From Thalassospira lucentensis (GTDB lineage Bacteria > Pseudomonadota > Alphaproteobacteria > Rhodospirillales > Thalassospiraceae): a stretch of 64,000 bases of DNA. A program made the position numbers and the translations under genes. The stretch is taken from assembly GCF_001613805.1 (NCBI RefSeq), contig NZ_LPVY01000024.1, forward strand, positions 186,001 through 250,000, given 5' to 3'. Shown here one piece after another: positions 1 through 64,000 of the stretch (the first letter of the stretch is position 1; each line of letters starts with the position of its first letter). Below the pieces are notes generated by a model. It made no database searches. It was given only the letters and a program-made list of their open reading frames with translations, and was not told the DNA's origin.

Positions 1-996
1 CAGGACCCGGTAACCGCGTTCCTTTTCTGGTTCAGCACCGAATTTGCGAATTACGTCGTTATCCTGCCATTTGCCCTGACGGTGGCGCGCTGGTCGGATT
101 TTTCCGCGATGATCACGGGCTCTTTTCGGCATTTTGTCATGAATGTCGAGACCCTGAAAACCTGTGCACCGGCCATTTCCGTCCTGGTCAGTCTGGTTCT
201 GGTAAAGGTTATCGGCGGGCCGGGATCAATCGTGTTTCCGGTGCCTGCTTTGTTATGGTGTGCACTGGTTTATCGGTTGCAGATCACGACACTTTTCATA
301 TTGCTGGTATCGCATTGGTTGATGGTGGTTCTGGAGCTTGATTTTCTGTCGAGTTTGCCGGTCGATAGCGATCCATATTATGCAATCATGTCGACCCGGC
401 TGGGGATTGCGTTGCTGTCGTTGGGCCCGCTGACTGTTGCCAGTATTGACACCGCACGCAGCGCGCTGGTTGATCGTCTGGATCACGCCGCAAACCATGA
501 TTTCCTGACCGGGTTACTGTCGCGTGGGGCTTTCATGAAATGTGGCAGTGAATTGATATCGCGTCTGTCGGGGGAAAAGGGACGCCTGACCATCATGGGG
601 CTTGATGTCGATCACTTCAAACAAATCAACGATACCCATGGTCATGCGGCAGGAGACCGGGTGCTGGTGGAAGTGGCGAAAATTATTCGTGGCAATCTGC
701 GCGGTGATGATTTGATTGCACGTCTTGGCGGCGAAGAGTTCGGATTGATCCTGCCGGGCGTTGCGCCGGCCGATGCGCTTGGGCTTGCGCAACGCATTCG
801 CATTGCAATCGAGCAAACGGCCGTTGGTGAAAGCGAAACTGGTAGTATTTATACCACAATCAGTATCGGTGTTGTTCATCATACTCTGGAGGAGCCGGTT
901 AGCCTCGACCGGCTATTGCGTGATGCTGACAAGGCGATGTATGCCGCAAAGGCCGCAGGGCGAAATCGCGTTGTAGTGCATCAGCCACCGTCTTGA
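1..996 (+). CDS. Membrane diguanylate cyclase (GGDEF), 5' end outside window
   Basis: The reading frame is open from base 1, so the gene begins upstream and 331 codons are visible. The first ~145 residues are strongly hydrophobic with several membrane segments, resembling a MASE-type sensory domain. A GGDEF domain follows: the DxD-type metal region (GLDVDHFKQIND), then the active-site motif GGEEF at fragment residues 243-247. An RxxD inhibitory site (RGDD, 234-237) lies exactly five residues before it, as in product-inhibited cyclases. By family it should make cyclic di-GMP from two GTP at the inner membrane. No EAL domain is present. It converges on ubiG with a 13-bp gap. The GTG at 82 is an internal valine, not the start. 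Confidence 0.9.
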   Translation, partial: QDPVTAFLFWFSTEFANYVVILPFALTVARWSDFSAMITGSFRHFVMNVETLKTCAPAISVLVSLVLVKVIGGPGSIVFPVPALLWCALVYRLQITTLFILLVSHWLMVVLELDFLSSLPVDSDPYYAIMSTRLGIALLSLGPLTVASIDTARSALVDRLDHAANHDFLTGLLSRGAFMKCGSELISRLSGEKGRLTIMGLDVDHFKQINDTHGHAAGDRVLVEVAKIIRGNLRGDDLIARLGGEEFGLILPGVAPADALGLAQRIRIAIEQTAVGESETGSIYTTISIGVVHHTLEEPVSLDRLLRDADKAMYAAKAAGRNRVVVHQPPS

Positions 997-1009
997 AGGC
1001 AATATACAA

Positions 1010-1774
1010 TTACGCGCTAAAAGGTTTTTGCGCGATCACCATGTAGTTGATATCAAGGTCGCGCGGGGCAACTGACCATTTGTCGTTGATCGGGTTATAG
1101 GCAACACCGGTAATATCTACGAGATCAAGACCGGCGCCACGCAGGAAGCCCGACATTTCGGACGGTTTGACAAATTTGCGCCAGTCATGGGTACCAGCAG
1201 GCAACCAGCGCAGGACATACTCAGCGCCGAATTTCGCCAGTGCCAGCGATTTGATCGTGCGGTTCAGGGTGGCGACAAACATCAATCCGCCAGGTTTGAG
1301 TAACGCCGCACAGGCCTGCATGAAGAATTGCGGATCGTCGACATGCTCAATGACTTCCATATTCAGCACGATATCGAACTGCTTGCCTTCATCGACCAGC
1401 ATTTCCGGGGTGCAGTTGCGATAATCAATGGCAAGGCCCGATTGGGCGGCATGAACTTTGGCGACTTCGATATTGTTTTCGGCCGCGTCGATTGACGTCA
1501 TTTTGGCACCCATGCGCGCCAGCGGTTCGGACAGAAGACCGGCCCCGCAACCGATATCGATGATTTCGATATCTTTGAGAACGTCAAGCTGATTGGCGTC
1601 CCGCCCGAGATGGGCGGCGATATTGTCACGCAGAAGCTGCAAGCGGATCGGATTGAACTTGTGCAGCGGCTTCATCGCACCGTTCGGATCCCACCATTTT
1701 TCAGCCATTGCAGAAAAGCGTGCAATTTCCTCGGCATTGGCGGTGCGGCTGTTATTGGCGGATGCGTGCGACAT
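1010..1774 (-). CDS. ubiG: Ubiquinone biosynthesis O-methyltransferase UbiG
   Basis: 254 residues, the usual UbiG length. It carries the class I SAM-binding glycine motif (DIGCGAGLLSEPLARMGA, about residues 73-90) and the family N-terminal signature EIARFSAMAEKWWDPNG. By family it performs both O-methylations of ubiquinone synthesis (2-octaprenyl-6-hydroxyphenol and the demethylubiquinol step) using S-adenosylmethionine. The ATG at 1774 fits the conserved N-terminus. It is transcribed away from lysC, and the 418-bp divergent spacer holds an inverted repeat 56-80 bp upstream of this start. Other quinone genes (UbiB-like, COQ9, ubiX) are scattered through the window, not clustered with it. Confidence 0.95.
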   Translation of the reverse strand: MSHASANNSRTANAEEIARFSAMAEKWWDPNGAMKPLHKFNPIRLQLLRDNIAAHLGRDANQLDVLKDIEIIDIGCGAGLLSEPLARMGAKMTSIDAAENNIEVAKVHAAQSGLAIDYRNCTPEMLVDEGKQFDIVLNMEVIEHVDDPQFFMQACAALLKPGGLMFVATLNRTIKSLALAKFGAEYVLRWLPAGTHDWRKFVKPSEMSGFLRGAGLDLVDITGVAYNPINDKWSVAPRDLDINYMVIAQKPFSA

Positions 1775-2192
1775 GGACGGCTCCGAAGGCGTGACATTGA
1801 TTTTGCTTTGCCTTGTTTACGCGGGCACGTCCGGCAAGGCAATAGTTTGCCGGATCGCTGGCGTGGATGACGGTTTTGCGGGCATGAGTGAAATCGGAAT
1901 GTGCCTTGCGCCAATCGCATGTGTTATCAGGGTTTTCAGGTAAGGATTCGCAGGATGTTTCGCCATTTGCGTCCTTTGGGGCGCATCAGGAGCATCAAAC
2001 CCGAATAAAAAATGAATCGATGCAATTTTCCCCTGCGTTGATGCTTGTTTCCGAAAGAGTAAGGCAGTATTGATAACGCCGCCCGGATCAGGGGGCGCGC
2101 CGCGTTGCAGGCCTGCGCCAATGGATCGAGGGCCGGATCACATGCCATCTTTTCGGAACGCCGATGGATGGCAAGCTTAGCGGGGATACTTC
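1775..2192. other. 418-bp divergent spacer ubiG / lysC
   Basis: No convincing gene; short reading frames here lack ribosome-binding sites and recognisable sequence. It must carry the promoters of both flanking genes. The only clear structure is the inverted repeat at 1830-1854. lysC has a GGGGA ribosome-binding site just before 2193. Confidence 0.6.
1830..1854. promoter_or_regulatory. 8-bp inverted repeat upstream of ubiG
   Basis: Perfect arms TCCGGCAA and TTGCCGGA with a 9-nt spacer, 56-80 bp upstream of the ubiG start. It could be an operator for ubiG or a hairpin in its leader. No T-tract follows on either strand, so it is not a terminator. Function is inferred from position only. Confidence 0.35.
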
Positions 2193-3413
2193 ATGGCCCG
2201 TATTGTCATGAAATTCGGCGGCACATCGGTCGCCGATGTCGAAAAGATCAAGAACGTCGCCCGTCGGGTCAAAGCCGAGGTCGATGCCGGAAATCAGGTC
2301 GCGGTTGTTGTTTCGGCCATGTCGGGCAAGACCAACGAACTGGTAGGCTGGGCTGATGAAATTTCGCCAATGTATGATGCGCGCGAATATGACGTGATCG
2401 TATCGTCGGGCGAACAGGTTACAGTTGGCCTGATCGCGATGGCACTGCAAAGCATGGATGTGCCGGCACGTTCATGGCTTGGCTGGCAGATTCCGATCAA
2501 GACCGACGGGGCACATGCCAAGGCGCGTATCAAGGAAATCGATACCACCGAACTCGACAAGCGCATGAATGGTGGCGAGGTTGTGTGTGTTGCCGGCTTC
2601 CAGGGGATTGCCCCGGATAATCGCATTACCACGCTTGGCCGTGGCGGTTCCGATACTTCGGCGGTGGCTCTTGCCGCGGCCCTGAAGGCGGATCGTTGCG
2701 ATATCTATACCGATGTTGACGGTGTCTATACGACCGACCCGCGTATCGTGCCCAAGGCGCGCAAGATCGAAAAAATTACCTACGAAGAAATGCTTGAACT
2801 GGCATCGCTTGGTGCGAAGGTCCTTCAGACCCGTTCAGTCGAGATGGCGATGAACCATCGCGTCCGGGTGCAGGTCCGTTCGACCTTTAGTGATGCAGAA
2901 GGAACACTTGTTGTAGACGAGGACGAAATCGTGGAACAGGAAGTCGTCAGCGGGATTGCCTATAGCCGTGATGAAGCCAAGATCACCTTGGTGAAAGTCG
3001 CAGACAAACCGGGAATCGCTGCTTCTATCTTCGGCCCGCTGGCCGAGGCCAATATCAATGTCGACATGATCGTGCAGAACGTCTCGGAAGACGGTAAAAG
3101 CACCGACATGACCTTTACCGTGCCGCGCGGCGAATTCAAACGTGCTTTGTCGGTAATTGAGGGTAATTCGGCCAAGATCGGCTACAAGGAATTGCTGAGC
3201 ACGTCGGATGTGACCAAAGTATCGATCATCGGTGTCGGCATGCGTTCGCACGTTGGCGTTGCACGCAAGATGTTTGAAACGCTTGCGGAAAAAGGCATCA
3301 ACATCCAGGTCATTTCGACCTCGGAAATCAAGGTTAGCGTTCTGATTGCCGAAGAATATACCGAACTGGCAGTTCGTGCGCTTCATACCGCTTATGGTCT
3401 TGATGCCGAGTAA
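2193..3413 (+). CDS. lysC: Aspartate kinase
   Basis: 406 residues. The amino-acid kinase domain occupies about residues 1-240 and opens with the KFGGTSVAD nucleotide-binding signature; two ACT domains follow (about 265-335 and 345-406), which bind the feedback effectors lysine and/or threonine in this family. It phosphorylates aspartate, the first step towards lysine, threonine, methionine and diaminopimelate. The ATG at 2193 has a GGGGA ribosome-binding site 6 nt upstream. It heads a plus-strand series; lysC close to ptsP is a common alphaproteobacterial arrangement (from memory). A 9-bp hairpin follows the gene. Confidence 0.96.
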   Translation: MARIVMKFGGTSVADVEKIKNVARRVKAEVDAGNQVAVVVSAMSGKTNELVGWADEISPMYDAREYDVIVSSGEQVTVGLIAMALQSMDVPARSWLGWQIPIKTDGAHAKARIKEIDTTELDKRMNGGEVVCVAGFQGIAPDNRITTLGRGGSDTSAVALAAALKADRCDIYTDVDGVYTTDPRIVPKARKIEKITYEEMLELASLGAKVLQTRSVEMAMNHRVRVQVRSTFSDAEGTLVVDEDEIVEQEVVSGIAYSRDEAKITLVKVADKPGIAASIFGPLAEANINVDMIVQNVSEDGKSTDMTFTVPRGEFKRALSVIEGNSAKIGYKELLSTSDVTKVSIIGVGMRSHVGVARKMFETLAEKGINIQVISTSEIKVSVLIAEEYTELAVRALHTAYGLDAE

Positions 3414-3516
3414 TTTGATAATGTGACTTCGTTGTGTACGATTAAGTCACTGTTAAATTGCGTCAATTATTACATACTAGCTGGAACTATCGGTTTCGGC
3501 CTTTATGATGAAATGG

Positions 3517-3536
3517 CAGGGAACCCCGGTTCCCTG
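3517..3536 (+). terminator. Hairpin after lysC, possible terminator
   Basis: Perfect inverted repeat: CAGGGAACC, 2-nt centre, GGTTCCCTG. It lies 100 bp after the lysC stop and 26 bp before the next gene. Only a weak T-rich tail (CATTTCTGCTTT) follows, so it may end only part of the transcripts, or be a cruciform or operator-like palindrome. Confidence 0.4.
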
Positions 3537-3562
3537 CATTTCTGCTTTGGGGTACTGATGAT

Positions 3563-4591
3563 ATGAGCGATCCGAAATTCGATGCGGCACGCGCCCGTCT
3601 TGAAAAATTGTGGGCGGCGGGCAAGGAATTTCTGGGAACGGATTACGCCATTCTGGCGGGTGCAATGTCCTGGGTTTCCGAACGTCACCTTGTGGCGGCG
3701 GTTTCAAATGCCGGTGGCTTTGGCGTGATTGCCTGCGGGTCGATGACCCCGGATTTGCTGTCAGCCGAAATTGCCGGAACCAAGGCGCTGACCAAAAAGC
3801 CGTTCGGCGTGAACCTGATTACCATGCACCCGATGCTTGACGACTTGATCGAGGTTTGCCGCGAGCACGAGGTTGGTCACGTGGTTCTGGCCGGTGGTCT
3901 GCCGTCATCGGCATCGATCAAGAAAGCCAAGGAATTTGCCAAGGTTGTCTGTTTTGCACCGGCGCTGGTGCTGGCTAAGAAGCTGGTGCGATCAGGTGCG
4001 GATGCGCTGGTGATCGAAGGCAGCGAAGCCGGTGGGCATGTCGGCCCGGTTTCACTGACTGTTCTGGCACAGGAGATCCTTCCGGAAATCAAGGATGTGC
4101 CGATTTTCTGTGCCGGCGGTATCGGTCGTGGCGAAGCCATGACCGGATTGCTTGAACAGGGAGCCGCCGGGGTTCAGGTCGGGACGCGTCTTGTTTGTGC
4201 GACCGAATGCATTGCCCATCCGGATTTCAAAAAGGCCTTTATCCGTGCCAGCGCACGCGACGCGGTTACCACGGTGCAGCTTGACGAACGTTTCCCGGTC
4301 ATTCCGGTGCGTGCGCTTGCCAACAAGGGAACTGACGAATTCCTTGATACCCAGCGCAAGGTGATTGCGAAATTCCGTGCCGGTGAGGTCGATCAGGGCG
4401 AAGCCCAGCTTGAGATCGAACATTTCTGGGCGGGGGCGCTTCGCCGGGCCGTTATTGATGGTGATGTCGAAAGCGGATCGGTTATGGCAGGACAGTCGGT
4501 TGGTATGGTAAAGAAAGAACAACCGGTAGCCGAAATTCTTGAAGAACTGGTCGAACAGGCCGTTCAGTCCCTCGTACGAAGAGACAATTAA
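3563..4591 (+). CDS. Nitronate monooxygenase-family flavin oxidoreductase
   Basis: 342 residues, a TIM-barrel FMN protein of the nitronate monooxygenase / 2-nitropropane dioxygenase family, which also includes FabK-type enoyl-ACP reductases. Visible family features are the N-terminal AGAMSWVSERHLVAAVSNAGG block and the glycine-rich segment EGSEAGGHVGPVSLTVLAQE expected to bind FMN phosphate, followed by FCAGGIGRG. Either oxidation of alkyl nitronates or NAD(P)H-dependent reduction is possible; sequence alone does not decide. It ends 5 bp before ptsP and is probably co-transcribed with it. The ribosome-binding site is poor. Confidence 0.85.
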   Translation: MSDPKFDAARARLEKLWAAGKEFLGTDYAILAGAMSWVSERHLVAAVSNAGGFGVIACGSMTPDLLSAEIAGTKALTKKPFGVNLITMHPMLDDLIEVCREHEVGHVVLAGGLPSSASIKKAKEFAKVVCFAPALVLAKKLVRSGADALVIEGSEAGGHVGPVSLTVLAQEILPEIKDVPIFCAGGIGRGEAMTGLLEQGAAGVQVGTRLVCATECIAHPDFKKAFIRASARDAVTTVQLDERFPVIPVRALANKGTDEFLDTQRKVIAKFRAGEVDQGEAQLEIEHFWAGALRRAVIDGDVESGSVMAGQSVGMVKKEQPVAEILEELVEQAVQSLVRRDN

Positions 4592-4596
4592 ACCCG

Positions 4597-6879
4597 ATGA
4601 GCATGCCGTCCGCCGCAGTCACTGGTCCGCGACGCCTTTTAAAGCGCGTCCGCGACGTCATGGCTGGTCCGGGGACGGCAGAAGAACGCCTTGGGCAGAT
4701 TGTGACCATCATTGCCGCCGATATGGTGGCAGAGGTGTGTTCGGTCTATGTGATGCGGGCAGGCGAGGTTCTGGAACTTTTTGCGACCTGCGGTCTAGCC
4801 CCGGCGGCGGTCCACATGACCCGTCTTCGGGTTGGCGAGGGGATTGTGGGTTATGTGGCGGCACATGCCCGGCCTCTTAACCTTAAAGATGCGCAAAGCC
4901 ATCCGAACTTTGCCTATCGCCCGGAAACCGGCGAGGAAATCTATCATTCCATGATCGGTGTGCCGATCCTGCGCGGTGGCCGTATCATCGGTGTGCTTGC
5001 CGTGCAGAACCGGACCGAACGCCTTTATTCCGAGGATGAGCAGGAAGCGCTTGAAAACGTTGCCATGGTTTTGGCCGAAATGGTCGCTGGTGGCGAGCTG
5101 GTCAGCCGTGAAGAACTGATCCCGACTGACGGGATTGCGCTTTTGCCCTTGCGTCTGGGCGGGGCGCGTCTGGCACCGGGGATTGGCAAGGGCATTGCGG
5201 TTCTGCATGAACCGCGCATCGTCATCGACCGGATGGTGTCGGACGACCCGGACGAAGAACTGACCCGGCTTCGCGATGCCATGCGCGGGCTTCAGGATCA
5301 CCTCGACAAGATGCTTGAAGCCGTTGCTGGAATGGACAGCAATGGCGGCGATGATGATCCGGGTGATATCCTCGAAGCCTATAAAATGATTGCGCAGGAT
5401 ACCGGCTGGCTGAACCGCATTACCGAGGCGGTCCATACCGGCCTGACAGCCGAAGCCGCGGTTCAGAAGGTGCATGACGATACCCGTGCCCGCATGGCCC
5501 AGGTCAGCGATCCGTATTTGCGCGAACGCCTGCATGATCTTGAAGATCTGGCAAACCGGCTGTTGCAGCATCTTTCGGGGCAGTATCAGTCCCCGGCCTT
5601 TGGCGAGTTGCCCGACGATATCATTCTGGTGGCGCGCAATATTGGCCCGGCGGAACTTCTGGATTACGATCACACGCGCTTGCGTGGCCTTGCCCTTGAA
5701 GAAGGATCGCACACCTCGCACGTGGCGATTGTTGCTCGTGCGCTTGATATTCCGGTCCTGGGCGGGGTCAAGGGCGTTCTCGACAAGGTTGAAACCGGTG
5801 ATCCGCTGATTGTCGATGCAGACAATGCGCAGTTGTTTGTCCGGCCAAGCGAGGATGTCCGTTCGGTTATCGACGGTGCGCTGAAAGCACGGGCGGAACG
5901 CAAGGCGCTGTATGCGCAGATGCGCGATATGCCGGCCCGGACATGCGACGAGATCGATATTTCGCTGAACGTAAATGCGGGACTTCTAATTGATGTGCCC
6001 CATGTGATCGAAAGCGGTGCGGACGGGATCGGCCTTTATCGGACGGAAATTCCTTTCATGGTCAGATCGGCCATGCCCGATATTGGCGATCAGACCCGTT
6101 TATATACCCGTATTTTCGAACAGGCCGAAGGGCGCCCGGTTGTCTTTCGTACTCTTGATGTCGGGGGTGACAAATTGTTGCCCTATTGGGAGGATATGAC
6201 AGAAGAGAACCCGGCGATGGGCTGGCGCTCGATCCGTATTACGCTGGATCGTCCTGCAGTGCTTGTTCATCAGTTGCGCGCGTTGATCCGGGCTGCTCAC
6301 GAGCGGGACCTGTATGTCATGTTCCCGATGATTGCCGAAGTCGCAGAATTCGATCAGGCAAAAGAGCTTCTGGATCAGCAGTTAAAGCGCGAAGCAGAAC
6401 GCGGCTATGTACCGAACCGGGTCGAGGTTGGGGCGATGTTGGAAGTTCCGGCGCTGATATGGCAGGCACCGGCACTTTTGGATCGCGTCGACTTTCTGTC
6501 GGTCGGAACCAACGACCTGCTGCAGTTTATGTTCGCTGCCGACCGTGGGAACCCGCGGTTGGAGGGGCGTTATGACACACTTTCGCCAAGTGTGTTCGCA
6601 TTTATGCGGCAACTTGTCACATTGTGTGACGAACGGAATGTCCGTCTGACCATCTGTGGCGAGATGGCCGGACGACCACTTGAAGCGATGGCCCTGATCG
6701 GATTGGGTATTCGCCGCCTGTCGATGGCACCTGCTGCGGTCGGTCCTGTAAAGGAGATGGTCCGAAGCATGAATGCGGCAAGCGTTGAGGGATATGTCCT
6801 GTCGATCATGGGAAGTTCGAGTAAATCGTTGCGGTCGCGTCTTAAGGCTTTCGCAATAGATCACGGTGTAAAACTTTAA
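4597..6879 (+). CDS. ptsP: Phosphoenolpyruvate-protein phosphotransferase PtsP (EI-Ntr)
   Basis: 760 residues. An N-terminal GAF domain (about 20-160) marks this as the nitrogen-type Enzyme I rather than sugar EI. It is followed by the EI N-terminal helices, the mobile phospho-histidine domain with active His375 in GSHTSHVAI, and the PEP-binding barrel with catalytic Cys687 in TICGEMAG. By family it autophosphorylates from PEP and passes phosphate to NPr and EIIA-Ntr, a regulatory cascade for nitrogen, potassium and envelope functions; the GAF domain usually senses glutamine or 2-oxoglutarate. It begins 5 bp after the oxidoreductase. No npr or ptsN gene is in the window. Confidence 0.95.
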   Translation: MSMPSAAVTGPRRLLKRVRDVMAGPGTAEERLGQIVTIIAADMVAEVCSVYVMRAGEVLELFATCGLAPAAVHMTRLRVGEGIVGYVAAHARPLNLKDAQSHPNFAYRPETGEEIYHSMIGVPILRGGRIIGVLAVQNRTERLYSEDEQEALENVAMVLAEMVAGGELVSREELIPTDGIALLPLRLGGARLAPGIGKGIAVLHEPRIVIDRMVSDDPDEELTRLRDAMRGLQDHLDKMLEAVAGMDSNGGDDDPGDILEAYKMIAQDTGWLNRITEAVHTGLTAEAAVQKVHDDTRARMAQVSDPYLRERLHDLEDLANRLLQHLSGQYQSPAFGELPDDIILVARNIGPAELLDYDHTRLRGLALEEGSHTSHVAIVARALDIPVLGGVKGVLDKVETGDPLIVDADNAQLFVRPSEDVRSVIDGALKARAERKALYAQMRDMPARTCDEIDISLNVNAGLLIDVPHVIESGADGIGLYRTEIPFMVRSAMPDIGDQTRLYTRIFEQAEGRPVVFRTLDVGGDKLLPYWEDMTEENPAMGWRSIRITLDRPAVLVHQLRALIRAAHERDLYVMFPMIAEVAEFDQAKELLDQQLKREAERGYVPNRVEVGAMLEVPALIWQAPALLDRVDFLSVGTNDLLQFMFAADRGNPRLEGRYDTLSPSVFAFMRQLVTLCDERNVRLTICGEMAGRPLEAMALIGLGIRRLSMAPAAVGPVKEMVRSMNAASVEGYVLSIMGSSSKSLRSRLKAFAIDHGVKL

Positions 6880-6974
6880 AAACAATCGCTTTTGGTGGGG
6901 ATTCTGCTATTTTTATTGCTAGATCGTAACGTGGGGGTGCGGAGTTGGCGATCGGAAAGCGAAAGGAAGATCAT

Positions 6975-8201
6975 TTGGACGAGCAATCCGGGGGGCGCTT
7001 GCGTTTCAGGCCGTTGCCTGGAAATGGGCCGTCAAATGACATCAAAATGGAAGTAGATAACGGCTATTCATCTGATCAGGCCGAAGTAGGGCGTCTTTTG
7101 CGCCACACCAGGAATAATCTTGGTCAGAGCGTCGAAGACGTTTGCCGTTTGCTGCGTATCCGCAAGATTTATATCGAGGCGATCGAGAACAGCGATTATT
7201 CGGTGTTACCCGGTGGCCCGTATGGTTTGGGCTTTATCAAAGCCTATGCCGAACATCTCGGACTGGACGGGGCAGAAATCGTGCGGCGTTTCCGTGCGGA
7301 GAGCAACGCGCCCGCAGCCCGGACCGAACTTAGTTTCCCGAAACCTGTTCAGGAAAGCCGCGTCCCCGGTGGGGCGGTCCTTCTGATTGCGGCATTGCTT
7401 GGTATCGGCGCCTATGGTGGCTGGTACTATCTGTCGAGCCAGGGCAAAACCATCGCCGATCTGGTTGATCCGTTGCCCGAACGACTGGCAAGCTATACGT
7501 CAGGCGGCGAACAGGCCGTTCCGGAACGCAATCTGGAAAATGCGGCCGATGCCCGTGCGGCAGAAGTTGGACCTTCGGCCTCTGCTCCGACCGGGGAAAC
7601 CGCCGAGACGGCAGAAGCACCGGCAGCCGATACCCCTGTGATTGCACAGCAGGAACCCGCAGCAGCAACCGATACAGCCGAAACCGCAGCAGCCCCGCAA
7701 GTGGCTGAGACGCCGCCGGCCGAAGTTGCCGAAGCACCGGCAGAAGCCGCGGCACCGGTCGAAACACCGGCAGCCGTGCCAGAGGTTGCGGCGGAGGCGC
7801 CTGCACCTGCGTCCGAAACGGCAGCACAGACACCGGCAGCACCGGCAGCAGAAACTGCCGCCGTTCCGGCAGCGCCCGAAGTTGACGAAGTCGGCGGCGG
7901 ACGTGTTTTCGGGGCGGTCAATGTTGACAGCCGTGTCACCATTGAGGCGGTTGAAACCAGCTGGGTGCGTATTCGCGAAGGCGATGGCAACATCCTGCTG
8001 ACCCGGATGCTGAGCGCAGGCGACACGTATCGTGTTCCGAACAAGGACGGCCTGATGCTCGAAGTTGGCAATGCAGGCGCACTGACCTATAGCGTCGATG
8101 GCAAGGAAGCCCTGCCGGTCGGTGATTACGGTGCGGTGATTTCGGATTTCTCGCTTGATGTTGAAGCCCTTGAAGGAACGGCACCGGCGACGGCACAGTA
8201 A
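6975..8201 (+). CDS. RodZ-like helix-turn-helix membrane protein
   Basis: The architecture is that of RodZ. A cytoplasmic helix-turn-helix domain comes first (GRLLRHTRNNLGQSVEDVC...), then one membrane helix (VLLIAALLGIGAYGGWYYL). A long Ala/Pro/Glu-rich periplasmic linker follows, then a C-terminal beta domain (DUF4115). RodZ links MreB filaments to the cell-wall elongation machinery. The frame has no early ATG. TTG at 6975 has AAGGAAG 5 nt upstream and is preferred; TTG at 6945 (10 residues longer) and ATG at 7047 are alternatives. The linker is repetitive and low in complexity. A strong terminator follows. Confidence 0.85.
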   Translation: MDEQSGGRLRFRPLPGNGPSNDIKMEVDNGYSSDQAEVGRLLRHTRNNLGQSVEDVCRLLRIRKIYIEAIENSDYSVLPGGPYGLGFIKAYAEHLGLDGAEIVRRFRAESNAPAARTELSFPKPVQESRVPGGAVLLIAALLGIGAYGGWYYLSSQGKTIADLVDPLPERLASYTSGGEQAVPERNLENAADARAAEVGPSASAPTGETAETAEAPAADTPVIAQQEPAAATDTAETAAAPQVAETPPAEVAEAPAEAAAPVETPAAVPEVAAEAPAPASETAAQTPAAPAAETAAVPAAPEVDEVGGGRVFGAVNVDSRVTIEAVETSWVRIREGDGNILLTRMLSAGDTYRVPNKDGLMLEVGNAGALTYSVDGKEALPVGDYGAVISDFSLDVEALEGTAPATAQ

Positions 8202-8243
8202 GGATGTCTGCCATCCTTGTGATGGCGTCACCCCTGATTTTCG

Positions 8244-8273
8244 AAAAAGCGGCCTGATATGGCCGCTTTTTTT
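8244..8273 (+). terminator. Rho-independent terminator after rodZ-like gene
   Basis: Stem AAAGCGGCC / GGCCGCTTT with a 6-nt loop, running into seven T. It lies 43 bp after the stop codon and separates this gene from ispG. Confidence 0.92.
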
Positions 8274-8381
8274 ATGACAGCTTTGCAAAATCTGACGGAA
8301 AAACCGTAAGGCAACGGTTTCTAATTAGCCCCTGATAAGCTATATAGTCGGCCAGAGACACAGATTTGCTTGGAACCGGAA

Positions 8382-9506
8382 ATGAGCGTCCGCCCTTATC
8401 GAGATATTGAACGCCGCAAAAGCCGCAAGATCCGCGTCGGTAATGTGGAAGTTGGTGGAGACGCGCCGATCTCGGTGCAGTCGATGACCAACACCCTGAC
8501 CACCGATGTTGCGGCAACCGTGGATCAGATTTTGCGCCTTGAAGAAGCAGGTGCCGATATTGTTCGTGTTTCCTGCCCGGATAGGGAATCGACCGCGGCG
8601 CTTAAAGACATCATCAAGCAGGTGCATGTCCCGATCGTTGCCGATATCCATTTCCATTACAAACGTGCGATCGAAGCCGCCGAAGCCGGTGCGGCGTGCC
8701 TGCGGATCAACCCGGGTAATATCGGATCGACAGAACGCGTGCGCGAGGTCGTCAAGGCGGCCAAGGACCACGGCTGTTCGATGCGTATCGGGGTTAATGC
8801 CGGGTCGCTCGAAAAGGAATTGCTGGAACGTTACGGCGAACCCTGCCCGGAGGCGATGGTCGAAAGCGCGCTGAACCACGCCAAAATCCTTGAAGATCAG
8901 GATTTCTACGAGTTCAAGATTTCGGTCAAGGCATCCGATGTGTTCCTTGCGGTTGCCGCCTATTACGGCCTGGCCGAAGCATGTGACTATCCGCTGCATC
9001 TGGGCATTACCGAGGCCGGTGGCCTGCGCGGCGGTACGGTGAAATCAGCAATTGGCATGGGCAATCTTCTCTGGGCCGGTATCGGCGATACGTTGCGCGT
9101 GTCGCTGTCAGCCGACCCGGTCGAGGAAATCCATGTCGGGTATGATATTCTGAAATCGCTTGGCCTTCGGACCCGCGGTGTGCAGATCATTTCCTGCCCG
9201 TCCTGCGCGCGTCAGGGCTTTAATGTGGTTGATACGGTGGCCGAGCTTGAAAAACGGTTGGCCCACATTTCAACCCCGATTTCGCTGTCGATCATTGGCT
9301 GCATCGTCAATGGCCCGGGCGAGGCCCGCGAAACCGATATCGGGCTTACCGGTGGTGGTGGTGGCAACCACAAAATGTATATCTCCGGCCGTCCCGATCA
9401 CAATATCAGCACCGAAAAAATGGTCGACCATATCGTCGAACTGGTCGAGGAACGCGCGGCCAAGATCGAAGCCGAAGAAGCCGCAAAGTTGGCCGCGGCG
9501 GAATAG
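8382..9506 (+). CDS. ispG: 4-hydroxy-3-methylbut-2-enyl diphosphate synthase (flavodoxin)
   Basis: 374 residues from the ATG at 8382 (a TTG 12 bp upstream is possible). It is the penultimate enzyme of the MEP isoprenoid pathway, converting MEcPP to HMBPP. The three [4Fe-4S] ligands are visible: Cys272 and Cys275 (SCPSC) and Cys307 in [10 protein letters not shown], with the catalytic Glu of that motif. The N-terminal TIM-barrel block [13 protein letters not shown] matches the family. The short two-domain form is the usual bacterial one. It is flanked by terminators on both sides, so is probably its own unit. Confidence 0.96.
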
Positions 9507-9529
9507 CTTAGCAGAATTGACGAATTTTG

Positions 9530-9560
9530 GCTTTCCGCCGTCCGGGCGGAAAGCTATTTT
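9530..9560 (+). terminator. Rho-independent terminator after ispG
   Basis: Ten-base perfect stem (GCTTTCCGCC / GGCGGAAAGC) with a 5-nt loop, followed by TATTTT, 23 bp after the ispG stop. Confidence 0.8.
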
Positions 9561-9632
9561 CATGTTCACATGAATTTGCGTTGACCGTTTTGGCGCAAAT
9601 ATCTGGAATTCAAGTTAGATCGGAGACCCAAA

Positions 9633-10874
9633 GTGGCATCGCTTCAACCCGTCCGTGGCACGCATGACCTTCTGCCTGAACAGAACCGTCTGCAGGATCA
9701 TATCGCGCAGGTCGCGCGCGACATCGGCGAGTTGTATGGTTACCATCGCATGTCCACGCCGATCTTCGAATTTACCGAGGTCTTTGCCCGTACCCTTGGC
9801 GATACATCCGATGTCGTGACCAAGGAAATGTATACCTTCGAGGATCGCGGTGGCGAACAGATCACGCTGCGCCCCGAAGGAACGGCTGGCATTGCGCGTG
9901 CCTATATCTCGAACGGCATGCAGCAGATGTCCCCGGTCAAGGTTTCCTATTACGGGCCGATGTTCCGTTATGAACGCCCGCAGAAAGGCCGCCAGCGCCA
10001 GTTCCACCAGATCGGCGCGGAGCTTCTGGGTGTCGAGCAGGTCGCAGGTGATATCGAAATGATCGCCTATGGTGCGCATATCCTTAAGTCTCTTGGCCTG
10101 TGGGACAGCATCACGCTGGAGCTTAACACCCTTGGCGATCCGGAAAGCCGGGCAGCGTATCGCGACGTTCTGGTCGATTATTTCAAGGGACATTTCGACA
10201 AACTGTCGGAAGACAGCCGGGCACGCCTTGAAAAGAACCCGCTGCGTATCCTTGACTCCAAGGATGAAGGCGACCGGGAACTGGTCGCCAATGCACCGTT
10301 ATTTGCCGAATATCTGAACGAACACAGTCAGGAATTCTTCAAGTCGCTGACTGGCGGGCTTGGCGATATTGGTATCGGATATGAGCTGAATCCGCGTCTG
10401 GTGCGTGGTCTGGATTATTATTGTCACACCTGTTTCGAGTTCACGACCAACACCCTTGGCGCACAGGGAACCGTGATGGCCGGTGGCCGTTATGATGGCC
10501 TGATTTCGACCATGGGTGGCCCGCAGACGGCCGGTGTTGGCTGGGCGGCTGGTGTTGAACGTCTGGCTCTGATGGTCGGCGAAGCCCCGGCCGGTCTGCG
10601 TCCGATTGCATTGATCCCGATGGGGGATGCGGCCGAGGCACGATGCCGTACACTCGCACAGACATTGCGCGAAACCGGTATTGCGGTCGAGCTCGGCTAT
10701 GCCGGGAACATGAAAAAACGCATGAAGCGCGCGGACAAGGCAAATGCCCGTCTCGCGGTTATCCTTGGCGATGACGAACTGGCAAAGGGCGTCGCCCAGC
10801 TTCGCGACCTTGACAGTGGTGAACAGCAGGAAATCGCGCTTGATCAGCTTGCGGGCGTAATCGGCAAAAGGTAA
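9633..10874 (+). CDS. hisS: Histidyl-tRNA synthetase
   Basis: 413 residues, normal length. It shows the class II core: motif 1 region near the start (PVRGTHDLLPEQ), motif 2 with FRYERPQKGRQRQFHQ, the histidine-binding segment GLDYYCHTCFEF, and a C-terminal anticodon-binding domain. It charges tRNA-His. The start is GTG at 9633 with GGAG 8 nt upstream. hemA begins 7 bp after its stop, so hisS-hemA-prfA-prmC look like one operon. Confidence 0.96.
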   Translation: MASLQPVRGTHDLLPEQNRLQDHIAQVARDIGELYGYHRMSTPIFEFTEVFARTLGDTSDVVTKEMYTFEDRGGEQITLRPEGTAGIARAYISNGMQQMSPVKVSYYGPMFRYERPQKGRQRQFHQIGAELLGVEQVAGDIEMIAYGAHILKSLGLWDSITLELNTLGDPESRAAYRDVLVDYFKGHFDKLSEDSRARLEKNPLRILDSKDEGDRELVANAPLFAEYLNEHSQEFFKSLTGGLGDIGIGYELNPRLVRGLDYYCHTCFEFTTNTLGAQGTVMAGGRYDGLISTMGGPQTAGVGWAAGVERLALMVGEAPAGLRPIALIPMGDAAEARCRTLAQTLRETGIAVELGYAGNMKKRMKRADKANARLAVILGDDELAKGVAQLRDLDSGEQQEIALDQLAGVIGKR

Positions 10875-10881
10875 GTGCAGG

Positions 10882-12231
10882 GTGACAGACGCATTCCCGC
10901 GTGAAGAAGCCGGAGACTGGCCGCTGGATCGCCTGATGGTGATCGGGACCAATCATCGGCGCTCTAGCGAGGATACGCGTGATCGTCTGTTCATCGACGA
11001 AGCCCGCCTGCCGCAGTTCCTGTCGGCGATTTTGCAGGCCCGCTTGGGGCAGGCGATTGTGGTTTCGACCTGCAACCGTACCGAAATCCATTTGCTGGCG
11101 TCGGATGCGGAACGCGGTCGGGAACGGCTGATTGATCTTCTGGCCCTTTGGGCGGATATCGATCGCGACAGGCTGGCAAGCGAGCTTTACATCCGGTCCG
11201 GGCGCGATGCGTTGCGCCATGTTTTTGCGGTTGCGGCGTCTCTTGACAGTCTGGTGATCGGCGAACCCGAAGTCTTCGGGCAGGTCAAGGATGCCCATCG
11301 GATCGCTCGGCATCACAAGCTTGTCGGGCGCGAGCTGGAACTGGTGTATCAGACGGCCTATGCCATTTCCAAAAAGGTCCGAAGCCAAACCGGGATCGGG
11401 CAGGGCGCGGTTTCGATTGCGGCGGCAGCACAATCCGTTGCACGCGACCTGCATGGCGATATTGCCAATTGCACGCTGCTTCTGGCTGGTGCCGGGGATA
11501 TGGGCGAACTGATTGCCGCATCCCTTGCCGAACGTGGCATGGGACGGGTGTTGGTCACCGACCGGTTGGCTGCGCGGGCACGTCTTGTCGCGCGCAGGCT
11601 TGATTGCCATTGGTCGGAACTTGAAGATCTTGATCGTTTATTGGCCGAGGCCGACATGGTCCTGACCGCTGGGGGATCGCGCCGCTATATCATTGACAAG
11701 GCGCGCGCCCTGGATGCGATCAAGCGTCGGCGTTATCGCCCGATCCTGATGATCGATACGGCGGTTCCCGGCGATATCGATCCGCAGGTCGACGAGATCG
11801 CCGAGGTGTTTTTCTATCGGCTGGACGATCTTGAAAAGATCGCCGCCGAGGGGCGCGGCGGGCGCGAGGAAAAGGCCGACGAGGCCTGGGCGCTGATTGA
11901 GGAAGAGGTCGAGCATTTCGTTCGCGTGCGGGCCGAACGTGCCGCCATCCCGGCGATGGCGGATTTAAGGGCGCATTTCGAAACCGTTCGCAACGATGCC
12001 TTGCGCGAAAGTCATGGTGATGCCGAAAAGGCGACCCGGCTTCTGATCAATCGGTTGTTGCATACGCCTACCCAAGCGCTTAAAGACCTTGCGGCAACCA
12101 CGGATGGTGCCGGAACGGTCGAATGGATGAAAGCGCAGAAGCTTTTGACGCGTCTGTTCGCGTTGCAGTCCGGTTCGAATGCCAGCAAAGCCGAAAATAA
12201 TGATGAAACCCCGAAGGAGGACAAAGAGTGA
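10882..12231 (+). CDS. hemA: Glutamyl-tRNA reductase (C5 pathway of haem synthesis)
   Basis: 449 residues. It has the glutamyl-tRNA reductase catalytic nucleophile Cys64 in STCNRTE, the conserved [12 protein letters not shown] segment, the NADPH-binding fold ([14 protein letters not shown]) and the C-terminal dimerisation helices. It makes glutamate-1-semialdehyde from charged tRNA-Glu, the first committed step of the C5 route to haem. Most alphaproteobacteria use 5-aminolevulinate synthase instead, so its presence is notable; hemL is not in the window. The GTG start lies 7 bp after hisS. It overlaps prfA by 4 bp. Confidence 0.92.
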
Positions 12232-13310
12232 GTCTGGACCCCGGTAAACTTGATGGCGTTGTACGCCGGTTCGACGAACTCAAATCCCTGCTGTCGGGCG
12301 GGGCGACGGATGGTGACTCGTTTGCCAAACTGTCGCGCGAATATGCCGAACTGTCCCCGATTGTTGATGCGGTCGAGAAGGTAAAAAAGCTTCGTGCCGA
12401 TCTGGAGGGCGCGCAGGAAATCCTTGACGATGCCGGGTCTGATCGCGACATGCGTGAAATGGCCGAAGCCGAGAAATATGAAATCCTCGACGAATTGCCC
12501 AAGGCCGAGCACGAAGTGAAGCTGATGCTTCTGCCCAAGGATGACGCGGACGAAAAGAACGCCATCCTTGAAATTCGCGCCGGTACCGGCGGCGAGGAAG
12601 CCGCACTTTTTGCCGCCGACCTGTATCGCATGTATCAGCGTTATGCGGAAAACCGTGGCTGGAAGTTCGAGCAGATGGACGCCAACGAAAATGACCTTGG
12701 CGGATACAAGGAAGTTATCGTCAACGTATCGGGTGCAGGTGTGTTTGCGCGCCTGAAATTCGAAAGTGGCGTGCACCGGGTTCAGCGTGTTCCTGTGACC
12801 GAGGGCGGCGGGCGTATTCATACCTCGGCGGCAACGGTCGCCGTTCTTCCCGAGGCAGAAGAAGTCGATATTCATATCGATCCGAAAGATTTGCGGATTG
12901 ATACTTATCGTTCGCAAGGGGCCGGTGGCCAGCACGTCAACACCACGGACAGTGCGGTGCGTATTACCCACATTCCAACCGGCGTGGTCGCTGCGAGTCA
13001 GGAAGCAAAATCGCAGCACAAGAACAAGGAAAAGGCGATGAAGATGCTGCTTTCGCGCCTGTATGATCAGGAACGTGAAAGCAAGGACAGTGCACGTGCG
13101 GCCGATCGCAAATCACAGGTCGGTTCAGGTGATCGTTCGGAACGTATCCGGACCTATAACTTCCCGCAGGGACGTGTATCGGATCATCGCATCAACCTGA
13201 CCCTTTATCGTTTGGACGATTTCATCACCGGCGGGCCCTCGGTCGATGAAATGATTGATGCCCTGATTGCCGAAGATCAGGCACAGAAACTGGCCGAGAT
13301 CGAGAATTGA
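12228..13310 (+). CDS. prfA: Peptide chain release factor 1
   Basis: 360 residues. The GGQ peptidyl-tRNA hydrolysis motif is at 233-235 within [17 protein letters not shown], followed by the basic region typical of RF1. It terminates translation at UAA and UAG. The start GTG (12228) overlaps the hemA stop in the arrangement GTGA and has a strong AAGGAGG ribosome-binding site, indicating translational coupling. prmC, whose product methylates the Gln of GGQ, follows 4 bp later. Confidence 0.97.
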
Positions 13311-13314
13311 TCCG

Positions 13315-14235
13315 ATGACGGCAGACAATGCCAGCACGAAAGACAATGCGCTAACCCTTGGTGCCTTGATGGCCGAGGCGGTTGGCGCTCTGCGTGATGC
13401 CGGTATTGAAAATGCCCGAATGGACGCCCGTATTCTTTTATCTGATGCCGCCCGTGTCGATGGCAGCCGGATTGCTGCGTGGCCGGAAGACGTGGTGGGG
13501 GCAGATGCCGTTGCAAAGTTCCGCGACATGGTTGCGCGTCGCCTGAAGCATGAACCGGTATCGCGTATTCTGGGGCAGCGGGATTTCTGGCGGCACAGTT
13601 TCAGGCTTTCGTCCGAAACGCTTGACCCGCGACCGGACAGCGAGACGATTGTTGAACTGGCGCTGGACTGGCTCGAAGATGTAGATGCACCAACGGTTCT
13701 TGATTTCGGAACGGGCACCGGGTGCCTTTTGCTGTCGATCATTGGCGATTTGCAAAATGCAAGCGGACTTGGCGTTGATATCAGCGAGGGTGCGGTTGCC
13801 TGCGCGCGCCAAAATGCCCAGCGTCTTGATCTTGCCGATCAGGTTGAGTTCCGTGTTTCTAACTGGGACAGTGCGATTACGGATGGGGAACGCCAGACCG
13901 GATTTGATCTGGTGGTGTCTAATCCGCCCTATATCACACAGGCCGATATGGAAACACTGTCGCCGGAAGTACGCGAATATGATCCGCGTCTGGCACTGAC
14001 GGACGAAGGCGACGGACTTGGGGCGTATCGTATTCTGTCACAGGTGGCGTTTTCCTTCGTCAAACCGGCCGGGTTTGTGATTTTTGAAATCGGACAGGGA
14101 CAGGAAGAAGACGTTGCCCGCCTCTTGGTCGAGGCCGGTTTTGTTGGTGTGGAATATCGCGAAGACCTGGGCGGGATCGTGCGCTGTGTTGCGGCCAAAA
14201 AGACCCGCTGCTCGGTCGGGCGCTGTGTGATCTGA
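13315..14235 (+). CDS. prmC: Release factor glutamine methyltransferase
   Basis: 306 residues from the ATG at 13315, chosen because it follows the prfA stop by 4 bp; an upstream start at 13267 would overlap prfA by 44 bp. It has the SAM-binding motif FGTGTGCLLLS and the NPPY active-site motif at 203-206. It N5-methylates the glutamine of the GGQ motif of release factors, so the prfA-prmC pair joins enzyme and substrate. Confidence 0.95.
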   Translation: MTADNASTKDNALTLGALMAEAVGALRDAGIENARMDARILLSDAARVDGSRIAAWPEDVVGADAVAKFRDMVARRLKHEPVSRILGQRDFWRHSFRLSSETLDPRPDSETIVELALDWLEDVDAPTVLDFGTGTGCLLLSIIGDLQNASGLGVDISEGAVACARQNAQRLDLADQVEFRVSNWDSAITDGERQTGFDLVVSNPPYITQADMETLSPEVREYDPRLALTDEGDGLGAYRILSQVAFSFVKPAGFVIFEIGQGQEEDVARLLVEAGFVGVEYREDLGGIVRCVAAKKTRCSVGRCVI

Positions 14236-14525
14236 CCGATCTGCCACGTCATTGCAAAAAAAATACGGGCATTGAAAAAAACAGTTGGAATAAGGCGTCA
14301 AGCCATATAGGTTGTTTCTACGGGCCGGGTGCCCGACGCGCTATGAAAGCGCCGTGTTCCCCTGTAAACAGTAATGAATCTCCGTTCCCTTCAAGGTCTT
14401 CGGTGGGTTTGTCCTAGTGCCGTTTGACCGGTACTGTTTAGCGGGAAATATGTTTTTCAGACGGAGTGGTTCCGGGATTCCTAGATGAATCCGGATTTGT
14501 CCTTCAACACCAAAGACATGTTGAT

Positions 14526-15353
14526 ATGAGAAATAACAACAACAACAACAATAATAAGCGTCCGCGCGGACGGCAGCAGCCGAATAAACGTCCTGTAAAT
14601 CCGAAATTTCAGACTTTTGACAGTAACGGTCCGGACGGGCGCGTTCGTGGAAACGCCCAGCAGGTTTACGAAAAATATGTTTCGCTGGCCAAGGATTGCA
14701 CTGACGATCCGGTTCTTGCTGAAAACTATTACCAGCATGCGGAACACTATCATCGTATTTTGCAGGCCGCGATTGACTGGGAAAACCAGCGTCGCGAAGA
14801 GCGTGGCGACAATAATAACCCGCGCCCGCAGCGTAATGATCGCAACGACCGGAATGATCGGGGTAACAATCGCCCGAACCGTGACGAGCGTAGCGAAAAC
14901 CAGAATGGTGACGACAGCAACGATAACTCTGTCAGCCAGGATGACGTTGCGGCATCGGCAGATAATACGTCGAATGATACTGGCAACAATTCGTCCGATG
15001 GCAATGACGTTGCCGCTTCTGCCGCTGCTCCTTCCGCAGACAGCAACGATGGCGATGCCGCGCCGGTAAAGCGTGCACCGCGTGCGCGCCGTGCTGCACC
15101 GCGTGGTCGCCCACCAAAGGCGGCGTCCGAAGACAGCGACCAGCCGTCTTTGGATATAGAGCCAGCTGACAATGCTGATACTGACACATCGGCGGACAGT
15201 GAAGAAAAGAAACCGCGTAAAGCCGCTGCCGCAACAAGCCGCACACGCGGTCGTCATCCGACAGCCCGTCGTGGCCGCAGCCGTGCTGCCGGTCGTGAGG
15301 ACGGCGAAGAGGGCTCAAGCGAAGATAAATCGGCGGAAACTGTTTCTGCCTGA
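14526..15353 (+). CDS. DUF4167 domain protein with poly-Asn N-terminus
   Basis: 275 residues from the ATG at 14526; an in-frame GTG at 14466 would add 20 residues unlike the family. The N-terminus is a run of asparagines (MRNNNNNNNN) then basic residues. The conserved DUF4167 core follows (about 25-85, FDSNGPDGRVRGNAQQVYEKY). The rest is a long disordered region, rich first in Asn/Asp, then Ser/Ala/Asp, ending in Arg/Lys-rich segments. The family is widespread in alphaproteobacteria; composition suggests nucleic-acid binding, but I know no firm function. The Asn codons form an AAC/AAT trinucleotide repeat. Confidence 0.85.
   Translation: MRNNNNNNNNKRPRGRQQPNKRPVNPKFQTFDSNGPDGRVRGNAQQVYEKYVSLAKDCTDDPVLAENYYQHAEHYHRILQAAIDWENQRREERGDNNNPRPQRNDRNDRNDRGNNRPNRDERSENQNGDDSNDNSVSQDDVAASADNTSNDTGNNSSDGNDVAASAAAPSADSNDGDAAPVKRAPRARRAAPRGRPPKAASEDSDQPSLDIEPADNADTDTSADSEEKKPRKAAAATSRTRGRHPTARRGRSRAAGREDGEEGSSEDKSAETVSA
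14532..14557 (+). repeat. AAC/AAT trinucleotide repeat encoding poly-Asn
   Basis: Eight consecutive Asn codons at the start of the DUF4167 gene (AAC/AAT units). Such tracts can gain or lose whole codons by slippage without breaking the frame. Confidence 0.7.
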
Positions 15354-15380
15354 TCCTTTGCGTTGCCACGATTACAACAG

Positions 15381-15416
15381 ACCCCGCCGGAGAAATCCCG
15401 CGGGGTTTGTTGTTTT
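15381..15416 (+). terminator. Terminator after DUF4167 gene
   Basis: Stem ACCCCGC / GCGGGGT around a short loop, followed by TTGTTGTTTT, 27 bp after the stop. Confidence 0.85.
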
Positions 15417-15633
15417 CTGGTTTTGAAAAACAGCGTTGCGACTGGTTTGTTTGCCGGACTGTCAATTGGACTTCTTGATGTGAAACTGCCCGTCCATAAA
15501 TAGGTAATATGGTGCAACTTGCGATTTTAACTGATATCACTTGATGGTAACGGAGCCTGCTGGCGGGGCGGAAGGCATGAAAATGCAACGGGGTTACTTC
15601 GCCAAAAGACAGGTAAACACTCTTGGGGGTTGA

Positions 15634-17217
15634 ATGATGGGAACAGGTTTGTTCCGGGTCGTCATGGTGCTGTTGTGGGCGCTTGGTGCGATGGTTGTCG
15701 CTCTTGGCGTGTTTAACGGTGACTATGAACTGGCTTTACTGGGGGCTGTCTGTTTTATCATCCCAATGTTCCTGCCGCTGATTGTTATCGTCCTTAATCG
15801 TCTGCAATCGTCGCCGTCCAATAAAAAGCAATCCGTTTCGCCAATGCAGGCCGCACGAATGAAGGCCGAAGGCCAGTGGGCGAAGGTAGAAGACCTTGAC
15901 GCTCGCAAGCTTCTTGATCCCAAGCCGTCAATCGTTCTCGGACGCTGGGGAACGGAGAAAAGGTTGATCGGCTCATCGGGACTGCGTCGGGTAATCACAT
16001 TTTCCAGCAAACCCGAAGAATATTACCGCGCCTCGGCAGAGCCGAACGCTTTGCTGCATACTGGTGCGCTGTTTGTTTATGAACGTCATGGCAGCATTTA
16101 CCGTGCCGTGCAGGATCGCCGCAAAAAGTTGGGGCAACGGGTTATTCTGATTGATCCGCATGGTCAGGCTGGGGCGGAAACCGATCAGTTCAATCCTTGC
16201 GATTTCATGCGCCAGCAGGGCGAAGGGCTGATTGCGGATGCCGGGCTAATTGCCGATACATTGCTGGCGCCAGTCTTTGTTCAGGAACTTGACGAACAGG
16301 AAACCCGTGCGGCACGTACTCTTTTGCAGGGATTCATCGTTTACACCATGCAAAAGAGCCTGAAAGAAAACAGAAGCCTTGCCGAGGTTCGGCGCAATCT
16401 GGTGATGCCGTCTCATCGGTTTTATAAAATCCTTGAAGAACTGATGGGAATCGAGTCTGCCGATGGCAGGATTTCCGATATTGCCCTGACCATTCTTGAT
16501 ATGACTGAGGACCAGCGTCTGTCGATTATCGAAGCATGTCGCATGGCAACAGCAGATTTCGACAATCCCGCGATTGCACGGGTTGTGAGCAACAGCACGT
16601 TTGGCATTGATGATCTGACCGGTCGGCCCGTCTCGATTTTCATTGTCGGTCAGATGGGCGGGGAAACACCCGACACCCAGACCGCATTCAGCCGGGTGAT
16701 GATTGGCGCCATGATGCAGCTTATTACCCGTCGCGACTGGAAAAGCGGGGATGCGGAGTTTCTGGTGCTGTTTGACGGGATCGAGGCGATTGGCCGCATG
16801 CCGTTGTTTGAACGTCTTTTGGGCGGCGGGCTTGGCGATGGCATGATCATCTGGCCCGGTTTTTCCGGTGTCAGTGGCCTGATGGATGTTTGCCTGAACT
16901 GGGAAAACGTTGTCGGGCGGGCGGATGCGATTTCGGTGCTCAGCCAGGACGGGGCTTTCAACCTCGACTGGGTTTCCGGACTGACAGCGATGTCGAAGTT
17001 TGACGATACCGGTGGCGGTGCGAGTGGTGACCGGCCGGTGCATTTGCGACCACAGGACAATCAGCCTATCCTGAGGTCAACCGAAGTCGCAAGGTTTCCG
17101 GCCGAAGAACAGATACTGTTTCGCAAAGGTGTCCCGCCGATCCGGGCATACCGGATTGACTGGTATCATGACGAGATGTTTCAGGGGATGGCTGTTCACG
17201 CCCCGACTTTCAGCTAG
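15634..17217 (+). CDS. Orphan VirD4/TraG-like protein lacking Walker motifs
   Basis: 527 residues. Two N-terminal membrane helices (about 5-60) are followed by a soluble domain matching the layout of type IV coupling proteins. The segment PNALLHTGALFVYERHGSIY resembles the VirD4 strand after the P-loop, then VILIDPHGQ...FNPCDFM (~187) and FLVLFDGIEAIGRMPLFERL (~375) correspond to further conserved strands. The usual GxxxxGKG P-loop is replaced by SSKPEEYYRASAE, and the Walker B acidic pair DE reads DG. ATP hydrolysis therefore looks lost. No relaxase or type IV secretion gene is nearby. Assignment rests on my reading of patchy similarity. Confidence 0.6.
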   Translation: MMGTGLFRVVMVLLWALGAMVVALGVFNGDYELALLGAVCFIIPMFLPLIVIVLNRLQSSPSNKKQSVSPMQAARMKAEGQWAKVEDLDARKLLDPKPSIVLGRWGTEKRLIGSSGLRRVITFSSKPEEYYRASAEPNALLHTGALFVYERHGSIYRAVQDRRKKLGQRVILIDPHGQAGAETDQFNPCDFMRQQGEGLIADAGLIADTLLAPVFVQELDEQETRAARTLLQGFIVYTMQKSLKENRSLAEVRRNLVMPSHRFYKILEELMGIESADGRISDIALTILDMTEDQRLSIIEACRMATADFDNPAIARVVSNSTFGIDDLTGRPVSIFIVGQMGGETPDTQTAFSRVMIGAMMQLITRRDWKSGDAEFLVLFDGIEAIGRMPLFERLLGGGLGDGMIIWPGFSGVSGLMDVCLNWENVVGRADAISVLSQDGAFNLDWVSGLTAMSKFDDTGGGASGDRPVHLRPQDNQPILRSTEVARFPAEEQILFRKGVPPIRAYRIDWYHDEMFQGMAVHAPTFS

Positions 17218-17246
17218 CTGACGTCGGAGCGTGACAATCTTGCGTG

Positions 17247-18017
17247 TCAGTCTTTTATAACGGCAATTTCGTCGCCGGGCCGGATCTGGCCGGAATTGAC
17301 CGGTTCGACATAAACACCCATGTAAAGGTGGTTCAACCCCTTGCGCAGCATCAGCGGAACGTTGATATCAGACTCGGCTGTGCCGGGATTGACGCTGGTT
17401 GCCTTGCATCGCGTGATCGGATGGATGACCCGGAAATCAACGCCATTGATCTGAACGATCTGGCCTTCTTCCCATTTCAGTTCGGCCCACGGCTCAAGCC
17501 CGTCAATCAGCAGATTGCCACGAAACCGCATCGGATCGATTTCTTTCTGAACAATACGGTCGCCGAAATCGCGTACCGATGCCAGATTGATGACCGATAT
17601 ATAGGGTTCCTTCATGTCGCCAAAGCTGACATCGGGGACCGAATAGATTTTAGGTGTTCCGGCGGCGTCATTTTTCAGGAATGCCTTCAGGAAGTCCTCG
17701 ACCACGGTGCGGCCCATTTTGTCTTCAAGATTGCCTTTGCAGATTGCGCGACCGTTCCGCAGGATCGACAACGTTGTTGTCGCGTCGTCATATTCGATGC
17801 CAAGTTCAGCGAGTTTCGGCGTGTTGACCAATTGCAGGAAATTGCTTTTGCGAGCCCATTCGTGCACACCGTCCTGCCCGACCGATGACTGAGTCGCGAT
17901 GATAAAGCGACGGTCATCCTTCAGCATCTGATGAGCCGTGATGTCGGCAGTAGTCATTTCGATGCCGCTTAGTCCTTTGACCGGGTATCTTTTTATGGCT
18001 TTGAGTTCGATAGTCAT
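17247..18017 (-). CDS. YcbX/mARC-type MOSC domain protein
   Basis: 256 residues: N-terminal MOSC beta-barrel domain (about 1-100, starting IELKAIKRYPVKGLSG) and C-terminal MOSC domain. The segment TRCKATSVNPGTAESDINVP contains Cys204 at the position of the molybdenum-liganding Cys of the YcbX/mARC family, which reduces N-hydroxylated compounds using the molybdenum cofactor. The electron donor is not obvious; there is no fused ferredoxin domain. It converges on the coupling-protein-like gene and is divergent from clpB. Confidence 0.85.
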   Translation of the reverse strand: MTIELKAIKRYPVKGLSGIEMTTADITAHQMLKDDRRFIIATQSSVGQDGVHEWARKSNFLQLVNTPKLAELGIEYDDATTTLSILRNGRAICKGNLEDKMGRTVVEDFLKAFLKNDAAGTPKIYSVPDVSFGDMKEPYISVINLASVRDFGDRIVQKEIDPMRFRGNLLIDGLEPWAELKWEEGQIVQINGVDFRVIHPITRCKATSVNPGTAESDINVPLMLRKGLNHLYMGVYVEPVNSGQIRPGDEIAVIKD

Positions 18018-18402
18018 GGCGTTTGATCCTGTGGGGCGCGGTTATCTGTCGGCAAACGGGGCGGGTCGACAGGCAGGCCAGAAAAATATGAATGGCGACG
18101 TTAATGCGTTGTTATCCCGAGGGCAAGACTTCCCGCCAGTTGGCAGACAACAGATTTGGCCAGAATGACAACGCCTTTCGCCGTAATCTTGAATGGTGCC
18201 AGAAAATGGTGCTGCGGTGCACAAATAATTCTTGCAACTTTTGTAGGGGTATCGTCTTGCAAAGACTTGGAACTGAGACATATCAAAGACGTCGGCAATA
18301 GAATGATTGATAATCTCTATTGTGGATAAAACCACTTAAGGTCGCGGATGCTTCCAAGAAGGTCCGCATGATACGATACTGTTGGCTCAAGGAGTGACAG
18401 GC
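18018..18402. other. 385-bp divergent spacer MOSC gene / clpB
   Basis: No gene supported. It contains the promoter region of clpB, with a heat-shock-like promoter candidate at 18256-18284, and the promoter of the MOSC gene. Confidence 0.55.
18256..18284 (+). promoter_or_regulatory. Possible heat-shock (sigma-32) promoter for clpB
   Basis: CTTGCAA, then 13 nt, then AGACATATC, resembling the sigma-32 pattern CTTGAAA-N(11-16)-CCCCATNT, about 120 bp upstream of clpB. ClpB is normally under sigma-32. The -10 match is imperfect, so this is a candidate only. Confidence 0.35.
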
Positions 18403-20994
18403 ATGGAATTCGAAAAGTTTACGGACCGGTCCAAAGGGTTCCTTCAGGCGGCACAATCACTGGCGCTGCGTGAAAACCATCAGCAATTTGTGCCGATCCA
18501 TCTTCTGAAAGTGCTGCTTGACGATGAAGAAGGTCTGGCGGCAAATCTTATCAAGGCAGCGGGCGGAAAACCCAAAACCGCACAGGATCGTTGTGCGCAG
18601 GAACTGGCAAAACTGCCCAAGGTTTCGGGCGGCAATGGCCAGATTTATCTATCATCCGAGTTTGCCCGCCTGATCGATCAGGCACAGGAAGTCGCCAAGA
18701 AAGCCGGTGACAGCTACGTCACAGCCGAACGGTTGCTTTTGACTATTGCGCTTGATCCAAAATCGGTGGCTGGCAAGGTTCTGGCCGATGCCGGTGTTAC
18801 CGCACAGGCCCTTAACGGGGCGATCAACGACATCCGTAAGGGCCGTACGGCTGATAGTGCCGGTGCGGAAAGCCAGTATGATGCGCTTAAGAAATACGCG
18901 CGTGATCTGACGGCGGCGGCACGTGAGGGTAAGCTTGACCCTGTGATCGGCCGTGACGAAGAAATTCGGCGTGCGATTCAGGTTCTGTCGCGCCGGACAA
19001 AAAACAACCCGGTTCTGATCGGCGAGCCCGGCGTGGGTAAAACCGCCATTGCCGAAGGTCTGGCATTGCGCATTGTCAAGGGTGACGTGCCCGAAACGCT
19101 CAAGGACAAGAAACTTCTGTCGCTTGATCTTGGCGCGCTGATTGCTGGTGCGAAGTTCCGTGGTGAGTTCGAGGAACGTCTGAAAGCGGTGATGTCTGAG
19201 ATCGAGGCTGAAGCAGGGCAGATTGTTCTGTTCATTGATGAATTGCACACGCTGGTCGGGGCCGGAAAGGCCGAGGGATCGATGGATGCCTCCAACCTTT
19301 TGAAACCGGCACTGGCGCGCGGCGAACTTCATTGCGTCGGGGCGACAACCCTGGACGAATATCGCCAGCATATTGAAAAGGACGCGGCACTTGCCCGTCG
19401 TTTCCAGCCGGTATTCGTTTCCGAACCAAGCGTTTCCGACACGGTTTCGATCCTGCGCGGTATCAAGGAAAAATACGAACTCCATCACGGTGTGCGTATT
19501 GCCGATAATGCGCTGGTTGCGGCGGCAACCCTTTCGAACCGATACATCACGGACCGTTTCCTGCCTGACAAGGCAATTGACCTTATGGATGAGTCGGCGT
19601 CGCGTCTTCGGATGGAACTTGATTCCAAGCCCGAAGAAATCGACGAACTTGATCGCCGTATCATTCAGCTCAAGATCGAGCGCGAAGCCCTTAAGAAAGA
19701 GGAAGACCGGGCATCGAAAGATCGTCTGGGTCGTCTTGACAAGGAACTGGCCGAGCTCGAAGGAAAATCGGCGGAACTGACCGCGAAATGGGAAGCCCAG
19801 AAAAAGGAACTCGCGGCATCGACCCATATCAAGGAACAGCTTGATCAGGCACGCGGCGAACTTGAACGCGCGATGCGTGACGGGCGGCTCGACCGTGCGG
19901 GACAGCTTCAATATGAAGAAATCCCCGCACTGGAACGGTTGCTTGAAAAGGCCGAAGACGATCAGGCCGACGGCATGAAAGAAGAAGCGGTGACTGAAAA
20001 GCACATTGCTTCGGTCGTGTCGCGCTGGACGGGGATTCCGGTCGACAAGATGCTGGAAGGCGAACGTGAAAAGCTGCTGGGAATGGAAGACATCCTGCGC
20101 AAACGCGTCGTCGGTCAGGATGAAGCCGTTCGGTCGATCTCGAATGCGGTACGGCGTGCACGTGCCGGGTTGCAGGATCCGAACCGGCCGATGGGATCGT
20201 TCCTGTTCCTTGGCCCGACCGGTGTTGGTAAAACCGAATTGACCAAGGCGCTTGCGCAGTTCCTGTTTGATGATGAACAGGCCATGGTTCGCATTGATAT
20301 GTCGGAATTCATGGAAAAACATGCGGTGTCGCGGCTTATCGGTGCGCCTCCGGGCTATGTCGGGTACGAAGAAGGCGGTTCGCTGACCGAAGCTGTGCGG
20401 CGGCGTCCTTATCAGGTGGTGCTGTTTGACGAAGTTGAAAAAGCCCATCCCGATGTGTTCAACGTTCTGTTGCAGGTTCTTGACGAAGGTCGTTTGACCG
20501 ACGGGCAGGGACGCACGGTCGACTTCCGTAATACGTTGATCATCCTGACGTCGAACCTGGGGGCCGACATTCTGGCCAATCAGGAAGAAGGCCATGACAG
20601 CAGCGAATTGCGCAGCCAGGTGATGGAAGTCGTGCGGGCGTCGTTCCGCCCGGAGTTCCTGAACCGGTTGGACGAAGTGCTTCTTTTCCATCGCCTGAAA
20701 CGTGCCCAGATGGATACGATTGTCGATATCCAGTTGGGTCGTCTTGAAAAGCTGCTGTTTGATCGCAAAATCACCCTGCAGCTTGACGAGTTCGCCAAAA
20801 GCTGGCTGGCCGATAAGGGGTATGACCCGGTTTATGGTGCACGTCCGCTTAAACGTGTTGTTCAACGCTATCTGCAAAACCCGCTGGCGATGCAGATCCT
20901 TGAAGGGACGGTCAAGGATGGCGATACCATTCCGGTTTCGGCCGAAGGCGGTCAGTTGCTGCTGAATGGCAAGAAAGTCGAACTGGTCGACTGA
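18403..20994 (+). CDS. clpB: ATP-dependent disaggregase ClpB
   Basis: 863 residues. The ATG at 18403 gives the conserved [18 protein letters not shown] start and has AAGGAG upstream. Domains in order: N-terminal repeat domain; AAA+ module 1 with Walker A GEPGVGKT at ~207; the long coiled-coil middle domain (about 400-525) that distinguishes ClpB from ClpA/ClpC; AAA+ module 2 with GPTGVGKT at ~604; C-terminal domain. With DnaK it rescues aggregated proteins after heat stress. A long reading frame on the opposite strand is an artefact of codon bias. Confidence 0.97.
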
Positions 20995-21020
20995 TCTATC
21001 AGCCTGAATTTGAAATGTTG

Positions 21021-21056
21021 CAAAACCCCGGTCATTGATCGGGGTTTTGTCTTTTC
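21021..21056 (+). terminator. Terminator after clpB
   Basis: Stem CAAAACCCCG / CGGGGTTTTG with a 9-nt loop and TCTTTT tail, 26 bp after the stop. Confidence 0.92.
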
Positions 21057-21110
21057 AAGGCCATGATCTGCCTGCAGGATGGTGAAAATATCAAAACCAA
21101 GGGGACATCC

Positions 21111-21917
21111 ATGCGAGCACAGCCAACGAAATCCACCACCTTTACCCGCCTGATTGTATCAGCCTCTTTTTTGGCTCTGATCGCCGGAATATCGGTCGAT
21201 GCGTCGGCGCAATCCTTTTTTGACAAGGCCAAGGAAGCACTGGGCAGCGTGACGGGGAACAACACGACCAGCAGCGGTTCGGGTGGCAGTTCGGCATCAA
21301 TGGCGGGGCTTTCGGACGAAACGGTTTCGGATGCCCTGCGTCAGGCGCTTGATAAGGGGGTTGAGGTTGTCACCACCGATCTTGGCGTGACGGATGGCTT
21401 CAATGCTGACCCGGTGGCGCATATTCCGCTGCCTGATAGCGTCAAGCATGCGCAATCGTTGCTAAGTGCTGCCGGGCTTGGCAGTTATGGCGAGGAAATT
21501 GAATTGCGAATGAACCGCGCCGCCGAACAGGCGATGCGGGATGCCGGTGATATTTTGGCCGATGCCGTCAACCGCATGACGCTCGAAGATGCCAAGGGTA
21601 TTCTTGATGGGCCTGAAAACGCGGCGACAAAATATCTGCGCCGCGTGTCGGGTGGCGATATCGAAAACAGGTTAAGACCCGTGATTGGCGAAGCATTGGC
21701 TGATACCGGCGCACTGCAGCTTTACGATCAAATGATGGGGCAGTATGACACATTGCCGATGGTGCCTGACATCAAGGCATCACTTTCCGATCACGCAACC
21801 AACAAGGCGATGGATGGCCTGTTTTATTACATCGCAAAGCAGGAAGCCGATATCCGTAACGACCCGGCGCGCTGGACGACGGATGTTCTCAAAAAGGTCT
21901 TCTCGACCGTGAATTGA
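21111..21917 (+). CDS. Secreted DUF4197 protein
   Basis: 268 residues from the ATG at 21111, chosen because AAGGGGA lies 6 nt upstream and it opens a clear signal peptide (TRLIVSASFLALIAGISVDA, cleavage likely after ASA). The rest matches DUF4197, a helical domain of unknown function (SDETVSDALRQALDKGVEVV; conserved N-rich and GG-containing segments). Expected location is the periplasm. It has a Ser/Gly-rich linker after the signal peptide. It converges with the kinase gene with only 4 bp between stops. Confidence 0.85.
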   Translation: MRAQPTKSTTFTRLIVSASFLALIAGISVDASAQSFFDKAKEALGSVTGNNTTSSGSGGSSASMAGLSDETVSDALRQALDKGVEVVTTDLGVTDGFNADPVAHIPLPDSVKHAQSLLSAAGLGSYGEEIELRMNRAAEQAMRDAGDILADAVNRMTLEDAKGILDGPENAATKYLRRVSGGDIENRLRPVIGEALADTGALQLYDQMMGQYDTLPMVPDIKASLSDHATNKAMDGLFYYIAKQEADIRNDPARWTTDVLKKVFSTVN

Positions 21918-21921
21918 GCGG

Positions 21922-22344
21922 CTAGCGATAACGATCGGGAAGTTGTTGCCAGCGTTTGCGCATGGCATCGATTTTATCGTCGGGGACGCCGTGGATATTG
22001 CGAAACTGTCCATGGCATTCGATGATCTGTAGGGGCACGTCATGACGTTCTGCCATGTCTAGATAAGCCTGCATTTCCCAGATTTCGCTAAATGTGTTGG
22101 AAACAACAACGGCTTGTCCAGTGGATAGATAGGCATCGCATTCGGTTTCACAGCGTGCATGGACGTCACGCAGTTTCCGACCGTCAAACCGGTAATCGCC
22201 GTTGCGGTCCACCATGAACTGATCGGCTTCGAGATGGATGGCGCCGGTCTTTTCGCAAATCGTTGTGGCAAGTGTCGATTTCCCTGATCCGGGAAGGCCC
22301 CGGATCAGGGTTAATGTCGGTTTTGTCGGAAAATGCTTTGCCAT
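21922..22344 (-). CDS. Small P-loop kinase-like ATPase
   Basis: 140 residues. Walker A is GLPGSGKST (about 16-24). The layout, including EADQFMVDRNGDYRFD after the first helix and an ARCETECDAYL helix, resembles the AAA_33 / zeta-toxin / polynucleotide-kinase 5' phosphatase-kinase group. These phosphorylate nucleotides, nucleic-acid ends or small molecules; the substrate cannot be told here. The start is 9 bp after the stop of the acyl-CoA ligase on the same strand, so the two are probably co-transcribed. Confidence 0.7.
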   Translation of the reverse strand: MAKHFPTKPTLTLIRGLPGSGKSTLATTICEKTGAIHLEADQFMVDRNGDYRFDGRKLRDVHARCETECDAYLSTGQAVVVSNTFSEIWEMQAYLDMAERHDVPLQIIECHGQFRNIHGVPDDKIDAMRKRWQQLPDRYR

Positions 22345-22353
22345 TGGCCTGGC

Positions 22354-24174
22354 TTATTGGCCGCCGCGTTTGCGTTGATACAGGGTATCAAGCGCCTGAC
22401 CATAGGCCGCCTTGATCTTGTGGCGGCGGATCTTCATGGATGGCGTCAGCATCTCGTTTTCAATCGAGAACGGACTTTCGGCGAAGGTAAAGCTTCGGAC
22501 CTTTTCTATGGTCGAAAGGCGTCCGTTGACATGATCGACCGCCGCACGGATTTTTTTGCGGAATTCCTCGTTCTCGCCAAGGGTATCGATATTGTTTTCA
22601 ATCCCGTTTTCCTTGGCAAATTCACGCATAAAATCGTCATCGGGCCACAGAACAGCAACCAGATAGGGTTTGTCATCGCCGTAAACCATTGCTTGTGAAA
22701 TCTCGGTTTCAAGGGTCAGGAGGCCCTCAATCCGTTGCGGCGAGATATTATCGCCACCGGAATTGACGATGATGTCCTTCTTGCGATCGGTGATGACAAG
22801 GCTGCCTTCTTCGTCGAACTTGCCGATATCACCTGTATGAAGCCAGCCATCAATGATGGCGGCGGCGGTGACTTCAGGCAGGTTCCAGTACCCCTTCATC
22901 ATGCTTTCGCCGCGTAGCAGGATTTCGCCGTCATCGGCGATTTTTGCCTCGGCTCCGACCATTGGCGGGCCAACCGAACGCAGTTTATTGTTTTCTGCCC
23001 GATTGCACGACACAACCGGGGCGAATTCGGTTTGGCCGTATCCCTGAAGAATGCGAATGCCACATGAAACAAACAGGACGCCGAGTTCATAGTTCAGCGG
23101 GCCGCCGCCCGATACCATCGCCTTGATCCGGCCGCCGAAACGCTGGCGCAATTTACGGCGCAGCAGGATTTCGCAGATGAAATTCTGGAATTTCTCAATC
23201 AGGTTAAGCGGTTCTTTTTCATAGGTCTTGCGACCAAGCCTGAGTGTCAGGTTAAACAGCTTTTGTTTAAAGCCGCCTTCCTTTTCGACCATGCGGCTCA
23301 TACGTTGATAGAGCATTTCATAAAGGCGCGGAACGGCCGTCATGATTGTCGGGCGTACTTCGGCCAGGTTTGCGGCAAGCTTATCAAGGCTTTCGGCGTA
23401 GTAAATCTGCGCGCCGATACTCATCGGGAAATAAAGGCCTGCCGTGTGTTCATAGGAATGAGACAGCGGGAGGAAGGACAAAAAGACTTCTTCGTCAATT
23501 CCGAGCGTTTCGATGATGTCAAACGCACCCATGCAGTTTGACAGGATCGCCCCGTGGCTGAGCATCACCCCCTTGGGTGCCCCACCGGTACCCGATGTGT
23601 AAATCAGGCAGGCCAGTTGATCACGCGCAATTTCCGACACCCATGCATCGACGTCGTCTGTCAGTCCGCGACCTTGCGAAATCACATCTTCCCATCGGGT
23701 TATGGTGATATCGCCGACAAAGCTTTGGCCCCAGTCTTCCATCATGATGGCATGACGGCAACGCCCGCTATCAAGGGCTGCGTGCAGGAAGGGCTGGGCG
23801 AGTTTCTTGGTCGAGATAATGGCAATGCCCGCACCACTGTCTTCGATCGCGTGCAGGTGGTCGCGCTCGGTATTGGTGGTATAGGCCGGAACGGTTAGGG
23901 CGCCGACACACATGATCGCCAGATCGGCAATGCCCCATTCGGTGCGGTTTTCCGAAACCAGCAATACCCGGTCACCGGGGCGGACGCCAATTTTGTATAG
24001 CGACCGTGCCAGCGCGCGTACCTGATCGGCGGCGTCATTCCAACTTGTCGGGACAAAATCACCCGCTTCACCATCCTTGGTCCACAAGAACGGTGCATCC
24101 CCGTATTTTTCAGCCTGTTTGAAAAACATCGACGGCAAGTTCTGCCAATCGGCATAATCCTGCAAATTCGTCAT
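22354..24174 (-). CDS. Long-chain acyl-CoA synthetase (AMP-forming)
   Basis: 606 residues. The ATG at 24174 has AAGGAAG close upstream; an earlier start at 24213 is less likely. It shows the adenylate-forming signature LIYTSGTGGAPKGVMLSHG, the QGYGQTEFAPV motif, and GWLHTGDIGKFDEEG with ITDRKKDIIVNSGGDNISP, matching the long-chain FACS group. It activates fatty acids to acyl-CoA through an acyl-adenylate. The promoter candidate upstream is overlapped by a perfect inverted repeat, suggesting repression by a ligand-responsive regulator. Confidence 0.88.
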   Translation of the reverse strand: MTNLQDYADWQNLPSMFFKQAEKYGDAPFLWTKDGEAGDFVPTSWNDAADQVRALARSLYKIGVRPGDRVLLVSENRTEWGIADLAIMCVGALTVPAYTTNTERDHLHAIEDSGAGIAIISTKKLAQPFLHAALDSGRCRHAIMMEDWGQSFVGDITITRWEDVISQGRGLTDDVDAWVSEIARDQLACLIYTSGTGGAPKGVMLSHGAILSNCMGAFDIIETLGIDEEVFLSFLPLSHSYEHTAGLYFPMSIGAQIYYAESLDKLAANLAEVRPTIMTAVPRLYEMLYQRMSRMVEKEGGFKQKLFNLTLRLGRKTYEKEPLNLIEKFQNFICEILLRRKLRQRFGGRIKAMVSGGGPLNYELGVLFVSCGIRILQGYGQTEFAPVVSCNRAENNKLRSVGPPMVGAEAKIADDGEILLRGESMMKGYWNLPEVTAAAIIDGWLHTGDIGKFDEEGSLVITDRKKDIIVNSGGDNISPQRIEGLLTLETEISQAMVYGDDKPYLVAVLWPDDDFMREFAKENGIENNIDTLGENEEFRKKIRAAVDHVNGRLSTIEKVRSFTFAESPFSIENEMLTPSMKIRRHKIKAAYGQALDTLYQRKRGGQ

Positions 24175-24620
24175 GACGCTTCCTTGCCTTGTTGTCGTTT
24201 CTCTTGCCTTCATACAGTGATCTTGGCGTCACTGTTCAAGTCTGTCACCGCAAAGTGATCGCAAATGTCGGCGACGACTCTCAAAAGTCCGGACTTTCCA
24301 TCACGGATATACCTGACCCCATTGTTTTAGTTATCAGGGATTGCTTCGTTACGCAGCCGGAAAATGATGTTTGAACGGTTCAAATGAGTACGACTTCACA
24401 TCATCGGAGAAATCCATTGATATCCATCGATGTTAGCGATTTCACAAGGCGGGATCAAAACGCTATTGTTGATCTGTAATTCGCCCTGTTTGGTGTGTCT
24501 ATAAATGCAAAGCCGTGATCGGCACTGGCGCAGGTCGCCCGGCCATCATATATCGGGGCATGGATGTTTCGGGCTGGAATGCAAAAGGCCCGATTGCATA
24601 ATCGACTGTCTGGAGGACAA
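24175..24620. other. 446-bp divergent spacer acyl-CoA ligase / pepF-like
   Basis: No gene supported. It holds the operator-overlapped promoter of the acyl-CoA ligase at 24211-24239 and presumably the promoter of the M3 peptidase. Nothing else stands out. Confidence 0.55.
24211..24239 (-). promoter_or_regulatory. Promoter with overlapping operator, acyl-CoA ligase
   Basis: On the minus strand, TTGAAC and TGTATG are separated by 17 nt, a plausible sigma-70 promoter 37 bp upstream of the start codon. A perfect inverted repeat (ACAGTGA, 8 nt, TCACTGT; 24214-24235) covers the spacer and touches both boxes. The layout suggests a dimeric repressor, for example a FadR/PsrA-type regulator of fatty-acid genes; the regulator's identity is a guess. 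Confidence 0.5.
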
Positions 24621-26396
24621 ATGAACGCGATCGACAAGAATTTGCCGACCTGGGATCTTACCGATCTCTATAACGATCCCAAAGACCCGGCCATCCGGCG
24701 CGATCTTGATGATGCCAAATCCCGCTCAGACGCCTTCCAGAAAACCTATCAGGGCAAGCTTGCCGGTCTTTCGGGTGATGAACTTGCCGCCGCGATTGCC
24801 GAATACGAAGCCGTTAGCGAAATCTGTGGCCGGATCGGATCGTTTGCGCAGTTGCTTTATGCAGGTGATAGCTCGGACGCCGCCATCGGGCAGTTCTATC
24901 AGTCCGTTCAGGAAGAAATGACCAGCATTTCCAGCCTGTCGCTATTCTTCGGGCTTGAAATCAACCGGATCGAGGAAGATGTGCTTTCGGCGAAATATGA
25001 CGAAAGTGCCGCCCTTCGCCGTTATCGCCCGTGGCTTGATGAAAACCGTGCCTTCCGCCCGCACCAGCTATCTGACGAGGTCGAACAGGTCCTGCATGAA
25101 CGCCGTGTTGCCGGTTCAAGTGCATGGGTGCGTTTGTTCGATCAGACGATGGCCGATCTGCGTTTCCCGATGAATGGCGAAGAACTGGCCATGTCGGATG
25201 TTGCCAATATGCTGTCTTCGACCAAGGTCGCGGAACGCAAGGCAGCGGCAAAATCGATTGGCGATGTGCTGGGCAAAAATATCAAGCTTCTGGCCCATAT
25301 CACCAATACGCTGGCCAAGGACAAGGAAATTGACGACCGGCTGCGTAAATTCGCAACCCCCGTATCGGCACGCAACCTGTCCAACCAGGTTGAGGACGAT
25401 GTTGTCGAAGCACTTAATTCCGCAGTCGCCAGCAGCCATGCCGATCTGTCGCATCGCTATTACCGCCTCAAAGCCAAATGGTTTGGTGTTGATCAGCTTG
25501 ATTACTGGGATCGCAATGCGCCGCTTCCCGATGATGATGATCGCCATATCGATTGGGATACCGCACGCAAAACCGTGCTTAAGGCATATGGTGAATTTTC
25601 CTCCGAGCTTGCCGAGGTTGGTAAGAAATTCTTTGATAATCCGTGGATTGATGTGCCGCCGCGTGCGGGTAAATCATCAGGCGCTTTTGCCCATCCGACC
25701 GTACCGTCGGCTCATCCGTACTTGCTGCTGAACTATTACGGCAAAACACGTGATGTGATGACACTGGCGCATGAGCTTGGCCATGGTGTGCATCAGGTTC
25801 TTGCGGGCGAGCAGGGCTATTTCCTGTCCGACACGCCGCTGACCCTTGCGGAAACCGCGTCTGTTTTTGGTGAAATGCTGACCTTCCAGTCGATGCTGCG
25901 TGCGGAAACCGACCCTAAGATGAAGCGCATTATGCTGGCCGGCAAGGTCGAGGATATGCTCAACACCGTCGTGCGTCAGATCGCGTTCTTCGAATTTGAA
26001 AAACGCGTCCATACCAAGCGCCGCGAAGGTGAGTTGACGGTCGATGAGATCTGCGAGATCTGGCTTGCCGTACAACATGAAAGTCTGGGTGATGCGATCC
26101 GCTACGAGGACGAGTACAAATATTACTGGTCCTATATCCCGCACTTCATCCATTCACCGTTCTATGTTTACGCCTATGCGTTTGGCGATTGCCTCGTGAA
26201 TTCGCTGTATGACGTTTATGAAAATGCCGAAGACGGCTTCCAGCAGAAATATTTCGACATGCTGAAAGCCGGTGGCACCAAGCGCCATCAGGAATTACTG
26301 GCACCGTTCGGTCTTGATGCGTCCGACCCGGCGTTCTGGCAGCGTGGCCTTAACATGATCAAACGCATGATCGACGAGTTGGAGGAACTTTCCTGA
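24621..26396 (+). CDS. pepF: M3-family oligoendopeptidase F
   Basis: 591 residues. The ATG at 24621 has GGAGG 5 nt upstream and is preferred over one 57 bp earlier. The zinc-binding HELGH is at 384-388 (LAHELGHGVHQ), with the third ligand region ETASVFGEM some 25 residues later, as in M3 metallopeptidases. The family cleaves short peptides in the cytoplasm. The next gene starts 1 bp after its stop, so the two are co-translated. Confidence 0.92.
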   Translation: MNAIDKNLPTWDLTDLYNDPKDPAIRRDLDDAKSRSDAFQKTYQGKLAGLSGDELAAAIAEYEAVSEICGRIGSFAQLLYAGDSSDAAIGQFYQSVQEEMTSISSLSLFFGLEINRIEEDVLSAKYDESAALRRYRPWLDENRAFRPHQLSDEVEQVLHERRVAGSSAWVRLFDQTMADLRFPMNGEELAMSDVANMLSSTKVAERKAAAKSIGDVLGKNIKLLAHITNTLAKDKEIDDRLRKFATPVSARNLSNQVEDDVVEALNSAVASSHADLSHRYYRLKAKWFGVDQLDYWDRNAPLPDDDDRHIDWDTARKTVLKAYGEFSSELAEVGKKFFDNPWIDVPPRAGKSSGAFAHPTVPSAHPYLLLNYYGKTRDVMTLAHELGHGVHQVLAGEQGYFLSDTPLTLAETASVFGEMLTFQSMLRAETDPKMKRIMLAGKVEDMLNTVVRQIAFFEFEKRVHTKRREGELTVDEICEIWLAVQHESLGDAIRYEDEYKYYWSYIPHFIHSPFYVYAYAFGDCLVNSLYDVYENAEDGFQQKYFDMLKAGGTKRHQELLAPFGLDASDPAFWQRGLNMIKRMIDELEELS

Positions 26397-26397
26397 T

Positions 26398-27777
26398 ATG
26401 AGCAATGACGACGATGATTATACCGCCCCAAACGAGGATAATCGATTTGGCGGGCGGGTTCGTCGTTATGCAAAGGTGGGGGCATCGGCCGGGAAGCTGG
26501 CTGCACGCCTTGCCACGGGGAAAATGTTCGGCGGCGATATCGATCATGCGAAATATGCTGCCGAACTGACTTCGGCCTTGGGCGGCCTAAAAGGCCCATT
26601 GATGAAGGTTGCACAAATCCTGTCGACCATTCCCGATGCCTTGCCAAAGGAATATACCCAGGCCCTGGCAACGCTTCAGGCCGATGCGCCCAGTATGGGG
26701 TGGCTGTTTGTCAAACGCCGGATGCGGACCGAACTCGGTGCTGGATGGCAGGAAAGATTTGGCGATTTCAGCCATGAAGCGGTTGCCGCGGCGTCGCTTG
26801 GCCAGGTTCATCGTGCGACGCTTGATGACGGTCGGACAGTCGCGTGTAAGCTGCAATATCCCGATATGTCTGCAACGGTCGAGGCTGACCTTAAGCAGCT
26901 TCGCGCGGCCTTTGGGATCTATCGCCGGTATGACAGTGCAATTGATGCCGAAAACATTCAGCTGGAACTGACCGCGCGCCTGCGAGAGGAACTTGATTAC
27001 GAACGCGAAGCCCGCAACATGCTGCTGTATCGCCATATGCTGGCCGATGAGGATTGCGTGCATGTGCCCGAACCCGTGTTAGACCTTACGACCAAGCGGC
27101 TTCTGACCATGACGTGGCAGACCGGGCAGAAATTCCAGAAATTCCTTGATAGCGATCCGTCGCAGGATTCGCGCAATCAGGTGGCGCTGAATATGTTCAG
27201 GGCCTGGTATGTACCGTTTTATCGTTATGGCGTGATCCATGGCGATCCGCATCTGGGCAACTATACTCTGCGCGATGATCTTTCGGTCAACCTGCTTGAT
27301 TTCGGTTGTATCCGTATCTTTCAGCCCGAATTCGTCAATGCGGTGATCACGCTTTACGAAGCATTACGCGACAAGGACGAGGAAAAGGCGGTTGCTGCCT
27401 ATCAAAGCTGGGGCTTTGAAAATCCGTCACGTGAATTGATCGATGTTCTGAATATCTGGGCTGGGTTTGTATATGGCCCGATCCTTGATGATCGTGAACG
27501 CCGGATGGATGAAACCAATTCGGTGGCATACGGGGCTGAGGTCGCAGGCAGGGTCCATCGGGAATTGCGACGCGTCGGCGGGGTCAAGCCGCCCCGTGAA
27601 TTTGTTCTGGTGGATCGGGCGGCTGTCGGGCTTGGCGCGGTGTTCCTGCGTCTTGATGCCCATCTGAACTGGTATCAGATATTCAATGATCTTGTCGGGG
27701 ACTTTGATGCGGGTGTCTTGACGCGCAATCAGGATGCCGCCCTTGGCGCTGTCGGGCTCGACCGTCCCGAAAACTGA
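26398..27777 (+). CDS. ABC1/UbiB-family atypical kinase
   Basis: 459 residues. It has the family's KxGQ-like N-terminal motif (LKGPLMKVAQILS), the alanine-rich loop AAASLGQVHRA in place of a normal P-loop, and the catalytic segments HGDPHLGN and LLDFG. UbiB relatives are ATP-dependent proteins supporting ubiquinone synthesis or lipid handling. This one lacks the C-terminal membrane helices of true UbiB, so it is probably a paralogue. The start codon is one base after the peptidase stop. Confidence 0.85.
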   Translation: MSNDDDDYTAPNEDNRFGGRVRRYAKVGASAGKLAARLATGKMFGGDIDHAKYAAELTSALGGLKGPLMKVAQILSTIPDALPKEYTQALATLQADAPSMGWLFVKRRMRTELGAGWQERFGDFSHEAVAAASLGQVHRATLDDGRTVACKLQYPDMSATVEADLKQLRAAFGIYRRYDSAIDAENIQLELTARLREELDYEREARNMLLYRHMLADEDCVHVPEPVLDLTTKRLLTMTWQTGQKFQKFLDSDPSQDSRNQVALNMFRAWYVPFYRYGVIHGDPHLGNYTLRDDLSVNLLDFGCIRIFQPEFVNAVITLYEALRDKDEEKAVAAYQSWGFENPSRELIDVLNIWAGFVYGPILDDRERRMDETNSVAYGAEVAGRVHRELRRVGGVKPPREFVLVDRAAVGLGAVFLRLDAHLNWYQIFNDLVGDFDAGVLTRNQDAALGAVGLDRPEN

Positions 27778-27782
27778 TCCGA

Positions 27783-27808
27783 TTTCGCATTTTTGCGATT
27801 TAATTTTT
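27783..27808 (+). terminator. Short terminator after UbiB-like gene
   Basis: Small perfect stem TCGCA / TGCGA with a TTTT loop followed by TTTAATTTTT, 7 bp after the stop. A second weak GC hairpin with CTTTTT lies at 27880-27906. Confidence 0.5.
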
Positions 27809-28112
27809 CCGTGTAACGGCAAAAGAATCGGCGTGATCGCGTGCATCGTTGGCTGGAAATACCCAGTCAAAATGGTTTTCGGCGAGGGCTTTTTGCCGGC
27901 TTTTTCCAAAATTTTCCGGTTTCAATCGTTGGGCACGCAGAAAAGTTTTTCCTTTCTCTGCTTGCGTTGGGGCGGGTTTGGTGGAAACCTGTGGCTGTGT
28001 TTGTCAATTAATATTCACTTACAACGTTGGCTGAAAATAGGGGAAACTGCTGTAAATCAACGGATTAATTCTATCTGTACGGGATAAGGACCTGTTACAG
28101 GATGGAAATAAT

Positions 28113-28132
28113 ATGTGTGATAATCCACACAT
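28113..28132. promoter_or_regulatory. Inverted repeat in pnt upstream region
   Basis: ATGTGTG, 6 nt, CACACAT. Perfect 7-bp arms in AT-rich sequence, 364 bp before pntAA. Operator-like; no T-tract follows. Confidence 0.35.
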
Positions 28133-28338
28133 GATGGTTTTGGCGAATTGTGAACCAAAATCAAGTTAAACTGTTTTTTTATAGGGTTTTCATGTTGTCG
28201 CGAACCGGAAGAAATCGCATCTTGCATCCAACGCAGACAAGGCAGGGCGTCATTGATTGTTTGTCCTGAGCACCAATGGCGGGTGGGACCTGACTTGTCG
28301 CCAAGGCTTTTTGCCTCGGAATGCGTGGTGGGAAAGTG

Positions 28339-28377
28339 GGCGGTTTCTTCTGTTAAAGCGGAAGAACCGCCTTTTTT
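28339..28377 (+). terminator. Strong terminator with no gene before it
   Basis: Stem GGCGGTT(T)CTTC / GAAGAACCGCC with one bulged T, 9-nt loop, then six T. The preceding gene ended 560 bp upstream and has its own terminator-like hairpins, so this one probably ends a non-coding RNA or acts as an attenuator before pntAA. Confidence 0.85.
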
Positions 28378-28495
28378 CTTGCCGGGCAAGGGTAATCGTG
28401 GCCCGTCTGATGCAGATGCACCAGATGCGGATCGCGTCACATAAAAACAAAAATGCCGTGCTTATTTATAATGATAGGGAAGGAGGTTGAACGCG

Positions 28496-29656
28496 ATGAA
28501 ACTGGCCGTTCCAAAGGAAATATGGCCCGGGGAAAAGCGCGTTGCCGTTACGCCAGATACCGTCAAGAAACTGATCGGTCTGGGGTTTGACGTTGCAATC
28601 GAGGCTGGTGCCGGAACTGACGCCGCCATACCGGATGATCGCTTTGCCGACGCCGGTGCGACCATTGCCAAGACGATGAAAACCACCGTCAAGGATGCCG
28701 ATGTCATCCTGAAGGTGCGCCCACCGGTTGTTGATGGAAAAACCGACGAGCTTGCCGCCTATAAAAAAGGGGCTGCCGTCATCGCCTTGCTTGATCCCTA
28801 TGATCGCAAGGACCTGATTGAAAAAATGGCTGTGGCAGGGGTTTCGTCCTTTGCCATGGAACTGATGCCGCGTATTTCGCGTGCGCAATCAATGGACGTT
28901 CTGTCGTCGCAATCCAACCTGGCCGGGTATCGTGCCGTTCTGGATGCTGCCCATGAATTCGGGCGGATTTATCCGATGATGATGACGGCAGCCGGGACAT
29001 TGCCGCCTGCACGTATCGTTGTCGTCGGGGCCGGTGTCGCCGGTCTTCAGGCGATTGCGACTGCCAAACGCCTTGGTGCGGTGGTTTCCGCATTCGACGT
29101 GCGCCCGGCGGTGAAGGAACAGGTTCAATCGCTTGGCGGGACCTTTATCGAGGTTGAAGACGACGCAGCCGACGGCGAAACCGCAGGCGGCTACGCCAAG
29201 GAAATGTCGGACGAGTACAAGGCCAAACAGGCGGCCAAGCTTAAGGAAGTTCTGGCAAAGACCGACATCGTCATCACGACTGCATTGATCCCGGGCCGTC
29301 CGGCACCGGAAATCGTTACCGCCGATATGGTCGCGGGCATGAAACCCGGCTCTGTCATCATCGATCTTGCCGCCGAACGCGGTGGCAACGTCGCGGGTGC
29401 GAAACTTGGTGAAACGGTTGTCACGGCCAATGGTGTGAAAATCATCGGTCCGGAAAACATCACCAGTTCCGTCGCAACCGATGCAACGGCGATGTATGCG
29501 AAGAACCTTCTGAATTTCATCACACTGTCGGTCGACAAGGAAAAGGGCACGCTGGCCTTCAATGCCGAAGACCAGATTATTGCCGAAACCATGCTGACCC
29601 GTGATGGCAAGGTTGTTCATCCGAAATTCGGTGGTGAGGAGGTCGCAAATGGCTGA
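28496..29656 (+). CDS. pntAA: NAD(P) transhydrogenase subunit alpha 1 (domain I)
   Basis: 386 residues from the ATG at 28496, with AGGAGG 9 nt upstream. It opens with the alanine dehydrogenase/PNT signature ([19 protein letters not shown]) and has the NAD-binding [20 protein letters not shown]. It is the peripheral NAD(H)-binding subunit of proton-translocating transhydrogenase, which makes NADPH from NADH using the proton gradient. A separate domain I protein is the R. rubrum arrangement; E. coli fuses it to membrane helices. It overlaps pntAB by 8 bp. Confidence 0.96.
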
Positions 29657-30092
29657 TCAATCCGTAACCCAAAATGCCGCCCAGAACGCCAACGAGCTGC
29701 GCGATGCAGCCCTTGGACTGGCCGAAAAGGCCGCAAAACTTGCCGATAGTCTTGCCAATCAGGCGGGCGACATGGCGAGTTCGGCGACCACAGTTGTCCA
29801 TACAAGCGGTGTCAGCCCGACGGTGCTTGGCCTGACGGTTTTCGTTCTGGCATGCTTTGTCGGCTATTACGTCGTGTGGAAAGTAACCCCGGCCCTTCAT
29901 TCGCCGCTGATGGCGGTGACCAATGCCATTTCATCGGTGATCATTGTCGGTGCGCTTCTGGCGGCAGGCCCGATCGAGATGAACCTGTCCAAGGCGATGG
30001 GCTTCCTCGCCGTGGTGCTGGCGTCGGTCAACATCTTTGGCGGTTTCATCGTGGCACAGCGCATGCTGCACATGTTCAAGAAAAAGAAGTAG
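29649..30092 (+). CDS. pntAB: NAD(P) transhydrogenase subunit alpha 2 (membrane)
   Basis: 147 residues. The ATG at 29649 overlaps the end of pntAA and has GGAGG upstream; a longer start at 29601 would lie inside pntAA. A soluble N-terminal ~55 residues precede three or four membrane helices ([19 protein letters not shown] onward), matching the split domain II-alpha subunit. With PntB it forms the proton channel. Confidence 0.94.
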
Positions 30093-30104
30093 GGGGAACA
30101 CACA

Positions 30105-31502
30105 ATGTCGGAAAACCTATCGGCTTTCCTGTATCTGGTGGCGTCCGTCTGCTTCATTCTGTCGCTGCGCGGTCTGTCTTCACCGGAAACGGCACGTAAC
30201 GGGAATATCCTTGGCATGGTGGGGATGGCGATTGCCATTCTGACCACCCTGGCATCACCCGAAGTCGTGTCCTATACCACTATCATTGTCGGCATTCTGG
30301 TCGGCGGGGCCATTGGTACGGTCATCGCGCTCAAGATCAAGATGACGGCACTGCCGCAACTTGTTGCTGCCTTCCATTCGCTGGTCGGTCTGGCGGCTGT
30401 GTTTGTGGCAGGTGCGGCGCTTTATTCGCCGGGTGCCTATGGTCTTGGTACTGCGGGTAATATTGGTGCTGCCAGCCTGATTGAAATGGGCCTTGGCGTT
30501 GCCATTGGTGCCATTACCTTCACTGGCTCGCTTGTTGCCTTTGGCAAGTTGCAGGGGATTGTATCGGGTACGCCGGTACGCTTTACCGGACAGCACATGC
30601 TTAACCTTGCCATCGGAATTGGCATTGTGGTGTTTGGTGTCATCCTTGTTGCGACTGAAAGCCACACCGCGTTCTGGATTCTGGTTATTCTTGCTCTGGT
30701 TCTTGGCGTGACGCTGATCATTCCGATTGGCGGGGCGGATATGCCGGTCGTTGTTTCGATGCTGAACTCCTATTCGGGGTGGGCGGCATGCGGCATCGGC
30801 TTTACGCTTCAGAACAACGCCCTGATCATTACCGGTGCACTGGTTGGTGCTTCGGGTGCGATCCTGTCCTACATCATGTGCAAGGGCATGAACCGCTCGA
30901 TCTTCAACGTTATCTTTGGCGGCTTTGGCGTGGAAGCCGGTGCCGCAGCAGGCGGCGTTGATACCGGTGATCGGGCTGTCAAATCAGGCTCCAGCGATGA
31001 TGCGGCCTTTATCATGAAGAACGCATCAAATGTGATCATCGTGCCGGGCTACGGCATGGCGGTGGCACAGGCTCAGCACGCGTTGCGCGAAATGGCTGAT
31101 ATCCTTAAAGCCGAAGGCGTTAATGTCCGCTATGCCATCCATCCAGTGGCAGGACGTATGCCGGGGCATATGAACGTCCTTCTGGCAGAGGCAAGTGTGC
31201 CTTATGACGACGTGCTTGAAATGGAAGAAATCAACCGTGATTTCGGCACGGCGGATGTGGCCTTTGTGATTGGTGCCAACGACATCACCAACCCGGCAGC
31301 CAAAACCGACCCGTCATCGCCGATCTTCGGCATGCCGATCCTCGAGGTCGAAAAAGCCAAAACCGTTCTGTTCATCAAGCGTTCGATGTCGGCCGGTTAT
31401 GCCGGTATCGAGAACGAGTTGTTCTTCAAGGATAATACTATGATGCTGTTCGGTGATGCCAAAAAGATGTGTGAAGAGATTGTGATGCATCTGGATAGCT
31501 GA
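30105..31502 (+). CDS. pntB: NAD(P) transhydrogenase subunit beta
   Basis: 465 residues. Around eight membrane helices form domain II-beta, followed by the NADP-binding domain III (about 290-465) with VIIVPGYGMAVAQAQHALRE and the GANDITNPAAKTDP segment. It completes the pntAA-pntAB-pntB operon (12 bp gap, GGGGAA ribosome-binding site). A terminator follows. Confidence 0.96.
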   Translation: MSENLSAFLYLVASVCFILSLRGLSSPETARNGNILGMVGMAIAILTTLASPEVVSYTTIIVGILVGGAIGTVIALKIKMTALPQLVAAFHSLVGLAAVFVAGAALYSPGAYGLGTAGNIGAASLIEMGLGVAIGAITFTGSLVAFGKLQGIVSGTPVRFTGQHMLNLAIGIGIVVFGVILVATESHTAFWILVILALVLGVTLIIPIGGADMPVVVSMLNSYSGWAACGIGFTLQNNALIITGALVGASGAILSYIMCKGMNRSIFNVIFGGFGVEAGAAAGGVDTGDRAVKSGSSDDAAFIMKNASNVIIVPGYGMAVAQAQHALREMADILKAEGVNVRYAIHPVAGRMPGHMNVLLAEASVPYDDVLEMEEINRDFGTADVAFVIGANDITNPAAKTDPSSPIFGMPILEVEKAKTVLFIKRSMSAGYAGIENELFFKDNTMMLFGDAKKMCEEIVMHLDS

Positions 31503-31525
31503 TTTGGCTTTGCTGTTGGAATATG

Positions 31526-31555
31526 AAAAGGGCGGCCATTTGGTCGCCCTTTTTC
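31526..31555 (+). terminator. Terminator of the pnt operon
   Basis: Stem AAGGGCG / CGCCCTT with an inner GCC/GGT extension, followed by TTT, 24 bp after the pntB stop. Confidence 0.9.
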
Positions 31556-31613
31556 TATGTATAAATACGAATTTTCGTGATCTTTTATTCAGAAATCATA
31601 TCCCGAGGGCTGA

Positions 31614-32201
31614 GTGTTCCGACTTCTGAAAGTATCCGTTTTTACGATTGTGCTGTTGTCGCTGGCGGTGGTGGCATCGGTTTCGGGGATTTTCATCACC
31701 TATTTCCGGCTGACAGCCGAGGAGCCGGTGGCGCGGATTACGTTCGAGGAAGTCGGGGATCAGGAATACAATGCTTATCTGACATTGCCGGGCAACGATA
31801 TTCCCGGCAAATACGTGATTTATGGTGACCAATGGCGGATTGATGCGGAATTTGTGAAGATCAAGCCATGGGCCAATATTCTTGGTGTGGATTCCCGTTA
31901 CAAGCTGGTGCGGCTGGAAGGTCGATATCAGGACATCGAAGATCAGAACACCCGTCCGCATATGGCCTATGATCTCGGCGCGACCAAGGGGATTGATATT
32001 GGCAAGCTGGTGGCGGATTGGAATTTCCTGATTGATGCCGAATATGGCAGTTCGACTTTCACCGATATCGAGGTTGCCAATACCTATACGGTCTATAAAA
32101 GCCAGTTCGGGCTTTTGGTACGCGAAGACGCCGCACAGTCGGATGCGACCAGCAACGGCGCCGTCGATGGTCTGTTTAACTGGCTGTTCGGGTCGAAATA
32201 A
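31614..32201 (+). CDS. Conserved membrane-anchored protein, function unknown
   Basis: 195 residues from a GTG at 31614 with GAGGG 5 nt upstream. One N-terminal membrane helix (LKVSVFTIVLLSLAVVASVSG) anchors a periplasmic domain of about 165 residues. That domain is rich in beta-type residues, with the segments YGDQWRIDAEFVKIKPWANI and YKLVRLEGRYQDIEDQ. I associate it loosely with a family once labelled cation/multidrug efflux pump, but it has no transporter features. It stands alone between two terminators. Confidence 0.75.
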   Translation: MFRLLKVSVFTIVLLSLAVVASVSGIFITYFRLTAEEPVARITFEEVGDQEYNAYLTLPGNDIPGKYVIYGDQWRIDAEFVKIKPWANILGVDSRYKLVRLEGRYQDIEDQNTRPHMAYDLGATKGIDIGKLVADWNFLIDAEYGSSTFTDIEVANTYTVYKSQFGLLVREDAAQSDATSNGAVDGLFNWLFGSK

Positions 32202-32236
32202 AACCCGTCCGACGAATATCGGACGGGTTGTTTGTT
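32202..32236. terminator. Convergent-gene terminator
   Basis: Perfect 11-bp stem AACCCGTCCGA / TCGGACGGGTT with a 6-nt loop, followed by GTTTGTTT on the plus strand. It lies directly after the membrane-anchored protein gene and 28 bp before the end of the converging antiporter gene. Confidence 0.85.
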
Positions 32237-32264
32237 TGGTCCCGGCTTTATTGTGCCGATTTGA

Positions 32265-33746
32265 TCAAAGGATCATCGCTGCCACCCAAGCAAACAGAAC
32301 CATGCCGAAATTGGCATGGATAAAGGTCGGGATCACGGAATCCTTTACATGATCATGTTGACCGTCGGCATTCAGGCCCGATGTCGCGCCCAATGTGATG
32401 GTTGATGCGGGCGAGCCAGCATCGCCAAGGGCAGCAGACGCCCCCAGAAGTGCGATGGTCGCCATGGGCGAGAAGCCAAGGGCCAGTGCGAGTGGGATAT
32501 AGATCGGAGCCAGGATTGGCACGCTGGCGAAGCTGTCGCCAAAGCCGATGGTGATGAACAGGCCGACCAGAAGCATGATCAGCGCGCCAATCGCCTTGTT
32601 ATCGCCGATCAGTTCGGCACTTGCCTGCACAAGCGGGGCGATTTCGCCGGTGGCATCAAGCACCCCGGCAAAGCCCGACGCGATGGTGATGATCACGGCG
32701 ATCTGGGCCATCATCCGCATACCTTCGGTGAAGACATCGTCCTGTGCCCGCCAGCGGAAAATGCCCGCCGCCGCCAGAATGACAAAGCCGATCATCGCGC
32801 CAACCAGAAGGCTGTCAAACTGCAACTGGCAGATCAGCGCAACGGCAAGGGCCGCAACGGTTGCCAGCAGTTGAAGCGGATTGATCGACACGGGCTTCGC
32901 TGGATTGATATGGCTTTCCGAAGACGGATCAGTCACATAATCGCGCGGTTTGCGATAGGTGATGAAAACCGCAACCAGCATCCCGGCAACAATCCCCATA
33001 ACCGGCAGGAACATGGCCTTTTGTGCCATGTCGGCCGTCATGGAAAGATCGTAGGCCGCGCCAACTTCGTTGACATTGGCCATCAGGATTTCATTGAGGT
33101 AAATCGCCCCAAAGCCTGTCGGCAGCAGCAGATAGGAAAAGCTGATCGAACAGGCGAGGATACAGGCAATGGCCCGGCGGTCAATCCGCAGGCGGTTGAA
33201 TACCGCCAGAAGCGGTGGGATCATCACCGGGATAAAGGCGATGTGAACCGGCACCAGATTCTGCGAAATCAACGAGCAGAAAATGAAGATCGCAAACAGG
33301 AACCACTTAAGGCCCTTTGACGTGCTTTGTGCATCGCTTCCAACACGCGCGGCGATCTTTTGGGCAAACAGATCCAGAATGCCCGAACGTGCAATCGCAA
33401 CCGCAAAGGCACCGATCATAACATAGGTCATGCCGACCTGTGCGCCGACCAGAAGGTTGTCATTAAGCGCACCGATGGCGGTGGTTGTGTCCATCCCGGC
33501 GTGCAATGCACCAAGCAAGGCGGCCGAGATAAGGGCGATCGGGACTGGCACGCGCAAAAGACACAGTGCAATCATGACAACGATGGTCAGCAGGACAGCA
33601 TTGATGTGGTAATCGACCAGTGCGGCAATGCCATATATCGCGGCCATCACGGCGATGGCGGGTAGAACGCGGGTCAGTCGATAATACCCATTAAAATCAG
33701 ATCCGGCGGGGGCATTGCCGGTATCGGTTTGTGTGTTCACAGTCAT
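32265..33746 (-). CDS. Na+/H+ antiporter family protein (NhaC/YuiF-like)
   Basis: 493 residues from the ATG at 33746 (TTG at 33779 is a weaker choice). About 12 membrane segments are visible, with a long hydrophilic loop near the middle (TYRKPRDYVTDPSSESH). The repeated pattern and the GFGDSFASVPILAPI and GDAGSPASTITLGATSG segments match the Na_H_antiporter group of the IT superfamily. The likely role is sodium or organic-ion exchange for protons at the inner membrane. It appears monocistronic. Confidence 0.8.
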   Translation of the reverse strand: MTVNTQTDTGNAPAGSDFNGYYRLTRVLPAIAVMAAIYGIAALVDYHINAVLLTIVVMIALCLLRVPVPIALISAALLGALHAGMDTTTAIGALNDNLLVGAQVGMTYVMIGAFAVAIARSGILDLFAQKIAARVGSDAQSTSKGLKWFLFAIFIFCSLISQNLVPVHIAFIPVMIPPLLAVFNRLRIDRRAIACILACSISFSYLLLPTGFGAIYLNEILMANVNEVGAAYDLSMTADMAQKAMFLPVMGIVAGMLVAVFITYRKPRDYVTDPSSESHINPAKPVSINPLQLLATVAALAVALICQLQFDSLLVGAMIGFVILAAAGIFRWRAQDDVFTEGMRMMAQIAVIITIASGFAGVLDATGEIAPLVQASAELIGDNKAIGALIMLLVGLFITIGFGDSFASVPILAPIYIPLALALGFSPMATIALLGASAALGDAGSPASTITLGATSGLNADGQHDHVKDSVIPTFIHANFGMVLFAWVAAMIL

Positions 33747-33906
33747 GTCTCCCCGATTGACTGGTTGGTGGTGGCGCAAAGGTGTTTGCGCATGGCGGGA
33801 GAAGACCTGCCGGGGAATTGTTTAAAACAATCCGATGCCAAGACAAAAAACTTAGCGGGAATGACAGCTATGCGATCCGGGGAGTGGGATTTGGAAATGG
33901 GAGCCT

Positions 33907-33945
33907 AAAAAACCAAACCCGCCCGGATTGCTCCGAGGCGGGCTT
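33907..33945 (-). terminator. Terminator after rpsU
   Basis: Reading the minus strand: AAGCCCGCC, loop, GGCGGGTTT, then GGTTTTTT, about 75 bp after the rpsU stop. A second hairpin (TTTTGGC-AA-GCCAAAA arms) lies between it and rpsU near 33963-33978. Confidence 0.85.
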
Positions 33946-34020
33946 GGCGCACGGGTCCGATTTTGGCAAGCCAAAACCGATCGTACAGTCACGTTCGAGG
34001 AACCCCGAAAGTGAAAAAGA

Positions 34021-34224
34021 CTAGAAGCCTTCGCGCTCGACGCGCTTACGCTCCAGCTTGCGGGCACGACGGATTGCTTCCGCCCCTTCGCGAGCTTTCT
34101 TCTCCGACGGCTTTTCAAAGTGGCGACGGAGTTTCATCTCACGGAAAATGCCCTCGCGCTGCATCTTTTTCTTAAGCGCTTTCAGAGCCTGATCGACATT
34201 GTTGTCGCGAACGATTACCTGCAC
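34021..34224 (-). CDS. rpsU: 30S ribosomal protein S21
   Basis: 67 residues with the S21 core [20 protein letters not shown] and a basic C-terminus. The GTG at 34224 is preferred: AAGGAG lies 10 nt upstream, whereas it would be only 1 nt from the alternative GTG at 34233. S21 assists base-pairing of mRNA Shine-Dalgarno sequences with the small subunit. It is transcribed alone. Confidence 0.95.
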
Positions 34225-34558
34225 GGAAACCACGCTCCTTTCAAAAAAACAAAAACACCCGGCTGAGCATCATGCCCTCCGGTTGGTTGCACGGCCTGTA
34301 TGACCGTGGGCTTTATATAGTGTAAAGCGGCGCAAAAGGAAAGAGGGAAGGGGTAATTCGCCTATGGCGTTCATTGGGCGATAGGGTTGTGTCCACAATG
34401 TGATCCCGAAAGCTCGAGATTGGCTTTGTCTTCCCGATTTTATTCTATACCAAAAGTAACGGCATCCTGTTGAAAAATATACCCTTGGTGGTTGCGATGC
34501 GGGTATAGTGATCGGACACGAACAGTTCAAAACCTTAGGGCAGGGGCGGGATAGAGCA
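34225..34558. other. 334-bp divergent spacer rpsU / small membrane protein
   Basis: No gene supported. On the minus strand an AT-rich stretch (TTTACACTATATAAAG, near 34315-34330) is a plausible -10 area for rpsU. No clear promoter for the plus-strand gene could be picked. Confidence 0.45.
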
Positions 34559-35005
34559 ATGGAAAGCAGTTTGCGGGAGGCGGCAATTGCACATGCGCCG
34601 TTCTTTATTGCGGGACCGGGGCAGTCGGACGTGCTGTTCACGATTGTTATCTGGTCTGTCGTTCTGGCGGTGTTTGGTCTTGGCGCGCTTTATCTGAGTT
34701 TACACGCGCTGCCCGAAAGATTGGCCCATCACGCCAATCACACCCAGATACAGCTTATCAGTATCCTGACCCTTCTGGCGCTGTTTACCCATAACAACCT
34801 GTTCTGGCTGGCGGCCCTGGTGATTGCCGTGGTTCAGGTTCCCGATTTTTATACGCCGATCAATGCGATTGCCGACGCTGTGAAGGCAATGGCAAGGCAG
34901 AAGGGGGCAATGAGCGACTCGGGCAAATCAGAACAGGTTGGTGATGGTGATGTCGTGACCGGTACCCCCAGCGTAAAAGAGCAGGAGGACCGTAAAGATG
35001 TTTGA
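34559..35005 (+). CDS. Small two-helix membrane protein upstream of HlyD gene
   Basis: 148 residues from the ATG at 34559. Two or three hydrophobic segments are visible (VLFTIVIWSVVLAVFGLGAL; IQLISILTLLALFTHNNLFWLAALVIAVVQV), then a hydrophilic C-terminal tail. I do not recognise the family. It overlaps the following HlyD gene by 8 bp, so the products are made together. Small membrane partners next to YiaV/EmrA-like adaptors are known in E. coli (YiaW-YiaV), which suggests a similar role, by analogy only. Confidence 0.7.
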   Translation: MESSLREAAIAHAPFFIAGPGQSDVLFTIVIWSVVLAVFGLGALYLSLHALPERLAHHANHTQIQLISILTLLALFTHNNLFWLAALVIAVVQVPDFYTPINAIADAVKAMARQKGAMSDSGKSEQVGDGDVVTGTPSVKEQEDRKDV

Positions 35006-36230
35006 ACTTATGTTATGTTCCATTTTTACCATCCTGCCTGATTACCTGATCCGGCGATATGCGCAGGGGAAACGTATCGGCAAGGAAATCACCCTGTTTT
35101 CGGTCTGGTACGAGCTGCGATACGGGATTGTCGGCTGTGCGATCCTGACGATTTCGTTGATTACGCTGATTTTTTATTATCACCCGTCAAGTCACAACGT
35201 CGCGTCCTTCTATCGGACCCTGACCATTTTGCCGGAAAAGAACGGCAGGGTCGTGGAAATCTATGTCGATAACGATGATCAGGTAAAATCGGGTGATCCG
35301 TTATTCCGCCTTGATGACCGTACTGAAACCGAAGCGGCCGAAATCGCCCGGCAGCAGGTGCAGGAAATCCGTGCGCAGATGGCGGTAACGCAAGCCGATC
35401 TTGCTGTGGCGAACGGTAACCTTGAAGAAGCCCAAGGTGCCTATGAACAGGTGCGCGAGGAATTGGCGGTCAAGGCCGATCTTCTGTCACGTGGTACCAA
35501 TGCGGTTTCACGGCGGGAGGTCGAACGGCTTGAAGTGGCCTTAACCACCCGTCAGGGGGCAGTCAATGCGGCAAAGGCCAACGTCAATGCCGTGGAAACC
35601 AAAATGGAAACGCTGTTGTCGGCCCAGCTTGCCAGTGCGGAAGCGTCGCTTCGTTCGGCCGAGGTTGCCCTTGGCAAAACCGTTGTCCGGGCGGGTGTCG
35701 ATGGCGAGATACAGCAGTTTGCATTGCAGATTGGTGATGTGGTTAACCCGTTACTGCGTCCAGCCGGTATCCTTATACCGGCCGAACCCGAGGAGGTCGT
35801 ATTCCAGGCCGGGTTCCAGCAGGTTTCCGCACAGGTTGTCAAAGCTGGAATTCTTGCGGAAATGTCGTGTGCGTCGCTGCCGTTTGAAGTAATTCCGATG
35901 TTGGTAACCAGCGTGCAGCCGGTGATCGCCGCCGGTCAGTTCCGCCCGACCGACAGATTGCTTGATATCTCGGAACGGGCCGTGCCGGGCACATTCCTTG
36001 CCAAAATGATCCCGCTTTATCCTGAGCAGATCAAGGATGTGCCAAGGGGCAGCCAGTGCGTTGCCAATGCCTATACCAATACCCATGCGCAGCTTGAAAA
36101 CCCGGAAATCGGTACGGGCGAATGGTTGTTCCTGCATATGGTGCAGACGGTCGGGATCGTGCATGCCTTGCTGCTGCGTATTCAGGCGCTGCTCTGGCCG
36201 GTACAGACGCTGGTTTTGTCGGCTCATTAG
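34998..36230 (+). CDS. HlyD-family membrane fusion (adaptor) protein
   Basis: 410 residues. One membrane helix lies at about 38-58, then the biotinyl-lipoyl half motif (EKNGRVVEIYVDNDDQVKSG), a long coiled coil (about 110-210, rich in Ala/Glu/Gln), a second lipoyl half (VRAGVDGEIQQFALQIGDVV) and a beta-barrel. Such adaptors bridge an inner-membrane pump to an outer-membrane channel. No pump or TolC-like gene is adjacent; only the small membrane protein precedes it. The C-terminal tail has an unusual extra hydrophobic segment (about 375-408). Confidence 0.85.
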   Translation: MFELMLCSIFTILPDYLIRRYAQGKRIGKEITLFSVWYELRYGIVGCAILTISLITLIFYYHPSSHNVASFYRTLTILPEKNGRVVEIYVDNDDQVKSGDPLFRLDDRTETEAAEIARQQVQEIRAQMAVTQADLAVANGNLEEAQGAYEQVREELAVKADLLSRGTNAVSRREVERLEVALTTRQGAVNAAKANVNAVETKMETLLSAQLASAEASLRSAEVALGKTVVRAGVDGEIQQFALQIGDVVNPLLRPAGILIPAEPEEVVFQAGFQQVSAQVVKAGILAEMSCASLPFEVIPMLVTSVQPVIAAGQFRPTDRLLDISERAVPGTFLAKMIPLYPEQIKDVPRGSQCVANAYTNTHAQLENPEIGTGEWLFLHMVQTVGIVHALLLRIQALLWPVQTLVLSAH

Positions 36231-36287
36231 GCGACAGATCACGTGTAGGGGCTTTACAGCCATGCCGTTTTGGTTGGATATAGAGCC

Positions 36288-36890
36288 ATGTCGATCCTTA
36301 AAATTGCCCGGATGGGCCACCCGGTTCTGCGCAGGGTCGCAGACCGGGTCGAGAACCCGCTTGATCCCGAAATCCAGCGTCTGATCGCGGATATGAAGGA
36401 CACCATGAAGGATGCCGGAGGCGTTGGCCTTGCGGCACCACAGGTGTTTCAGTCCAAGGCGATCATGGTTTTTTATGTCCCGGCCTTTCGCAAAAGCGAT
36501 GATCCCGATGATGCGGAAGTACCGTTAAGCGTACTGATCAATCCGGAAATCGAGGCGATTGGCGATGAAATCGTTGATGGCTGGGAAGGATGTCTGTCCA
36601 TCCCCGGGTTGCAGGGCGTTGTGCCGCGCTGGAACAAAATCCGGTATCGCGGGTTAAATGAGTATGGTGACGAAGTCGAAAGCATTGCCGGCGGGTTCCA
36701 TGCGCGCGTCGTTCAGCACGAATATGATCATCTGATCGGGGTGATGTATCCCGAACGTATGGAAGACATGACGCTTCTGGGCTTTGCCGATGAACTGCGT
36801 GACAATCCGCCTGAAACGACCTTCAGACAGGCAGCATCATCTGGCGAAGGTTCGGATGAAAATGCCGATGAGGACAGCAAGGAGGCCTGA
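36288..36890 (+). CDS. def: Peptide deformylase
   Basis: 200 residues from the ATG at 36288. All three metal-site motifs are present: GGVGLAAPQ, EGCLS with Cys102, and HEYDH (His144, Glu145, His148). It removes the formyl group from nascent proteins. The C-terminal ~30 residues are acidic and probably disordered. The stop is immediately followed by the ATG of the COQ9 gene. Confidence 0.96.
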   Translation: MSILKIARMGHPVLRRVADRVENPLDPEIQRLIADMKDTMKDAGGVGLAAPQVFQSKAIMVFYVPAFRKSDDPDDAEVPLSVLINPEIEAIGDEIVDGWEGCLSIPGLQGVVPRWNKIRYRGLNEYGDEVESIAGGFHARVVQHEYDHLIGVMYPERMEDMTLLGFADELRDNPPETTFRQAASSGEGSDENADEDSKEA

Positions 36891-37586
36891 ATGACCGTTT
36901 CCGAAAGCATGAACCGCCTGCGTATGCAGCGCGAGGCACTGGTCACAGCGGCACTTGAGCATGTGCCGTTCGACGGCTGGACGATGGCCGCCCTTCGTAG
37001 CGGCGCCGAAGACCTTGATCTTGCCACGGGCGAGGTTGACCGTCTGTTCCCCGGCGGTATTCGTCAGGCAATCATTACCTATGTCGAGATGACGGATCGC
37101 AAGATGGTCGAGGAACTCGACAAGCTTGATCTGCCATCGATGAAGATCCGCGAACGGATCGCGACTGCGGTCAAAACCCGTCTGTCACTGGTAGAGCACG
37201 AAAAGGATACGGTGCGCGCCGCCCTTTCCTATCTGACATTGCCGCAAAACGTACCGCTTAGCCTGAAGCTGACGCATGGTACGGTCGACAAGATGTGGAT
37301 TGCCGCCGGTGACACATCGACCGATCACAACTGGTACACCAAGCGGATGCTGCTTGCGGGGGTTTATGGTTCGACCCTTGCGTATTGGCTGGATGACAAA
37401 TCCGAAGGCCATGCAGACAGCTGGGCTTTTCTTGATCGCCGGATCGGCAATGTCATGCAAATCCCGAAAATCACCGGAACGGTCAAAAAGGCCGGGAAAT
37501 TTGCCGCGACCCCGTTCAAGCTTGGCGCGAAGCTGGCGAAATGCATGCCGACGCCCGGTCGGGTCCGCCGCCAGTTCAGCGCATAG
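36891..37586 (+). CDS. COQ9-family ubiquinone biosynthesis protein
   Basis: 231 residues. The family signature is the helical segment after the TetR-like N-terminus: LVTAALEHVPFDGWTMAALR, and later NWYTKRMLLAGVYGSTLAYW. COQ9 binds lipids and delivers quinone intermediates to the COQ7-type hydroxylase; the fold is TetR-like without DNA binding. It abuts def with no spacer and has AAGGAGG within the def C-terminus. Confidence 0.9.
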   Translation: MTVSESMNRLRMQREALVTAALEHVPFDGWTMAALRSGAEDLDLATGEVDRLFPGGIRQAIITYVEMTDRKMVEELDKLDLPSMKIRERIATAVKTRLSLVEHEKDTVRAALSYLTLPQNVPLSLKLTHGTVDKMWIAAGDTSTDHNWYTKRMLLAGVYGSTLAYWLDDKSEGHADSWAFLDRRIGNVMQIPKITGTVKKAGKFAATPFKLGAKLAKCMPTPGRVRRQFSA

Positions 37587-37616
37587 AACAGGACGGATTT
37601 CGGCCCATTGTTCATA

Positions 37617-37648
37617 CAAAACGCCGCCCCATGCAGGGCGGCGTTTTG
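37617..37648. terminator. Bidirectional terminator COQ9 / SNase-like
   Basis: Stem AAACGCCGCCC / GGGCGGCGTTT with a 6-nt loop; T-rich flank on both strands. It sits between two converging genes. Confidence 0.9.
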
Positions 37649-37681
37649 CGTTGGATAACAGCGGTAACAGCGTGATTGCGT

Positions 37682-38329
37682 CTAGCGCATCAGGAAACTC
37701 AGAAGCGTTGTGTCGGGTTTGTTTGCCTGTTCCATTTCGGCAGCAAGATTGATGCTGAACGGTGCGCCAGTATTATTTGCCGGGGCCGCTTTGTCGTCGC
37801 GAAGATCGGCCTCAATCACTTTTGGCTTGGCGGCCAGTGCAACCAGTTCATGTGGCAGATCGCCCATCCACATGCCTTTGCGGTTTTCCTTGGCATGGGC
37901 CTGATCGGACAAGTAGGTCAGGCAGTTCGGGTTGCCATCGCAACTGTTCATATCGACAATTGCCCAGCCCGCGCGAAGCAGCAAACGGTTGATGTCGGTC
38001 TGCCCCATGCGGCATTCGGTCAGCATCGGGAACAGCTGGGAATCTGAGACCTGCTGGCAGGCGACGGCATAGTTTTCAATGATGCGGTCAAGCGCCTGTG
38101 CGGCAGCCGCACCACATTGAAACTCGACACTGCCCGCCCGGCAGATCATGCCCGGTCGCGGGGCGCGGATGCCAAACAGTTCGACAACCATATTGCCAAA
38201 CCGGAGCTGATCGCCCTGCAACACATCGGGGAAACCGGCGGCCCCCGGTGCGGCATGGGCGGCATTGTTTGCGCCATGGGCTGATGCAAAGCCGGTCATG
38301 ATTGCAAGGATGAGAAGAAGTTTTTTCAT
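37682..38329 (-). CDS. Secreted SNase-like protein, catalytic residues lost
   Basis: 215 residues from the ATG at 38329, which opens a signal peptide (KKLLLILAIMTGFASAHG). The mature part follows the staphylococcal-nuclease layout: LQGDQLRFGNMVVELFGIRAP, a Cys-containing helix, then LLRAGWAIVDM and AHAKENRKGMWMGD. The acidic and basic active-site residues are changed: the usual DGDT is QGDQ and GIDAPE is GIRAPR. It is therefore unlikely to cut nucleic acid and may bind it or act as a scaffold. The final ~50 residues are unrelated to SNase. Confidence 0.7.
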   Translation of the reverse strand: MKKLLLILAIMTGFASAHGANNAAHAAPGAAGFPDVLQGDQLRFGNMVVELFGIRAPRPGMICRAGSVEFQCGAAAAQALDRIIENYAVACQQVSDSQLFPMLTECRMGQTDINRLLLRAGWAIVDMNSCDGNPNCLTYLSDQAHAKENRKGMWMGDLPHELVALAAKPKVIEADLRDDKAAPANNTGAPFSINLAAEMEQANKPDTTLLSFLMR

Positions 38330-38351
38330 CAGACTGTTACCCGAAAAGAAT

Positions 38352-38409
38352 TTCCTGCCGGGATAACAGCAAGCGCGATGCCAGTTTGGCAGGAAGAAAC
38401 TGCCTGCCA
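38352..38409 (-). promoter_or_regulatory. Alternative hairpins upstream of SNase-like gene
   Basis: Three related arms: TTCCTGCC (38352-38359), GGCAGGAA (38388-38395) and CCTGCCA (38403-38409, pairing with TGGCAGG at 38387-38393). The middle arm can pair perfectly with either neighbour but not both. They lie 23-80 bp before the start codon, so the leader could switch between two folds. Confidence 0.4.
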
Positions 38410-38432
38410 GGCGATGTGCCTGTGATGTAACG

Positions 38433-38467
38433 AAAAATGCCCCGAAACCGTTATGGGTCGGGGCATT
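38433..38467 (-). terminator. Terminator after purK
   Basis: Perfect 10-bp stem AATGCCCCGA / TCGGGGCATT; read on the minus strand it is followed by TTTTTCG, 26 bp after the purK stop. Confidence 0.9.
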
Positions 38468-38492
38468 CATTCAATTTGGTTCAGGGCTGATA

Positions 38493-39587
38493 TCAGGCTT
38501 CTTTGGGCAGAACCCAAGTGATATGGCCCATCTTGCGTCCGGCTTTGGCTTCGGCCTTGCCGTAAAGGTGCAGCTTGGCATCGGGCTCGGCCAAAATTGC
38601 CTGCCAGTCATCAATGTCGTGGCCCAAAAGGTTTTTCATACGCGCATTGGAGTGATGGGTCGGATTGCCCAAAGGCAGGCCGCACACGGCACGGATGAAC
38701 TGTTCAAACTGGCTGGTGATGCAGGCATCAATCGTCCAGTGACCGGAATTATGCGGACGCGGGGCGACTTCGTTTACCAGAACGTCGCCATCGGTGGTGA
38801 CAAACATCTCGACCGCCAGCAACCCGACAAATTCCATCGCCTCGACCAGACGGGTGGCGATGTCTTCTGCCTTTTTGGCAAGATCGGCGGGAATCTTTGC
38901 CGGGGCAATCGTGACATCAAGAATGTGATTGGTATGCACATTTTCAACCGGGCAGAAGCAGGCGGTGTCCCCCTTGACCCCGCGCGCGACGATCACCGAG
39001 ATTTCGCGTTCGAACGAGATGAAGCCTTCGAGGATGGCCTCGGCACCGTTCATTTCAGCCCATGCGTCGGCAAGGCTGGTTTCATCGGTGATTTTGACCT
39101 GACCCTTGCCGTCATACCCCATTTCGGTGGTTTTAAGCACGGCAGGACGGCCAAGTTTGGCAACGGCGGCTTCAAGATCGGCAAGTGAACGAACGGCGGC
39201 AAAAGGTGCCGTGCCGATACCGTTTTCGTTGCAGAAGGTCTTTTCACGCAGGCGGTTCTGCGACAGATGCAGGCATTTCCAGCCCGGACGGACCGGCACC
39301 AGTTCGGATAGCAGTTTCACGCTGTCATGAGGCACGTTTTCAAATTCAAACGTCACGACATCGACATCGGCGGCAAAGGCACGAAGCGCATCCAGATCGG
39401 TGTAATCAGCCACCGTTGCCTTGGCACAGACCTGTTCGGTCGGGCTGTCGGTTCCGGGGCCGAAAACATGGACCTTATAGCCAAGCTCGGCCGCGCAAAG
39501 GGCGGCCATACGGCCAAGCTGGCCATTACCCATGATGCCAATCGTGCTGCCCGGTGCGATGATGCGTGTCGCGAAATCCTGCGTCAT
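38493..39587 (-). CDS. purK: 5-(carboxyamino)imidazole ribonucleotide synthase
   Basis: 364 residues. ATP-grasp protein with the N-terminal GIMGNGQLGRM signature, central VLKTTEMGYDGKGQ ATP-binding loop, and NEVAPRPHNSGHWTIDAC. It carboxylates AIR to N5-CAIR with ATP and bicarbonate in purine synthesis. It follows purE on the minus strand, separated by 98 bp that contain a terminator-like hairpin. Confidence 0.96.
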   Translation of the reverse strand: MTQDFATRIIAPGSTIGIMGNGQLGRMAALCAAELGYKVHVFGPGTDSPTEQVCAKATVADYTDLDALRAFAADVDVVTFEFENVPHDSVKLLSELVPVRPGWKCLHLSQNRLREKTFCNENGIGTAPFAAVRSLADLEAAVAKLGRPAVLKTTEMGYDGKGQVKITDETSLADAWAEMNGAEAILEGFISFEREISVIVARGVKGDTACFCPVENVHTNHILDVTIAPAKIPADLAKKAEDIATRLVEAMEFVGLLAVEMFVTTDGDVLVNEVAPRPHNSGHWTIDACITSQFEQFIRAVCGLPLGNPTHHSNARMKNLLGHDIDDWQAILAEPDAKLHLYGKAEAKAGRKMGHITWVLPKEA

Positions 39588-39652
39588 TTATTCCTCGAAA
39601 TCCTTTTCATTCCCCAAGAGGGACGGGCATCGCTGATTTGGACGATGCCAAA

Positions 39653-39677
39653 GAAAAACGCGCCCGTTCGGGCGCGC
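39653..39677 (-). terminator. Terminator between purE and purK
   Basis: Minus strand: CGCGCCCG, AA, CGGGCGCG, then TTTTTC, 9 bp after the purE stop. It should reduce read-through from purE into purK. Confidence 0.85.
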
Positions 39678-39685
39678 CTGATGCA

Positions 39686-40186
39686 TTACGGTGCGAGATC
39701 AACCGGTTCTTCGGCGACCGCGTCAGTCTGCTGTGCGCGCCAGTCATCAAGACGCCCGGCCAGCGCATCATCCATCAGCGCCATGATCCCGGCGGCCATC
39801 AGGCCGGCATTTTTCGCCCCTGCGGAGCCTATTGCCAGTGTTCCGACCGGAACGCCGCCCGGCATCTGAACGATCGACAGAAGACTATCAAGGCCTTTAA
39901 GCGTACGGCTTTGCACCGGAACACCCAGAACCGGAAGCGGCGTCATGGCCGCGGCCATACCCGGCAGGTGGGCGGCACCGCCTGCACCGGCGATAATCAC
40001 CTTAAGGCCGCGCGACTTTGCGGATTTGGCATAGTCATACAGGCGATCCGGGGTGCGATGGGCCGATACGATTTTGGTTTCGTAGGGGACTTGCAGCGCA
40101 TCGAGGACATCTGCTGCATTTTTCATGGTTTCCCAGTCGGACTGGCTGCCCATGATAATGCCGATGACCGGGCGTTGATCGCTCAT
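39686..40186 (-). CDS. purE: N5-CAIR mutase
   Basis: 166 residues. The conserved core is present: [27 protein letters not shown] and [18 protein letters not shown]. It converts N5-CAIR to CAIR. The C-terminal ~15 residues extend beyond the usual end. It leads the purE-purK pair. Confidence 0.96.
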
Positions 40187-40450
40187 GCTGGCGGCTCCGT
40201 TTGTCGCGCGTTATCAGAAGGCCCGCATTATAGGCAGGAAGGGTGATCATGCAAGCCTGCCCGTCGCCTGATATGGCACTGTTTTCGGGATAATTTTGCG
40301 GGGCTTTTCCTGTCGTCGTCAGGTAGCCATAAGGGTAGGTATCTTATCCTTGCTTACAGTTGATAATTTAAGTGAAGTATAAGTATTTTGGGTTTATAGT
40401 TGTTCATATCAATTTTTATCTCTGTGCAGGTAGCACAAGAGAGGGCAGAC

Positions 40451-41293
40451 ATGAAAGTCACGAGACCCGGTTCCGCCACGCCATCATCGATGGCGGCGGG
40501 CGATGGACGGTATCCATCCAATCCCTATGCCGCGTACACCTATGGCAGGCCGGTGCGTAAAAAAGGTGCGCCTGATCCCGATCAGCATCAGGTTGATATC
40601 GTCAATCGCGATATCCTGAGCGCAGAACCCCCGGTTCCGGCCAATATTCATGACATTGCGGATGTTCTTGGCATTCCCGACGCGCAGGTGACTCCGGCTG
40701 TTGAAAAGGCGATTGCGCGGTTGATGCAGCGTGTGAACGGGCTGACCAATAATCTTGCGGAACTGCAACGTCATCAGATCGAACTGACCCGGGCAGAGGG
40801 TCGTGACCCGTTCACCGGTGCGTTAAGCCGCAACAGTTTCATGCAGATTGTTGAAAACGAAATGGCACTGGTCGGATCGGACCGGACGACGCGGGCACTT
40901 ATGCTGTGCGAAATTGCAAATCTTGATGATGTTTTGCAGCGTCATGGCCATGGCTGCAAGGAAGGGGTGTTTACCTTCCTGTACCGGACGATAACCGAAT
41001 TCATCATGCCACCCCATCAGGTCGGTTATCTTGGCTGCAACGATTTTATCGCGCTGCTTTACAATATGGATGAACAGGATGCCTGGCAGCGTGGCGATGC
41101 CATCAGCCGGCGTTTGAAAAAGCATCCGTTTTTCTGGAACGGCAAATACATCACCATTATTCCGGTGTTTGGCATTTATCATGTCAAAGCGGGCGACACC
41201 GCCTACGAGGCACTGGTATCTGTGGATTATGCCCTGCGTGCCGAAAAAGAAATGAAGTCGGCTCAGTTACAGCGGATTCCAAGCGGGCTTTGA
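40451..41293 (+). CDS. Degenerate GGDEF-domain protein
   Basis: 280 residues from the ATG at 40451. A disordered N-terminus is followed by a short helical segment (VEKAIARLMQRVNGLTNNLA). A GGDEF-like domain begins GRDPFTGALSRNSFMQIVEN, close to the usual DPLTGLLNRR. The metal-binding region reads CEIANLDDVLQRHGH, and the active-site motif is GCNDF instead of GGDEF. Cyclase activity is therefore unlikely; degenerate domains of this kind often bind GTP or c-di-GMP, or act as structural partners. No phosphodiesterase domain follows. Confidence 0.7.
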   Translation: MKVTRPGSATPSSMAAGDGRYPSNPYAAYTYGRPVRKKGAPDPDQHQVDIVNRDILSAEPPVPANIHDIADVLGIPDAQVTPAVEKAIARLMQRVNGLTNNLAELQRHQIELTRAEGRDPFTGALSRNSFMQIVENEMALVGSDRTTRALMLCEIANLDDVLQRHGHGCKEGVFTFLYRTITEFIMPPHQVGYLGCNDFIALLYNMDEQDAWQRGDAISRRLKKHPFFWNGKYITIIPVFGIYHVKAGDTAYEALVSVDYALRAEKEMKSAQLQRIPSGL

Positions 41294-41341
41294 TGTGCCG
41301 CGTATGTCGCGATCCGGATGAAGGATTTGGTCTGTAACCCA

Positions 41342-41360
41342 CGCCCGTTACCAACGGGCG
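41342..41360. terminator. Hairpin between converging genes
   Basis: Perfect stem CGCCCGTT / AACGGGCG, 3-nt loop. Only a weak T-run (GCCTTT) follows, so terminator function is uncertain. Confidence 0.4.
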
Positions 41361-41369
41361 CGTTGCCTT

Positions 41370-41576
41370 TCAGGCAATAATATCCGGGACCAGCTGCGAC
41401 TCGAGATAAAGAATCTCGTCCTTGAGTGCGAGTTTGCGCTTTTTCATGCGGCCCAGACGCAATTGATCGTGATGGGCCCCGTGGGCCAATTGTTCGATTG
41501 CGATATCGAGATCACGATGTTCCTCGCGCAGAAACAGCAGTCTTTTTTCAACCGCGATCTGATTGATTTCGTCCAT
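41370..41576 (-). CDS. YdcH/DUF465 small coiled-coil protein
   Basis: 68 residues from the ATG at 41576. Charged helical protein (RLLFLREEHRDLDIAIEQL, then RLGRMKKRKLALKDEILYLE), the DUF465/YdcH pattern of two antiparallel helices with the KKRKLALKDEI motif. Function unknown. It is divergent from pfk. A second, shorter member lies at 44065. Confidence 0.85.
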   Translation of the reverse strand: MDEINQIAVEKRLLFLREEHRDLDIAIEQLAHGAHHDQLRLGRMKKRKLALKDEILYLESQLVPDIIA

Positions 41577-41695
41577 TTTTGATCCAGCTTGGTTAGCGAC
41601 GCGAAGAGCCTGTAATACTATCAGAATTCGGGTTGGCAACCCATATGATTTGTAATCGGCTTTATGATTTGGATCGGACAGGACGGAGGATACGG

Positions 41696-42802
41696 ATGCG
41701 GATCGGAATTCTGACCAGCGGTGGCGATTGTGCGGGCCTGAATGCGGTTATTCTGGCGGTGGTGCGGCGCGCAGTGCTTGGTTATGGCTGGAACGTGGTT
41801 GGCATCCGGCAGGGAACCCACGGTTTGATGCAGGACCCGCCGCAGGCCATTGATCTGAACGATTACGTCAATAATGACGGAATGCTGCGCCTTGGCGGTA
41901 CGATTCTTGGCACCGTTAACAAGGGCGACCCGTTCCATTATCCGATGCCGGATGGGAGTTTTGCCGACCGTTCGGCCGAAGTCATCGCCGGGTATCACAA
42001 GCTTGGCCTGGATGCCCTGATCGGGGTTGGCGGGGATGGCAGCATGGCGATCCTGCATCGGTTGGCCGAAATGGGTGGCATCAATCTGGTGGGGATTCCC
42101 AAAACCATCGACAACGATCTGGCGCTAACGGAATATTCGGTGGGCTTTACCACGGCGGTCAATGTTGCGGTCGAGGCACTTGACCGGTTGCAGCCGACAG
42201 CCGCGTCGCATGACCGTATCATGATTCTGGAAGTCATGGGGCGCGATGCCGGGCATATCGCGCTGTTCGCCGGGGTTGCTGGTGGGGCGGATGCGATCCT
42301 GATCCCGGAAATGGATTATGATCTTGATGCGCTGACCGAGCATTGCCTGAACATTCGCAAGCGCGGGCGCAATCATGCGCTGGTGATCGTTGCCGAGGCG
42401 GTCAAGCGCGATGACGGGGCCGCGGTGACGCAAGGTGATGACGGCCAGAAAGTACGCTATGGCGGGATTGGGCACTGGTTGGCTGACGAATTGGGCGCGC
42501 GGACCGGATGGGAAACCCGTGTCACGGTACTGGGCCATGTGCAGCGCGGCGGGACACCGTCACCGCGTGACCGGGTGATTGCATCGGCCTTCGGGGTCCA
42601 TGCGGTGGACCTGATTGCACAGAAAAGTTTTGATCGGGTTGTGGCCTGGTCAAAACGCAAGGTGATCGATGTCGCAATGGCCGATGTGATTGTCGGCCCG
42701 CGGCTTGTCGATACCAATGGAACCATGGTATCGACCGCAAAGGGTCTTGGTGCCTATATCGGCCATCCGCCGGAAACGGTTCGCACGGCAAAAACGGTCT
42801 GA
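41696..42802 (+). CDS. 6-phosphofructokinase family protein
   Basis: 368 residues from the ATG at 41696 with GGAGG upstream. Family motifs: GGDCAGLNAVI, GGDGS at 112-116 and PKTIDND with Lys136. Gly at the position after GGD favours ATP as phosphate donor, while Lys136 is the residue typical of pyrophosphate-dependent enzymes; this mixed type occurs in known ATP-using group members. It phosphorylates fructose 6-phosphate. No other glycolysis gene is adjacent. Confidence 0.88.
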   Translation: MRIGILTSGGDCAGLNAVILAVVRRAVLGYGWNVVGIRQGTHGLMQDPPQAIDLNDYVNNDGMLRLGGTILGTVNKGDPFHYPMPDGSFADRSAEVIAGYHKLGLDALIGVGGDGSMAILHRLAEMGGINLVGIPKTIDNDLALTEYSVGFTTAVNVAVEALDRLQPTAASHDRIMILEVMGRDAGHIALFAGVAGGADAILIPEMDYDLDALTEHCLNIRKRGRNHALVIVAEAVKRDDGAAVTQGDDGQKVRYGGIGHWLADELGARTGWETRVTVLGHVQRGGTPSPRDRVIASAFGVHAVDLIAQKSFDRVVAWSKRKVIDVAMADVIVGPRLVDTNGTMVSTAKGLGAYIGHPPETVRTAKTV

Positions 42803-42841
42803 TTAACAGGCCGCATTTACATAAAAACAGACAGGTTGGAT

Positions 42842-43318
42842 ATGAACGCTGAGGAAGTCTGGACCTTTACGGTCGAGATGTATGGACGGGACGGCGTTGC
42901 GCCGTTGTGTCTTGAATTGCAGGAACGATGTGATCTGGATGTGAACATGCTTTTGTTCATGTTCTATCTTGGCCAGAAGGGGCTGGCACCGCATAGCATA
43001 TCCGCCCTTGAAAATGCCGTGCGCGACTGGCGTGAACAGGTGATTGTGCCGTTGCGCAATACCCGCCGCTTTTTGCGCAATGCCGATTGGGAAAGTGCGC
43101 AAAAACTTCGCGCCAAGGTCAAGAATGACGAACTGACGGCTGAACGTATCGAGCAGGAATTGCTGTGTGATGCGGTCGAAACCATCCCGGCCGGTGATCC
43201 GATGGCCCCGGCACGGGCTTATTTATCACCCACCCGTTTTGATCTGAGCCAGCCGGAATGCGATGCCGCGCTGGAACAGCTTCGCGCCTGCATGCTGTTA
43301 AGCCCGAAGGCGCAATAG
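42842..43318 (+). CDS. TIGR02444 (DUF2390) family protein
   Basis: 158 residues from the ATG at 42842. The family pattern is visible: VWTFTVEMYGRDGVAPLCLELQERCDLDVNMLLF, mostly helical, then a WREQVIVPLRNTRR helix. Function unknown. It follows pfk by 39 bp and could share its transcript. Its stop codon lies inside a perfect inverted repeat shared with the end of ubiX. Confidence 0.8.
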   Translation: MNAEEVWTFTVEMYGRDGVAPLCLELQERCDLDVNMLLFMFYLGQKGLAPHSISALENAVRDWREQVIVPLRNTRRFLRNADWESAQKLRAKVKNDELTAERIEQELLCDAVETIPAGDPMAPARAYLSPTRFDLSQPECDAALEQLRACMLLSPKAQ

Positions 43319-43331
43319 GGGTCCCTATTGC
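43312..43331. repeat. Inverted repeat spanning the TIGR02444/ubiX junction
   Basis: GCAATAGGG, 2 nt, CCCTATTGC: perfect 9-bp arms. It contains the stop codon of the TIGR02444 gene and ends at the ubiX stop. No T-tract, so not a standard terminator. Confidence 0.55.
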
Positions 43332-43949
43332 TTAATCCGTCTTGCGCGGTTTGCCGGTGACCGGGATGTGGTTTGCGGCGTCCGTATCGCCCCAGCGTGC
43401 CGTTTCCGGCAAATCGATATCAAACAGATCGAGAATACGGCCGCAGCTTTGCGTGACCATTTCATCAAGCGATTGCGGGCGCGCATAGAAGGCGGGCACC
43501 GGCGGGGCGATGATCGCGCCGTTTTCGGTGGCCAGTGCCATATTGCGGATATGGCCGGCATGCAGGGGCGTTTCACGCGCCATCAGAACCAGACGGCGCC
43601 GTTCCTTGAGCATCACATCGGCGGCACGAGCGATCAGATTGTCTGCGACTCCGCTTGCCACCTCGGCCAGGGACTTCATCGAGCAGGGTGCGATGATCAT
43701 GCCGCGTGCGCGGAACGAACCCGATGCAATCGATGCGCCGATGTCCGCATTGTCATGAATGACGTCTGCCATCTCTTTGATATCGCGGATTTTAAAATCG
43801 GTTTCATAGGCGATTGTGCGCTCTGCCGCCTTCGAAAGGATCAGGTGAGTTTCGATTGGCGAATTTTTCAGCAACTGCAAAAAACGGATGCCGTAAATCA
43901 CTCCGGACGCGCCGGTTATGCCAATGATAAGTCGATCCTTTTGAGACAT
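43332..43949 (-). CDS. ubiX: Flavin prenyltransferase UbiX
   Basis: 205 residues from the ATG at 43949. The FMN-binding N-terminus LIIGITGASGVIYG is typical, as are PCSMKSLAEVASGVADNLIARAADV and RRLVLMARETPLHAGHIRNM. UbiX makes the prenylated FMN cofactor for the UbiD decarboxylase in ubiquinone synthesis. ubiD is not in the window. Confidence 0.95.
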   Translation of the reverse strand: MSQKDRLIIGITGASGVIYGIRFLQLLKNSPIETHLILSKAAERTIAYETDFKIRDIKEMADVIHDNADIGASIASGSFRARGMIIAPCSMKSLAEVASGVADNLIARAADVMLKERRRLVLMARETPLHAGHIRNMALATENGAIIAPPVPAFYARPQSLDEMVTQSCGRILDLFDIDLPETARWGDTDAANHIPVTGKPRKTD

Positions 43950-44064
43950 TTTATGTGTTATCCGGGTCACTATTTGAACGATTGCGTCGTCGAAAGACTG
44001 GAAATCATATTACAGAATTACTACCATCAAAGTGTGGGCAATGTCAGAACTGAGGAGTAGGCGA

Positions 44065-44229
44065 ATGAGTGTTCAATCCCATGTCGAAGCTCTCACTGCC
44101 AAACATGCTGCACTTGAGCAGGAACTCCACCTCGAGCAGCGCCGCCCGGCGCCAGACAATTCCCGTGTCGCAGACATTAAACGCCGCAAGCTCGAAATCA
44201 AGGACGAGATAAGTCGAATAACCCATTAG
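44065..44229 (+). CDS. Second YdcH/DUF465 small protein
   Basis: 54 residues, ATG at 44065 with GAGGAG 7 nt upstream. Sequence SHVEALTAKHAALEQELHLE...RVADIKRRKLEIKDEI shows the same KRRKLEIKDEI core as the 41370 gene. Function unknown. Confidence 0.8.
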   Translation: MSVQSHVEALTAKHAALEQELHLEQRRPAPDNSRVADIKRRKLEIKDEISRITH

Positions 44230-44674
44230 CCGTCAAGAGGATGCTGGCAAAATCCGCACAGCGTGATGGTAAGGCTGTGCCGATTTCCTGAAAAATGCAT
44301 CTCCTGACGACAGGATCAGTCCCTTCATTTTTTGCCGCCTCCGATTGTCGCCCACAACGAGAGGCGGCATTCTTGTAAGCACCTTTTGGCGTTCCGATCT
44401 GTATAGGACAGCATACGCGGAAAGATGTTTTCTGGATTGATTTCAATCCGCAAAAATCCCGGTTTTCCGCCCTCTACCAATGTCTAAGGGGTGTTGGAAA
44501 TTTAAATCGGTATTATGATGCCGAATTAAGGTCCGGTCTTTGATCCGGCCCTTGATACAGATCGGGTAGGCGATGTCACAACATTTGCGGATGATGATGT
44601 CGCGGTAACGCAGCACACAAGCCAGACGCGTATATTTGGGCAAAGATCCAGACGCGCGGGAGGAAGTTTCACAA
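44230..44674. other. 445-bp spacer upstream of propionyl-CoA synthetase
   Basis: No gene supported. Three stem-loops are crowded in the first 145 bp (see 44252-44375). The rest, up to the strong GGAGGAAG of the next gene, shows nothing clear. Confidence 0.5.
44252..44375. other. Cluster of three perfect stem-loops
   Basis: Arms GCACAGC / GCTGTGC, then TCCTG / CAGGA with a 4-nt loop, then GCCGCCTC / GAGGCGGC with a ~20-nt loop, following one another within about 125 bp. The last has only a weak T-rich tail on the plus strand. It may be a structured RNA or the 3' end of the DUF465 transcript. Confidence 0.4.
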
Positions 44675-46576
44675 ATGACGGGTCGCTATCAGGAAATCTA
44701 TGATCGTTCGATCACGGACAGGGAGGGTTTCTGGGCCGAGGCTGCGGAAAATCTGGTCTGGTACAGGAAATGGGACCGTGTGCTTGATGACAGCAACGCG
44801 CCGTTTTATCGCTGGTTCGAAGGCGGGATGGTCAATACCTGCTTTAACGCGCTGGATCGTCATATCGAAAATGGTCGCGGCGAACAGGCAGCCCTGATTT
44901 ATGACAGCCCGGTCACCAATACGATTGAAACATTCACCTATAACCGGCTGCGCGATGAGGTTGCGCGCCTTGCCGGGGCCCTGCATGCCAAGGGGGTGAC
45001 CAAGGGCGACCGGGTGATCATTTACATGCCGATGATCCCGCAGGCGGCGATGGCGATGCTGGCATGTGCGCGCATTGGTGCGATCCATTCCGTCGTGTTT
45101 GGCGGGTTTGCATCCAACGAGCTTGCGACCCGGATCAATGATGCAAAGCCCAAGCTGATCCTGAGTGCCAGTTGCGGTATCGAGGGATCACGCGTGATCG
45201 AATACAAGCCGCTTCTGGACCGGGCGATTGATCAGGCGAAGCACAAGGTCGAAACGGTCCTGATGTTCCAGCGCGCGCAATGTTCGGCCCCCCTGATTGA
45301 CGGGCGTGATTTTGACTGGATGGCGGAATGCGCCAAGGCCGCCCCGGCCGATTGCGTGCCGGTGGCAGCGACCGACCCGCTTTATGTGCTTTATACATCC
45401 GGCACCACCGGCCAGCCCAAGGGGGTTGTGCGCGACAATGGCGGGCATATGGTGGCGCTTAACTGGTCGATGAAGAATATCTATGATGTCGAGGCCGGTG
45501 ATGTGTATTGGGCGGCATCCGATGTCGGCTGGGTCGTCGGGCATTCCTATATCGTTTATGCGCCGCTTCTGGCCGGATGCACAACGGTGATGTATGAAGG
45601 CAAACCGGTTGGAACGCCGGATGCCGGGGCGTTCTGGCGGGTGATATCACAGCATCGGGTCAAGGTCCTGTTTACCGCACCGACCGCGTTCCGGGCGATC
45701 AAGCGCGATGATCCCAAAGCCGCGTTGATGGCCAATTATGATCTTTCGTGCCTGAAGGCGCTTTATCTTGCCGGGGAACGATCCGACCCCGATACGCTGC
45801 ATTGGGCCGAAGACAGCCTTGGCGTACCGGTGATCGACCATTGGTGGCAGACCGAAACCGGCTGGTCGATCTGTGCCAATCCGCGCGGCATTGAGATGCT
45901 GCCGATCAAGTATGGCTCGCCGACGGTCGCGGCCTGTGGCTGGGACGTGCAGGTGGTGGATGAAGGCGGCAAACCATTGGAGCGCGGCAAGATCGGCGCG
46001 CTGGTGGCCAAGCTGCCCCTGCCGCCGGGAACATTGCCGACCCTTTGGCAGAATGATGATCGGTTCAAAGCGGCCTATCTTGAAGAATTTCCGGGCTATT
46101 ACGCCACCGGGGATGCCGGTTTCATTGACGAGGACGGCTATGTCTATGTCATGTCGCGAACCGATGACATCATCAATGTCGCGGGGCATCGGCTGTCGAC
46201 CGGGGCAATGGAAGAAGTGCTTTCGGGTCATCCCGATGTCGCCGAATGTGCGGTGATTGGCGTGCATGATGACCTTAAGGGGCAATTGCCGCTTGGTTTC
46301 GTGGTTCTGAAATCCGGGGTGGACCGCCCGCATGAGGCGATCATCAAGGAAGTGGTTGCCATGGTCCGTGATCAGATCGGGCCGGTTGCGGCGTTTAAAC
46401 AGGCCACCATTGTGGATCGTCTGCCCAAAACCCGGTCGGGCAAGATCCTGCGCAAGACCATGCGATCCATCGCGGATGGCGAAACCTACAACACCCCGGC
46501 AACCATTGATGATCCGGGCATTCTGCCGGAAATTGCCGAGGCCCTGAAAGATATCGGTTACGCCAAATCGGCGTGA
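44675..46576 (+). CDS. prpE: Propionyl-CoA synthetase (acetyl-CoA synthetase family)
   Basis: 633 residues from the ATG at 44675, with GGAGGAAG 8 nt upstream. N-terminal acyl-CoA synthetase lid (FYRWFEGGMVNTCFNALDRH), AMP-binding motif YTSGTTGQPKGVVRDNGGH, DHWWQTETGW, YYATGDAGFIDEDGY and C-terminal PKTRSGKILRKTMR with the catalytic Lys. The overall pattern fits PrpE, which activates propionate; acetate is also possible. No prpBCD genes adjoin. Confidence 0.9.
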   Translation: MTGRYQEIYDRSITDREGFWAEAAENLVWYRKWDRVLDDSNAPFYRWFEGGMVNTCFNALDRHIENGRGEQAALIYDSPVTNTIETFTYNRLRDEVARLAGALHAKGVTKGDRVIIYMPMIPQAAMAMLACARIGAIHSVVFGGFASNELATRINDAKPKLILSASCGIEGSRVIEYKPLLDRAIDQAKHKVETVLMFQRAQCSAPLIDGRDFDWMAECAKAAPADCVPVAATDPLYVLYTSGTTGQPKGVVRDNGGHMVALNWSMKNIYDVEAGDVYWAASDVGWVVGHSYIVYAPLLAGCTTVMYEGKPVGTPDAGAFWRVISQHRVKVLFTAPTAFRAIKRDDPKAALMANYDLSCLKALYLAGERSDPDTLHWAEDSLGVPVIDHWWQTETGWSICANPRGIEMLPIKYGSPTVAACGWDVQVVDEGGKPLERGKIGALVAKLPLPPGTLPTLWQNDDRFKAAYLEEFPGYYATGDAGFIDEDGYVYVMSRTDDIINVAGHRLSTGAMEEVLSGHPDVAECAVIGVHDDLKGQLPLGFVVLKSGVDRPHEAIIKEVVAMVRDQIGPVAAFKQATIVDRLPKTRSGKILRKTMRSIADGETYNTPATIDDPGILPEIAEALKDIGYAKSA

Positions 46577-46627
46577 TCCTGACGGGATGAAAACTCCCAA
46601 TGCCCGGACAAGCACGGGTCAACTTGA

Positions 46628-46660
46628 CCGCCCGCCGGATTTATCCTGCGGGCGGCTTTT
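46628..46660 (+). terminator. Terminator after prpE
   Basis: Stem CCGCCCGC / GCGGGCGG with a 12-nt loop, then CTTTT, 51 bp after the stop. Confidence 0.85.
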
Positions 46661-46822
46661 ATTGGGCTGGGGACGAGATTCATAACATATTGAAAAACAA
46701 ATCGTTTTCTGGAGAGTGAGTTTTTATCGGAAGTTTTTTCCAGTTTTCGGAAAAATGTTCTTTATTTGTTCTTTTGTTTGTGCCATAAAGACAAAGTCAA
46801 CGGGACAAATGCACCCGGATCA

Positions 46823-46862
46823 AAAACCCGCAAAGCGTCATGCGCTTTTGCGGGTTTTTGCG
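46823..46862. terminator. Strong bidirectional terminator
   Basis: AAAAACCCGCAAA paired with TTTGCGGGTTTTT around an imperfect inner stem; runs of T on both strands. It can end transcripts of the minus-strand MFS/GNAT operon and anything read from the plus side. Confidence 0.88.
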
Positions 46863-47766
46863 TTTCGGGCCGGGAAGACAGGAAAGCGACGATGATTGTT
46901 GAGCGATATGAAAGGCTGAGAGGGCGACGGCGACGTCACCAAAGGGACATCGATGGCGGATGGAAAAATCATTACGGGGGACGTGCGTCCGGGCGGTGAC
47001 GCCCGATAGCCTCGATAAGTTTCGGGGGGTATTTGCGAAAAACGGTTGGTAATCATGACGGGAGAAATGTGTCCTTCGGGCATGGGGACGTGCTGGAAGT
47101 GTGGGCGGGGCGAGAGGTGCAAGTTCGGCCTGGGCGGCGATGGTGACGGTGATGGTTGCAGCAGGGCCGAATTGCGACTGGATGAGATCGCCAGGGGCGA
47201 CAGCTCCGTCGATGCCAGATGGCCAAGCCGCGAAATCGTCGGGCCGCCAGACCATGCGAACACCGGGCAGGGGATTTGCCCGTTGCCCGTCTTGCGTCAC
47301 GTCCGCTAAGCCCGACCAGTCTGGCAAGGGCGGTATGGTGGGGGGCAGACCGTGGGAGCCGAGTAAGCCAGACCGGACCGGAGACGATGCGTCCGAAAAG
47401 TTTGGCAAGGGCAGCATCGAAAGGCGGGACAGGCAGATCGACGAAGGCACGGATCAGAACGCCGGGGCATTCAGGCCAGATCGGATTGTCAGACCATTCG
47501 ACTGCCCGGCGGATCGATCATCTTTGCGCAAGGCAGCGATAACCCGGTCATGGTCAGCACGCTTTGCGGAGAGTCCGGCATGGAGCCCGCTGTCGGACCT
47601 GCCGTGACGTTGGGCGATCGGGGGGCGATCAGGGGGCGAAAGTACCAATCAGGATAGGTTGTCCGTCGGCTGTTCCGTTGCCCCGATCAGGTTTGTTGGC
47701 TGGGGCATGGGACAATCTGAGTGCCCGCGGATTTGATTTGCGGGTGGCTTTTACGAAGGATGCCTA

Positions 47767-48990
47767 TCAGGCGATGGGGGCCGGGCGGGTTTCGGAGCTT
47801 TGCGGTCGTAACAGCAGGTAAAGCCACATGGCAGCCCCAAAGGCACAGGTCAGCAGGCCGATGGAAAGCCAGAGCGCGCCCGTCGGTCCCCAGAGTGTGA
47901 TGGCGCGTTCGTAGAGGCTGGGCGCGAGGGCGGAGAGGATAAAGCCCGGCACCAGCAATCGTCCGACCTGATGGCCGTATCGGGCATTGCCAAAGATCAT
48001 CAGGGGAAGGGTTCCGCGGGTGATTGTCAGGACGCCGTTTGCAGCCCCGTAAAGCAGGGTGAAGGTCATGGCGGCAAGCGCAAACTGATCGCCCCAGAAG
48101 GCAAGCACGAAACACAGCGGCAAAAGGGCCGTGGCAAACAATGTCAGGCTTGCCGGGGCGATGCGTTTGCCAAACAGGACTTCGGCGGCACGGGCGGCGG
48201 ATTGTCCGATACCGCGCAGCGATGCGGCATTGATCGCGGCGGCGGTGGTTAAGCCAAGCCCGATCAGGATCGCGATCATGTGGGCCGACATCGCGGCATT
48301 CACGACATTGAGCAGGGTGACGATCACGGCATACAGAAAGCCGCACAGGCGTTGATGTGTTGCCAGTCCCTGATCATCGGTATTGTCGGCATCATCGGAG
48401 GAATTGAGGGTGGTTCCCGTTCCCGAAGGTGCACTATGTCGGGCATCGGGGATGGCGGCGTACATCGGGACGGTCAGAAGGGCAAAACCGGCATAGGCGA
48501 CAAGGGCGATGGTGATGCCGAATTCAGACTGGATCAAATGGCCGAGCGGCCAGAAGACGGTTGAGGCCAGGCCGCCAAAAAGCGTGATCTGCCCCATCGC
48601 CCGTCTGGCATCGCGCCCGCCAATCCGGGCGAGGGTTGCAAAGGCCGCATCATAAAGCGTGGCCCGCATGGCAAGCCCAAGAACGATCCAGCCGATGAAA
48701 TGCATGATCTGCTGATCGGCGAATGCAAGGATCAGACAGCCAAGGGCATTGAGGCACGACCCCAACGTCATGATGATCCGCCCGCCGTGACGGTCGATCA
48801 TCCTGCCGCAAAAGGGCGAGACGACAGCCATGGTCAGAAGGCTTGCCGAGAAACCGGCATAAACCACGCTGCTGGACCAGCCGTGATGTTGGGCGATCAG
48901 GGTTCCGAAATTGCCAATCAGATAATAGGCCGTGCCCCAACTGATGAGCTGCCCCAGTCCCAGCTTTATGACGAGTGTGCGGGTGATCAT
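47767..48990 (-). CDS. MFS transporter
   Basis: 407 residues, twelve predicted membrane helices with a hydrophilic loop between helices 6 and 7 (ARHSAPSGTGTTLNSSDDAD). The MFS loop 2-3 signature appears as GRMIDRHGGR. Substrate unknown; MFS proteins beside acetyltransferases are often exporters. The start overlaps the GNAT gene by 4 bp (ATGA), so the two are translationally coupled. Confidence 0.88.
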   Translation of the reverse strand: MITRTLVIKLGLGQLISWGTAYYLIGNFGTLIAQHHGWSSSVVYAGFSASLLTMAVVSPFCGRMIDRHGGRIIMTLGSCLNALGCLILAFADQQIMHFIGWIVLGLAMRATLYDAAFATLARIGGRDARRAMGQITLFGGLASTVFWPLGHLIQSEFGITIALVAYAGFALLTVPMYAAIPDARHSAPSGTGTTLNSSDDADNTDDQGLATHQRLCGFLYAVIVTLLNVVNAAMSAHMIAILIGLGLTTAAAINAASLRGIGQSAARAAEVLFGKRIAPASLTLFATALLPLCFVLAFWGDQFALAAMTFTLLYGAANGVLTITRGTLPLMIFGNARYGHQVGRLLVPGFILSALAPSLYERAITLWGPTGALWLSIGLLTCAFGAAMWLYLLLRPQSSETRPAPIA

Positions 48991-49574
48991 TTATCGGCTG
49001 GGCCGGGGATGAGTGGTTGATCGGTGCCAAGCGGGCGTTGCATCAGAACCGAGTCAAGCCATGTGCCGAACTTGTAGCCGACATTGTGGAAGGTGCCGGT
49101 CATGTCGAAGCCGAATTTCCGATGCAGGGCAATCGATGCGTGGTTTTTGCTATCACCGATGGCGGCAACCATCTGCCGCCACGGACCGGCCTCGCAGCGT
49201 TCCAGAAGGGCCGCCATCAGGGCCGCACCGATCCCGTGCCCGACGTAATCCGGCGCGACATAGATCGAATTTTCCACCGTGTGGCGATAGGCCGAACGCG
49301 GGCGATAGAGACTGGCATAGCAATAGCCGACGATAACATCACCGCGCAGGGCGACCAGATAGGGCAGACCATAGCCACGAATGGCATCAAAGCGATTGGT
49401 GATTTCGGTCTCAGACGGCGGGATTTCTTCGAACGAGGCGGTACCGGTCAGAACATGGTGGCGGTAAATCGCGGTGATGGCGGCAATGTCGGAATGATTG
49501 GCATCGCGTATGACGAGATCGGACGTTTTGGCGGTTGCAGGCAGTGTATCGGTCGACATCGATCGGGATTCCAT
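48987..49574 (-). CDS. GNAT acetyltransferase, phosphinothricin-type
   Basis: 195 residues. The acetyl-CoA loop region VGHGIGAALMAALLERCEA and the segment LHRKFGFDMTGTFHNVGYKFG with WLD match the Pat/Bar (phosphinothricin/methionine sulfoximine) acetyltransferase group. It probably acetylates an amino-acid-like toxic compound. It is coupled to the MFS gene and divergent from a LysR regulator 92 bp away. Confidence 0.88.
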   Translation of the reverse strand: MESRSMSTDTLPATAKTSDLVIRDANHSDIAAITAIYRHHVLTGTASFEEIPPSETEITNRFDAIRGYGLPYLVALRGDVIVGYCYASLYRPRSAYRHTVENSIYVAPDYVGHGIGAALMAALLERCEAGPWRQMVAAIGDSKNHASIALHRKFGFDMTGTFHNVGYKFGTWLDSVLMQRPLGTDQPLIPGPADK

Positions 49575-49627
49575 ATCAGAGATTAACTGTATGGCGTGAC
49601 ATTAGCCGGTCATCTGAAATAAGATAA

Positions 49628-49649
49628 GATTTGTATTCTTATGCAAATC
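49628..49649. promoter_or_regulatory. Probable LysR-type binding site
   Basis: GATTTG, 10 nt, CAAATC: a T-N11-A-type inverted repeat in the 92-bp divergent spacer, 18 bp before the LysR gene. This is the standard position for an autoregulatory LysR box that also controls the divergent operon. Confidence 0.6.
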
Positions 49650-49666
49650 ATAAGGAATAGTTTTAG

Positions 49667-50566
49667 ATGCGTGGTCTTAACCTTGATCAGATGCATGCCT
49701 TTGCCGATGTCATCGAGCTTGGCAGTTTTTCTGCCGCCGCCGCCCGGCAGAATTTAAGCCAGCCTGCGATCAGTCAGCAGATCCGCCAGCTTGAAGATCG
49801 TCTTGGCGTGCGGTTGATTGAGCGCGTCGGCAAACGCGCGATGCCAACACCCGCCGGGCAGGCCTTGCTGGACCGGGTGGGGGAGATTGACGCATCCGTT
49901 CAGAACGCCCTGGATGCGGTGGCGGGATTTGCCAGTGGTACGGTCGGGCAGGTGCGCATCGGAACCGGTGCAACGGCCTGCATCTATTTCCTGCCAAAGG
50001 TTCTGGAGCAGTTGCAGCGCCGTTTCCCGAAGCTGGAAATCATCGTTCGCACCGGCAATACCAGCGACGTTCTGAAATCGATTGAGGAGAACAGCCTTGA
50101 TATCGGGCTGGTGACATTACCCGCCAGCGGGCGCAGTCTGGATATCGTGCCGGTTTTGACCGATCCGTTTGTCGCGATCTTTCCCGAGGGGATGGATGTG
50201 CCCGATCTGGTCCGGCCGGCTGATCTCGCAGATATTCCATTGGTTCTGTATGAACGCGGTGGCCAGACACGAACCATTGTTGATGACTGGCTGCGTGCGG
50301 CGGGGGTTGCCGGGCATTCCATCATGGAACTGGGCAGTGTCGAGGCGATCAAGGAACTGGTGGGTGCCGGGTTGGGAGCAACGATTTTGCCTGCCATGGG
50401 CGCACGGTTGGGCCGAACACAGTTCCCGATCAAGACCCGTAAGCTTGCCCCGGACCTTGCGCGCCGTCTGGCGCTTGTGGTCCGGCGCGACAAGGTGATG
50501 GGCAGCGGATTGCGCGAAGTCCGCAACGGATTGATTGCGGCAGCGCGTGACTGGACGGGGGCTTAG
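49667..50566 (+). CDS. LysR-family transcriptional regulator
   Basis: 299 residues. N-terminal winged helix with LGSFSAAAARQNLSQPAISQ, then a substrate-binding domain (about 90-295). AAGGAA lies 9 nt before the ATG. It is divergent from the GNAT-MFS operon, which it probably regulates in response to the compound handled by that pair. The ligand is unknown. Confidence 0.93.
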   Translation: MRGLNLDQMHAFADVIELGSFSAAAARQNLSQPAISQQIRQLEDRLGVRLIERVGKRAMPTPAGQALLDRVGEIDASVQNALDAVAGFASGTVGQVRIGTGATACIYFLPKVLEQLQRRFPKLEIIVRTGNTSDVLKSIEENSLDIGLVTLPASGRSLDIVPVLTDPFVAIFPEGMDVPDLVRPADLADIPLVLYERGGQTRTIVDDWLRAAGVAGHSIMELGSVEAIKELVGAGLGATILPAMGARLGRTQFPIKTRKLAPDLARRLALVVRRDKVMGSGLREVRNGLIAAARDWTGA

Positions 50567-50694
50567 GGTTCAGACTTGTTCAGAGCCAGAATGCCTCGGC
50601 GGCTACATCGGTTTCAGCGGTTATAAATCGTCGTCGAGGGGCCATGTTGGCCGACCCCCTCTACCGAGCGGGGCATCTCACATGCTAATCCCCG

Positions 50695-51558
50695 TCACTT
50701 TGCCGGATTGCGTGCGGTGACGATCCATGTCGCGCCGTCGATCATCACCGACTGCTCGTCGGAGCGGCCCGCGAAGGCAGCACGAACTGCGGCCGAGGCG
50801 CGGGAGCGGATATCGTCGGGCTGATCAGCGAGCGAGCGCGACAGTGGGCCAACCTCTAGCGTCATCTTCACCGCGTCGTCAATCGCCGCGTCCCGCGTTG
50901 CTCCTTCGCCAAACGGGATGGAAGCATCGAAGGGTGTGACAGTGATATCGGTGAAGCCAGCCGCCGTTAGGATGCGCGCTACCCGCTCCCGATCACCGAA
51001 CGAGAATGGGCCGGGCGCTTCGGGATCGGGGAGAGCCATCGTCGGGACGATATCCCTGATCGCGCTCATCGGCAGGCGCACCCAATCGTTTTCTGCCGCG
51101 CCGCGCCAGCAGACGAAAGCGACCCGTCCGCCCGGCTTGAGTGCCCGGCGCATATGGGCGAATGCCCTTGTCGGATCGTCAAAGAACATCACCCCGAAAC
51201 GCGAGAACAGGATGTCGAATGCGCCTTGGGGCAGCTTGACGCTGCTGGCGTCGGCTACCTGGAACAGGGCTGGCGTATCCTGTGGAGCAAGCGCGCGTGC
51301 TCGACCGATCAGCGGTTGGGAAATATCCACGCCTAGTATATGGCCTCCGGAGCCGACGCGGGTGGCGATATCCAGACTGGACGCCCCCGCACCGCAGCCG
51401 ACGTCCAACACGCGTTCGTCCGTGGCGGGTGCGGCGGCTTCGATTGCGGCCTGACCGAACGCCGCCATCATGGCGTCGAGCCGTGCCTGATGGACGACCC
51501 AGCGCTCCCCTCTTTGGTCATTCCAATCGGCGATCTGATAGGGGCTTTGCTCTGCCAT
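50695..51558 (-). CDS. Class I SAM-dependent methyltransferase
   Basis: 287 residues from an ATG with AAGGA 7 nt upstream. SAM motif I is VLDVGCGAGASSLDIA, followed by GVDISQPLIGRA and the post-I acidic residues; motif RRALKPGGRVAFVCW is typical. The substrate cannot be told. It begins an accessory-looking block (50.7-53.5 kb) whose codon choice appears different from the flanking genes, by eye. Its own cluster has no related pathway genes. Confidence 0.85.
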   Translation of the reverse strand: MAEQSPYQIADWNDQRGERWVVHQARLDAMMAAFGQAAIEAAAPATDERVLDVGCGAGASSLDIATRVGSGGHILGVDISQPLIGRARALAPQDTPALFQVADASSVKLPQGAFDILFSRFGVMFFDDPTRAFAHMRRALKPGGRVAFVCWRGAAENDWVRLPMSAIRDIVPTMALPDPEAPGPFSFGDRERVARILTAAGFTDITVTPFDASIPFGEGATRDAAIDDAVKMTLEVGPLSRSLADQPDDIRSRASAAVRAAFAGRSDEQSVMIDGATWIVTARNPAK

Positions 51559-51590
51559 GCTATATCCTTGTTCTGCCTCTTCCTTAGCTA

Positions 51591-51616
51591 GGCTCTCCCT
51601 CAGGCTAGAGGGAGCC
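51591..51616. other. Stem-loop between methyltransferase and oxidoreductase
   Basis: GGCTCTCCCTC and GAGGGAGCC pair with a two-base bulge and a short loop. No T-tract on either strand, so not a clear terminator; possibly a partial transcript end or processing site. Confidence 0.35.
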
Positions 51617-51689
51617 CCGCTCCTTCACGTCGGCCCGCACTCTTCTGAATAAGATAGCCCGCAGCAACCGAAGAAGGGAACCTGTGCTC

Positions 51690-52583
51690 TCAAACCAGCA
51701 TCGACTGCTGAGCGAAGATGCCCGCCATTGCGCCTTGCCATGTTGCCGTGGTGACCGAGGGAATGCCGGGGTTGGCAAGGTCACCGGCGGCGTAGATGCC
51801 GGGCACGCTGGTTTCGCGGCGTTCATCGGTCTTGATAGCGATGCCGACTGGCGTATCGACCGTGGCGAGGCCCAGTGATTCATGCAGGCTTGCAGAGGGC
51901 TTGGTGCGCGGATGCGCGAACAGGATATCGACTGCAACATCGAGGCCGGTATCGAGGTTGATTGTGGCATTATGCCCTCCCTGACGGGTGACCTCGATGA
52001 TCCGGCCATCAACGACAGATACCTGACGGCCCGCCAGATCGGCCCGTATGTCGGGTGCGATGTCGTGACCATCGGCGAAGACCGTCAAATTCTCGGTCCA
52101 ATCGTGAAACAGCCTGACCTGATTCATCGACTGCGGACCCGACCAGATAAGGCCCCAATGCTGGTCGGCGACTTCAAAGCCATCGCAGTAGGGGCAGGGG
52201 ATGATGGATGTGCCCCAGCTCTCGGCAAAGCCAGGAACAGCAGGCATCTGGTCGACAACGCCATAGCTCAGGATCAGGCGGCGTGTACCAAGGCTCTCGC
52301 CATCGCCAGTGAGGAGGGAGAAATTATCGATGGTGCCGGAGATGCTCTCGGCCCGGGCATTGACCAGCCTGATCGTGGGATATCGCGCTAGCTGCTGTCG
52401 CGCCTCGGCCAAGATGCTGGACGGTGGCCTGTGATCGTGACCGAGTACACCGTGCGAGTGGCCAGCGAAGCGATTGCGCGGCAGGCCGGTGTCGAGAACT
52501 GTGACCTTGCGGCGGGCGCGACCGAGTTGAAGGGCAGCGGCAAGGCCGGCAAAGCTGCCACCGATGATGATAACGTCATTCAT
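51690..52583 (-). CDS. Thioredoxin reductase-like FAD/NAD(P) oxidoreductase
   Basis: 297 residues from the ATG at 52583. FAD-binding DVIIIGGSFAGLAAALQLGR at the N-terminus, a redox CPYC motif (Cys130, Cys133) in PCPYCDGFE, and the second FAD motif GIYAAGDLANPGIP. It is shorter than classical TrxB and resembles stand-alone reductases of the group that includes gliotoxin/holomycin-type dithiol oxidases and NAD(P)H disulfide reductases. The electron partner is unknown. It is divergent from a TetR gene. Confidence 0.85.
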   Translation of the reverse strand: MNDVIIIGGSFAGLAAALQLGRARRKVTVLDTGLPRNRFAGHSHGVLGHDHRPPSSILAEARQQLARYPTIRLVNARAESISGTIDNFSLLTGDGESLGTRRLILSYGVVDQMPAVPGFAESWGTSIIPCPYCDGFEVADQHWGLIWSGPQSMNQVRLFHDWTENLTVFADGHDIAPDIRADLAGRQVSVVDGRIIEVTRQGGHNATINLDTGLDVAVDILFAHPRTKPSASLHESLGLATVDTPVGIAIKTDERRETSVPGIYAAGDLANPGIPSVTTATWQGAMAGIFAQQSMLV

Positions 52584-52822
52584 ATCAACGGGCTCCGTGT
52601 TGCGGATAGAGGAGGGAGAGTTGGCCGTAGCGCAAAATGGCGGGCAATACGTGCATGAGGCGAGCCGCGCGCAGGGCTCCGACATCGCCGAGATAGTGGT
52701 CCATCACTGTGTTGTCCTGCCATGCGATGCCGCATTCGATATCGCCGGACGACCTCGGGAAAATTGATTTGGGAGACAGGGTAAAATCCAATCTTTGGCT
52801 TGCAGATTTATGAAACTAAGTG

Positions 52823-52848
52823 GTATCGTAATTCTGAAATAAAGATAC
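52823..52848. promoter_or_regulatory. Possible operator in the oxidoreductase/TetR spacer
   Basis: GTATC and GATAC are 16 bp apart, overlapping a weak -10-like TATCGT (52824-52829) 18 nt after TTGCAG (52799-52804). A TetR dimer site would be expected here; the match is short. Confidence 0.3.
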
Positions 52849-52868
52849 TGTCAAGTACTGGAATTATC

Positions 52869-53522
52869 GTGACCGAAAAAAATAGCCATGCCCGGCGTGG
52901 CCGGCCCGTCAACGAGGCGCTTGGCCAAACGATCGTCGACGCCGCGCGCGAACTCTTTGTGGAATTGGGTTTTCAAGCGACGACAATGGACAAGGTCGCC
53001 GAGCGAGCGAAGATATCCAAGCTCAGCATCTATCGGCATTTCGAGAACAAGGAGGCACTGTTCAGCACGGCCATCGCGGACGGCTGCCATCAGTTTTTTG
53101 CACCGCAGGTCCTTCTTGAGGGTGTCGGCGGTTCGGTCGAAGATCAACTCATGGCGGTGGGATCATCCCTGCTTCGCACATTGTTGAACCCGGATGTCCG
53201 TAGTGTCGAAGCCATGGTCATGGCCGACAAGACGAATCAAAAGTCTTTAAGTAAGCTCCATTACGAAGCCGGCCCTGTCCATGTCATTACCCAAATCGAG
53301 ACTCTGTTGCGTCAGTTGCACGCGAAGGCGCTTCTGAACGTGCCCGATCCTCTCCGGTCCGCCCGTTTGTTTGCCGCGCTTTTCAAAGGATCCGATCTGC
53401 TGATTATCGCGCGCTTCGATGAGGCGAGAGCAGAGGACGATGACGAGATAGAATCCTATTGCCGATCCGCCGTCGCCATGTTTATCGCCGCGCACGGTGG
53501 CAGCGATTACACCGGCGGATAG
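52869..53522 (+). CDS. TetR/AcrR-family transcriptional regulator
   Basis: 217 residues from GTG at 52869; the frame is open further upstream but the extension is not family-like. The helix-turn-helix is ATTMDKVAERAKISKLSIYRHF, with a C-terminal ligand-binding helical domain. It probably controls the divergent thioredoxin reductase-like gene. The start choice is uncertain because no strong ribosome-binding site is seen. Confidence 0.85.
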   Translation: MTEKNSHARRGRPVNEALGQTIVDAARELFVELGFQATTMDKVAERAKISKLSIYRHFENKEALFSTAIADGCHQFFAPQVLLEGVGGSVEDQLMAVGSSLLRTLLNPDVRSVEAMVMADKTNQKSLSKLHYEAGPVHVITQIETLLRQLHAKALLNVPDPLRSARLFAALFKGSDLLIIARFDEARAEDDDEIESYCRSAVAMFIAAHGGSDYTGG

Positions 53523-53635
53523 CCATAAAACGATCATGACATCAAGGGATCCTCCCACAGCGGAGAATGCCCGTTGAATTTGCCTGGCGTCGCAATTGCA
53601 AATAGTGATTGGGGGTTGACCTTGGGGGCCTGGCC

Positions 53636-54445
53636 CTAGTCTTCTTCGGGGACGAAGAAGGTCGGGAATTCGGCGTTCGGTTCGGGGATATGCAGGGCAA
53701 CCCCGTGTTTTTCGATCATCTGAATGATGGCATCGGGCGGCGGGCAATCGGTGAAGAAGGCGGTTACCTGTGTGACGGAGCCGCCACGCACCACGGCATT
53801 CCGCCCGAATTTGGTGTGATCGGCCACCAGATAGGTCTGGCGCGAATTGGTCAGAATGGCGGAACGCGCACGGACTTCCTGTTCGTCAAAGTCGAGTAGG
53901 CTGCCATCGGCATCAATGCCGCCAACACCGAAAATGCCGTAATCGACCTTGTAGCTGTTGAAGAATGCCTCGACCTCTGGCCCCAGAACATCGCGGTCGC
54001 GATTGCGCAACCGGCCGCCGATCAGGGTGACGTCAAAGCTGTCATTGGTGGCGGCGACATAGGCAACATTGAGGTTGTTGGTGAAAATCCGCAAACCGCG
54101 ATGCTGCAAAAGCGCACTTGCCACCAGTTCCGGCGTGGTGCCGATTGAAAAGAACAGCGAGGCGCCATCGGGAATGGCGCGCGCGACCAGTGCCGCGATC
54201 TTGCGCTTTTCATTCACATGCAAAACCTTGCGCGCCCGATAGGCGATGTTTTCATGTTCAAGTGCCGGTTCAACCCCGCCGTGGCGACGTCGCAGTAATC
54301 CTTCGTCGCAAAGGGCGTTTACATCGCGTCGGATGGTTTGCGGGGTTACCTGAAAACGTTCGGCAAGCTGTTCAATGGTCTTGAAACCGTCAGCGCGGAC
54401 AAGTTCAACGATACTGGCCTGACGTTCAGTCGGACGTTTTTGCAT
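53636..54445 (-). CDS. DeoR/GlpR-family transcriptional repressor
   Basis: 269 residues. N-terminal helix-turn-helix (EQLAERFQVTPQTIRRDVNAL) and a C-terminal phosphosugar-sensing domain with FSIGTTPELVASAL and GGRLRNRDRDVLGP, as in GlpR. Such regulators respond to glycerol 3-phosphate or a similar phosphosugar. No glp genes are in the window, so its targets are elsewhere or it controls itself. Confidence 0.9.
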   Translation of the reverse strand: MQKRPTERQASIVELVRADGFKTIEQLAERFQVTPQTIRRDVNALCDEGLLRRRHGGVEPALEHENIAYRARKVLHVNEKRKIAALVARAIPDGASLFFSIGTTPELVASALLQHRGLRIFTNNLNVAYVAATNDSFDVTLIGGRLRNRDRDVLGPEVEAFFNSYKVDYGIFGVGGIDADGSLLDFDEQEVRARSAILTNSRQTYLVADHTKFGRNAVVRGGSVTQVTAFFTDCPPPDAIIQMIEKHGVALHIPEPNAEFPTFFVPEED

Positions 54446-54483
54446 GAGATGCTTCTTTGGCGATTGTTTTGCGGTTTTTGTTT

Positions 54484-54560
54484 AAGCGAATGTTATGGCG
54501 TGTTCATTTCAGGAATATTACCGTTTCACGGCATTCATATGAAACAAAACATATTCGCTT
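54484..54560. promoter_or_regulatory. Paired inverted sites upstream of the GlpR-type gene
   Basis: AAGCGAAT at 54484-54491 and its inverse ATTCGCTT at 54553-54560, about 60 bp apart and 39-115 bp before the start codon. They could be half-sites for autoregulation by DNA looping. Low confidence. Confidence 0.3.
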
Positions 54561-54576
54561 TTAGGTTGGTCACCAA

Positions 54577-54608
54577 AGAGAAAAGGCCGCCCGGTTGGGG
54601 CGGCCTTT
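54577..54608 (-). terminator. Terminator after trcR
   Basis: Minus strand: GGCCGCCCC, AA, CCGGGCGGCC, then TTTTCTCTTT, starting a few bases after the trcR stop. Confidence 0.9.
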
Positions 54609-54615
54609 GCATCGA

Positions 54616-55296
54616 TCAGGAGCGGAACAGGTTTTCTGCTGCTTCCATGTAATCGGATGTTTTGGGTTCTTCTTTCTTGCGATCGTCCTTCTTGCCGGGA
54701 TAATCCGGTTCCGGGTTGATCTGCAATTCTTCGGGCAGCGGATCGGGCTCGACATTCTTGACGACCTTTTCCGGGTTCTTGCTGCGCGCGATCACGACCT
54801 GTTTTTCAAGATCAAGTTCGATGCAAAGACCCATGGTCACCGGGTTGCGCGGTGTCAGGTTGGCCGAGTTCCAGTGCGTACGGTCGCGGATTTTGCCAAT
54901 CGTGTCCTTGGTGGTGCCGATCAGTTTGCAAATCTGCGCATCCGAGAGTTCCGGATGATGCTTGAGCAGCCACGCGATTGCATTCGGGCGATCCTGACGT
55001 TTGGAAACCGGGGTGTAACGAGCCCCTTTGCCATGTGCGCGCGGACGCGGCAGATCGGACTTTGCCATTTTCAGCAATGCACGCGGATCGGCTTCGCAGC
55101 GGGCGATCTCGTCTTTGGTCAACTGACCATTGGCAACCGGATCAAGGCCGACAATCCCCTGATTGACATCGCCATCGGCGATGGCCTGAATTTCCAGTTC
55201 ATGCAGCTCGGTAAAGGCTGCAATCTGCCGGAACGACAAGCCGGTATTGTCGATAAGCCATACGGCCGTTGCTTTGGGCATGAGGGGCTGAGCCAT
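54616..55296 (-). CDS. trcR: Cell cycle transcriptional regulator TrcR (DUF1013)
   Basis: 226 residues, ATG with AGGAGG 5 nt upstream. The family opening MPKATAVWLIDNTGLSFRQIA and the second helix-turn-helix-like part (LLKHHPELSDAQICKLIGTT) are visible; the C-terminus is acidic and Lys-rich. In Caulobacter, TrcR associates with RNA polymerase and activates many cell-cycle genes. A perfect 21-bp palindrome lies 210-230 bp upstream. Confidence 0.92.
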   Translation of the reverse strand: MAQPLMPKATAVWLIDNTGLSFRQIAAFTELHELEIQAIADGDVNQGIVGLDPVANGQLTKDEIARCEADPRALLKMAKSDLPRPRAHGKGARYTPVSKRQDRPNAIAWLLKHHPELSDAQICKLIGTTKDTIGKIRDRTHWNSANLTPRNPVTMGLCIELDLEKQVVIARSKNPEKVVKNVEPDPLPEELQINPEPDYPGKKDDRKKEEPKTSDYMEAAENLFRS

Positions 55297-55607
55297 AATT
55301 CCTCCTGTTTACTCTTTCTCATCTGGAGACCGGCGATGGGATGAACCCCAAAAACGCGGGAATATTTGCCCCAGAATATAATCTGTTTTGGTGTTCCGGC
55401 AACGCTGCAAAGGCAACCCAAAGTGGGTGCCGCGCGTCGCTGGAACCGCCACAGCGCTCTTTTCGATCAATGTGCGGTTAAAAGCAACAATCTGTTGCAG
55501 GTTATCGAAAAGAATATTTCTTTTCGTCCCGCAATCAAAGGCCAGTTGCCGGGAAAGGGTGAAGCCGGTACTGACCGAATATGCCTTCAACCCCGATCCG
55601 TAAACGA
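55297..55607. other. 311-bp spacer upstream of trcR
   Basis: No gene supported. It contains a small hairpin (GCAACA-atc-TGTTGC, 55484-55498) and the perfect palindrome at 55506-55526, and must carry the trcR promoter. The quinone oxidoreductase upstream on the same strand ends at 55608. Confidence 0.55.
55506..55526. promoter_or_regulatory. Perfect 21-bp palindrome upstream of trcR
   Basis: Arms CGAAAAGAA and TTCTTTTCG around the 3-nt centre TAT. Too short a loop for a normal RNA hairpin and no terminator tail, so more likely a binding site for a dimeric regulator. Confidence 0.5.
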
Positions 55608-56627
55608 TCAAGGCACTTCCAGTACCACTTTTCCAACATGTGCGCCACCCCGCAAAATGTCGTGTGCGGCCTGGGCTTCATTCATCGGCAGCGTTTGGTA
55701 AATGACCGGTTTGATCGTGCCGTTTTCAAATAGCGGCCAGACCTGCTGGCGAAGTTTGCCTGCGATTGCGCCCTTGTTGGTAACCGGCTGGGCGCGCAGG
55801 GTTGATCCCATCAGGGTCAGGCGTTTTAACAGAAGCGGGGTAAAGTTGGTTTCGGCCTTGGGCCCGTTCAGGAAGGCAATGATCAAGATACGGCCTTCCA
55901 TCGCAGCCGCCTTGAAATTGCGGCTGACATAATCGCCTGCGACCATATCAAGGATGACATCCGCCCCCTTGCCGCTGGTTGCGGTTTTTACCTCTTCAAC
56001 GAAATCCTGTGTTTTGTAGTTGATGGCGATGTCCGCGCCAAGGTCCAGACAGGCCTGGCATTTTTCATCGGTGCCCGCCGTTGTGATCACGCGCGCGCCA
56101 AATGCCTTGGCAAGCTGGATCGCGGTGGTGCCGATCCCAGATGTCCCGCCATGGACAAGGAATGTTTCGCCCTGTTTCAGCCCGGCCTTGTCGAACACAT
56201 TATGCCAGACGGTAAAGAAGGTTTCGGGAAGGGATGCTGCTTCTGTCATGGAAAGACCGGCCGGGATCGGCAGGCATTGCGCGGCGGGGACGGCGGCATA
56301 TTGGGCATAGCCGCCGCCAGTGACCAGGGCACAGACGCGATCACCGATTTTCCATTGCGTGACATCGGGGGCGGTGGCGACAATTTCGCCCGAAAGCTCC
56401 AGCCCCGGGATTTCCGATGCGCCGGGGGGCGGCGGATACATTCCGGCCACCTGCATCAGGTCCGGGCGGTTGACGCCGGCGGCGTGGATGCGGACCAGAA
56501 CCTCGCCCTTTGTGATTTCCGGCATCGCCACCTTGCCAGCGGCAAGATATCGGTTCTCGCCGTCGATACGGATTTCGATTGCCTGCATGTCTTTGGCAAG
56601 GTCCGGGGAAAGGTCTGGCAAGGTCAT
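55608..56627 (-). CDS. NAD(P)H quinone oxidoreductase (zinc-free MDR family)
   Basis: 339 residues from the ATG at 56627, with GGAG 8 nt upstream; the frame stays open far upstream but that part is not family-like. It shows the GroES-like N-terminus (VRIHAAGVNRPDLMQVAGMYP) and the NADPH-binding TFLVHGGTSGIGTTAIQLAKAFGA motif. No zinc-binding cysteine cluster, so this is the PIG3/quinone reductase subgroup. It reduces quinones or other electrophiles with NADPH. Confidence 0.88.
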   Translation of the reverse strand: MTLPDLSPDLAKDMQAIEIRIDGENRYLAAGKVAMPEITKGEVLVRIHAAGVNRPDLMQVAGMYPPPPGASEIPGLELSGEIVATAPDVTQWKIGDRVCALVTGGGYAQYAAVPAAQCLPIPAGLSMTEAASLPETFFTVWHNVFDKAGLKQGETFLVHGGTSGIGTTAIQLAKAFGARVITTAGTDEKCQACLDLGADIAINYKTQDFVEEVKTATSGKGADVILDMVAGDYVSRNFKAAAMEGRILIIAFLNGPKAETNFTPLLLKRLTLMGSTLRAQPVTNKGAIAGKLRQQVWPLFENGTIKPVIYQTLPMNEAQAAHDILRGGAHVGKVVLEVP

Positions 56628-56713
56628 GACAAAACTCCATGGCGAATGATAAGTTCGGTCACTATGTAATAGCGGGAAAAACGCCAAGGGCAAAATGTCA
56701 AAGGAGGATGACT

Positions 56714-56902
56714 GTGGAAGAAGACGACCTGCAAAAACCTTTGGCCGCGATGTTCGGCCTGCCGCGGAACCTTGACGGAATGTCGATTGAAAACCTTGTC
56801 GATTATCGATCCGCCCTTGAACAGGAACTGGTGCGCGTCGACGCGGCAATGGAGCATCGCAATGGCGTGCGTGCCGGGGCCGAGGCGCTTTTCAAGAACT
56901 GA
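56714..56902 (+). CDS. DUF1192 small protein
   Basis: 62 residues from GTG at 56714: AAGGAGG ends 6 nt before it, while the ATG at 56708 would be only 1 nt away. The family core LDGMSIENLVDYRSALEQELVRVDAAM is clear. Short, helical, widespread in alphaproteobacteria; function unknown. Confidence 0.8.
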   Translation: MEEDDLQKPLAAMFGLPRNLDGMSIENLVDYRSALEQELVRVDAAMEHRNGVRAGAEALFKN

Positions 56903-56943
56903 CGGGACGGGTGCGCCAAAACATTAAACGTGAGGATATATTT

Positions 56944-56989
56944 TTAAACCTCCGGTTAATTGAATGTTAAACTTCCCGTCTTATATATG
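56944..56989 (+). promoter_or_regulatory. Promoter P1 with CtrA-type box
   Basis: TTGAAT (56960-56965) and TATATG (56984-56989) with an 18-nt spacer (16-17 if TATATA/ATATAT is used) form a good sigma-70 promoter. A perfect TTAA-N7-TTAA box (56956-56970) covers the -35, as in CtrA-controlled promoters of Caulobacter; a further TTAA lies 8 nt upstream (56944) and another at 56924. Confidence 0.65.
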
Positions 56990-56991
56990 AG

Positions 56992-57081
56992 TAGTGGGCC
57001 AGAGCTTGGCCCCTTGTCGAACGTGATGTTTCGATGCCTCCCTGTTAAACTGAACCGCCCAAATTCAGGGCGGTTCTTTTT
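56992..57081 (+). ncRNA. Candidate small RNA A (about 90 nt)
   Basis: Downstream of P1 the predicted transcript folds into three stems: GGGCCA/TGGCCC (56996-57012), TCGAA/TTCGA (57017-57034), and a terminator GAACCGCCC/GGGCGGTTC plus five T (57052-57081). Between stems 2 and 3 is an unpaired segment with CCTCCC (57037-57042), complementary to Shine-Dalgarno sequences. No coding frame fits. The layout is that of a trans-acting sRNA. The exact 5' end is inferred. Confidence 0.6.
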
Positions 57082-57095
57082 ATATTTTCGCCTTC

Positions 57096-57136
57096 TACGT
57101 ACTGTTTATACGTATTTCGGTACGTATTAATACGTA
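57096..57136. promoter_or_regulatory. Array of four TACGTA hexamers
   Basis: TACGTA at 57096, 57109, 57121 and 57131 (spacing 13, 12 and 10 bp). The last two form a perfect 16-bp palindrome (57121-57136), and the first and last are both followed by CTGT. The array lies 27-67 bp upstream of the -35 box of the next promoter, the position of an activator site. Confidence 0.6.
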
Positions 57137-57162
57137 CTGTCATATTTCCGACATTAATTACC

Positions 57163-57191
57163 TTGACCCCTTGCCAACCGCTGGCTAGAGT
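57163..57191 (+). promoter_or_regulatory. Promoter P2
   Basis: TTGACC and TAGAGT with a 17-nt spacer, a near-consensus sigma-70 promoter. It can transcribe a short RNA ending at the terminator at 57253-57281, or rcdA by read-through. Confidence 0.65.
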
Positions 57192-57197
57192 TCGGCC

Positions 57198-57276
57198 ACA
57201 AACAAGATCAAGAATAACAAAAAAGTCCGGCAAGTTTAGCAGGTTGAGGCAAGGCCGCCCTTTGGGGCGGTCTTTC
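57198..57276 (+). ncRNA. Candidate small RNA B or rcdA leader (about 80 nt)
   Basis: Between P2 and its terminator is an A-rich, largely unpaired segment (57200-57225) and no reading frame. This could be a second small RNA or an attenuated 5' leader of rcdA, whose ATG is 70 bp after the terminator. Confidence 0.45.
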
Positions 57277-57281
57277 TATTT
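57253..57281 (+). terminator. Terminator upstream of rcdA
   Basis: Stem GGCCGCCC / GGGCGGTC, loop TTTG, then TTTCTATTT. Confidence 0.85.
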
Positions 57282-57314
57282 CGGGGCAAATTCAGGGCAA
57301 ATTCTGGCGGATGC

Positions 57315-57344
57315 TTGAAGCCCGGTCTCCGTTTCCCATATAAG
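57315..57344 (+). promoter_or_regulatory. Possible promoter for leaderless rcdA mRNA
   Basis: TTGAAG (57315-57320), 18 nt, TATAAG (57339-57344). The rcdA ATG begins 5 nt after the -10 box and no ribosome-binding site precedes it, so transcription may start at or very near the start codon. Confidence 0.4.
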
Positions 57345-57348
57345 CGGT

Positions 57349-57798
57349 ATGGCAAATAAGGATCACCCGACCGAGATCGGGCACCCCTATCAAAGCAACT
57401 TCGCGATCGTTCCTTTTTCGCGAACCTATGACGAGGCTTTCACCCTGCTGGTGGAGGCGCGTAATTACCTTTCAGCAAACCGCACCGCATCGCGTCGTGG
57501 CCTTCACAACAGCGTCAAGATGAACCAGTTCATCGAGGAAATGCGCATGACCAGCCGCCTGATCCGGGCGATGGCATGGCTGCTGGCGGTGCGTGCGGTT
57601 GAAGAGGGCGAGATTGATTGGGAAGATGCCGTTGATCTTGATGATCTGATGGTTGATCTGCAAATCTGTGTTCGTGGCGATTGCGACGAAGCAACGGGAT
57701 TCCCGCCAGCCCTTCTTGATCTTATGGAACGTGCCCATTCACTTTACATGCGTACCGCCCGCATGGAACTTCAGGTCGCCGCACGCTGTTCAGCCTGA
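57349..57798 (+). CDS. rcdA: Regulator of CtrA degradation RcdA (DUF1465)
   Basis: 149 residues. The DUF1465 core is visible: FSRTYDEAFTLLVEARNYLS, then MTSRLIRAMAWLLAVRAVEEGEI. In Caulobacter RcdA is an adaptor that helps ClpXP degrade CtrA at the G1-S transition. The N-terminus (MANKDHPTEIG) is followed directly by the domain. There is no Shine-Dalgarno sequence. The upstream region carries a CtrA-type box and two promoter-terminator units. Confidence 0.88.
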   Translation: MANKDHPTEIGHPYQSNFAIVPFSRTYDEAFTLLVEARNYLSANRTASRRGLHNSVKMNQFIEEMRMTSRLIRAMAWLLAVRAVEEGEIDWEDAVDLDDLMVDLQICVRGDCDEATGFPPALLDLMERAHSLYMRTARMELQVAARCSA

Positions 57799-57863
57799 CC
57801 ATGTTTGGCCGCTTTACGAGGGTAGGTAGGGGGTGTTTGCCTGCGTGCGCGTGATAACGTCAG

Positions 57864-59624
57864 TCAGGCGCGCGAGGTGGCGGCAAAGACTTCTATCGGT
57901 TCGGCAAAGCCCTTCATCTGGCGTGTGCCTTTCGATGTGAAGGCCGCCCGGCTGCCGGCGTAGGTATCCTTGACGTTCTGCGACACCAGAATTTCATCAC
58001 CGCCGGCCTGTGCACAGACGCGTGCCGCAAGCTGCACCACGCTGCCAAACAGGTCGTTTTCTTCGGTAATGGCTTCGCCGGCATTGATACCGATGCGGAT
58101 CTGGAATTTCAATTCATCGCGGCCGTTATGCTGGGCCATGTTGCGCTGAATCTCGATGGCGGCTTCGACGGAGCTTGCCGATGACGGGAACACGGCCATG
58201 ATGCCGTCCCCCATATGCTTCACTTCCTTGCCGTAATTGTTGATCAGCGCGGTGCGTACGATCTGGTTATGGATATGCACCATCTGCTGTGCGCCGACAT
58301 CGCCCAGTTGCTGCGTCATCTGGGTGGAATTGACGATATCGGTGAACATCAGCGCATGCAGCTTCTTGCCGCCAGCAGCAACGGGTGCGCCGGTCGGCTT
58401 TTCGGTCCAGGCGGCAATGGCGCGGGATACCGATGTGGTGATGCTGCGCTCGTCCTTCATATAGGCGTCCATCGAGCTTCTGCCCGCGCCATACATGTCC
58501 TTGTATTTCGGCTCCAGAATGTAGCTATCGACATTCTTGCAGAACGTGTCAGCCATGCTGCCGGTCGCACCCAGGGCGGAAATGCAATCCTTCAGGACGC
58601 TGCGTCCCTGCCTTCCTTCAAGGGCGTTCTTTTCGCTACAGGCATCGCAGGCACCGGCAACGTAAAGATTGACGCCGAATTTATGATAGGCGTCCATATT
58701 CGGAACCGTGCGCTTGATGGCTTCGATCGAACCGGCGATGAAGGATTTCATGACCTCGCGCGTGGCCTGAAGTGCGGGCGTCACGGCCATTGGCTGATCG
58801 GGGATGCCGTCATCGCGCTGTTCGGATGCGGATTTGGTATCGTCGGTTTCATCCGCGCCCGTATCAGGCGTTGCTTCATTTTCAGAACGCGCAGCCTCGG
58901 CCGCCATTTCGGCAAAACCGCCTGAGAGGGACGGGCGGCCCGGTGATGCCGTCTTGCGGACTGCCTTGACCGGTTGCCGGGCGACGGATTGCTGCACCGG
59001 TGCGGTGCGTGCCTTGCCCTTGAACCTGCGCGTGATGCTCATCAGCATCGGTGTCGCGCTGGCAAGGAAGCCGACAATGAAGGATATGAAATTGGCTTTG
59101 TCATAAAAGCCCTGACTGATCGAAACACCCATACGCGGCAGGTATTCAAGCCCGTGCGAAGCACCAAGCATTGCGGCCAGACCAATGGCAATCGCAATGC
59201 AAAAGGCAATCATCAGTTTCAGAACCACGCCAACCAGGCTGGGGTTTTCATCGCGGGCCGCAGGCTTTGCCTTTGGGCGGATCGGCTTCGGGGCCGGGCT
59301 TGAAACCGGTTCGGGCTCGACCGCGGCCGGGGCGGGGGCACGAACGGGGGCAGGGCGCGCCGGGGCTGCCTGTGCCTTTTCCAGGGCACCGCTTTGGCGC
59401 GTTTCATAGATGACGTATTCGTCAGCCGCATTATTGGTGTGGTTATAGACTTCGCGAATGACCTTGACGGCGGAGACATGCGCCATCTTTTCAAGCGAGC
59501 GCGCTTCTTCCTCGGCCTGCTTTTTCTGCGCACCGGTAAAGTGGGCGTGAATCTGCCAACGCCCTGAGCGGTCTTTAACATAGACCTCATAGCTGACCTG
59601 GGTGCGCGCGATCACCTGGTTCAT
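57864..59624 (-). CDS. Membrane adenylate/guanylate cyclase with cysteine cluster
   Basis: 586 residues. The N-terminal ~60 residues form a small alpha/beta domain (QVSYEVYVKDRSGRWQIHAH). A Pro/Ala-rich linker, two membrane helices (about 126-150 and 172-192) and a disordered segment follow. Next comes a region with CDAC (~326-329) and two further Cys (LKDC, FCKN). The class III cyclase domain starts near 420: MFTDIVNST with the first metal Asp, KHMGDGIMAVF with the second. The VNxAAR motif reads VQLAAR. It makes cAMP or cGMP; the Cys region may sense metal or redox state. Confidence 0.85.
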   Translation of the reverse strand: MNQVIARTQVSYEVYVKDRSGRWQIHAHFTGAQKKQAEEEARSLEKMAHVSAVKVIREVYNHTNNAADEYVIYETRQSGALEKAQAAPARPAPVRAPAPAAVEPEPVSSPAPKPIRPKAKPAARDENPSLVGVVLKLMIAFCIAIAIGLAAMLGASHGLEYLPRMGVSISQGFYDKANFISFIVGFLASATPMLMSITRRFKGKARTAPVQQSVARQPVKAVRKTASPGRPSLSGGFAEMAAEAARSENEATPDTGADETDDTKSASEQRDDGIPDQPMAVTPALQATREVMKSFIAGSIEAIKRTVPNMDAYHKFGVNLYVAGACDACSEKNALEGRQGRSVLKDCISALGATGSMADTFCKNVDSYILEPKYKDMYGAGRSSMDAYMKDERSITTSVSRAIAAWTEKPTGAPVAAGGKKLHALMFTDIVNSTQMTQQLGDVGAQQMVHIHNQIVRTALINNYGKEVKHMGDGIMAVFPSSASSVEAAIEIQRNMAQHNGRDELKFQIRIGINAGEAITEENDLFGSVVQLAARVCAQAGGDEILVSQNVKDTYAGSRAAFTSKGTRQMKGFAEPIEVFAATSRA

Positions 59625-59788
59625 TCGATTAGCCCAGTCTTCCTGACACTAGGGGGACCCCTTCCCCGATACCGGCGCGGTATAGCGCCGGTTGAAGATT
59701 ATGGCAAGAAAATGTCCGGATGACCATTAAATATGCCTAATGCCCCCGTATAGCAGGGTTGCACGTCATCCTGATTCTGCAGCCGGAA

Positions 59789-59829
59789 AAGAAAAACGCC
59801 CGCAGCATCGTAAAGACGCTAGCGGGCGC
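59789..59829 (-). terminator. Terminator after rpmE
   Basis: Minus strand: CGCCCGC and GCGGGCG arms around an imperfect inner hairpin, followed by TTTTTC, about 35 bp after the rpmE stop. Confidence 0.88.
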
Positions 59830-59863
59830 TGATCCCATAGATCGCCAGAAAGGCGAACTTTGC

Positions 59864-60088
59864 TTAGTTACCGATATTGAAACCGGCGAAGCGTTTTTTG
59901 AACTTCGCGAGCTGACCGCCGCTGTCGAGCAGACGATGAACACCAGTCCAAGCCGGATGGCTTTTCGGATCGATGTCAAGCTTCAGAACGTCGCCCGGAT
60001 TGCCCCAGGTCGATTTGGTGGTGAAGCTGCTGCCGTCCGTCATCTGAACGGTGATTTCATGGTAATCGGGATGGATGTCTTTTTTCAT
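59864..60088 (-). CDS. rpmE: 50S ribosomal protein L31
   Basis: 74 residues beginning [20 protein letters not shown]. It contains no cysteine, so it is the zinc-independent form of L31. The 281-bp divergent spacer to cyaY holds a perfect 12-bp inverted repeat 82-129 bp before this start, which could be part of the rpmE leader. Confidence 0.96.
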
Positions 60089-60169
60089 CGCCTATCACTC
60101 CGGAATTTGAAGCGCGGTGTATAAGGTAAAAAATCGACCTATGCAACCCCTGTCTCCGGGAATTCTTGG

Positions 60170-60217
60170 ATAAACCGGGATTAAGGGGGGCGACGGCCAT
60201 TTTTGATCCCGGTTTAT
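60170..60217. promoter_or_regulatory. Perfect 12-bp inverted repeat, rpmE/cyaY spacer
   Basis: ATAAACCGGGAT and ATCCCGGTTTAT separated by 24 nt. Would form a stable hairpin in either RNA. On the minus strand it is 82-129 nt before rpmE; on the plus strand 153-200 nt before cyaY. No T-tract follows on the plus strand. Confidence 0.55.
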
Positions 60218-60369
60218 GGTGATATTGCACACTATTCGGGGCATTAATCCGCATCATCTGCATGATGCAGACTTGCGCGAGACTCTTTATATAGTATGGT
60301 GCGCCAGCATATAGAATTGTCGCCTTGCCAGGGGGCGTTTAGCCCTTTTTGACAGACGGAGTGTTGATC

Positions 60370-60702
60370 GTGGCCCTTGATGAAACCCGCTTCCATCAGC
60401 TTGCTGATGACACCATTGAAACCCTTTCGGATCATATTGATGACGAGATGGGGGACGATATTGATGTCGATCTGCAATCGGGAATCCTGACGATCGAACT
60501 CGACTCGGGTGAACAGTTCATCATCAATAAACACGGCCCGAACCGTCAGATCTGGATGTCCTCGCCGGTCAGTGGTGCCAGCCACTATGATTTCGATGAA
60601 GACAATGAAAGCTGGACGTCCACCCGTGGCTCGACGACGCTGACCGATCAGCTTTCGGCTGATCTTGCGGTCAAGACGGGGCGGCGTCTTGATCTCGACT
60701 GA
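60370..60702 (+). CDS. cyaY: Frataxin-like iron donor CyaY
   Basis: 110 residues from GTG at 60370 with GGAG upstream, giving the family start ALDETRFHQLADDTIETL. The acidic first helix and the beta core (DVDLQSGILTIELDSGEQFIIN, then RQIWMSSPVSGASHYDF) match frataxin. It binds iron and modulates IscS-dependent Fe-S assembly. The ABC exporter begins 45 bp later. Confidence 0.92.
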   Translation: MALDETRFHQLADDTIETLSDHIDDEMGDDIDVDLQSGILTIELDSGEQFIINKHGPNRQIWMSSPVSGASHYDFDEDNESWTSTRGSTTLTDQLSADLAVKTGRRLDLD

Positions 60703-60747
60703 TCGGGACCCGGAATTGGCAGGAAAAGCGTAAACTGGAAGGTTGCC

Positions 60748-62544
60748 GTGGCATTGAATCCCCGTACTTCACCCCGTCTTGCAGACAGGGACTCCAGTCG
60801 TAATTTTTCCGCTCTTCGCGCCATTATCCCCTTTGTCCTGCCCTATCGCTTGCAGGTGGCCGGTGCAATGGTCGCACTGGTGATTGCCTCTGGCACGGTT
60901 CTGGCGCTTGGCAGCGGGTTGCGCATGCTTGTCGATCGGGGATTTGCCGATGGCAATGCCGACCTTCTTGATCAGGCGCTTTTTGTTCTGTTTGCGGTCA
61001 CCCTTCTGATGGCCGGGGCAAGCTATGCCCGATTCTTTCTGGTGTCGTGGATCGGGGAGCGCGTGGTTGCCGATATCCGTTCGGCGGTTTATGCTCATAT
61101 CATCCGGCTTGATCCGGGTTTCTTTGAAGTTACCCGTACCGGTGAAGTCCTCTCGCGCCTGACGACCGACACAACGCTTTTGCAGGTCGTGATCGGATCA
61201 AGTGTCTCGATTGCGCTTCGCAATATCCTGATGTTTGTCGGTGGCCTGACCATGCTGGCGGTGACCAGCCCCAAGCTGACAGCACTTGTTCTGCTCGTCG
61301 TGCCGCTGGTGGTTGTGCCGATTATCGGCTATGGCCGCCGGGTGCGCCGCCTGTCGCGCGAGGCACAGGACCGCATCGCCGATGTCAGTGCCTTTTCCGA
61401 AGAATCGCTCAATGCGCTGCGCACCGTACAGGCCTATACCCACGAAAAGATCGAAAGCGACAAGTTTGACGGCTTCGTCGAAGGGGCGTTCAAAACCGCG
61501 ATTTCGCGTATTTCGGCGCGGGCGCTTCTGACCGCGGTTGTCATTGTCATGGTCTTTGGCGCGGTGGGGACGATCCTGTGGATCGGCGGGCATGATGTGC
61601 TCGATGGCACGATTTCGGCAGGCGATCTTTCCGCCTTTGTGTTTTATGCCATCGTGGTTGCGGGTTCGGTCGGTGCGATCAGCGAAGTGATCGGCGATTT
61701 GCAGCGTGCCGCAGGGGCGGCCGAACGCCTGATGGGGCTGCTTGAAACCAAACCGGCCATTGCCGCACCGGCAAACCCGGTCCGGATGCCCGAAAAACAT
61801 CTTGGCCATGTCAGCTTTGAAGATGTGACTTTCCATTACCCGGCGCGCCCGGATCGTTCGGCCCTGACCGGTTTCTCGCTGCAGGTCAGACCGGGGGAAA
61901 CCGTGGCCCTTGTCGGCCCATCCGGTGCCGGTAAAACGACGGTGTTCCAGCTTTTGCTGCGATTCTATGATCCGGCAAGCGGGGTTATCAAGGTTGACGA
62001 TGTCGATATCCGCACCGCCGATCCGGTATCGGTCCGCGAACGGATCGGTCTTGTGGCGCAGGATCCGGTGATCTTTGCCGCCAATGCGTGGGAAAACATC
62101 CGTTATGGCCGCCCGGATGCGTCCGATGAAGATGTCCGGGCCGCCGCCGATGCCGCGCATGCGACCGAATTCCTTGATCGCCTGCCGGATGGTTTTGACA
62201 GCTTCCTTGGTGAAAAGGGTGTGCGTCTTTCTGGCGGGCAGCGGCAGCGCATCGCGATTGCACGTGCGATCCTGCGCAATCCGTCGGTCCTGCTGCTTGA
62301 CGAAGCCACCAGTGCGCTTGATGCCGAAAGCGAACAGGTGGTTCAGAAGGCGCTTGAAACCATCATGAAAACCCGCACCACGCTTGTGATCGCGCACCGT
62401 TTGGCGACGGTGCTGCATGCCGACCGGATCGCGGTGATTGATGATGGCAAACTGATTGCGGTGGGGACCCATCAGGAGCTTCTGGAATCCAGCCCGCTAT
62501 ATAGCCGACTTGCCAAATTGCAGTTTGAACGGGATGCGGCCTGA
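60748..62544 (+). CDS. MsbA-like ABC exporter (fused permease-ATPase)
   Basis: 598 residues, start GTG at 60748. A six-helix permease domain (about 25-320) is followed by the nucleotide-binding domain with Walker A GPSGAGKTT, signature LSGGQRQRIAIARAI and Walker B VLLLDEATSALD. It works as a homodimer, exporting lipids or drugs. The alphaproteobacterial MsbA-related subgroup fits best; the substrate is unknown. Confidence 0.92.
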   Translation: MALNPRTSPRLADRDSSRNFSALRAIIPFVLPYRLQVAGAMVALVIASGTVLALGSGLRMLVDRGFADGNADLLDQALFVLFAVTLLMAGASYARFFLVSWIGERVVADIRSAVYAHIIRLDPGFFEVTRTGEVLSRLTTDTTLLQVVIGSSVSIALRNILMFVGGLTMLAVTSPKLTALVLLVVPLVVVPIIGYGRRVRRLSREAQDRIADVSAFSEESLNALRTVQAYTHEKIESDKFDGFVEGAFKTAISRISARALLTAVVIVMVFGAVGTILWIGGHDVLDGTISAGDLSAFVFYAIVVAGSVGAISEVIGDLQRAAGAAERLMGLLETKPAIAAPANPVRMPEKHLGHVSFEDVTFHYPARPDRSALTGFSLQVRPGETVALVGPSGAGKTTVFQLLLRFYDPASGVIKVDDVDIRTADPVSVRERIGLVAQDPVIFAANAWENIRYGRPDASDEDVRAAADAAHATEFLDRLPDGFDSFLGEKGVRLSGGQRQRIAIARAILRNPSVLLLDEATSALDAESEQVVQKALETIMKTRTTLVIAHRLATVLHADRIAVIDDGKLIAVGTHQELLESSPLYSRLAKLQFERDAA

Positions 62545-62579
62545 CCGGGTAAAAGCCCGATGAGCCGATCGACAAGCCA

Positions 62580-62608
62580 GCCCCGTCTGCATGCAGGCGG
62601 GGTTTGTT
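62580..62608 (+). terminator. First terminator after ABC exporter
   Basis: CCCCGTCTGC / GCAGGCGGGG stem with one G-T pair, then TTTGTTC, 36 bp after the stop. Confidence 0.8.
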
Positions 62609-62623
62609 CTTGAGTTCAGATAT

Positions 62624-62664
62624 TAAAAAAGCCCGCCGGTGATGATCGGTGGGCTTTTTTATAA
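62624..62664. terminator. Bidirectional terminator ABC exporter / M23 peptidase
   Basis: AAAAAAGCCCGCCG pairs with CGGTGGGCTTTTTT; runs of A and T flank both sides, so it can end transcripts from either strand. Confidence 0.92.
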
Positions 62665-62691
62665 GGCATCTGCCTTGGTATCCGTATCGGC

Positions 62692-64000
62692 CTATTCGGC
62701 GCTGGCAACCTTGCGGTTATGGAGGGAAAGCTCGGCATATTGTCCGCGGAGCCCCTCTGCCTTCGCCTGGAAGGTCTTGAGTTCGTCACCTTTCAGGGTC
62801 TTGCCGCTGGGCATCTTGACCTTGATCGGGTTGACCTGCGCATTGTTTTTCAGGATTTCGAAGTGAAGGTGGGGGCCGGTTGAAGCACCTGTGGTGCCGA
62901 CATATCCGATCACATCCCCCTGCTTGACCCGCGATCCCTGTTTAAGGCCTTTGGCGAAGCCCTTCATATGGGCATATGCGGTATCGTACGAATCGTTGTG
63001 GCGCAGACGGATATAGTTCCCGTACCCGCCATTGCGACCGATTTTGGCAACAGTACCGTTACCGGCCGCAAAAATCGGGGTCCCTGGCGGGGCGGCAAAG
63101 TCCACACCCTTATGCATTTTAGTAAAACCGAGAATCGGGTGCTTGCGCGCGCCAAAGCCCGATGACAGACGCGCACCATTGATCGGGGTCCGCATCAGGG
63201 CACGACGATACGATTCGCCCTTCTGGTTATAGAAATCGATATCGCCATTGCTGTCCTTGTAGGAATAAAGACGGACATTGTTGCCGCTCAGCGTCATGCT
63301 GGCATAAACCACATCGCCATAGCGAACACGTTCGCCCGACTCATTGCGCAGTTCTTCGAACATCACCTCGAAGCTGTCACCCGGCTGGATGTCGCGCTGG
63401 AAGTCGACCTCATAGGAATAAAGCTCGATCAGTTCCATCAGCACCGAAAGCGGCATGCCGTTCTTTTCGGCGGCAAGGAACAGGCTCTGATCAATCACGC
63501 CGGACGAAACATTGCGCACAGGGGTCAGTGCGACCTTGTCACTCGACGCGGTAAAGCCGTCATCGGTACGGGAAACCAGAACAACGGTTTCGGGATCAGG
63601 CTGGAAACGCAGGGTATCAAAAAGGTCGCTGTCACCGTCGACATCGCTTGCATAAACAAGGTCGAATTCCTGGCCGGCGCGCAGTTTGCGGGGATTGTAA
63701 ACATCGCGCAGCGCCTCGATGGCGTTAAAGGCAACCGACCGTTCAAGGCCCGCTGCGGTTAAAGTTGCCATCAGGTTGGAACCTTTTTCGAGCACGACCG
63801 TTTCAAGACGGGGCTCGTTATCGGGCAGGTTGGCCGTTTCGGTCACACTGGATGGGGGAGAAGCGCTTAACTCGCTTTCAGCGGCATTGGCCGACAAAGC
63901 GGTATCCGAAGCGTTGGAGTAATGGTCAGAGAGGATGAAACCGGCAGTCCCCCCCAAGATTGCCATGATGGTGGCAATAGATACCAAGTCTCTTCCGGCC
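62692..64000 (-). CDS. M23 metallopeptidase, 5' end outside window
   Basis: The frame remains open to base 64000, so at least 435 residues belong to a longer protein. A membrane helix near the visible start (LVSIATIMAILGGTAGFILS) leads to a periplasmic region. It ends with a LytM domain: GARKHPILGFTKMHKGVDFA gives the first His-Asp metal site and GPHLHFEI the HxH. The N-terminal part resembles the OapA/LysM-like domains of murein hydrolase activators. Likely a cell-wall DD-endopeptidase. The TTG at 63987 is not assumed to be the start. Confidence 0.88.
   Translation of the reverse strand, partial: AGRDLVSIATIMAILGGTAGFILSDHYSNASDTALSANAAESELSASPPSSVTETANLPDNEPRLETVVLEKGSNLMATLTAAGLERSVAFNAIEALRDVYNPRKLRAGQEFDLVYASDVDGDSDLFDTLRFQPDPETVVLVSRTDDGFTASSDKVALTPVRNVSSGVIDQSLFLAAEKNGMPLSVLMELIELYSYEVDFQRDIQPGDSFEVMFEELRNESGERVRYGDVVYASMTLSGNNVRLYSYKDSNGDIDFYNQKGESYRRALMRTPINGARLSSGFGARKHPILGFTKMHKGVDFAAPPGTPIFAAGNGTVAKIGRNGGYGNYIRLRHNDSYDTAYAHMKGFAKGLKQGSRVKQGDVIGYVGTTGASTGPHLHFEILKNNAQVNPIKVKMPSGKTLKGDELKTFQAKAEGLRGQYAELSLHNRKVASAE

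Follow-up and report, generated by a model that had tools for sequence, protein, structure and literature searches.

This locus raises the question of whether the gap in front of an RcdA-family gene in Thalassospira encodes a small RNA that answers to CtrA and, if so, on which messages that RNA would act. The window (the whole 64,000-nucleotide stretch that was analysed) comes from a 4.55-Mb genome of the order Rhodospirillales, and a first-pass annotation had placed here a small RNA of the cell-cycle circuit. Family searches identified the syntenic neighbours, both on the forward strand, as a DUF1192 gene upstream (PF06698; 56714-56902) and a DUF1465/RcdA-family gene downstream (57349-57798). 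The NCBIfam RcdA model gives the DUF1465 protein 53.9 bits against a cut-off of 170, and the name rcdA therefore rests on the family and not on an equivalog. On the other strand, the locus is flanked by an oxidoreductase of the zinc-binding dehydrogenase family upstream and by a cyclase-domain gene downstream (57864-59624); a cyclase-domain gene also lies 3' of the RNA, as judged by eye, at some loci with no rcdA in reach (L095, L097, and L100).

A terminated RNA unit behind a CtrA-type box

Folding, a permissive Rfam search, and alignment delimit the predicted small RNA at 56993-57081 on the forward strand. It comprises two stem-loops predicted by folding (GGGCC/GGCCC, 56993-57014; TCGAAC/GTTTCGA, 57016-57035), a core, GCCTCCCTGTTAAAC (57036-57050), recognised from alignment and the structural ensemble, and an intrinsic terminator (57052-57081; a stem at 57052-57076 and then five T) found by both folding and a terminator scan. 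The three stems and terminator proposed for a segment of about 90 nt are thus recovered as two stem-loops and the terminator, and the segment is more stable than its shuffles (z-score -3.9; none of 200 as stable). The core holds the anti-Shine-Dalgarno motif CCTCCC (57037-57042), which had been described as exposed and is indeed unpaired at 95-100% in the structural ensemble of the segment. From the last base of the terminator to the DUF1465 start is 267 bp, in agreement with the 270 bp given before.

Across 27 Thalassospira loci the core is invariant, and in the alignment of the 27 intergenic regions TTGTCGAACGTGATGTTTCGATGCCTCCCTGTTAAAC is near-invariant, in contrast to the variable first stem and terminator loop. 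Among 115 homologues, CCUCCC is unpaired with a probability of 0.90-0.99, compared to 0.48-0.77 when its flanks are shuffled. The terminator has a covariation score of 0.313 over 49 distinct homologues, compared to 0.132 in shuffled alignments, none of 500 of which reach it, in an alignment that had been fitted to that same structure. A hairpin presenting CCUCCC in its loop has no covariation support (87.0% paired versus 87.8% shuffled). The hexaloop GUUUGACG-CCUCCC-UGUUAAAC, frequent in folds of the class set, is missing from the Thalassospira ensemble and has no covariation support, and was therefore dropped as a conserved element.

A pattern scan places an exact CtrA-type full box (TTAA-N7-TTAA, TTAATTGAATGTTAA) at 56956-56970 and two additional TTAA half-sites at 56924-56927 and 56944-56947, all on the forward strand and where the first-pass annotation had them; the spacing of the half-sites to the full box is not N7. 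By inspection, a -10-like TATATA follows at 56982-56987, its TATAT invariant across the Thalassospira alignment, and transcription would start at about 56993-56996. The full box covers the -35 region of this putative start site, which is the placement used as a criterion for the CtrA regulon. Its position just before the -10-like element suggests activation, as CtrA activates from positions of that kind. The promoter had been called strong, a description that did not hold in a sigma-70 consensus scan, which calls none at the locus; an activator-dependent promoter need not match that consensus. Box and core are 65 nt apart in the window; of the 27 Thalassospira loci, 22 carry an exact box and five a box with one mismatch. 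The window contains two such boxes, compared to a mean of 0.28 in shuffles, and 3 of 100 shuffles reach two; the box alone is therefore only mildly unusual, and its conservation is what counts. The sole other box (3442-3456) lies in a same-strand gap between an aspartokinase-like frame ending at 3413 and the next frame, starting at 3563.

The genome of the window encodes a true CtrA (NCBIfam NF045991, 415.8 bits, cut-off 350), as do 140 of 150 genomes of the order. No CtrA was found in three genomes that carry the box and the RNA (G039, G053, and G133; 77-87% complete), nor in one with a strong match to the RNA (G150; 90% complete).

Further elements occupy the remainder of the intergenic region. 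A second terminated unit (57162-57282) has a CTTGACC promoter-like start, followed by an invariant stretch with AGTCCGGCAAGTTTAGCAGGTTGAGG (57224) and by a GC terminator (57251-57274). Every one of the 27 aligned Thalassospira loci contains the 20-base core of this unit, which, among the loci compared, is confined to that genus. Between the two RNA units lies a palindrome, TACGTATTAATACGTA (57121-57136), which is partly conserved in the genus. The DUF1465 gene has a promoter-like sequence of its own on the forward strand (CTTGAAGC at 57314, then ATATA; inspection and Thalassospira alignment) and is nearly leaderless in appearance in the 27 aligned regions.

Relationship to BjrC1505 and conservation of the box

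BLAST detected the segment in 27 of 28 Thalassospira genomes (that of the window and 27 others; G012 was the miss) and, at the same sensitivity, in none of 32 genomes outside the genus. An Rfam search at the default cut-off gave no match. With permissive settings, 56949-57083 aligns end to end with RF02356 (BjrC1505) at 37.2 bits, below the gathering cut-off of 50 (E 1.6e-5 for 471 bases; 3.5e-5 on the genome scale). The match takes in the promoter part, the GCCUCCCUGUU core, and the terminator, and in the window sRNA the GCCUCCCUGUU core is followed by the GC-rich terminator at the spacing of the family. The first ~23 positions of the RF02356 model hold the CtrA box; the model apparently starts inside the promoter, and the 5' boundary of the family may therefore be drawn too far upstream.

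Of 18 loci sampled elsewhere with the box and the core, 17 pass the Rfam cut-off, the miss being a Thalassospira lucentensis locus. An RcdA-family gene lies downstream in 15 of the 18, and the other three sequences end within about 200 nt. The DUF1192-RNA-DUF1465 order of the window is thus the place of the loci that pass the cut-off, so that the window RNA and BjrC1505 are most simply regarded as orthologues. By this comparison of sequence and position, the window RNA is most simply a divergent Thalassospira branch of the family, from which it differs by its 5' GGGCC stem and by another stem sequence before the core. BjrC1505 has reportedly been verified as expressed in Bradyrhizobium, with a level that falls in nodules. 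In the literature searched, from which subscription papers were mostly absent, it appeared only in a list of Rfam hits.

RF02356 matched 73 of 150 genomes of the order at E up to 0.1, none above the cut-off, and 1 of 14 control genomes (Thermotoga maritima), which makes the tally alone a loose one; there was no match in the control search of Caulobacter vibrioides, where DUF1465 is present. Therefore, a model was built from the core and terminator only. Its initial version, R1, had a wrong RNAalifold structure and was discarded for R2, in which the terminator pairs were given and which scores the window RNA at 63.7 bits. A covariance search across Rhodospirillales had been suggested as a check on the conservation of the stems, and R2, which represents the core and terminator, does match many genomes of the order (132 of 150) and of the class (143 of 289). 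These are not family counts, because the weak-scoring matches partly belong to a different RNA (ACGTCTCCCAGACGT hairpin, without the CtrA box) and perhaps to plain terminators. Two copies of the RNA occur in some genomes, in tandem in L121 (76-128 and 276-327) and on separate contigs in G060 (C3 and C113).

The 58 loci fetched with R2 (L089-L146; 56 distinct) comprise 51 distinct loci of the window type, ten of them from Thalassospira, and five of another CCTCCC RNA. A box with no more than one mismatch lies 45-92 nt 5' of the core in 49 of the 51 (34 exact) and in none of the five. By comparison, such a box is found in 7.5% of local shuffles (0.5% exact) and in 0.4% of other places in the same loci (0.05% exact). 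The two misses are L134, which has two mismatches, and L098, an artefact in which the core pattern fell inside the terminator; the box of L098 is exact. R2 was seeded from matches to RF02356, whose model includes the box, and the order-level loci are therefore not fully independent. Among the 28 class-level loci (L119-L146), six belong to the other RNA; of the 22 left, 21 have a box with no more than one mismatch. Searching named genomes with a pattern of box, gap, and core yielded at least 117 stretches, loci that are not independent and in which Rhizobiales genera dominate. The 117 matches listed are mostly from Rhizobiales, with Sneathiella, Thalassospira, and Rhodospirillales MAGs in addition, all presumably Alphaproteobacteria or MAGs named to that class or to Proteobacteria. 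In 108 of these 117, box and core are separated by 67-74 nt, where 51-81 had been allowed. The CtrA-type box is a trait of the RNA family that is conserved well beyond Thalassospira, as are the CCTCCC core, the terminator, and the place beside an RcdA-family gene.

The RNA and its neighbours

Synteny was assessed with HMMs grown from the DUF1192 and DUF1465 proteins of the window. Of the 117 loci listed, 105 have an RcdA-family gene downstream of the RNA in the same orientation, with some of the stop-to-stop rcdA frames beginning inside the RNA region; seven of the other 12 had less than 300 nt of sequence left. In 71 of the 117, a DUF1192 gene lies upstream, also in the same orientation and sometimes at a distance, and in the order sample it precedes the RNA in most loci, even with no rcdA in reach. 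Viewed from the rcdA side, the association is looser: among 55 rcdA loci (the 30 best-scoring of the class, plus 25 non-Thalassospira loci of the order), R2 matches upstream in the same orientation in 12, and several others keep the DUF1192-rcdA adjacency with the core altered or absent. The altered cores at L373, L374, L391, and L392 (CCTCTGTCGAC, CCTCACTGTG, and GGCTCCCTGTTG) possibly represent a diverging branch. The RNA is thus widespread, and not universal, beside rcdA. On plasmids, rcdA was represented by one weak Sphingomonas match.

Conversely, fifteen genomes of the order carry the box and the RNA but lack a DUF1465 match with E of 0.001 or less (G039, G044, G053, G064, G066, G068, G081, G089, G096, G104, G105, G126, G128, G136, and G155), a set in which 12 are listed at 94% completeness or more and in which a divergent RcdA could escape the Pfam model. 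Retention of the RNA in these genomes indicates that it probably acts in trans.

Start-site papers on Sinorhizobium and agrobacteria describe CtrA motifs in front of rcdA, the agrobacterial one with several start sites. These motifs may be the promoter of this RNA. The literature searched on CtrA, rcdA, small RNAs, and uptake, again mostly without subscription papers, held no account of a CtrA/rcdA link for it.

Candidate targets and proposed role

Exact copies of AACAGGGAGG, the complement of the core sequence CCTCCCTGTT, were sought in thirteen genomes. Of 75 copies, 74 were examined, leaving out the sRNA of the window itself: 22 lie in sRNA genes (among which L294 is probably mis-sorted), 24 at the Shine-Dalgarno sites of frames of at least 100 codons, and 28 elsewhere. 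Thirteen of the 24 precede substrate-binding proteins and two a TRAP permease. Pfam was used to check nine of the 24 (seven substrate-binding, one DctM, and one with no assignment), and seven of the 15 uptake assignments follow from near-identity of the first 60 residues to the Pfam-checked proteins. For one DctP orthologue, the site is kept in six of nine Thalassospira. Candidate targets include a DctP protein, at site G000:C11:53640, and an ABC sugar-binding protein, at site C1:30151. With a permuted 10-mer as control, 21 sites were found, five of them at starts, of which one precedes a substrate-binding protein (Pfam) and two precede ABC ATPases (by eye). These counts include many orthologous sites, and a preference for such genes may simply come with strong Shine-Dalgarno sites. 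GGGAGG is absent from the 320 nt before ctrA and from the 120 nt before the DUF1465 gene. Exact core complements thus often fall on ribosome-binding sites of substrate-binding proteins, which hints that the targets may be mRNAs of ABC and TRAP uptake proteins and not ctrA or rcdA, for which these stretches do not contain the complementary motif.

CCTCCCTGTT is also present in a second anti-Shine-Dalgarno RNA of the same genome. This is one of a tandem pair (L304:980-1450; G000:C2) with the ACGTCTCCCAGACGT hairpin followed by AAGCCTCCCTG and a terminator; the pair weakly resembles the Rfam families SorX and mmgR, with scores of 23.8-28.6 bits that do not reach the cut-offs. The 82 short sequences taken from Table 2 of PMC6413936, on Thalassospira small RNAs, match none of the 27 Thalassospira loci; the entries of that table are miRNA-like predictions, and the mismatch is therefore no test of sRNA expression.

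AbcR1, AbcR2, and NfeR1 of Sinorhizobium likewise carry anti-Shine-Dalgarno motifs directed at ribosome-binding sites, and belong to sequence families other than that of the window sRNA. The AbcR family is absent among the 12 matches that the permissive Rfam search gave up to E 5, and the suhB/mmgR model, which is presumably related to NfeR1, reaches 16.7 bits against a cut-off of 41 (E 0.62). According to PMC8844928, these RNAs act on mRNAs of periplasmic substrate-binding proteins, and its accessible text attributes transcription of AbcR1 and AbcR2 to LsrB and RpoH1, not to a CtrA box.

Cell-cycle-linked RNAs were compared to the window sRNA by description. CcnA of Caulobacter crescentus is longer. 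It has a C-rich loop that pairs with GGGG in target leaders, and it differs in lying at the replication origin and acting on ctrA and gcrA (PMC8959179); two full CtrA sites are predicted in its promoter (CCNA_R0094; PMC5988900). Similarly, EcpR1 and GspR of Sinorhizobium meliloti are trans-acting sRNAs tied to cell-cycle control, EcpR1 acting on dnaA and gcrA and GspR on ctrA and cspA5 (PMC7143759).

The locus is probably best read as the gene of a trans-acting sRNA of the BjrC1505 branch that CtrA activates and that represses uptake proteins by anti-Shine-Dalgarno pairing. Phosphorylated CtrA would bind the box over the -35 region and switch on a transcript of ~90 nt, which its own terminator would end. 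Through its single-stranded CCUCCC(UGUU), this RNA would then pair with Shine-Dalgarno sequences, above all those of ABC and TRAP periplasmic substrate-binding proteins, and block their translation. The activity of CtrA varies with cell cycle and cell type and would in this way set the amount of uptake protein, from a locus shared with rcdA. The first-pass placement of a small RNA in the cell-cycle circuit is thus supported by conservation and by the presence of a CtrA gene, with the modification that its targets are likely uptake mRNAs and that the RNA joins a family already listed.

An unlikely alternative makes the CtrA circuit the target, with the RNA regulating rcdA, ctrA, or further cell-cycle mRNAs in the manner of CcnA in Caulobacter (PMC8959179). 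The genomic neighbourhood and the CtrA box would fit such a role, whereas the stretches scanned before ctrA (320 nt) and the DUF1465 gene (120 nt) do not contain GGGAGG, and the latter gene looks almost without a leader. It is improbable that the segment is a cis element, namely an rcdA leader with a regulated terminator through which CtrA controls rcdA by read-through. The frequent downstream RcdA-family gene and the published Sinorhizobium and agrobacterial motifs would suit an attenuator, but the fifteen genomes with no DUF1465 match retain box and RNA, a second terminated unit and promoter-like sequence intervene in Thalassospira, and the terminator covaries.

RcdA is a CtrA-pathway protein, and the motifs in those same papers are assigned to rcdA; the box could accordingly serve rcdA or the region, with the RNA a housekeeping anti-Shine-Dalgarno sRNA outside CtrA control. 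This is very improbable, given that the box stays within a narrow range of distances from the core, directly precedes the -10-like element of the RNA, and persists where DUF1465 goes undetected. That the locus encodes a small peptide is scarcely credible. The first-pass annotation had seen no reading frame, yet in Thalassospira, where the core shows little variation, one frame runs open from start to core in 26 of 27 loci. Single-base indels occur in the 5' part within the genus, and three frames are open in 37, 32, and 8 loci of the 115-locus class set; the earlier statement therefore stands at class level, where no single frame is kept and coding is unsupported.

Under the CtrA-activated, trans-acting reading, BjrC1505, for which no described function was found, gains a candidate regulator in CtrA, a conserved locus beside a gene of the CtrA-degradation adaptor family, and a testable class of targets. 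A broader proposal is more tentative and may well prove wrong: BjrC1505 could be an ancient part of the core CtrA regulon, placed beside rcdA, that predates the split of Rhodospirillales and Rhizobiales and gates the synthesis of nutrient-uptake proteins by cell-cycle state, with some rhizobial rcdA CtrA sites being its promoter. If the CtrA-activated reading is true, the CtrA boxes annotated at rcdA would deserve re-reading, and a widely shared RNA output would be added to the best-studied bacterial cell-cycle circuit.
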